Virus record (IMG/VR): IMGVR_UViG_3300046694_000077
Location: 1-24,331 of that record
Strand: one strand, 5' to 3'
Length of the DNA stretch: 24,331 bases
From: a virus
Part shown: piece by piece, positions 1 to 24,331 of the stretch
Position numbering within the stretch: the stretch's first letter is position 1
Layout of the letters: each line of letters starts with the position of its first letter
Notes under the pieces: generated by a model
What the model was told of the DNA's origin: nothing
The model's input: only the letters and a program-made list of their open reading frames with translations
The model's database searches: none
Program-made: the position numbers and the translations under genes

Positions 1-56
1 TTAAGGTCCTTCGCGAAGCCTGCCTTGCTTCGCCCAGGCCACGCCGGGTTCGCCAT
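1..56 (-). CDS. GIY-YIG nuclease-like protein, N-terminal part (partial)
   Basis: The gene runs off the left edge. From the only in-frame ATG (56-54) the product begins MANPAWPGRSKAGFAKDL. The open frame continues upstream of that ATG to about position 89 and reads PGFVYIM directly before NPAWPG. That string resembles the start of GIY-YIG/T5orf172 nuclease domains, where (G)x(V/I)Y, NP..PG and K.G are conserved; here F-V-Y stands for GIY and K-A-G for YIG. The domain thus seems to begin before the ATG, yet there is no ATG, GTG or TTG and no good ribosome site between the DNA polymerase stop (93-91) and position 56. The frame is +1 relative to the polymerase. A rare start such as ATT at 128, frameshifting or a decayed start are all possible. 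Only the first residues are visible, so the family call is moderate. Confidence 0.45.
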   Translation of the reverse strand, partial: MANPAWPGRSKAGFAKDL

Positions 57-90
57 GATGTAGACGAAACCCGGTGCGTTCTGAGGGGCC

Positions 91-2112
91 TTAGTGTGTC
101 TCGGCCCAGTTCGCTCCCACGACGGAATTACCGGCGAGTGGGCAGCGGAACTTGTAGTACTCGCCAGCAAGTCGGATCGCGTCTTGCGCTTCCTTCCCCA
201 CCAGCTCTGCTTTGTCTTCATCGACCTCGATCTGCCACTCGTCATGGACATTCACGACGAACTCGTAATGGACGCCTGGGACCAGCCCGAGCGCCTGAAG
301 GTTGTTGTCGAGGATCACCAGAGCGCGCTTCATCTGGATGGCACCAGCGGACTGCAGGAGCGTGTTCAGTGAAGCGTGTGCCGAGCGCACCATGAGGATG
401 CGACCGTCGAGCCCTTTGATCCAGCCTTGGGTCTTGGCCTTGCGCTGGACTGCCTCCGACAGCTTGCCGAGAGCCGGAAGCGCCGCGAGGAACTTCTGAC
501 GTGACAGCTTGCCGGCTGCGATAGCCTTGGCCTTGGACGAGGTGATCCCGAGGATGTTGCCCAGGTTCTCGTCGCCCGATCCGTAGATGAAGGCGTAGAA
601 CCAGACCTTGGCGACGTCTCTGCTGCACCCCAGCGCTTTCGCGTTGATGGTGTGCATGTCGGTGCCGTTGGCCTTGTTGCCTTCGAGGACGGTCTTGATG
701 TACGCGCCGCCGTCGTAGGCAGCCATGTAGCCGGCCAGATCACGCAGCTCCAACGCATCCGCGTCACAGCCAACGAGCTTCTTGCCTTTGCCAACCGTCC
801 AGCATTCCCGACACTCGAAGCCGTATGGCAACTTCTCGCCGGTCTTCTTGTCGTAGATGCCGGGGACCTGGGCCATGTTCGGCTTGGAGTGGGTCATGCG
901 ACCCGTGACCGCGCCGTTGGTGGCTACCTTGCCGTGAACCCGACCGTTGACCACATGCCGCAGCCAGGCCTCTTTGCCTTCCGCGACTTGCCCGATGCGC
1001 TTCTGAACGACGAAGTACTCGCAGAGGACCTTTGCGGATGGATAGGTGAGACCCTTGAGCGTCTCGTCGTCGACCTTCGGGTGACCATCGGAGGTGAACT
1101 CCGTGGGCCTCCAGCCGAACAGCTTGCGCATACGGTCAGCGACGTCCTGCCGCGAACCCGGATTGAACGGGACCAGCTTGACATCGGTGTAGGGCGCATC
1201 CGTCGAATAGTGGATCTTCGGATAGATCGGCTTGCGGTTGCCTTCCTTGTCGAGCTTGAACTCGCCCTTCTTGTTCGTCTCATAGCCAACCGGCTTGAGA
1301 TGCTTCTGTTGGACGGATCGGTCGATGGTTGGCGTCTTCGGGCCGAGGTTGCGGAACCAAGGCTTGAACTCGGCTTGCAGTGCCTTCTCAAGGTCGGCCT
1401 TGCGCTGAGCCAGGGTGCCGTGAAGGTCCTGCACCTTGCGGAGATCGAGGGCGAACCCATAGGCCTCCTGACGGGCCACGATGCGGCGCACGTCATGTTC
1501 AAGCTGGATGCTCTCTTCCGAGAACCCCTTCTTGATCAGCTTCTGCCAGAGCCTGTCGGTGACCTCGACGTCCTGCTCGCAGTAGTCCTGCATGTCCTTG
1601 GACCAGTGGCCCCAGACATAGTCGACAGCTTCCTGCCCGGTGAGACCCTTGGCCTTTGCCTCGGCCTTCTTGATCTCGCCGTAGTCACCCTTCCAGATGC
1701 CCATGCGCTGGCCCCAGCTTTCCAGCGAGTGCCGAGCGAACAGGTGTTTCTTGATCCAACGCCCCATGCCGAGGCGCTTCTCTTGCCGGAAGTCGGCGTC
1801 CTTCATGTCCGCGTACATGAGGCGGGACATGATGATGGTGTCTCTGACCACGCCCTTCGGCTTGAAGGTCGGGTAGAGCTTCTGGATGGCCGGGATGTCG
1901 AAGTCTTGGATGTTGTGGCCGACGATGACGTCTGCGTCCTGCAGGAGCCCCAGCCCGAAGGCGATGGAGTTGCCGGTGTCCCCGACGTATTCCTTGCAGC
2001 AGGACCAGACTTGGCCGGTGTCGGTGTTCTTGATGACCAGCGAATGGATCGTGGTCATCTCTGGGATCAGTCCGTTCGTCTCGATGTCGAAGACGAGGGT
2101 GGTTTGATCCAT
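91..2112 (-). CDS. 5: T7-like DNA polymerase (family A, gp5)
   Basis: Replicative DNA polymerase with proofreading 3'-5' exonuclease, 673 aa, close to the 704 aa of T7 gp5. Exonuclease motifs: D9-x-E11 in FDIETNG, the GHNIQDFD block (residues 65-72) and Y177-x3-D181. Polymerase motif A is around D450 (GCDADALELRDLAG), motif B runs R498-x3-K502 to Y510-G511, and motif C is HDE at 623-625. The C-terminus ends GANWAETH, as expected for a complete protein. In T7 this enzyme uses host thioredoxin as processivity factor and binds the acidic tails of gp4 and gp2.5, both of which have such tails here. The ATG shares one base with the upstream stop (TGATG), suggesting coupled translation. Order after primase-helicase matches T7. 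Confidence 0.97.
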   Translation of the reverse strand: MDQTTLVFDIETNGLIPEMTTIHSLVIKNTDTGQVWSCCKEYVGDTGNSIAFGLGLLQDADVIVGHNIQDFDIPAIQKLYPTFKPKGVVRDTIIMSRLMYADMKDADFRQEKRLGMGRWIKKHLFARHSLESWGQRMGIWKGDYGEIKKAEAKAKGLTGQEAVDYVWGHWSKDMQDYCEQDVEVTDRLWQKLIKKGFSEESIQLEHDVRRIVARQEAYGFALDLRKVQDLHGTLAQRKADLEKALQAEFKPWFRNLGPKTPTIDRSVQQKHLKPVGYETNKKGEFKLDKEGNRKPIYPKIHYSTDAPYTDVKLVPFNPGSRQDVADRMRKLFGWRPTEFTSDGHPKVDDETLKGLTYPSAKVLCEYFVVQKRIGQVAEGKEAWLRHVVNGRVHGKVATNGAVTGRMTHSKPNMAQVPGIYDKKTGEKLPYGFECRECWTVGKGKKLVGCDADALELRDLAGYMAAYDGGAYIKTVLEGNKANGTDMHTINAKALGCSRDVAKVWFYAFIYGSGDENLGNILGITSSKAKAIAAGKLSRQKFLAALPALGKLSEAVQRKAKTQGWIKGLDGRILMVRSAHASLNTLLQSAGAIQMKRALVILDNNLQALGLVPGVHYEFVVNVHDEWQIEVDEDKAELVGKEAQDAIRLAGEYYKFRCPLAGNSVVGANWAETH

Positions 2113-2414
2113 CAGTTGGTTGGGTGGACCGGGGTCAGCATGGCACCCAGCTCGGCATTGGCCCTCATCAAGATGCCGTTGTCGGTCTTGAACGCCATGT
2201 TCTCGTCGAGGAGCTTGGCAACCATGTTGTCGAGGCTGGCGTTCTCCCCTTCCAACACCTTGACGCGCTGCTTGTCGGCCTGGGCCATCATGACCATGCC
2301 GGCGAGGTCGTCCTTGTGTCGTTCGAGCTGTTTGAAGCGGTTGTAGAGCTGGCGCTTCTCTTCCTTCTCAGCGAGGAGGAGCTGCGTCAGGTTGTGGATG
2401 ATCTGGTATTCCAT
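2112..2414 (-). CDS. small coiled-coil protein of unknown function
   Basis: 100 aa, not recognised as a known family. Almost the whole length is charged, helix-forming sequence with heptad-like spacing of L, M and V (for example LLLAEKEEKRQLYNRF and VLEGENASLDNMVAKLL), so a coiled coil is likely. No signal peptide or membrane span. The ATG follows AGAGG six bases upstream, a good ribosome site, and the stop overlaps the DNA polymerase start in TGATG. The upstream gene extends 47 bases past this start in another frame. Context places it in the replication operon between gp4 and gp5. Confidence 0.75.
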   Translation of the reverse strand: MEYQIIHNLTQLLLAEKEEKRQLYNRFKQLERHKDDLAGMVMMAQADKQRVKVLEGENASLDNMVAKLLDENMAFKTDNGILMRANAELGAMLTPVHPTN

Positions 2415-2589
2415 TCATTACCTCTTGAATTGCTCCGACCACGTCCCTCCACGCTTCCGCGAACAGGACGATGGTGGCAGTTCTGCCTTGGAGGATTAGG
2501 CGGGAACCCTCGCGCCGAACGATCAGCGCTGAGGGGATGTTCTCGTTGGTGTGGTCGAAGGTCAGACTTCCTGGCCCTCCCAGAACCAC
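2368..2589 (-). CDS. hypothetical protein, start uncertain
   Basis: Frame open from at least 2676, with the plausible coding part ending at 2368. The conserved-looking core is SLTFDHTNENIPSALIVRRE followed by a short beta-rich/amphipathic stretch and a Pro-rich end. I chose GTG at 2589, which gives 73 aa and a short overlap with the preceding gene; ATG at 2676 would overlap that gene by 115 bases and give an Arg/Pro-rich N-terminus that looks non-coding. Neither start has a convincing ribosome site. The C-terminal end overlaps the coiled-coil gene by 47 bases. Function unknown. Confidence 0.5.
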   Translation of the reverse strand: MVLGGPGSLTFDHTNENIPSALIVRREGSRLILQGRTATIVLFAEAWRDVVGAIQEVMNGIPDHPQPDAAPPR

Positions 2590-2822
2590 ACCATCGGGTA
2601 GGCGGTTGGTTCGACCTTGGAGCAGGGCAGCAGGAACACCTCCTTGGTGCCCATCGGGTTCACGTCGACCCGGCATTCGTTACCGGGCTGGCGGGCTGGT
2701 GCTTTCTCTGCTGCCGGCGCTGGGGCTGGAAGCAATGCGGCCCATAGGATGAACCCGAAGGCCACCCAGAAGCCGAGGTTAGAACGGCGTTTCGTCGTCT
2801 GATGCTTCGTTCGAGAAGCCAT
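2562..2822 (-). CDS. small exported or membrane-anchored protein
   Basis: 86 aa from the ATG at 2822; an upstream ATG at 2855 would add a basic Arg-rich stretch and deepen the overlap with primase-helicase. The N-terminus is basic (KHQTTKRR), followed by a hydrophobic segment at about residues 17-32 (FWVAFGFILWAALLPA) and an A/P-rich region ending AAEKA, which looks like a Sec signal peptide or an N-terminal anchor. The mature part has two cysteines (NECRVDV and LLPCSKV) that could form a disulfide, consistent with a periplasmic location. It overlaps the end of gene 4 by 44 bases. Lysis or envelope function is possible by size and topology, but no family is recognised. Confidence 0.6.
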   Translation of the reverse strand: MASRTKHQTTKRRSNLGFWVAFGFILWAALLPAPAPAAEKAPARQPGNECRVDVNPMGTKEVFLLPCSKVEPTAYPMVWFWEGQEV

Positions 2823-4419
2823 GCGTTTCAGCGTCCTTGTCCTTGAACGGGTCATCGTCGCGGACGAACAGGCGTCCGGTCTCCGAATGGAACCCGAGAT
2901 TGATGGTCTTGCCGGTCGAGCGACCCGTGTACCGATCCTTGAGGATGCGGAAGATCGTCGTCGTGGCGATGATGGGGTCTTCGTTCTGCTGGTCGCGCTC
3001 CATGCCGAACATGAAGAAGGACCAGAAGCCGATTGCTCTGGAGCCCCTGAAGTGACGGATCATGACGCGCCCGCCTTCCTCGTGAGGTTTCCCATCGGGT
3101 GTCGCGAGGTGGCTGACGAAGTGGATGATGCAGCCCAGCTCGTTTGCGAGGCCGGCCATTTCCTTCATGATCAGGCCCAGCTCTTCGGCGTCTTCACCGA
3201 GGGCCGTCAGGTGGTCGAGGTAGATCAGCTTGATGCCGAGGCTCACCACCATGTAGCGGATATGCCCCTTGACCAGCTCCCAATCGGTCTGCCCGAAGTT
3301 GTCGTAGAAGAAGACCTTCCCGTCCAACTCCTGGGCTGCCCGCGTCAGCTCGTCGGCTGTCCAGCCCCCATCGGGAACGTGGAACATCCTGCCAGCGATC
3401 TTGCCGGCCACGCGCTTGGCGGTCTCGACGGGCTTCTGTTCGAGGAAGATTGCCCCGACCGTCTGCTTCAGCTCGACCACGTCGAACGCGATCTGTTGCA
3501 TCAGGAAGTCCGTCTTGCCGATGCCGGTGCCTGCGCCGAAGCCATAGACCTCGCCGTCGCGCCGACCGTAGGTGAGCTTGGTCAGCTCCTCGAAGCACCA
3601 GGGCAGCCCGAAGGTGACCGGCTTGAGCAGCTCGCTCATGATGTCCGACACCCCGACGAGACCGTCAGGGCGGTAGACCTTGGCACCCCAGATGGCGTCG
3701 ATGGTCTCCTTGATGCGGCCCGCCATGAGCATCTCGTTGGCGTCCTTGAGAGGCAGCGAGGCGATCTTCAGCTTGCCCGGTGTGAACGGGATCAGCTTGC
3801 ATTCGTCGACTGCCTTCTGGCCGGGATCGTCACCGTCGAACATGAGGACGATCTCCTCGAACTGCTCCAGCCATTGGAGGTTCTTGCGGAGAGCCTTGGC
3901 CGCGCCGTCACAACCGTTGGGGATCGAGACGACAGGCCACTTGTGACCCTGCATCTGGCTGAGCGAGATCGCGTCCAGCTCGCCTTCGACGATGACGACA
4001 CGCTTGCCGCCGTCCCGCCACAGCCACTGGCCGTAGAGGCACATATCGTCCTTGTGGCCCTTGGACCGGAAGTCCTTGCCGGCGAACCTGATCTTCTGCC
4101 AGACCAGTTGCTGCGCGCTGTTTCGGTAGTTGAACAAGCGGACGGGATCACCATTCAGGGTCGAACGGGTGAAGCCCCACTTCTGCGCGCTTTCGAGATT
4201 GATGCCTCGGCTTGCCCAATCGGCGGGCTCCCCGAGAGGAACGAAGTCGTTTGTCCGTGGCTCTGCAGCCTCGGTCTGTTCTGTCATGCTGTCTCCGGGT
4301 TCGTAATGGCGGCAGCCAAAGCAGTAGGCATGGCCGTCCGTGTACCGGGCGAGATTGTCGCGGGAGCCACAGTTGGGGCATGACTCCTTGCGCAGAAACT
4401 CACTGTCGGTTTCGTGCAT
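2779..4419 (-). CDS. 4: T7-like DNA primase-helicase (gp4)
   Basis: Bifunctional replicative primase and hexameric 5'-3' helicase, 546 aa (T7 gp4A is 566 aa). The zinc-binding domain has C14, C17, C33 and C36. The TOPRIM primase core shows EGELD at 145-149 and DGDD at 195-198. The DnaB-type helicase has Walker A GAGTGIGKT at 295-303 and a downstream LIYLDHLT block of the Walker B type. The C-terminus is acidic and ends DDETPF; in T7 the terminal Phe and acidic tail dock onto DNA polymerase. An internal ATG (codon 45) with its own GGAG site may yield a helicase-only short form like T7 gp4B. The ATG follows AAGGATGA, overlapping the end of the preceding gene. Confidence 0.96.
   Translation of the reverse strand: MHETDSEFLRKESCPNCGSRDNLARYTDGHAYCFGCRHYEPGDSMTEQTEAAEPRTNDFVPLGEPADWASRGINLESAQKWGFTRSTLNGDPVRLFNYRNSAQQLVWQKIRFAGKDFRSKGHKDDMCLYGQWLWRDGGKRVVIVEGELDAISLSQMQGHKWPVVSIPNGCDGAAKALRKNLQWLEQFEEIVLMFDGDDPGQKAVDECKLIPFTPGKLKIASLPLKDANEMLMAGRIKETIDAIWGAKVYRPDGLVGVSDIMSELLKPVTFGLPWCFEELTKLTYGRRDGEVYGFGAGTGIGKTDFLMQQIAFDVVELKQTVGAIFLEQKPVETAKRVAGKIAGRMFHVPDGGWTADELTRAAQELDGKVFFYDNFGQTDWELVKGHIRYMVVSLGIKLIYLDHLTALGEDAEELGLIMKEMAGLANELGCIIHFVSHLATPDGKPHEEGGRVMIRHFRGSRAIGFWSFFMFGMERDQQNEDPIIATTTIFRILKDRYTGRSTGKTINLGFHSETGRLFVRDDDPFKDKDAETHGFSNEASDDETPF
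4285..4296 (-). promoter_or_regulatory. internal ribosome site and ATG for a gp4B-like short form
   Basis: Inside gene 4 the sequence GGAGACAGCATG places a GGAG five bases before the ATG of Met45, directly after the zinc-finger domain. T7 makes gp4A and gp4B by exactly this kind of in-frame internal start after the zinc domain. The position and the strong site support the same arrangement here; expression is inferred. Confidence 0.55.
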
Positions 4420-4563
4420 TCATCCTTGCGGTGGGTTGTTCTGGAACTGTTGGAGTTGGGAGGTGAGACGGATGTATGCGGCCCGCTCTTGAGGGCTCAT
4501 CCGTTCCCACCGTTCGAGGAAGGCGCGGGTTGCCTCCTGCCGGTAGGTCTCGACGTCGGTCAT
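4420..4563 (-). CDS. small hydrophilic protein
   Basis: 47 aa, beginning MTDVETYRQEATRAFLERW, with a single amphipathic helical core and a Gln/Asn/Pro tail (QLQQFQNNPPQG). Not recognised. The ATG overlaps the stop of the upstream membrane-peptide gene (ATGA), and the stop abuts the primase-helicase start, so it sits in a translationally coupled run. The frame is open further upstream, but that extension is Arg/Ser-rich and runs over the membrane-peptide gene. Confidence 0.55.
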   Translation of the reverse strand: MTDVETYRQEATRAFLERWERMSPQERAAYIRLTSQLQQFQNNPPQG

Positions 4564-4709
4564 TCGGTTGCCATACCTACGGCGGCACCAACGAGGGTGA
4601 TCCCGACGGCGAAGGCTGCGAGGCCGCTGTAGTTGCCTAGAGCGACGAAGGCGACGATGGCTAAGATCAGCGCCCAGGTTCCGATGATACCCCTGAGGAT
4701 AGCCTTCAC
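4560..4709 (-). CDS. 49-residue membrane protein
   Basis: GTG start at 4709 sharing GTGA with the stop of the 189-aa gene upstream; the stop shares ATGA with the next gene. The product starts VKAILRGIIGTWALILAIVA and has two hydrophobic segments, about residues 8-24 and 30-46, separated by the short turn GNYSG. A small two-span inner-membrane protein is expected. No family recognised; size and topology would also fit holin-like peptides, which is only a possibility. Confidence 0.6.
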   Translation of the reverse strand: MKAILRGIIGTWALILAIVAFVALGNYSGLAAFAVGITLVGAAVGMATE

Positions 4710-5275
4710 GCGGCGATGCTGACGATCTGTGCGTGGAACTTCTGGCGCTGCTGGAACGAGACATGCTCGCCCTCGCGGATTTCCTCGCGGATGCGCTCGA
4801 TCCGAGGACCGGACTGCATCTTGAGGATACGCTGCATCAGGTCGTCGACAGTGTCCTCAGGGACGATCAATTGCTGCGTTCTGGTATGCGCCGGGGCAAA
4901 GTGGACGAGGTCCTCCATGCTCCTGATTTCCCGGTTCGGCATGAACTGGGGCTGGGCGTCCACGGGGCGGAAGTTGTCCCAATGATTGCCCATCGTATGC
5001 ATGACCTCGATCCGGCGACCCATCAGATGGACCGGCAGAGCGGGCATTCCACGGTGTCCATAGTCCCTCGCGTATTGCTCGTACTCCCAGTTCATTGGTG
5101 CGGTGATGCCAGACATGCCGGCGCGTTCATTGCGCAGTGCCATAGACATCTGCATCCGCATGACGTCCTGCTGGGCGCTGATCTGCCAACCGTGCTGCTG
5201 CAAGGTGTAGGTGTCCGAGCGCCATCCCGCCCAGTGAAGCTCCACCGGACGGGACAGCATGGGGTCGTGACGCAT
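4706..5275 (-). CDS. conserved-looking phage hypothetical protein
   Basis: 189 aa from the ATG at 5275, which overlaps the upstream stop (TGATG); a TTG one codon earlier is less likely. Met-, His- and Arg-rich, no membrane segment or signal. N-terminal PVELHWAGWRSDTYTLQQHG, central MNWEYEQYARDYGHRGMPALPV and a charged helical end (RIERIREEIREGEHVSFQQR). No catalytic motif recognised. Lies in the replication operon between endonuclease I and primase-helicase. Confidence 0.7.
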   Translation of the reverse strand: MRHDPMLSRPVELHWAGWRSDTYTLQQHGWQISAQQDVMRMQMSMALRNERAGMSGITAPMNWEYEQYARDYGHRGMPALPVHLMGRRIEVMHTMGNHWDNFRPVDAQPQFMPNREIRSMEDLVHFAPAHTRTQQLIVPEDTVDDLMQRILKMQSGPRIERIREEIREGEHVSFQQRQKFHAQIVSIAA

Positions 5276-5448
5276 CAAGCGCCGATGTCCCTCAGAAGGA
5301 CCTGATGCTCTTCCTCCAGATTACGAAGGATGGTGCGGGCCTGCTCGATCTTGACCAGCGAGGTCTTGATCTTGCCCTTGGCAGCTTTGGCCTTCTCGTC
5401 TGCCAGTTCCTTGCGGGCTTCCGCCTCGACTGCATTGATGTCAAACAT
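5275..5448 (-). CDS. 57-residue coiled-coil protein
   Basis: Starts MFDINAVEAEARKELADEKA and is Lys/Glu/Ala-rich with a long predicted helix, probably a short coiled coil. The ATG is preceded by GGAG eight bases upstream. The upstream gene ends 8 bases inside it and the stop overlaps the next start in TGATG. Function unknown. Confidence 0.6.
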   Translation of the reverse strand: MFDINAVEAEARKELADEKAKAAKGKIKTSLVKIEQARTILRNLEEEHQVLLRDIGA

Positions 5449-5611
5449 TCACAGTTCTCCGTTCGATCTTGATCGTGAAGGGGATCAGGCGCTGCCACCA
5501 AGGCATTGCCTCTTGGCGTAGGATGTTAGCTTTGGCTGCCTCCACCCGGTTCCGGTGACGTTCGGCGGCAAGCTCTTCCTCAGCCTGCCGCACGATGTCT
5601 TGGACGTTCAA
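5441..5611 (-). CDS. 56-residue hypothetical protein, TTG start
   Basis: Reads from TTG at 5611, immediately after the TGA of the preceding gene in the same frame, to a TGA at 5443-5441. An N-terminal charged helix (VRQAEEELAAERHRNRVEAA) is followed by PWWQRLIPFTIKIERR, a Trp-Trp/Pro/basic pattern I associate with small uncharacterised proteins of alphaproteobacterial phages. No strong ribosome site; re-initiation after the adjacent stop is likely. Alternatively it could start at the GTG at codon 7. Confidence 0.5.
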   Translation of the reverse strand: MNVQDIVRQAEEELAAERHRNRVEAAKANILRQEAMPWWQRLIPFTIKIERRTVNV

Positions 5612-5848
5612 TCAGGCGACCAGCTTGCGGATGCGCTTGGCGATCTTGTCGGCCTCGGCGGCAGCTTCCTTCGCGGCAGCCTGGGCGGCGACCTTGATGG
5701 CGATCTCGGCGTCGATCACGTCGGCCTTGAAGTTGTGATGCTCGATCACGGCTTCCAGCTCGGTGATGGCCTTGTTGAAGCCGGCGACGGCCTTGGCGGT
5801 CGAGGGGGTGCGCTTGATGAAGTTGATGACGGTGGAGAGGATGCTCAT
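5612..5848 (-). CDS. 78-residue Ala-rich helical protein
   Basis: Begins MSILSTVINFIKRTPSTAKA and continues as an Ala/Lys/Glu-rich helix that ends KRIRKLVA. The short N-terminal hydrophobic patch is too brief for a secure membrane span. The ATG overlaps the endonuclease stop (ATGA), with AAGG a little upstream. No family recognised; a coiled-coil or amphipathic membrane-associated role is possible. Confidence 0.65.
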   Translation of the reverse strand: MSILSTVINFIKRTPSTAKAVAGFNKAITELEAVIEHHNFKADVIDAEIAIKVAAQAAAKEAAAEADKIAKRIRKLVA

Positions 5849-6330
5849 TTCTTGACCTTCGATTGAGAGTTGAGGATTGCGTTCAGTGCCTCCACGCGAC
5901 CGGCAGTCGGTGGCTCGTCGATCCATGTTTGGGGGATTGACTTGTCCGCGTAGAGGAAGCCTTGGGTTTCGCACCACATGGCGTAGGTGGTCTGGGACTG
6001 TTTGGAGATGCGGGTGCCTGAGCGGCTGAAGACGAACCGGATGTCGAGGTTCGGGTTCTGCTCTTTGATCAGCCGGTGCTTCTGACGATCCGCCGTAACG
6101 AACTGCCCCTTGGTCTCCACGATGATGCCGTTGCCGAGCAGGCGGAAGTCCGGTGTGTACTTCGCCAGTCGGGCAGGCACCTCGTAGGTGATCTTGAAGC
6201 TCTCGTAGGTGTAGGGGACGGACGCGAGGTCCAATTCCCCTGCCACCTTATCTTCGAGCCCCGAGCGGAACCCCTTGGCGACAGCGATCTGCCGCGTCGA
6301 GGTCCGCTTAGGGAACGTGCGTCGTGCCAA
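5845..6330 (-). CDS. 3: T7-like endonuclease I, Holliday-junction resolvase (gp3)
   Basis: Cleaves branched DNA; in T7 it resolves recombination intermediates and degrades host DNA. 161 aa against 149 in T7. The phage-type PD-(D/E)XK core is visible: FRSGLEDK (catalytic Glu), YTPDF (Asp), and IVETKG (Glu and Lys), matching T7 E20, D55, E65 and K67. Further matches to T7 are the R-x-KH-x-LI-x-EQ-P-LDIR block and the ADK-IP-WI end. The start appears to be TTG at 6330, just after the SSB stop (TAAGCCTTG); no strong ribosome site, so coupling to SSB translation is likely. Order after gp2.5 matches T7. Confidence 0.95.
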   Translation of the reverse strand: MARRTFPKRTSTRQIAVAKGFRSGLEDKVAGELDLASVPYTYESFKITYEVPARLAKYTPDFRLLGNGIIVETKGQFVTADRQKHRLIKEQNPNLDIRFVFSRSGTRISKQSQTTYAMWCETQGFLYADKSIPQTWIDEPPTAGRVEALNAILNSQSKVKK

Positions 6331-6333
6331 GGC

Positions 6334-7116
6334 TTAGAAGTCTTCTTCGCCTGCCGACTTGCCGCCTTCGTTCGAGCCAGCGTCGGACTTGTCCTCGCCG
6401 GTTTCCTCGTCAGCGAACTCGCTCGGGTCGTAGCCGTAGCCCTCCTCTTCACCGAAGCCGTGGCTGTCAGCGGAGCGGGAGCCGTTCGAGACCAGCTCGA
6501 TGACCTGAACACCATTCAACTGCAGCTTGATGCCAGCGGCAGCGGTGCCGGGGATGAAGTAGCCGATGTTGCCGTCCTTGTCGGAGCCGACCGTGAACGA
6601 AATCTTGCCCTCGGAACCGCCCCAGATGTTGGGGAGCTTGCCGACCATCTTCTTGCCGCGAGCGTCGTAGATGTCGGGCGACGATGCCCACTTCTTGCCT
6701 TCGCGCGGACCCTTCTTGAACGTGCCCGAGGCCTTCTTCGTGAACTTGAGGCAGACCTCGCCGGTCTCTTCCTCGGTGTCCTTGTCGTAGAGGGTCTCGA
6801 ACAGCGAGTTCATGACCGGGCCGGTGACGCCCTTCTTCTCGAACTCCTTGCGGGTCTTGACGGCCAGCTCGGAGAACGCCTTCTCGGCATTGCGGCGGGC
6901 TTCCTCGTAGAGGTCGTTGAGGGTGACGCCGTCCTTGTTCTTGCGGGAGGCGAACTCTTCCAGCGCAGCCAGGGACATCTTGCCCTTGACGCTGTACTCG
7001 CCATCCGGCTTCGGGAAGTCCTTGTTGCCGTAGTCGGGCTCGGTCACCTTCGGGTAGACGAAGACGACGCGGGGGGTGGTGAAAGAGGGAGCAGATTTCT
7101 TCTTGTCAGATGCCAT
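6334..7116 (-). CDS. 2.5: T7-like single-stranded DNA-binding protein (gp2.5)
   Basis: 260 aa, slightly longer than T7 gp2.5 (232 aa). It opens with a Lys/Ser-rich stretch followed by SAPSFTTPRVVFVYPKVTEP and KDFPKPDGEYSVKGKM, the pattern of gp2.5-type OB-fold proteins. The last 50 residues are highly acidic (Glu, Asp, Gly, Ser) and end GEEDF; the acidic tail with terminal Phe is how T7 gp2.5 contacts DNA polymerase and helicase. The position immediately before gp3 is the T7 order. A T7-like promoter element lies directly upstream (7119-7141), which would give this abundant protein its own transcript. Confidence 0.9.
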   Translation of the reverse strand: MASDKKKSAPSFTTPRVVFVYPKVTEPDYGNKDFPKPDGEYSVKGKMSLAALEEFASRKNKDGVTLNDLYEEARRNAEKAFSELAVKTRKEFEKKGVTGPVMNSLFETLYDKDTEEETGEVCLKFTKKASGTFKKGPREGKKWASSPDIYDARGKKMVGKLPNIWGGSEGKISFTVGSDKDGNIGYFIPGTAAAGIKLQLNGVQVIELVSNGSRSADSHGFGEEEGYGYDPSEFADEETGEDKSDAGSNEGGKSAGEEDF

Positions 7117-7118
7117 AT

Positions 7119-7141
7119 GCGTATTAGGTCCTTTTGCGGAG
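7119..7141 (-). promoter_or_regulatory. candidate phage RNA polymerase promoter before SSB
   Basis: On the minus strand it reads CTCCGCAAAAGGACCTAATA, ending a few bases before the SSB start. It shares CTCCGC, the GGA and the downstream TA with the other members of the family (8733-8763, 9521-9551, 17400-17430, 18224-18254, 18630-18651). The third G of GGG is lost here and the hairpin is poor, so this is a weaker member. Confidence 0.5.
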
Positions 7142-7145
7142 ATGT

Positions 7146-7271
7146 TTAGACGGAGTATTTGCGTTCGAGTGCTTCAACGTCGAAGCCCTGGGCGGTCAGC
7201 TTGAGGTAGAGGTCGACCGGCAGCGGCTGACCGCGCTTCCAGTGGAACTTGGCGAGGGTCAGGTAGTTCAC
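7146..7271 (-). CDS. 41-residue protein
   Basis: GTG start sharing GTGA with the stop of the 121-aa gene upstream. The product reads VNYLTLAKFHWKRGQPLPVD and continues LYLKLTAQGFDVEALERKYS, a compact helical protein without membrane span. Not recognised. A phage promoter element follows immediately after its stop. Confidence 0.55.
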   Translation of the reverse strand: MNYLTLAKFHWKRGQPLPVDLYLKLTAQGFDVEALERKYSV

Positions 7272-7633
7272 GCTGTGACCTCGTGCTTCAGGACCAGCTC
7301 GACAGCCTCGGGGAACTTGTCGATGATCTTCTCGACCGTGGCGTTGATGCCGAGGCCGAAGCGGACGTACTGGGTCAGCACATCGTGGATGTCCGACTTG
7401 TTGACGGTGACCGAGCGGACCTGACCGAAGGGGGTAGCCTTGGTCTCGGACTGCTTCGAGTTGACCACGAAGTTCCCTTCGAGGCGGCTGGTCACGAGGC
7501 GACCACTGTCATTCAGGCGGCGGAAGAACTGACCGTTGGAGGTCACTTCAATGACCGTGTAGTCGTTGTAGAGGGTGCGGCCAGGGCCGGACTTGATGCA
7601 ACGGACGGTGTCGCCAGCTTTGAGCTTGCTCAT
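7268..7633 (-). CDS. hypothetical protein with KOW/SH3-like N-terminus
   Basis: 121 aa. The N-terminus (KLKAGDTVRCIKSGPGRTLY then DYTVIEVTSNGQFFRRLNDSG) has the G-D-x-V ... Y-x-V spacing of small SH3-like beta barrels. The C-terminal 40 residues are helical. No catalytic motif. ATG overlaps the upstream stop (ATGA), and its own stop overlaps the next GTG, so it is embedded in a coupled run. Confidence 0.7.
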   Translation of the reverse strand: MSKLKAGDTVRCIKSGPGRTLYNDYTVIEVTSNGQFFRRLNDSGRLVTSRLEGNFVVNSKQSETKATPFGQVRSVTVNKSDIHDVLTQYVRFGLGINATVEKIIDKFPEAVELVLKHEVTA

Positions 7634-7896
7634 TTCAGTTCGCCTTTCATGTATGCGTCGATGCCACGGAACTCGGCGCGCTTGCCGTCGTCCCCGTTGA
7701 TCAGGTTCTTGGTGACCGTGAAGGCTTCCTGAGCAGGAATGCCGAGGTGGTCTGCGAGGGTGAGGAAGACTGTGGCTGCGCCCATGATCTGTATCTCGGG
7801 GCGGAAGTCCTGCAGTCGGTCGAGGACAGTCATGGACGCCATGGCGACGTCGCGGGGTGTGGCCGTGTTCAACACGTCCCGGTTAAGCTTGGGCAT
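7630..7896 (-). CDS. 88-residue helical hypothetical protein
   Basis: Begins MPKLNRDVLNTATPRDVAMA; all-helical in appearance, with a centre reading MGAATVFLTLADHLGIPAQE and a tail FRGIDAYMKGELK. Pattern resembles small cytosolic proteins found beside replication genes in phages of alphaproteobacteria, but I cannot name the family. Overlaps the tiny upstream gene by 14 bases and the next gene by ATGA. Confidence 0.65.
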   Translation of the reverse strand: MPKLNRDVLNTATPRDVAMASMTVLDRLQDFRPEIQIMGAATVFLTLADHLGIPAQEAFTVTKNLINGDDGKRAEFRGIDAYMKGELK

Positions 7897-7975
7897 CAGG
7901 GTCTTTCCAGTTTGCGGAGATGAAGAAGAGGAAGAGAGCGAGGAAGATGATCGCGGCGGCCCACTCGATGCTCAT
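7883..7975 (-). CDS. 30-residue membrane peptide
   Basis: Starts MSIEWAAAIIFLALFLFFIS and ends with a short hydrophilic tail (ANWKDPDAQA). One hydrophobic span of about 16-18 residues. ATG overlaps the stop of the preceding tiny gene (ATGA). One of three consecutive micro-genes with the same architecture; see the entries at 7972 and 8037. Confidence 0.55.
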   Translation of the reverse strand: MSIEWAAAIIFLALFLFFISANWKDPDAQA

Positions 7976-8040
7976 GCGAGCCACAGAGACAGGATGCAGA
8001 GGATGACCTGGGCAGCCAGGAGCCAGAGGCCGATGGTCAT
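7972..8040 (-). CDS. 22-residue membrane peptide
   Basis: The product is MTIGLWLLAAQVILCILSLW plus LA, almost entirely one hydrophobic helix with a single Gln and Cys. The start overlaps the upstream stop and its stop overlaps the downstream start, both as ATGA. So short an open frame could arise by chance; the double 4-base overlap inside a fully packed operon is the argument for it being real. Confidence 0.45.
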   Translation of the reverse strand: MTIGLWLLAAQVILCILSLWLA

Positions 8041-8144
8041 GAGAAGAACCACCAGATGGCTACGATGACGCCCGCGTCGATGGCCAAGAGGTTGACCAGC
8101 AGGGCAATGATCAGGGCGACAGCGAAGTCGTGACCTTTGCTCAT
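8037..8144 (-). CDS. 35-residue membrane peptide
   Basis: Starts MSKGHDFAVALIIALLVNLL and continues AIDAGVIVAIWWFFS: a basic N-terminus, one or two short hydrophobic segments and an aromatic C-terminus. ATG overlaps the stop of the 114-aa gene (ATGA); its stop overlaps the 22-residue peptide gene. Not recognised. Confidence 0.55.
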   Translation of the reverse strand: MSKGHDFAVALIIALLVNLLAIDAGVIVAIWWFFS

Positions 8145-8485
8145 GCGAGGGCCTCGCGGATGTGATCCTTGATGCGGCCCTCTTCACCCCAAGAACCCTT
8201 GAGGCGGCGCAGGATGGCTTCGCGGGTGACCGCTTCGGGCTCCCACTGGTCTTCCAGGCCGTAGCAGGAGCAGTGGCTCCCGTGGACCTCGAACAGGTGA
8301 CCGTTCTTCTCGAACAGCACGTAGGCCGAGCCGCTGTAGTCCTCGTAGGTGTAGGAGGCGACCAGCACCTCGACGCCCTCAAGGGCAGCATCGTCGATCT
8401 GGAAGTCAGCCTTCAGGCCGGTGAGACCGGAGCCCTTGTAGTTGCCGCCACCTTCGGACCAATCGTGGAGGAACAAAGCCGTCAA
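8141..8485 (-). CDS. phage hypothetical protein with HGSHCSCYG motif
   Basis: 114 aa. The central motif EVHGSHCSCYGLEDQWEPEA is one I associate with a widespread, uncharacterised phage protein type; His and the two Cys could bind a metal. An acidic-aromatic stretch (YTYEDYSGSAYVLFEKNG) precedes it and a helical end follows. Overlaps the upstream gene by 4 bases. Function unknown. Confidence 0.75.
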   Translation of the reverse strand: MTALFLHDWSEGGGNYKGSGLTGLKADFQIDDAALEGVEVLVASYTYEDYSGSAYVLFEKNGHLFEVHGSHCSCYGLEDQWEPEAVTREAILRRLKGSWGEEGRIKDHIREALA

Positions 8486-8685
8486 GCTGCAGCCCTCCGG
8501 TTGCGGAAGGTGGCCTTGCGCTGTTCCTTCTTGCCGAAGTAGCCGTTCTCCTTCAGGCCCTCGATCAGGCTCTTGCGAACCTCGTATCGATCGGTCTTGG
8601 AGGCGGCAGCGAGGTCGATGCTGACGTTGCCCACAGTGATGTCCTGATGGGCAGCACCCATGCGGATCGTGATGTTCTGCTTCAT
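8482..8685 (-). CDS. 67-residue basic protein
   Basis: N-terminal beta-like segment MKQNITIRMGAAHQDITVGN, then a helix and a strongly basic end (GKKEQRKATFRNRRAAA), which suggests nucleic-acid contact. The ATG is preceded by AAGGATTTCAC, a good ribosome site. It is the first gene after the RNA polymerase and lies just downstream of the promoter/hairpin element at 8733-8763, so it likely opens a class II transcript. Confidence 0.65.
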   Translation of the reverse strand: MKQNITIRMGAAHQDITVGNVSIDLAAASKTDRYEVRKSLIEGLKENGYFGKKEQRKATFRNRRAAA

Positions 8686-8732
8686 GTGAAATCCTTCGAT
8701 GAATGTTTCGTAGGGCTAGTGGAAGCCTTAGT

Positions 8733-8763
8733 CTCCGCTTCAGGAATAAATCCCTTAGCGGAG
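8733..8763 (-). promoter_or_regulatory. phage promoter element with 31-base hairpin, after RNA polymerase
   Basis: Minus-strand sequence begins CTCCGCTAAGGGATTTATTC and ends AAGCGGAG. The promoter-like part, GAACGCCTCCGCTAAGGGA, resembles the T7 promoter core (ACGACTCACTATAGGGA) with GGG as the likely start. The whole 31 bases fold: 7 outer pairs (CTCCGCT/AGCGGAG), two mismatches, 4 inner pairs and a 5-base loop TTTAT. Geometry is identical at 9521-9551 and 18224-18254. It begins 4 bases after the RNA polymerase stop. Confidence 0.65.
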
Positions 8764-8767
8764 GCGT

Positions 8768-11242
8768 TCAGGCAAAGAAGAAGTCGGACTTGAGGACTTG
8801 GTTGAGGTCGAGGTCTCCTTTGGAGGGCAGGGGTTCCAGCTCGATGCCGGGATTAGTCTGGACGATCTCGTCACGTAGAGCGGTGAGAGGGTCGCCTTGG
8901 TACATTCGGACGAAGACCGACCGAAGGGTGGCAGCCAGCAGGCTGGTGTTGCAGGCGTGGGTGCCGTAGCTGTCGTGGATCATTGCAAAGCTGGTGATGC
9001 CCTGCTCGGCCAGTTCGTCGACCGTCAGGAACAGCGCAGCAGCGTCCATGGAGTGAACGAAGTTCGGGCTGATCGACGTGGCCTGCTTGCCGGCGTTGAT
9101 CTTGTCCGTCTCTTCATAGATGCGAGGCTGCACCAAGGTTCCCGAGATGCGCGTCTTGATCTGCCGGCTGGAGAAGTCGACGTATCTCTGGTAGGCCACG
9201 AAGCCGCATGGCGTCGTCCAGTGGACCGGAAGGTTCTCCTTGCCCATCGTCCTGGCCGTCTTCTGCAGCCACCCCATGGCTTCCCTTGCCGCGATGACCA
9301 CGTCACCGATGCTGTCCCACACTAGGCTGGACAGGAACCCGATGGCCTTCTTCAGATCGTCGCCCAGGTTGTGCTTGTAGCCGCTGGCGATCTTGGCCTT
9401 CACAGCCTCGTCGACATACTTCAGGCATGACCGTGGCGTCCCGCCGTAGGGCAGCACCATGACTGGCCGCTTGGTGATCTTTCGGTCGATCCCCATGGTG
9501 AGCCATTCGTATGCCCATCGCTCCCGTTCAGGATCAGTTCCCTTACCGGAGGCAATTAGACGCAGTTGTTCCATGACGCGGTCAGCGACCACCTGATAGA
9601 TGTCCTGCGGCTTGGCTGCCGGGATTAGGTTCACCGCCCGCCCGCCGACGCTGTCGAGGAGCATGGCCGAGAAGTGCTGCAGCCCGTTGCAGGAGCCGTC
9701 GAGGGCGATGGGGATGTGCGAGATGAAGTCAGCGCCGTAGCCACCGTCGACCCAGTCCCGGTACTCGAAGCAGAACGCGAGGAAGCACCAGGGCTTGTCA
9801 GCCTCTGTCCACCAGAGATTGCCAATAGGGTCGCTGGCGCAGCGGATGATCTGTCGCCAGTTATCCTCGACCCATTTGACGCGCTCGTCGAACGACACCT
9901 TGTCGACGCCGAACGTGTTCGCACCGTGGATCATAAGCCAGCGCGCACCGTCCACCCCGAGAGGCTTCCCCTCAGCGAACCGCAGCAGCGCCTTGACCGG
10001 ATCACTGCCCTGCGGGTGCAGGACCAGAGGGACCGGATAGGCTCGACCACGGAAGTCGAGGTTGTGGGGGAAGTAGATGGCCCGCTCGTCCTTGAACCGC
10101 TCAGCGAGGCCCAGCATGGTCCCCTGATGGAGCCGGTCCTGACGGAGCTGGAGGTTCTCGGTGTAGACGTCTCGGGCTGCCCACTTCCATTCACGCAGGG
10201 CCACCTCGTTGGTGTCGATGTCGTGGGGACGGACAGGCATGGGCTTGTCACCGGGCACGAGGCCGGCGATGCCTTCGTTCGCCCTGGACAACTCGGTCAT
10301 CACGTCGAGGATGGGCCGGTTGATCTGCCACGGGGTCGCCTGGATGGCGTTGAGGCCGCGCAGGAGGACCGACCTGTGCTGAGCCCTGGCAAGGTTCTGC
10401 TTCAGCAGCTCGAACTGCTTCTTGTTGGCCCTGCGGACGAGCTGAAGAGGTCTGTCGAGTGCGCTGTAGTAGCCGCCGCCGCTCAGCCCTGACCATTCCT
10501 TCGGCGGGATCAGCGTCGGGAGGTAGTCAGGGAACAGATGCTCGCCGCCCCTGACGGACTGGTCGATCCACGCCATGGCGCGCTCGGTCAGGTGGACGAG
10601 GTATTGGTCCTTCGGGGCGTTCTTGTCGCCACCCTCATGCGCCTGCTGGATCATGGCCAGCCCGGTGTACTCGCAGAAGACCTCGACCAGCTTGATCCCG
10701 AGGTGGATCATGTCGGTGCGGCTCCACCGATCCCATGCGATGTCGTTCTTGCCCATCGCGAAGGTCAGGACCGTGGCCTTGTGCTGCTCGGTTGCGCCGG
10801 CATCGGACAGCTTGCGCAACTCGTAGTCGAACTTGTCCTTGTTCTGGTTGCGGAACTCGGTGAACCGGGCTTCCAGCTCCACGGCGCGGGCGACCGTCAC
10901 TGCGAGCGTCAGCAGCACCGGGGCGCGGGGCTTCATCATGCGACCAAGGATGGCCCTGCAGGACAGGTAGGCGACGACCCGAGGGTCCATGTCCTTGATC
11001 AGCCTGAAGGCCACCGCGCGGGTCCTGGGGTTGCCGGCCATGATGTCGTCGACATAGGCCTTGATGCCGCCCGAGACCGGCTCGATGACGCTCTCAAGAA
11101 TGCACCGCCCGGTGTCAGTCTCGTAGCCGCGCTCCTTGTCGACGTTCTTGCGGACCCGAGAGAGATATCGATCCCGCCCGAGGCCAGACATCTCGATCTC
11201 CAGCTCGATCTGCCGCTGGAGTAGGTGGTCGTGATGCGTCAT
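8768..11242 (-). CDS. 1: T7-like single-subunit RNA polymerase (gp1)
   Basis: Transcribes the middle and late phage genes from phage-specific promoters. Residue numbers here count from the ATG at 11248 (826 aa); the start chosen is two codons later at 11242, because AAGGA lies 7 bases before it but directly abuts the first ATG. Motif A: PIALDGSCNGLQHFS with catalytic D517 (T7 D537). Motif B: ITKRPVMVLPYGG with K593 and Y601 (T7 K631, Y639). Motif C: MIHDSYGTH with D759 (T7 D812). The C-terminus KSDFFFA matches the T7-type FAFA end. Slightly shorter than T7 (883 aa). Early region and int lie upstream, so integration at attP would detach it from early promoters. It contains an internal promoter/hairpin element at 9521-9551. 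Confidence 0.97.
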   Translation of the reverse strand: MTHHDHLLQRQIELEIEMSGLGRDRYLSRVRKNVDKERGYETDTGRCILESVIEPVSGGIKAYVDDIMAGNPRTRAVAFRLIKDMDPRVVAYLSCRAILGRMMKPRAPVLLTLAVTVARAVELEARFTEFRNQNKDKFDYELRKLSDAGATEQHKATVLTFAMGKNDIAWDRWSRTDMIHLGIKLVEVFCEYTGLAMIQQAHEGGDKNAPKDQYLVHLTERAMAWIDQSVRGGEHLFPDYLPTLIPPKEWSGLSGGGYYSALDRPLQLVRRANKKQFELLKQNLARAQHRSVLLRGLNAIQATPWQINRPILDVMTELSRANEGIAGLVPGDKPMPVRPHDIDTNEVALREWKWAARDVYTENLQLRQDRLHQGTMLGLAERFKDERAIYFPHNLDFRGRAYPVPLVLHPQGSDPVKALLRFAEGKPLGVDGARWLMIHGANTFGVDKVSFDERVKWVEDNWRQIIRCASDPIGNLWWTEADKPWCFLAFCFEYRDWVDGGYGADFISHIPIALDGSCNGLQHFSAMLLDSVGGRAVNLIPAAKPQDIYQVVADRVMEQLRLIASGKGTDPERERWAYEWLTMGIDRKITKRPVMVLPYGGTPRSCLKYVDEAVKAKIASGYKHNLGDDLKKAIGFLSSLVWDSIGDVVIAAREAMGWLQKTARTMGKENLPVHWTTPCGFVAYQRYVDFSSRQIKTRISGTLVQPRIYEETDKINAGKQATSISPNFVHSMDAAALFLTVDELAEQGITSFAMIHDSYGTHACNTSLLAATLRSVFVRMYQGDPLTALRDEIVQTNPGIELEPLPSKGDLDLNQVLKSDFFFA
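9521..9551 (-). promoter_or_regulatory. promoter/hairpin element inside the RNA polymerase gene
   Basis: Minus strand begins CTCCGGTAAGGGAACTGATC and ends CGGGAG. It has the same 31-base layout as 8733-8763: outer pairs CTCC/GGAG plus GT/AC around one mismatch, two central mismatches, inner GGGA/TCCT pairs and a 5-base loop. The AAGGGA start region and CTC spacing are kept even though it lies within codons of the polymerase. It would drive transcription of the polymerase end and the class II genes. Confidence 0.6.
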
Positions 11243-11393
11243 GCTCATTCCTTATCGCTTGGGCGAGACTACGTGCAGCGTTCCCCGCCCTGGGCGAGTT
11301 GCACATGATCTCGAAGAAGACGTGCTTGGTGTCGGCGTAGCTCCAGCCGGCTGCTGCCGCGAAGACGTGGATGCCGTCTCGGTTCTCAGCCAT
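11115..11393 (-). CDS. small protein overlapping the RNA polymerase start
   Basis: 92 aa if read to the only stop in frame. The first 50 residues (MAENRDGIHVFAAAAGWSYA, then DTKHVFFEIMCNSPRAGNAA) look like a real helical protein; the last 45, overlapping RNA polymerase by 128 bases, are Arg/Pro/Gly-rich as out-of-frame sequence of a GC-rich gene would be. The ATG shares a base with the upstream stop (TGATG), supporting translation. Function unknown. Confidence 0.5.
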   Translation of the reverse strand: MAENRDGIHVFAAAAGWSYADTKHVFFEIMCNSPRAGNAARSLAQAIRNEHDASRPPTPAADRAGDRDVWPRAGSISLSGPQERRQGARLRD

Positions 11394-11968
11394 CAGGCAG
11401 CCATCCCGAGGTCCGGGTATTTCGCCTTCATCTCTGCTTTCCACGCTCGGTCGCGCTCCTCACGCCACTTTGCGACGAACTCCTCAGCCTCTGGCCAGCT
11501 ACAGGTCGGGTATTCCCCAGTGATCTCTTTGTAGGTTGACTGGACGTAGTTCATCCTGGCTCGCATCGGCATTCCGACACCGCCCTTGGCCTTGGCTTCG
11601 GAGGTGGTGATCCACCCCCTGCGCCACCACATTTCAAGACGTGCGGAGTAGTCGAAGTCGGGAGCGTCAGGAAGCTCTGACCAGCGCACCCTGAAGTCTT
11701 TGCCACTCCTCAGGTGGGCAGCGTAGAGACCAACCATGTCGGCTGCGGAGGCGCGCACAGCTAGGAGTGACCCGGCGCGGCGGGCGTCGACCTTGGGGAA
11801 GTGGTGAACCTCAACGCTCGCTGCGGGGAGATTGTCACGAAGCCATTTTGCTGTGCCGGGTTTCAACCCACCGTCTGGTGAGCGGAGATGTTTCGAGATG
11901 TCGATGATCGCCATCCAAACCACACCTTCCGATTGGACGCACCGGGGCCACAGATCACTCTTGTTCAC
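11393..11968 (-). CDS. hypothetical protein between attP and RNA polymerase
   Basis: 191 aa from GTG at 11968, which has AGGAG about nine bases upstream; a later ATG at 11914 is an alternative. Contains IIDISKHLRSPDGGLKPGTA, a basic/Trp-rich middle (RLEMWWRRGWITTSEAKAKG) and a charged helical C-terminus (EFVAKWREERDRAWKAEMKA). No catalytic motif or membrane span recognised. It is the first gene after attP in the direction of RNA polymerase, so in a lysogen it would be the phage gene next to the host junction. Its position invites a role in controlling polymerase expression, but the sequence does not show one. Confidence 0.7.
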   Translation of the reverse strand: MNKSDLWPRCVQSEGVVWMAIIDISKHLRSPDGGLKPGTAKWLRDNLPAASVEVHHFPKVDARRAGSLLAVRASAADMVGLYAAHLRSGKDFRVRWSELPDAPDFDYSARLEMWWRRGWITTSEAKAKGGVGMPMRARMNYVQSTYKEITGEYPTCSWPEAEEFVAKWREERDRAWKAEMKAKYPDLGMAA

Positions 11969-11982
11969 GGGCTGTTCTCCTG

Positions 11983-12027
11983 TTTGTCACTTTGTCACAA
12001 ATTTTTGTCACACGACCACATTGTCAC
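11983..12027 (+). repeat. TTTGTCAC repeats, RNA-polymerase-side arm of attP
   Basis: Direct octamers TTTGTCAC at 11983-11990, 11991-11998 and 12004-12011, and ATTGTCAC at 12020-12027, all on the plus strand. Matching copies lie on the other side of the tRNA. The arrangement is that of integrase arm-type binding sites flanking a core. Confidence 0.65.
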
Positions 12028-12036
12028 CGCATCTAC

Positions 12037-12057
12037 CTCCGCGAAGGGAGATATTGG
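12037..12057 (+). promoter_or_regulatory. phage promoter-like element pointing toward integrase (antisense)
   Basis: Plus strand CTCCGCGAAGGGAGATATTG. CTC-to-GGG spacing is the same as in the minus-strand promoter family, and GGGAGA is the T7 initial sequence. Transcription would run antisense to the tRNA, int and the regulator genes. Confidence 0.5.
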
Positions 12058-12112
12058 TGAAACCCGGAAATCCTTAGGGATCATAGGGGTTTAGGTGGTT
12101 TTGGGGGAGTAG

Positions 12113-12132
12113 CTCCGGTGGGGGAGATAGGG
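12113..12132 (+). promoter_or_regulatory. second plus-strand promoter-like element
   Basis: Plus strand CTCCGGTGGGGGAGATAGGG. Shares CTCCG, exact CTC-to-GGG spacing and GGGAGATA with the element at 12037, but lacks the AA before GGG. Its first 9 bases are also one arm of the inverted repeat 12113-12163. Weaker than the first copy. Confidence 0.35.
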
Positions 12133-12163
12133 TGGATCACAACCTAAATCTGTTCCACCGGAG
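12113..12163. repeat. 9-base inverted repeat next to the tRNA 3' end
   Basis: CTCCGGTGG at 12113-12121 and CCACCGGAG at 12155-12163, loop 33 bases. It begins 5 bases beyond the CCA end of tRNA-Leu. It may form a stem that ends or processes the tRNA transcript before it reaches the RNA polymerase side, or be a protein-binding site at attP. No T-run follows on the minus strand. Confidence 0.5.
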
Positions 12164-12167
12164 CGGG

Positions 12168-12253
12168 TGGTGCGGGCAGAGGGACTCGAACCCCCAAGCT
12201 TTTCAAGCACTTGGACCTAAACCAAGCGTGTCTACCAATTCCACCATGCCCGC
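12168..12253 (-). tRNA. tRNA-Leu (anticodon UAG), complete, with encoded CCA
   Basis: 86 bases including CCA. Acceptor stem GCGGGCA pairs with TGCCCGC, discriminator A, then CCA encoded. Anticodon stem CTTGG/CCAAG encloses loop TTTAGGT, so the anticodon is UAG and codons CUA/CUN are read. There is a class II variable arm, and the T-arm loop is TTCGAGT. Most phage att cores hold only a tRNA 3' part, so a full gene is unusual. It lies directly downstream of int on the same strand and could be processed from the int transcript. It may act as attP core, as a translational supplement, or both. Confidence 0.93.
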
Positions 12254-12257
12254 AGGA

Positions 12258-12295
12258 ATTGTCACTTTGTCACCGTTTGTCACACGGTTTGTCAC
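12258..12295 (+). repeat. TTTGTCAC repeats, integrase-side arm of attP
   Basis: ATTGTCAC at 12258-12265 and TTTGTCAC at 12266-12273, 12276-12283 and 12288-12295, all plus strand. Starts 4 bases from the tRNA 5' end; the last copy covers the integrase stop codon. Same motif and orientation as 11983-12027. Confidence 0.65.
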
Positions 12296-13386
12296 ACGTC
12301 AACGTCTTCCCCGCCGACAACCTTGAGGGCCGGCTTGGCGGTCTCCAACATGCCGCCGAGGATGTCAGCGCACATGTCCAGATCGCCGGTCCCGAGCTTG
12401 GCGTAGATCAGGGTCGTCTCGATGCGCTTGTGCCCGAGCCACGTCTGGACGCGCTTCAGGTCGACACCGTTCTGGACCATCCAGCTCGCACAGGTATGCC
12501 GCAGGGTGTGGACCACGACGTCGTCGAAGCCGGTGACCTGTTGCATCTTGTCCCACATGGTGCGGAGGTGCCGCGCCTTGCCGGTGGTCTCGCTCTTGAA
12601 GTGGCTGAACGGTCCCTTGCTGTCGGGGTTCAGGGTCTTCATCGTGAGGACCGCTTCCTTGGCAGCCTTCGACAGCGGCAGGGTGCGCGCCGGGGACTTC
12701 TTGTCGCCGCCCCAGAAGAGGACGGTGTTGAAGCCGGGGCCGAACACGTTCCACTTCAGATCGAGGATGGCGCTGAGCCGCGCCCCGGTGTGGAGGGCGA
12801 AGACCGTGAAGGCGTGTATCTCAGGCTGGTGCCAGTCGCGCCACAGCTTCAGGATCGTCTGCGCCTCTTCCCTCGTGAGGAACCGGAGGCGTTCGTTGGT
12901 CTCTCCCGACATGGGCACCTTAGGCGTCCTGGGGATCACACCCTTCTCGTGGGCGAAGCGGAGCATCTTGGACAGCGCGGCCAGCTTGCGATCAGCCGTG
13001 GCGTAGGTGCGGCCCGAGGCGACGATAGCCCGAGCGAACCGGCGCATCTCGTCGGTGTCGATCTCGATGACCAGCTTGTTGCGACCGAAGAACTCGACGC
13101 ATTCCCGGCCCGAGGCGACCGCCGTGTCGGGAGCCTTGATCTTGGGGTTGTTCTCCCAATGCTGCTCTTTGGTGTAGTCGAAGAGGGGACCGAGGGTTGC
13201 CAGCGATGCGCCGCTCTCACTGCGCCCCGTCTTGGCAGCCGGCAGCGGAGACCCACGGACCAGTGCGGCCCGCGTCTCCAACTCCCAGGCTTCGGCCTCG
13301 GGCTCGGTGTCGAAGGTCTCGCGGTAGCGGGTGCCTGCGATCATGAAGTCGGCCATGAAGGATGTGCCGCGATTACGAACTGCCAT
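12292..13386 (-). CDS. int: tyrosine site-specific integrase
   Basis: Catalyses recombination between attP and a host attB, probably a tRNA-Leu gene. 364 aa. C-terminal catalytic domain: R203 in HTGARLSAILDL, H293-x2-R296 in HTLRHTCASW, H319 in WLGHKRIETT and the nucleophile Y328 in LIYAKL. The N-terminal region carries an AP2/arm-binding-like start and a SAM-like core-binding domain (about 65-160). The ATG lies 2 bases after the MarR-like gene stop, with GGAG upstream, so the two are co-translated. attP with arm repeats follows its stop. Two plus-strand promoter-like elements downstream would transcribe antisense to it. Confidence 0.96.
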   Translation of the reverse strand: MAVRNRGTSFMADFMIAGTRYRETFDTEPEAEAWELETRAALVRGSPLPAAKTGRSESGASLATLGPLFDYTKEQHWENNPKIKAPDTAVASGRECVEFFGRNKLVIEIDTDEMRRFARAIVASGRTYATADRKLAALSKMLRFAHEKGVIPRTPKVPMSGETNERLRFLTREEAQTILKLWRDWHQPEIHAFTVFALHTGARLSAILDLKWNVFGPGFNTVLFWGGDKKSPARTLPLSKAAKEAVLTMKTLNPDSKGPFSHFKSETTGKARHLRTMWDKMQQVTGFDDVVVHTLRHTCASWMVQNGVDLKRVQTWLGHKRIETTLIYAKLGTGDLDMCADILGGMLETAKPALKVVGGEDVDV

Positions 13387-13388
13387 TG

Positions 13389-13769
13389 TCAGCTCCCTAG
13401 GAGTTGGATGAGGGTGTTGTAGACCCGGAGGCCGCGCTGCGTCGGCTTGACGCGCTTGAAGCGGCGATCCAGAGGGTCCTCGTAGGTCTCGATCAGACCA
13501 TGGCCGGGGACCAACTCGGCCTTGCCCTTGACCAACAGCTTGCGCTGCTCACTGAGGGCTTCGATGTTTCGAGAGATCGGCCCACCGTCACCGAGGCCGG
13601 CGCGCTGAGCGTATTCCTTGATGGTCAGCTCAGGCTGCGCGACGATGTGCAGGAATAGGCTGATCTGTTGGGCCTGCATTTCGGCGTTCAGCTTCCTGAA
13701 CTCGTCGACGAAGGCGATGAATTTGCGAGCCGTCTTGTTCTCGACCCCACGCGAGACAGTGGCGTTCAT
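13389..13769 (-). CDS. MarR-like winged-helix regulator upstream of int
   Basis: 126 aa DNA-binding protein. HTH region ISLFLHIVAQPELTIKEYAQ then RAGLGDGGPISRNIEALSEQ; the wing/after-wing part GLIETYEDPLDRRFKRVKPT followed by QRG is the MarR-family D-x-DRR...L-T-x-x-G signature. Ribosome site GGAAGGG 7-8 bases before ATG. It is directly coupled to int (2-base gap), so control of int, excision or the lysogeny decision is likely. It could serve as an excisionase-like accessory factor; ordinary transcription repression is the default reading. Confidence 0.8.
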   Translation of the reverse strand: MNATVSRGVENKTARKFIAFVDEFRKLNAEMQAQQISLFLHIVAQPELTIKEYAQRAGLGDGGPISRNIEALSEQRKLLVKGKAELVPGHGLIETYEDPLDRRFKRVKPTQRGLRVYNTLIQLLGS

Positions 13770-13879
13770 GATATTCCCTTCCTAGGTGATAGATACGCTG
13801 TGGTGTTTAATCCAAGTCCGCATCTACTGCAACAGCGGAGGCACCTCCTCGTGCCCCCGCCGCGCAGCCCCTATGTCTT

Positions 13880-13895
13880 CCGCCTCCCCAGGCGG
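13880..13895. terminator. hairpin after the 122-aa gene
   Basis: CCGCCT-CCCC-AGGCGG, a perfect 6-pair GC stem with 4-base loop, immediately after the stop of the 122-aa gene. No T-run follows on the minus strand, so it may be an attenuating or processing hairpin and not a full intrinsic terminator. The rest of 13770-13879 holds a second short inverted repeat (GGAGGCACCTCC) and the ribosome site of the next gene. Confidence 0.4.
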
Positions 13896-14264
13896 TTACC
13901 GGATGCGCTCTTCGAGCAGTTCTACCGGGTAGGCGTTCAGTTCGTTGATGCCCATTTCCATGAGCGAGGAGGGTGCCGGGACCTTGACGATCCCGATGCC
14001 GCGTCGGCTGGCCTGATGCGTGAGCCAGTGTCCGTCGCGTAGAGTGCCGATGATCGGGTCGTCCATCAGCTCGAAGGCCCCCGGCATGTTCTTCGAGAAG
14101 TAGCCGAGGACGGTGTCGAAGCCGGCGGGCACGTCAGGGCTCTCGTAGGGGTTAACAGGAACTTCCGCGCTGACCCCCGGCGCTGAAGTAATCGTTGTAT
14201 TCTCTAAAGCTAATGCAATACGGTTCAAGACACCGAGAAGTTCATCAACCTGCTTAACGTTCAT
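13896..14264 (-). CDS. hypothetical protein in the regulator cluster
   Basis: 122 aa. N-terminal helix MNVKQVDELLGVLNRIALAL, then a Pro/Ser/Thr linker and a globular part with GFDTVLGYFSKNMPGAFELM. Ends LNAYPVELLEERIR. No recognised domain. The 5' end of the gene is distinctly AT-richer than its neighbours. Lies between two winged-helix regulators, so it probably belongs to the lysogeny module; function unknown. Confidence 0.65.
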   Translation of the reverse strand: MNVKQVDELLGVLNRIALALENTTITSAPGVSAEVPVNPYESPDVPAGFDTVLGYFSKNMPGAFELMDDPIIGTLRDGHWLTHQASRRGIGIVKVPAPSSLMEMGINELNAYPVELLEERIR

Positions 14265-14333
14265 TTCAACTTGTTCCCTGAGAGAAGTGATTTGGTACTG
14301 TTTGGTAGCCCTTCGACGCGGCTCGTAAGCTCT

Positions 14334-14735
14334 TCAAGAGTCCGTGTCTATGGGCTTTGTGTCCAATTTGGACAGGTCGCGGGCAGCCTCCATGACAACC
14401 CGATGTACCAAGCGATAGAACGGTGCCGTTTCCTTGATATCGGCTCTGCCGTCGAGGGTGACGATGGTGCGCCGACCCCCTCTTTGAATGGTGACCCTCT
14501 TGCCCTCTTCGAGCAGCCTGAGGTGCCGCAGGACGGTTGTCCTTGGCAGGCTCGTTGCGCCGGCCAGCGACGTGATGTCCATTGGCCGGCCTGAATAGTG
14601 CCCGAGGCGCACCGCCATAAGCACGACGCTGACCTCCGGGTCGTCTCCGAGTTTCGTTAGAGCCTCCTGAATGGCCAGCATCATCTCGATCAGGATGCAA
14701 CGTTTGGCTTTCTCCTTTGGGGTGTTGTTCGGCAC
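14334..14735 (-). CDS. winged-helix transcriptional regulator
   Basis: 133 aa from GTG at 14735, chosen because GGAGG lies 7 bases upstream; an ATG at 14765 is open but lacks such a site. HTH: MDITSLAGATSLPRTTVLRH with recognition helix TTVLRHLRLLEEG, then a wing KRVTIQRGGRRTIVTL. The N-terminal half (ILIEMMLAIQEALTKLGDDP) may dimerise. The layout resembles ArsR/IclR-type small repressors. Candidate phage repressor or lysis-lysogeny regulator together with the genes at 14805 and 13389. Confidence 0.75.
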   Translation of the reverse strand: MPNNTPKEKAKRCILIEMMLAIQEALTKLGDDPEVSVVLMAVRLGHYSGRPMDITSLAGATSLPRTTVLRHLRLLEEGKRVTIQRGGRRTIVTLDGRADIKETAPFYRLVHRVVMEAARDLSKLDTKPIDTDS

Positions 14736-14804
14736 TTCACATCCTCCCAATGTGGGGTCCTCCACAGCATAAACTGGAAAGGACCCCCTTAGGTTGCTCA
14801 GACT

Positions 14805-15275
14805 TTAGGCAGCCTGCAGATGGTAGCGGGCGTACTTCTGGCCGGTCGGGTCGACCTTCAGCTCGGTGACGATCTTGTGGCCGAGGCGCTTCAGATCGAG
14901 GACGCGGGCCGGCAACTGGCGGCAGCGCAGGACGCCCTGGGCTTCGAGCGACGTGATGGCACCCTTGCGGCGCAGCAGATCGAGGACAGCCTTGGCCATC
15001 GGCGCGGTGGGTTCCTTGGCTACCGCCGTCAGGTGATTGTCAGGCAGGAACCACGCAGTGTCGGTGGATGGGTGCGCGCCGGACTGCAGCGCCCAGACTT
15101 CGCCCCTGTGGCCCCTGAAGCCGGCACCGAAGTCGACCAGCGGAATGTCGCTGCCATGCTCGAAGGTGTAGGCGACGACCTTCCCGGTCTTCCCCTTGAG
15201 GCGGTCGATGGCATAGGTCTCAGAAACCTTGACAAGGGTGCCGATGGCGAGAGCAGTTTTGGTCTTGGTGGTCAT
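14805..15275 (-). CDS. KOW-like plus helix-turn-helix protein, first gene of the lysogeny module
   Basis: 156 aa from ATG at 15275 with GGAGACATC before it. The N-terminal 80 residues (IGTLVKVSETYAIDRLKGKT, GKVVAYTFEHGSDIPLVDFG) look like an SH3/KOW-type barrel. The C-terminal 60 residues match the small phage winged HTH seen in many tailed phages: AVLDLLRRKGAITSLEAQG, then LPARVLDLKRLGHKIVTELK and ARYHL. It is the gene nearest to the sigma70-type promoter at 15302-15330 with a roughly 20-base leader. A repressor or activator role is plausible. Confidence 0.75.
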   Translation of the reverse strand: MTTKTKTALAIGTLVKVSETYAIDRLKGKTGKVVAYTFEHGSDIPLVDFGAGFRGHRGEVWALQSGAHPSTDTAWFLPDNHLTAVAKEPTAPMAKAVLDLLRRKGAITSLEAQGVLRCRQLPARVLDLKRLGHKIVTELKVDPTGQKYARYHLQAA

Positions 15276-15296
15276 GATGTCTCCGGTTGATTTGTG

Positions 15297-15313
15297 GAAC
15301 ATTTATAGAACAT
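15297..15313 (+). repeat. GAACAT direct repeat over the -10 region
   Basis: GAACAT at 15297-15302 and 15308-15313, period 11 bases, one helical turn apart, bracketing the -10 hexamer. Possible operator half-sites for a regulator of this promoter. Confidence 0.35.
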
Positions 15314-15330
15314 CAGCCGATAGGTTTCAA
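15302..15330 (-). promoter_or_regulatory. sigma70-type promoter of the lysogeny module
   Basis: Minus strand TTGAAA (-35, 15330-15325), 17-base spacer, TATAAA (-10, 15307-15302); five of six matches in each box. Predicted start near 15295, about 20 bases before the ATG at 15275. It is the clearest host-type promoter in the window and would drive the HTH gene, the second regulator, the 122-aa gene, the MarR-like gene, int and the tRNA. Confidence 0.65.
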
Positions 15331-15360
15331 TTCCTAATCGTACTGATCGGACGAAATGTG

Positions 15361-15375
15361 CGTACAATTTGTACG
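15361..15375. promoter_or_regulatory. perfect 15-base palindrome, candidate operator
   Basis: CGTACAATTTGTACG: 7-base arms around a central T. It sits about 30 bases upstream of the -35 box of the promoter at 15302-15330 and just after the stop of the 31-aa gene. Typical size and symmetry for a dimeric HTH regulator; the binder is unknown. Confidence 0.5.
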
Positions 15376-15376
15376 G

Positions 15377-15472
15377 CTATGCGCCTTCGGCCTTCACCAG
15401 CCACCATGCGGTGAACAGGCAGATGAAGAACCAGCCGGCGACGACCATCTGGATGAACTCCCCAAGGGTCAT
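15377..15472 (-). CDS. 31-residue membrane peptide
   Basis: MTLGEFIQMVVAGWFFICLF then TAWWLVKAEGA: one hydrophobic, Trp-rich span flanked by short polar ends. Start overlaps the upstream stop (ATGA), with GAGG nearby. Last gene of the early operon before the lysogeny promoter. Confidence 0.55.
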   Translation of the reverse strand: MTLGEFIQMVVAGWFFICLFTAWWLVKAEGA

Positions 15473-15687
15473 GCCTCGATCCTCCAGGCATCGATCCGCT
15501 TGGCGCGGTTGCGGACCTCGACCTTGCCCTGCCGGCCAGCAAAGACGCGGGCGACGGTGATGCAGGCCTTGCGGGTGCGATGGAAGCCGAGGAGCGTTGA
15601 GGCCCCGGTGGTATGGGACACCCTAAGCGCCCACTTGTTGCCCCGTTCGGTGTACTCGTCGAGGCGCTGGCAGATGTAGGTGGTCAT
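15469..15687 (-). CDS. 72-residue basic hypothetical protein
   Basis: MTTYICQRLDEYTERGNKWA ... RNRAKRIDAWRIEA. Arg-rich, mixed alpha/beta, no membrane span; possibly nucleic-acid binding. The ATG overlaps the upstream stop (ATGA). A longer open frame upstream is Arg/Gly-rich and overlaps the 100-aa gene, so the short start is preferred. Confidence 0.6.
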   Translation of the reverse strand: MTTYICQRLDEYTERGNKWALRVSHTTGASTLLGFHRTRKACITVARVFAGRQGKVEVRNRAKRIDAWRIEA

Positions 15688-15986
15688 TTGTAGACGCCTT
15701 TCATGCGCTGTTCCCATTCCCTCACGAGGAAGGCAGGGACGCAGTCTGGTGGTGTGTTGGCGATGGGGTTGGCCGCGATCACCTCGCATTGGATGATCTC
15801 GGTCGCGGTGACCGGCTTGTCGTCGAGCGGTATCCCGCAGAGGCCGTTGAGGAGGAACGCGAGGTCGTCGCGGTCGTCGATGCGCAGGGTGTAGGTTGCC
15901 GAGGGTGGCAGGCCGAGCGACTTGCGGTGTGCCTCGGCGTCGTTCTTCATGGTGAACCAGCGGCGCTTGACGTTGTAGACGATCAT
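15684..15986 (-). CDS. 100-residue early hypothetical protein
   Basis: MIVYNVKRRWFTMKNDAEAH, then RKSLGLPPSATYTLRIDDRD and a C-terminal region ending REWEQRMKGVYK. The N-terminus reads like a short beta/helix domain of small early phage proteins; I cannot name a family. Overlaps both neighbours by 4 bases. Confidence 0.65.
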   Translation of the reverse strand: MIVYNVKRRWFTMKNDAEAHRKSLGLPPSATYTLRIDDRDDLAFLLNGLCGIPLDDKPVTATEIIQCEVIAANPIANTPPDCVPAFLVREWEQRMKGVYK

Positions 15987-16276
15987 ATCCCGCTCTCCGG
16001 TCCGAACTCGTCTCGCCAGTCCTGCGCAGGCGGCTCGTAGGTGTTGTCAGGCCCCCACCAGTAGCCAAGGTCGAGGATATCGATGGCGGTTGGCTCTTTG
16101 CCGGGATAGGTCGCGCGCCATTCGGCCAGATCGAAGCGGTGGATCGCCTCGTAGCCCTTCTCGGTGGCGTCGTCGGGATCAGGCAGAGTGCCCTCGTGGT
16201 CGTACTCGATGGCCTTGCCGGTGATGGCGTCGATGGTGACGTGGCCCCAAGAGCCGCCGATTTCGATGGTGGTCAT
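15983..16276 (-). CDS. 97-residue acidic early protein
   Basis: MTTIEIGGSWGHVTIDAITG then GKAIEYDHEGTLPDPDDATE; rich in Asp/Glu and aromatic residues, no membrane span. Strong net negative charge, as in several early phage inhibitors or DNA mimics, but that is only a physical resemblance. Overlaps both neighbours by 4 bases. Confidence 0.65.
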   Translation of the reverse strand: MTTIEIGGSWGHVTIDAITGKAIEYDHEGTLPDPDDATEKGYEAIHRFDLAEWRATYPGKEPTAIDILDLGYWWGPDNTYEPPAQDWRDEFGPESGI

Positions 16277-16509
16277 TTGCCTGCCTCGTCGTTCAGGGAC
16301 CGCACAGCCGCGTCAATGTCGGCCTGCTGGTCGGTTGTGGTGATGATTTTGAGTTCCTTGGCCTTCCAGCCCTTGTCGCGGTACTCGTCGCGCTCGGCCT
16401 TCACGGTCTCCAAGTCGTAATCCCCAAAGGCGATGCCCCAAGGGTTGTCCGCGATGTGGTCGCCCTCATGGGCAACGAGGGTGTAATAGGTGCGCGGCTT
16501 GCGGCTCAT
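16273..16509 (-). CDS. 78-residue early hypothetical protein
   Basis: MSRKPRTYYTLVAHEGDHIA, then NPWGIAFGDYDLETVKAERD and a charged helical end. The YxLV...PWGIxFGDYD...V..E pattern looks like a small alpha/beta domain. The ATG overlaps the tiny upstream gene (ATGA). Unknown function. Confidence 0.65.
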   Translation of the reverse strand: MSRKPRTYYTLVAHEGDHIADNPWGIAFGDYDLETVKAERDEYRDKGWKAKELKIITTTDQQADIDAAVRSLNDEAGK

Positions 16510-16604
16510 TTCGGTGCCCTCGCGGTGCGGATGGCCCAGACGGCGCAGAACGTGATCAGGCCCGACCACAGGACCGTGGCGACCAAGGTTTCGGTGCAAG
16601 GCAT
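16506..16604 (-). CDS. 32-residue membrane peptide
   Basis: MPCTETLVATVLWSGLITFC then AVWAIRTARAPK: one hydrophobic span and a basic C-terminal tail. The start overlaps the upstream stop (TGATG) and the stop overlaps the next start. Same style as the micro-genes at 7883-8144 and 15377. Confidence 0.55.
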   Translation of the reverse strand: MPCTETLVATVLWSGLITFCAVWAIRTARAPK

Positions 16605-16786
16605 CACATCCACCCCCGATGGTTCGCGAAGGTGTCGACGATCTCGACCGCATAGCCGCACTCGACATGGCGCGTGTCTGGATTGCGGCGCGTGACCGGC
16701 TGGACGCGGAAGGCCTTGATGTCGCGATTGGCGAGCGCCACGTTGGCGTAACGGATGGCCGAAGCTTGCGAGATGTAGAGGGTCAT
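16604..16786 (-). CDS. 60-residue early protein
   Basis: MTLYISQASAIRYANVALAN, then RDIKAFRVQPVTRRNPDTRH and a final EIVDTFANHRGWM. Small alpha/beta protein, no membrane span. Follows the kinase stop by about a dozen bases, with GAGG before its ATG. Confidence 0.6.
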   Translation of the reverse strand: MTLYISQASAIRYANVALANRDIKAFRVQPVTRRNPDTRHVECGYAVEIVDTFANHRGWM

Positions 16787-16798
16787 TTGCGAGGTTCC

Positions 16799-17341
16799 TC
16801 AGTTTGCCCATGGGTCAGTCAGGACGGTTTCACCCGTCGAAGGCCTGACCATGTAGTTGTTGCGGTGGCAGTCGATGGAGAGCGGAATGCCCATATCGTC
16901 GAGCCTGCCGTGGATGCGCTCGTTGCGGCGCTGGAAGGCCTTCATTGATGGCCTCATGTCGCTCTTGTCGTTGCTGTCGCGGTAGGGCTTCAGCCCCTCG
17001 GCCTGATAGCGCGCCTCGTCCATAGGGATCAGCGGCTCCATCTCGGCGTAGAAGTAGCCGTCATAGACCTCGACAGCGTGAACCTTTGGGGCATGTGGCG
17101 AGCGCGTCTTGGCGTTGGCCCTGACATAGTTCAGCCAGCCGTCGCGCCGCTCGTCGCCGTAGGCAAACGAACCGATCTTCAGGACCGTGTCAGCGCAATC
17201 CGGGTGCCGGTAGACAGCGCCGTAAGCGCCGTTGCCGAGCTTGACCCAACCGGCCTTCTCAAGCCGATCTCGGGCTGCCCAATAGTCCGCCTTGTTCTCA
17301 GGGTGAGCGGTGCCCTTATGCGAAACAAACGTGGTGGTCAT
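16799..17341 (-). CDS. 0.7: gp0.7-like protein kinase (kinase domain only)
   Basis: 180 aa. Gly-rich loop KLGNGAYGAVYRHP (34-47) and VLKIG with K55 correspond to T7 gp0.7 MLGNGHFSAAYSHP and VIKVG. The catalytic segment IDCHRNNYMV (D157, N162) followed by VLTDP (D176) matches gp0.7 FDMHSGNIMF and YITDP. T7 gp0.7 phosphorylates host proteins, including transcription and RNA-processing factors, early in infection. This protein ends 4 residues after TDP, so it lacks the C-terminal host-transcription shut-off part of T7 gp0.7. AGGAG precedes the ATG; a promoter/hairpin element sits 60 bases upstream. Early position agrees with the role. Confidence 0.85.
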   Translation of the reverse strand: MTTTFVSHKGTAHPENKADYWAARDRLEKAGWVKLGNGAYGAVYRHPDCADTVLKIGSFAYGDERRDGWLNYVRANAKTRSPHAPKVHAVEVYDGYFYAEMEPLIPMDEARYQAEGLKPYRDSNDKSDMRPSMKAFQRRNERIHGRLDDMGIPLSIDCHRNNYMVRPSTGETVLTDPWAN

Positions 17342-17399
17342 GGTGATTTGCTCCTATTGCCCAAGCGGACACCGGCCAGCGCTGGAGGACGCCAACCGA

Positions 17400-17430
17400 T
17401 GCCGCTCAGGGAACTATTCCCTTGCGGGAG
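17400..17430 (-). promoter_or_regulatory. promoter/hairpin element before the kinase gene
   Basis: Minus strand CTCCCGCAAGGGAATAGTTC followed by CCTGAGCGG. Shares CTCC, AAGGGA and the downstream TA region with the family. Folds as CCGC/GCGG plus AGGGAA/TTCCCT around a TAG loop, giving a tighter inner stem than the other copies and a shorter outer stem. Confidence 0.6.
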
Positions 17431-17433
17431 GTG

Positions 17434-18195
17434 TTAGCCGATGACGAAGCCCGAAGTGTCTTTCTTGGCCGGTCCCTTAGCGAAGAGCCCGACGATCACA
17501 CCCATCGGGTCAGTGAAGCGCATGTCGGTTTCGTCGCCGTCGATCACGTCGCGGCCCATGAAGGACATTGACGGGTTGGCGACCTTGTCATCGCGCAGCG
17601 CCTTGCTGCGATAGACCACGGCGACGTTGATCCCGGTCTTGGCGGCAGTATCAAGAACCGCTTCGGCATAGAACGGGCTGGCCGCGCTATAGGACAGGGT
17701 CAGCGAGTAGTTGGCCGGCAGCGACCGATAGGCCCGCTTGTAAATCTTGGTGTAATCGTAGAAGCGCACCTCAGGGAAGGCCTCAAAGATTGACCCGAAG
17801 CGCTCGCCGTCGCGGTAGCAAGGGTGCGCCACTTCCCATTGAATGTCGCTTGTGCCGTTCAACCGCACGGCAGGCTTGACACCCTTGCGCTGGCAGTAGC
17901 GAACGAAGGCGGCGACGTCTTTGACCAGATCGGCCATGAACACGGCGCGGTCCCTGAAATACCGTTGCGTCTTGGCTATGCGAGCCTCGACAATTGAAGA
18001 GAACATGCCGGCGCGGCCAGCCTTTGAGAGGCAACCCATCTCGCACCCTGCAGTGATTGCCATCGGGCAGACGTTGCCGAGTAGCGATTGGGCAGCCGGC
18101 GCAAGGTACATGATGGCCGTTTCGTAGTTGCCCAGCTTGTCACCCTTGACCGTCTTAGCGTTGCCGCCAGAGCGAATGGTTTTGGACTTGAACAT
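17434..18195 (-). CDS. GP88-like early protein
   Basis: 253 aa. The pattern KTVKGDKLGNYETAIMYLAP, C43-x7-C51-x3-C55-L, VRLNGTSDIQWE, EVRFYDYTK, VIDGDETDMRF and DPMGVIVGLFAKGPAKKD is that of a widely distributed phage/plasmid protein that I know as the gene-product-88 family of mycobacteriophages; family name from memory. The three cysteines near the N-terminus could bind a metal. Biochemical function is unknown; the conserved N-G-T-S-D-I-W and DGDETD strings suggest an enzyme-like fold. It is the first sizeable gene of the early region, between two promoter/hairpin elements. Confidence 0.75.
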   Translation of the reverse strand: MFKSKTIRSGGNAKTVKGDKLGNYETAIMYLAPAAQSLLGNVCPMAITAGCEMGCLSKAGRAGMFSSIVEARIAKTQRYFRDRAVFMADLVKDVAAFVRYCQRKGVKPAVRLNGTSDIQWEVAHPCYRDGERFGSIFEAFPEVRFYDYTKIYKRAYRSLPANYSLTLSYSAASPFYAEAVLDTAAKTGINVAVVYRSKALRDDKVANPSMSFMGRDVIDGDETDMRFTDPMGVIVGLFAKGPAKKDTSGFVIG

Positions 18196-18223
18196 GGTCG
18201 TTATCCCTAGTGTGAGCTTGTCG

Positions 18224-18254
18224 ATACCCTAACGGACTAGTTCCCTTAGAGTAT
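18224..18254 (-). promoter_or_regulatory. promoter/hairpin element before the GP88-like gene
   Basis: Minus strand begins ATACTCTAAGGGAACTAGTC and ends TTAGGGTAT. Same 31-base geometry as 8733-8763 and 9521-9551: nine outer pairs (ATACTCTAA with TTAGGGTAT, one G-T), one mismatch, GGA/TCC inner pairs and a 5-base loop. The outer stem differs in sequence from CTCC/GGAG but both sides changed together. It lacks the CCTCC part of the promoter consensus, so here the structure is better kept than the promoter sequence. Confidence 0.6.
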
Positions 18255-18516
18255 TGATAAGATCAAACTTATCGCGCTGCCCGGTTCACCTTTCGGCTTG
18301 CCACTGCGTTAGTTGCGGTCCACCTAGTTCTTCAGCTTTCGCTCTAGGCTCTTGTCTCGCAACCATCCCGGTTAAGCGCGCCTTCCGTTTCGATGGGTCG
18401 GCCTTTGTTTCCGCTGTAAGGTCGAAGGCCCGGAGGCCTTGCCGTGCGCCGAGGGTTTGTCCCCGGCCCCGTCCGTTTCGCCGTGGCGTCTCGTTCGGTG
18501 ACCAATATGTCTCATA
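18255..18516. other. leader region without a convincing gene
   Basis: Only small minus-strand frames are present. One runs 18515-18372 (47 codons, Arg/His/Gly-rich, no ribosome site) and is followed 7 bases later by a 26-codon frame. Neither has convincing composition. The stretch may be an untranslated leader of the GP88-like gene or hold a very small early gene. Confidence 0.4.
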
Positions 18517-18540
18517 TCCGGATTAGATACGCAAGCGGAG
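18517..18540 (-). promoter_or_regulatory. weak promoter-family member
   Basis: Minus strand CTCCGCTTGCGTATCTAATC. CTCCGCT, the A/T pattern and TCC downstream match the element at 8733-8763, but AAGGGA is replaced. Flanks include ATATC/GGATAT, which can pair across the element. Confidence 0.35.
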
Positions 18541-18546
18541 ATATTG

Positions 18547-18584
18547 AAAAAAACGACAGATAGGGTGCATTTTCATGCTAACCC
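18547..18584 (-). terminator. terminator-like hairpin and T-run
   Basis: Minus strand GGGT-TA-GCAT-GAAA-ATGC-ACCC folds into a stem with a GAAA tetraloop, followed nine bases later by TTTTTTT (18553-18547). The gap to the T-run is longer than usual and the stem is only 8 pairs. It lies in an AT-rich island (18540-18620) unlike the rest of the genome. It could instead be part of an early promoter region. Confidence 0.35.
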
Positions 18585-18629
18585 CATGATTTCATTACGA
18601 AAGAAAATTCAAAGAAATCGCTTGGATTG

Positions 18630-18651
18630 CCTGTTAGGTCCCTTTTGGGAG
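18630..18651 (-). promoter_or_regulatory. candidate phage promoter after the first early gene
   Basis: Minus strand CTCCCAAAAGGGACCTAACA, immediately after the stop of the 50-aa gene. CTCC, AAGGGA and CCTAA match the copy before SSB (CTCCGCAAAAGGACCTAATA). TCCC/GGGA can pair with a 4-base loop. Confidence 0.5.
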
Positions 18652-18652
18652 C

Positions 18653-18805
18653 CTATTGCGGCCCTTTGGCGATCACCAAGACCACGCCTAGGACCATGAA
18701 GGCCAGGCACCACGCGCCGACCTTGTCGCCAACGTGCCAGCGTTGCCACCCTGCCAGCGCCAGCGCACCGCCAACGCCACCCGAGACCACATCAACCCAA
18801 TCCAT
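18653..18805 (-). CDS. 50-residue membrane protein, first early gene
   Basis: MDWVDVVSGGVGGALALAGW, then QRWHVGDKVGAWCLAFMVLG and a final VVLVIAKGPQ. Two hydrophobic segments, about residues 6-20 and 32-46, around a basic/polar turn. The ATG has AGGGGAAAGCG upstream, a good ribosome site. It is the first gene after the repeat-rich terminal region, the place where T7 carries anti-host functions such as 0.3; that analogy is positional only. Confidence 0.6.
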   Translation of the reverse strand: MDWVDVVSGGVGGALALAGWQRWHVGDKVGAWCLAFMVLGVVLVIAKGPQ

Positions 18806-19503
18806 CGCTTTCCCCTAGCTGGAAACCATGCGGGCACCTATACGCGCGGAGCTAGAGACCACGCAACGGGTCACCTAGGGTTAGGCCTGAAGGGTGTCGC
18901 CGGGTCATTTTGTGACAGATTGGCAAAACCACCGATTGGCGGACAAGCGCCAAGACATAGCGCACCCTTGCCGCCACCCTGCAGCGCACCCTAGGCACCC
19001 TTGCGAGCCCCATTGGCGCACCCTAGGCGGCATGGATCGGATAACGTATCTAGTCCTAAGCCTTGTGCCATAAGGGTTTGCGCTAGGGCTGTGACAAATG
19101 GCGTGACAAGAGGCCCATTCGCGCGCGGTCTTAGTCGCGCATCGTGCGTCCCACGCGGGCGCGGTATGATGAGGGGGTACGGGGGGTCGGCGCGCGTGCC
19201 CCTTATCCGATCACCCGCTCGCATTTTTGTACCAAATATTCCGACCCTCCCTCAGGATCACCCCAGGTACACCCTAAGGCAGTCCAATGGGTTCCCCTGA
19301 AGGAAGGTGGTCTATGTGTCTCCTGACTACCCTGGTCCCCCCAAGGCACCCCTCGGCTGCACCACAGGGAGAACTGCTGGGGCTGCTGAGGGATGCTCTC
19401 AGGTGTCACCCTAGGGGGCTGCCTAGGGGATCACATCAGGTGTCACCTTAAGGGGAACCATCGGGGGTAGTGCTAGTGGAAGCCTTTGTGGGTCTGAGGG
19501 GGT
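18806..19503. other. gene-free, repeat-rich region between late and early genes (probable genome-end region)
   Basis: No credible gene in about 700 bases. Short related repeats recur: CACCTAGGG (near 18872), GCACCCTTGC, GCACCCTAGGC twice (near 18987 and 19018), TCCTAAGCC, CGCTAGGGC, ACACCCTAAGGC, TCACCCTAGGGG, GCCTAGGGGA and TCACCTTAAGGGG. T7 carries arrays of the heptamer CCTAAAG beside its terminal repeat, which this resembles. The location between terminase and the first early gene is where the linear T7 genome ends. Frames on the minus strand here (for example 18991-19224 and 19203-19409) have repeat-driven composition and no ribosome sites. Confidence 0.55.
19399..19447. repeat. direct repeat of a palindromic 12-mer
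   Basis: TCAGGTGTCACC at 19399-19410 and 19436-19447, start-to-start 37 bases. Each contains GGTGTCACC, a palindrome with a central T, and each is followed by CTAGGGG or TTAAGGGG. Could be sites for a protein acting at the genome ends (terminase) or for a regulator. Confidence 0.45.
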
Positions 19504-21216
19504 CTAGAGGGCGAACCGAGGGGGCGACCGTAGGGAGCCACCGAGGGCCGTCTCCATGAACTTAGCCAGTTCGGCGTCGAGCAGCTCCTGCTTCCTCACC
19601 TCCACAGCCACGGTCGTGTTCCTGGCCATCCATTCCAGCCAGTAGGCGACACAGCCGGCAACAGCATCGAGCCTGTCGTCATGAGCCAGGGCACCCCGGT
19701 TCTTGGTGATCCGGGTCATCTGGTAGAACAGGCGGTACTTGTTCACCTCGTCGGTGGGGAGGTCAGCGGTGCTGTCGTAGTCCCACTCGATGACCTTGGG
19801 ATCGACCACCAGCCTGTGCTGGTTCATGATCGGCTCCAGGGTGTCGATGATGCGGGCTTCCTTCTGGGCCTTCGACCACTCAGCGTCCTCGATCAGGACC
19901 GGGTAGCGGAGCTGGGCTCGGGCACGGAGGAGCTGGGCGAACATGCCGTCGCCGTAGTTGGGCTCGACCTTGATGACGTTGACGCCCTGTTCCTTGGCGC
20001 AGTCGAGGATTTTGTCCAAGACCTTGTCGTCATAGCCGTGGCCTCGGGCACCACCGACAGCGGTCAGGTAGAGGATGCCGTTGAGCATCTTGACCACAGC
20101 CCAGGCGGTCTCGTCCTTGCCGCGTCCCGAGGGATCGACGAACATGGCGGTGCCGTCGTAGTCGATGAAGTCCTTATCGGTGAAGATCGGGCGATGCAGC
20201 CGGTCGCCTGGGAGGCCAACCATGGGCAGCTTCTCGATCACCTGTTCGGGACCGGAGCCCCACACGACCTCTCTCGGGGCCTTGCGAGGGTTCAACCCCA
20301 TGATGATCAGATCGGACAGCTTCAGGGGAAACCTGTCTTCGTCCGAGAGGCTGGTGTCGAGGTAGAACTGAAGGGCGAAGCCTGAGCGCCCATAGGACAT
20401 CTCACGCTCGTTCAAGTCGATCTCGGTGAACCGCGCAGGATCGGTAGAGCCGCCCACGAGGTCAGGCGTCTGATCCAGCAGATGGGCGATCATTGGGGCC
20501 AGCTTGGAGCCATACTTGGCGCGGCGTTCCTCGTCGGGATAGCGAGCCGGCCAGATGCGGCAGACGTAGCCACGGTCAGGCAGGAGGTTGTAGATCGACT
20601 GCTCGGTCTGCGGGGTGCCGAGGTAGATGATGCGACCACCCGGCGACAGCACGGCGTCGAACTCCTTGATCTGTTCGGAGAGCTTCTCGCGCTTGAGGTG
20701 GGTGTCTGAATTGTTCGGGACTTCGATGTCGTCCGCGATGATCACGTCGGCGCGGGAGCCGGCGATCTGCGAGGTGATGCCCAGGGACTTCACAGACGGG
20801 CTGTGGGACGCACGGGCAGGGCCGACGTCAAAGGCTACCTTGGACTGGCGCTGGTCTGCTGTGGGCCTCAGGTGGGCCAGCAATTCCATCTCAAAGATGA
20901 GGCGCATGGTGAAGGTCGAGAAGTCGTCCGAGCGCTGCTTGGAGGCCGAGATGACGAGGACCTTGGTCTGCGGATTGCAGTAGAGCAGCCAGCACACGAA
21001 GGCCGAGGTGACCCAGGATTTGCCGACGCCACGGAAGGCTTCGATGATGAGGCGCTTCGGGCCGTGCTGTAGGAAGGATGCGATGTCGTACTGGACCTTC
21101 GTCGGGTCCGGTAGGGCGAGATGTTTCCAGACCACGTACAGGAAATTGCGGAAGTCGCGGAGAGGGTCTGACTGCGACGACAACGAGGTCGAGGCAGATA
21201 GCGTCTGCTTGGTCAT
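19504..21216 (-). CDS. 19: T7-like terminase large subunit (gp19)
   Basis: DNA-packaging ATPase and nuclease, 570 aa (T7 gp19 586 aa). VVWKHLALPDPTKVQYDIA at the N-terminus, Walker A AFRGVGKS (60-67), Walker B VIIADD (158-163), the coupling region IIYLGTPQTEQSIYN and nuclease motif FVDPSGRGKDET with D361 are all near-identical in pattern to T7, including the FYQMTRITKNRGALAHDDRL block. Ribosome site AAAGGATTAA before ATG. Last late gene; downstream lies the repeat-rich end region. Confidence 0.97.
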   Translation of the reverse strand: MTKQTLSASTSLSSQSDPLRDFRNFLYVVWKHLALPDPTKVQYDIASFLQHGPKRLIIEAFRGVGKSWVTSAFVCWLLYCNPQTKVLVISASKQRSDDFSTFTMRLIFEMELLAHLRPTADQRQSKVAFDVGPARASHSPSVKSLGITSQIAGSRADVIIADDIEVPNNSDTHLKREKLSEQIKEFDAVLSPGGRIIYLGTPQTEQSIYNLLPDRGYVCRIWPARYPDEERRAKYGSKLAPMIAHLLDQTPDLVGGSTDPARFTEIDLNEREMSYGRSGFALQFYLDTSLSDEDRFPLKLSDLIIMGLNPRKAPREVVWGSGPEQVIEKLPMVGLPGDRLHRPIFTDKDFIDYDGTAMFVDPSGRGKDETAWAVVKMLNGILYLTAVGGARGHGYDDKVLDKILDCAKEQGVNVIKVEPNYGDGMFAQLLRARAQLRYPVLIEDAEWSKAQKEARIIDTLEPIMNQHRLVVDPKVIEWDYDSTADLPTDEVNKYRLFYQMTRITKNRGALAHDDRLDAVAGCVAYWLEWMARNTTVAVEVRKQELLDAELAKFMETALGGSLRSPPRFAL

Positions 21217-21249
21217 TTAATCCTTTGGAATGGGGGCACAGGAGACCGC

Positions 21250-21306
21250 CAGCGCGCGCCACGAGCTTGGGGCATGAGTGGCTAGGGTTTGACCTAACGC
21301 GCGCTG
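21250..21306. repeat. 9-base GC inverted repeat between tail gene and terminase
   Basis: CAGCGCGCG at 21250-21258 and CGCGCGCTG at 21298-21306. The loop holds a second partial inverted repeat, TAGG...CCTA. It fills most of the 112-base gap before terminase. It might act as a partial terminator, a processing hairpin or a packaging-related site; no T-run on the minus strand. Confidence 0.5.
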
Positions 21307-21328
21307 ACGGGCTTCCCTGTGGGGTGCC

Positions 21329-23779
21329 TTAGATGATCTTGAACGAGGTGATCAGGCGACGGCTGAGGGTCGTCGGGATGTTGTAGGTTCCCGCCGATAC
21401 CGCAACGCGCTGCTTGGAGCCGTCGTCGAACGTGAAGACACCATCGGTGCTGGACGCCGGGATCGTGAGGCTGATCGCGTCAGCCGCAGAGGATGCCGCC
21501 GCTGTGGTGAGCGGGAATGGCGTATTGATCGCAGCGGTAGCCGAGCCGGTGCCGACGATGCTGACGCCACAGTGGACCACGTCGAACGTGAGCGAGGACT
21601 GGCCTGCCACGTTGGTGAGCTGGAACACCATGCTGGAGTTGCCGGCGAGGATGTTCGGCACGTCGATCACGTCCCAGCCACCCGTGAAGGTGTGCAGGAA
21701 GGACGTGTTCGGGGTCGAGGCCTGACCGGGCGTGTAGGACAACGTGACCTGTTGCCCAGCGGTGCCCTTCACGATGGCCTTAGCGGACCTGTAGTTGGCC
21801 GATCCGGTGACCGTGCGGCGGGCATAGCCAGCAGCCGAGGACATGACGATCCGGCTGGACACGATGGTGCCCTCAGGGCCTACAGCGCCACCGCCTGGGG
21901 TGCAGACCGCAGCCGAGTAGACCCAGTTGCCTGCATTGTCTGGCAGCGTCGGGAAGAGCTTGTAGTCGACGATGGGCTCGACCACGAGACCCAGGGAGCC
22001 GCGCTTCGGCGTGTTGGCCGGGTAGAGCGTGGTCATCCGGTAACCGTAGCCTGCGGTTGCGCGAACGGTCGTCAGAGTGGCCGTGGAGCTTCCGTCAGTC
22101 GTACCGCTGGTCTTGTGGGTGTCAGCGATGAAGTCATACTCGGACTTCCAAGCCGGGTTCGGTACGTTGACCGAGGGGGACAGGGAGGTTGCCGAGCGAC
22201 CCTTGGCCATGTTCGCCGCGCCCACAGTCCACCAGAGCGTGGCGCCGCCATCTGCCGCGACCTGGGTGTACGACAGGTTGCCGCTTGAGTAGGTCGAGGA
22301 GACGAAGACGCCGTCGCGATAGAGGTTGTACTGGAACGACTGCGACGAGGTGTTGGTGCTGGTGAGGCCCGACCAAGTGCCGGGGTTGACGGTAAGCACG
22401 TTGCCAACGCCTGGGGTGCCCGAGACGGACGGCAGGACGCTGTTCACCGGGAGCGTGGTCTGGCCCCATGTGATGTGCGGATCGGTCATCGGACCCATGT
22501 AGACGCGATGCACCTTGGTCTGGTACGCGGCGCGGCCACGGTCGATGGTGAGGATGATCTTCGGGACGGTCGCGGTGGCCCTGCTTTGGATCGGCGGGGC
22601 GGCAGCCTTGACCTTGCCGGTGGTGACCGAGGCCAGATCACCAAACAGGGTGCGGACGGAGGTCACCGGGTTGTCGGGATTGACGACGCCGTTGATGATC
22701 TCAAGCTGAGGGTTGCGGCTACCCGCGCCAACCTCGAACTCCATCCATGGCTTGTACCATTGGCTGGCCGTAGGGGTGACCGAGGGGAGCGAGATGGTCA
22801 GCACGTCAGAGCCGGTGCCCGAGCCAGGGACGATGTCCATGACCAGCGACTGCCCACCCGTGTCAGGGTTGGCGACCAGCGAGAACGCTACGGTCGACGT
22901 CGGGGTGGCCGAGAGGGCTGCGGTCCAGCCGGTCGGAAGGTTGCCGCTGATGCCGGTGCCAGACGCCGCCACGGTGCCGGGGAGAGACCCGGAGGTGATG
23001 ATGTTGCCGGTGGCCCAGAAGTTGTCGACCAGCCAGGACGAGTTCTTGGTGTTGTCCATGACTGCCTCGATAGCCGCGAGCATGGCAGTGCCAGCCGTGT
23101 AGCCGCCAAGGGCAGACGGGTGCAGATCGTCGGCGTTCAACATCCCGGTCTTCGGGGTGCCGTCAGCGTTGGTCACCGCGTCGAAGATGTTGACGTAGTG
23201 GCACCACGTCGGGTTCGCGTCACAGAACGCCTTCAGGAGCGCGTTGTAGGCTCGCTGATCGGACGGCGTAGAGCCAACGCTCTGGGTCGGACCCTTCGGC
23301 CAGATCGAGCGGATGAAGACGTGCTTCACGCCAGCGTTGTGAGCCGTCGTCGCCATGCCGGTGTAGGCTGCGGCTGTTGCTGCCACGGTGCCGCTGCCGA
23401 CGTTGTCGTTGGTCCCGCCCGCGATGATGAGCGCGTCAGGCATGAGGCCGATGGCGTCAGGCAAGCGGAGCCCGATACCCGTCAGGGTCTGGCCAGCAAT
23501 GCCCATGTCACCACCGAACCAGCCGGGGTTAGTGGCGCTGTCGGAGCCCCAGATGTCGATGTTGAAGTTGCCCTTGAGGGAGGCTGCCGTCTCTAGCTCG
23601 CCAGCGTTGCTGAAGCTGAGCAGAGAGGTCGAGAGAGCCGCGCCGTACTGCGTAATGCTGTCCCCGAGCTGGGCGATGCGAGAGGCATAGGTGAGCAGCG
23701 TGGGAGAACTTATTGCTGTGGCCCCCGACAGGACGTCCCGAAGGACGCCCCGCAGGACCGAGCGGGTGACAGTTGCCAT
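21329..23779 (-). CDS. SGNH-hydrolase tail fibre or spike protein
   Basis: 816 aa from ATG at 23779, which overlaps the upstream stop (TAATG); the frame is open to 23851, but that extension is basic and lies over the next gene. Residues 35-225 form an SGNH/GDSL esterase: block I QLGDSIT with S41, GGTND with G122/N124, and block V DDLH with D217 and H220. The rest is Ser/Thr/Gly-rich beta sequence, including an Ig-like module (LPSVSGTPGVGNVLTVNPGT) and fibre-like repeats to the end. Likely a virion receptor-binding protein that de-acetylates surface polysaccharide. It lies between the small and large terminase genes, unlike T7, where the fibre gene precedes both. Confidence 0.82.
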   Translation of the reverse strand: MATVTRSVLRGVLRDVLSGATAISSPTLLTYASRIAQLGDSITQYGAALSTSLLSFSNAGELETAASLKGNFNIDIWGSDSATNPGWFGGDMGIAGQTLTGIGLRLPDAIGLMPDALIIAGGTNDNVGSGTVAATAAAYTGMATTAHNAGVKHVFIRSIWPKGPTQSVGSTPSDQRAYNALLKAFCDANPTWCHYVNIFDAVTNADGTPKTGMLNADDLHPSALGGYTAGTAMLAAIEAVMDNTKNSSWLVDNFWATGNIITSGSLPGTVAASGTGISGNLPTGWTAALSATPTSTVAFSLVANPDTGGQSLVMDIVPGSGTGSDVLTISLPSVTPTASQWYKPWMEFEVGAGSRNPQLEIINGVVNPDNPVTSVRTLFGDLASVTTGKVKAAAPPIQSRATATVPKIILTIDRGRAAYQTKVHRVYMGPMTDPHITWGQTTLPVNSVLPSVSGTPGVGNVLTVNPGTWSGLTSTNTSSQSFQYNLYRDGVFVSSTYSSGNLSYTQVAADGGATLWWTVGAANMAKGRSATSLSPSVNVPNPAWKSEYDFIADTHKTSGTTDGSSTATLTTVRATAGYGYRMTTLYPANTPKRGSLGLVVEPIVDYKLFPTLPDNAGNWVYSAAVCTPGGGAVGPEGTIVSSRIVMSSAAGYARRTVTGSANYRSAKAIVKGTAGQQVTLSYTPGQASTPNTSFLHTFTGGWDVIDVPNILAGNSSMVFQLTNVAGQSSLTFDVVHCGVSIVGTGSATAAINTPFPLTTAAASSAADAISLTIPASSTDGVFTFDDGSKQRVAVSAGTYNIPTTLSRRLITSFKII

Positions 23780-24039
23780 TAGTCGAAGAGGTCGACGACA
23801 GCCGTGCCAGAGGTGAAGCCACCGGTCTTCACGCCGATGCGGAAGTACCAAGCGGAGCCGGCGTCACCAGTCTTCTCGACCGGGGCCGTGAAGGTCTCGA
23901 CGTCGAGCCAGGTAACCTGATCCTTGGAGCGCTGGAGGACCACGGTGGCGACGAACGTGCCGCTGACCGTGATGTCGAACTTGTTGGCTGCCTGGATGAG
24001 GATCGGCGTGGTGAAGGTGTTCTGAGCGGTGATGTTCAC
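23779..24039 (-). CDS. small beta-rich virion-type protein
   Basis: 86 aa, almost all beta strands: FDITVSGTFVATVVLQRSKD, then VTWLDVETFTAPVEKTGDAG and GVKTGGFTSGTAVVDLFD. The V-T-L-Q-R-S-x-D ... YF-R-G-V-K-T-G-x-x-T-S-G-T pattern recurs in small phage structural or fibre-associated proteins. Starts overlapping the TerS-like stop and ends overlapping the tail gene start, so probably co-expressed with the tail protein. Confidence 0.65.
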   Translation of the reverse strand: MNITAQNTFTTPILIQAANKFDITVSGTFVATVVLQRSKDQVTWLDVETFTAPVEKTGDAGSAWYFRIGVKTGGFTSGTAVVDLFD

Positions 24040-24305
24040 TGGTTGTACCGTTCTTGATGTTCGGAGCCGTCAAACGGCAGATTGGCGACGATGTCGTTGA
24101 CCACCGGGTTGGTGCCTGGGGCGACCGTCGTGCCGGTGTGCTTGAGGAAGTTCAGGATGACGTTCAGGGACGCCGCGTCGGGCGTGATCTGGACAGCCTC
24201 GCCGGTCTCCTTGTCGACGACCGTGCGGCCATCGGTGAGGATCGTCTTGAGCTGCGTTGCGAAGGTGTCGAAGAGGTCTTCGAGACCCGACTTGTTGGTC
24301 TTCAC
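24036..24305 (-). CDS. 18: probable terminase small subunit (gp18 position)
   Basis: 89 aa from GTG at 24305 with AAAGGA upstream. MKTNKSGLEDLFDTFATQLK, then DAASLNVILNFLKHTGTTVA and VVNDIVANLPFDGSE. The ASLNVxxxFLK...PxTNPxVxDIVxNLPF pattern is what I associate with small terminase subunits of T7-like podoviruses; T7 gp18 is also 89 aa and lies just before the large subunit. Binds DNA ends and hands them to gp19. The overlap of start and upstream stop (GTGA) shows tight coupling. Confidence 0.65.
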   Translation of the reverse strand: MKTNKSGLEDLFDTFATQLKTILTDGRTVVDKETGEAVQITPDAASLNVILNFLKHTGTTVAPGTNPVVNDIVANLPFDGSEHQERYNQ

Positions 24306-24331
24306 TTGGTGTCCTTTCGGAGCAATTCGCG
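24302..24331 (-). CDS. C-terminal end of an upstream late gene (partial)
   Basis: Only RELLRKDTK and the TGA stop lie inside the window; the frame continues off the right edge. The stop overlaps the next gene's GTG as GTGA. In T7 a holin gene precedes gp18, but nothing here identifies the product. Confidence 0.55.
   Translation of the reverse strand, partial: RELLRKDTK

Follow-up and report, generated by a model that had tools for sequence, protein, structure and literature searches.

The attachment region and its surroundings

The window, by which we mean the whole 24,331-bp stretch of DNA analysed (virus record IMGVR_UViG_3300046694_000077), comes from a T7-like phage. Pfam and PHROG matches identify a single-subunit RNA polymerase, a T7-type helicase-primase, a family A DNA polymerase, a T7-type single-strand binding protein and a T7-type terminase, together with a tyrosine integrase. 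On the minus strand the regulator comes first, followed by int, the P arm, the tRNA-Leu, the core, the P' arm, an ORF of 191 aa and the RNA polymerase. The integrase (12292..13386, minus strand, 364 aa) matches Pfam Phage_integrase at 1.2e-20 and the PHROG integrase family at 2.1e-50. Directly upstream of int is a winged-helix regulator (13389..13769, minus strand), recognized by a weak Pfam HTH_27 match under the cut-off, in the slot that corresponds to the MarR-like position of related temperate T7-like phages. The T7-like RNA polymerase (8768..11248, minus strand; Pfam RNA_pol 8.1e-113) is located beyond the P' arm. The nearest isolate is Mesorhizobium phage vB_MloP_Lo5R7ANS, with identities of 73% for the integrase, 79% for the RNA polymerase and 94% for the regulator, and the clade uniting the window with Lo5R7ANS-like phages has a support of 100/100 in the integrase tree. 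With its RNA polymerase adjoining int and this close sequence kinship, the window phage belongs to the Lo5R7ANS-like T7-like phages (Autographiviridae). Both flanks of the attachment region are cargo slots. The 191-aa ORF of the window (11393-11968), without a Pfam or PHROG match, occupies one. In Lo5R7ANS (L005; slots at 6585-7780 and 8133-9402) the contents differ: restriction and methylase genes separate int from the P arm, and the P' arm is followed by two ORFs for RtcB-like ligases.

Eight octamers with the consensus WTTGTCAC, that is (T/A)TTGTCAC, are found around the tRNA, all on the plus strand and in one orientation. Four make up the P' arm (11983..12027, plus strand), at 11983-11990, 11991-11998, 12004-12011 and 12020-12027, and are putative arm-type integrase sites. 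The other four make up the P arm (12258..12295, plus strand), at 12258-12265, 12266-12273, 12276-12283 and 12288-12295, the last overlapping the int stop codon because the int ORF spans 12292-13386 on the minus strand. This array of four same-direction octamers per side, the outermost over the int stop, had been described in the first-pass annotation and is present as described. Within 11970-12310 the heptamer TTGTCAC occurs 8 times, whereas 2000 shuffles gave 0.067 on average and never more than 2; across the whole window WTTGTCAC gives 10 matches where 0.93 are expected from shuffles (largest 4). The region is, as proposed earlier, an attP with arm-type repeats that belongs to a tyrosine integrase.

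A complete tRNA-Leu(UAG) gene with an encoded CCA end (12168..12253, minus strand) separates the P arm from the core, a feature of the first-pass annotation that was called by both ARAGORN (anticodon TAG) and Infernal (55 bits, cut-off 29). The tRNA is about 97% identical in the related contig L003 and in Lo5R7ANS (97.7% between the window and L003), far above its surroundings. Comparison of the window and L003 sequences shows a compensatory change in the acceptor stem, where a C-G pair is replaced by U-A. No sigma-70-type promoter for the tRNA was detected, and a promoter and terminator scan of 11700-12700 was empty.

A short core missed in the first reading, CAGATTTAGGTT, is located at 12141..12152 (minus strand). 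It is found 17 nt past the CCA of the phage tRNA, outside the tRNA gene. The sequence shared between the window and the attB of Sinorhizobium (S.) meliloti is exactly these 12 bp, found in the anticodon region of the host tRNA-Leu(UAG) gene; the host target named by the first-pass annotation is borne out. The target pattern RGATTTAGGTTCY has a single occurrence in the 3.7-Mb record of S. meliloti Ak57. The midpoint of the arm octamers is the 12-bp core and not the tRNA, the offsets in the window being -145, -133, -123 and -115 on the P side and +123, +139, +152 and +160 on the P' side. These offsets are identical in L003 and L004, and in Lo5R7ANS they are the same except for one mutated site. 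More distant contigs (L153 and L154, integrases about 31-32% identical) have P' offsets of +123, +138, +152 and +160. Arm geometry is held while the spacer between the CCA and the core is only 35-53% identical between the window and its relatives.

The phage tRNA is 80% identical to the S. meliloti tRNA-Leu(UAG) gene. Its anticodon arm reads CTTGG-TTTAGGT-CCAAG, whereas that of the host reads CCAGA-TTTAGGT-TCTGG; because the stem differs, the phage tRNA lacks the core and is not itself a target. The first-pass annotation had suggested that the tRNA may be both core and cargo. The second half of that suggestion stands and the first does not, since CAGATTTAGGTT lies outside the tRNA gene and is absent from the phage tRNA, which is, to judge from its sequence, cargo and not core.

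An inverted repeat surrounds the core (12112..12164, minus strand; arms at 12112-12121 and 12155-12164, from RNA folding). Compared with shuffles the fold has a z of -5.0 in the window, -4.8 in L003 (3109-3176) and -2.4 in Lo5R7ANS, and across three relatives it is kept although the stem sequence changes. The register of the left arm is shifted by 3 nt between the window and the others. The two arms would be parted by integration. The repeat could be an RNA element behind the int-tRNA transcript or a DNA feature of attP.

At 18195-21216 the terminase stands upstream of the early genes, and the contig is continuous over the attP and also over the usual termini of a T7-like gene order, which gives it the look of a circular or concatemeric molecule, not an integrated one. 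That the window is a prophage integrated at this site was considered and ruled out, with both arms and an unbroken core present as in an attP.

Integration junctions of related phages

An attL was found in L002, an IMG/VR contig whose integrase is 80% identical to that of the window. It contains a P arm, a complete tRNA-Leu and GATTTAGGTTCCAGTGCCGAAAGG followed by CATCCGCACCA, after which the sequence is unrelated to the phage and apparently of host origin. The tail after the break is a host tRNA-Leu 3' half that starts in the anticodon loop, and the break point is therefore the downstream GATTTAGGTT and not a site in the phage tRNA. The same string is found in the window at 12141-12150 (minus strand).

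Pattern searches for a host 5' half joined to a core and a P' arm were used to obtain attR candidates. A loose version of the core and arm pattern gave mostly matches with fewer than three arm motifs, and its matches were kept only if caught again by stricter patterns. Junctions with the host tRNA 5' half, the core and the P' arm were found in L063, L127 and L094, whose adjoining RNA polymerases are 54-59% identical to that of the window. In L063 the 90 bp up to the core match the unoccupied tRNA-Leu(UAG) site of S. meliloti Ak57 without a difference. ARAGORN called no tRNA at the host 5' half of any of these three junctions.

When the two halves of the window attachment site were joined by script to the S. 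meliloti site, the attL held one tRNA, that of the phage, and the attR held none. There is no tRNA half beside the window core, and the simulated junctions rebuild no host tRNA. By the 12-bp match and the simulated junctions, with real junctions coming from relatives, attB lies in a host tRNA gene and the core is too short to rebuild that gene. The expectation of the first-pass annotation that integration could leave two full tRNA copies was not borne out: the observed (L002, L063, L127, L094) and simulated junctions split the host tRNA, and only the phage copy is scored as a tRNA. Its proposal to map the crossover by aligning attL and attR could be carried through with the junctions of relatives, which break at the 12-bp core; no lysogen of the window phage itself was found among hosts reached through IMG/VR proviruses and two megabase 'plasmid' records. 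An integrase-alignment scan of genome contigs returned only two distant desulfobacterial matches. Judged by these junctions, integration would split the host tRNA and leave one working copy, that of the phage.

Related phages and published systems

At least five phage tRNA-Leu(UAG) bodies are present in related phages. The body differs again in L153, L155, L154, G006:58430 and the Paadamviruses vTRX32-1, RHEph01 and RHEph21, and some of these tRNAs (in the Paadamviruses, in L154) point the opposite way to the core or are located on the far side of int. All of these divergent tRNAs have the anticodon UAG and none contains GATTTAGGTT. One 78,980-bp record (IMGVR_UViG_3300046665_000193; G006, with L035, L153, L154 and L174) contains two different T7-like phages in tandem, with cores at 15652 and 59812, 44,160 bp apart, and three tRNA-Leu(UAG) genes, one of them inverted; the arrangement suggests prophages arrayed in tandem at a single attachment site. 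In two integrase-bearing records (L014 at 10380; L022 at 2414, IMGVR 3300038701) a host tRNA-Leu(UAG) 5' half gives way to foreign sequence immediately behind GATTTAGGTTCC; neither record yielded a tRNA.

A version with another anticodon was found in Shinella sp. PSBB067, where a related integrase is encoded on record NZ_CP069303.1 (4.6 Mb, 51 tRNAs; filed as a plasmid in PLSDB). This integrase sits in an 8.83-kb T7-like prophage remnant (L185, 1003-9842) that splits a host tRNA-Leu(UAA), and the remnant ends, read by eye, join into a complete tRNA-Leu(UAA) sequence. The string ACTTAAAATC occurs three times in the record, at the two junctions and in the phage tRNA. Among the long tRNAs, the remaining Leu tRNAs of the replicon have the anticodons CAA, UAG, CAG and GAG, and the sole tRNA-Leu(UAA) found there is therefore that of the phage. 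It has been kept though most of the phage is lost, the survivors including RNA polymerase, MarR-like regulator, integrase and SPFH genes.

Phages LUZ100, HTVC119P and Pasto also have a tRNA-Leu(UAA) near int. Like the window, these three and the Shinella remnant have related integrases, single-subunit RNA polymerases, a complete tRNA-Leu near the integration module and a short anticodon-loop match; they differ in the anticodon UAA and in the position and orientation of the tRNA, and junctions were seen for Shinella only. In LUZ100 (L183) and HTVC119P (L182) AACAGACTTAAAA strings are located between int and the RNA polymerase, and the tRNA-Leu(UAA) is just upstream of int. From their sequence these strings are likely the cores of the same strategy. 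We considered as a general rule that the phage tRNA always avoids the core. It holds in the UAG group and fails in Shinella and HTVC119P (UAA): core avoidance is not universal because the phage tRNAs of these two contain a short GACTTAAAATC match.

The strategy itself has been published. Ford et al. 2021 (PMC8631192), in the portion of the text available, report the same 12-bp core in vTRX32-1 and relatives with a phage tRNA-Leu that lacks it, and propose that this tRNA replaces the host gene and prevents super-integration. vTRX32-1 and RHEph01 (Paadamvirus, Rhizobium tRNA-Leu) resemble the window in this core, in being T7-like, in their complete core-less tRNA-Leu(UAG) and in the interrupted host tRNA. 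However, their tRNA is upstream of int and inverted, its body and the arm spacing are different, and the integrases share no more than 32-33% identity. According to the accessible part of Vladimirova et al. 2024 (PMC11476347), in which no core or arm map was found, S. meliloti AK21 and RU11/001 contain Lo5R7ANS-like prophages that inactivate tRNA-Leu(UAG)026 and bring their own tRNA-Leu(UAG). These prophages share with the window the target gene and the replacement tRNA-Leu(UAG), and Lo5R7ANS itself has the same arm and core layout. Guerrero-Bustamante and Hatfull 2024 (PMC10865867), as far as that text was available, named tRNA-dependent lysogeny and tested it in mycobacteriophages. The actinobacteriophages Fionnbharth and Gaia likewise have a tyrosine integrase, a host tRNA that is not rebuilt and a cognate phage tRNA, with a core of about 8-17 bp; the phages and hosts are unrelated to ours, the target tRNAs are mostly others, and the need for the tRNA was shown there by deletion (PMC10865867, same portion). 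In the available portions of the literature on this strategy no complementation test for a T7-like phage was found. With the strategy published for Paadamvirus rhizobiophages, Lo5R7ANS-like prophages and mycobacteriophages, the window is a further example and not a new strategy. The arm map, the tandem array, the swapping of tRNA bodies and the Shinella remnant were not found in the accessible parts of PMC8631192, PMC11476347 and PMC10865867, and what this analysis adds is the arm map, the at least five tRNA-Leu(UAG) bodies, the tRNA-Leu(UAA) version and the decayed Shinella prophage.

Probable replacement of the host tRNA, and alternatives

Taken together, the region is very probably the attP of a temperate T7-like phage (Autographiviridae, related to Lo5R7ANS) that uses tRNA-dependent lysogeny. 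We infer that the window phage itself would integrate as its relatives do. The integrase would bind the TTTGTCAC arm sites on both sides of the core, and the core CAGATTTAGGTT would recombine with the same sequence in the anticodon-loop region of the host tRNA-Leu(UAG) gene. The host gene would be cut, its 5' half coming to lie beside the P' arm and its 3' half beside the phage tRNA, with neither half functional. The intact tRNA-Leu(UAG) that the phage carries between its P arm and the core would then take over; its isotype and anticodon are those of the broken gene. The phage tRNA is presumably expressed and functional in the lysogen and is probably necessary there, as the Shinella replicon suggests, on which the only tRNA-Leu(UAA) found is the phage's.

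A complete tRNA lying between the arms could also mean that the whole tRNA gene is the common core and that two complete tRNA-Leu copies flank the prophage, but this reading is barely credible. The arms are centred on the downstream 12-mer, the phage tRNA, without the shared core, has only 80% identity to its S. meliloti counterpart, and the tRNAs of the Paadamviruses and L154 point the opposite way to the core or are placed on the far side of int. For the relatives it is refuted by junctions that break at the core and split the host gene. It is also very improbable that a phage-borne tRNA half rebuilds the host gene at one junction in the canonical manner, the complete tRNA being left over from imprecise excision. 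Such canonical relatives do exist. Marine T7-like contigs (L136, L146, L051, L067, L071, L097, L158, L159) share this core, have similar GTGACAA arms and place a tRNA-Leu 5' half beside the core, so arranged that the host gene would be rebuilt, and in G015 (L162), which rebuilds its tRNA, the 3' half is duplicated and an intact tRNA is kept at one end. An excision remnant was moreover suggested by the LUZ100 authors for their tRNA-Leu (PMC10134795). However, the window has no tRNA half on either side of its core and its simulated junctions rebuild nothing, the L063, L127 and L094 junctions show no rebuilt host tRNA, conservation of the phage tRNA greatly exceeds that of its surroundings, and in several phages the tRNA body differs from the target gene. 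For LUZ100 too, replacement would fit better than an excision remnant. The four marine rows cluster together in the integrase tree (100/100), separate from the rows labelled as having a replacement tRNA; the deep branches are long and weakly supported, and there may have been one origin or several.

The tRNA could instead serve lytic growth, through codon supply or resistance to a tRNA-cleaving defence, its place beside attP being incidental. Phage tRNAs can counter tRNA-degrading defence, as discussed in the part of PMC10865867 available, and the RtcB-like ligase ORFs of Lo5R7ANS adjoin the same site. A role of this kind as the whole explanation is most unlikely given that isotype and anticodon fit the broken gene (UAG core with UAG tRNA; UAA core with UAA tRNA in Shinella) across at least five tRNA-Leu(UAG) bodies, and that the tRNA survives in the 8.8-kb Shinella remnant.

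Replacement of the host tRNA is the reading that we retain, and it leads to a broader proposal for which we consider the balance even: that temperate T7-like phages act as carriers by which host tRNAs are replaced with foreign ones. A host tRNA-Leu (UAG or UAA) present in single copy would be split and a foreign body with the same anticodon supplied, with bodies swapped several times among these phages, and after decay of the prophage the phage tRNA would stay as the sole gene of that kind in the cell, as exemplified by the 8.8-kb Shinella remnant. The window provides a cleanly dissected attP for a strategy that is expected to make the phage tRNA essential. Further phages of this kind can be sought by a complete tRNA near int together with a 10-12 bp anticodon-loop core between arm repeats. 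The findings suggest that tRNA-Leu genes beside the integrases of temperate T7-like phages may be working replacements.
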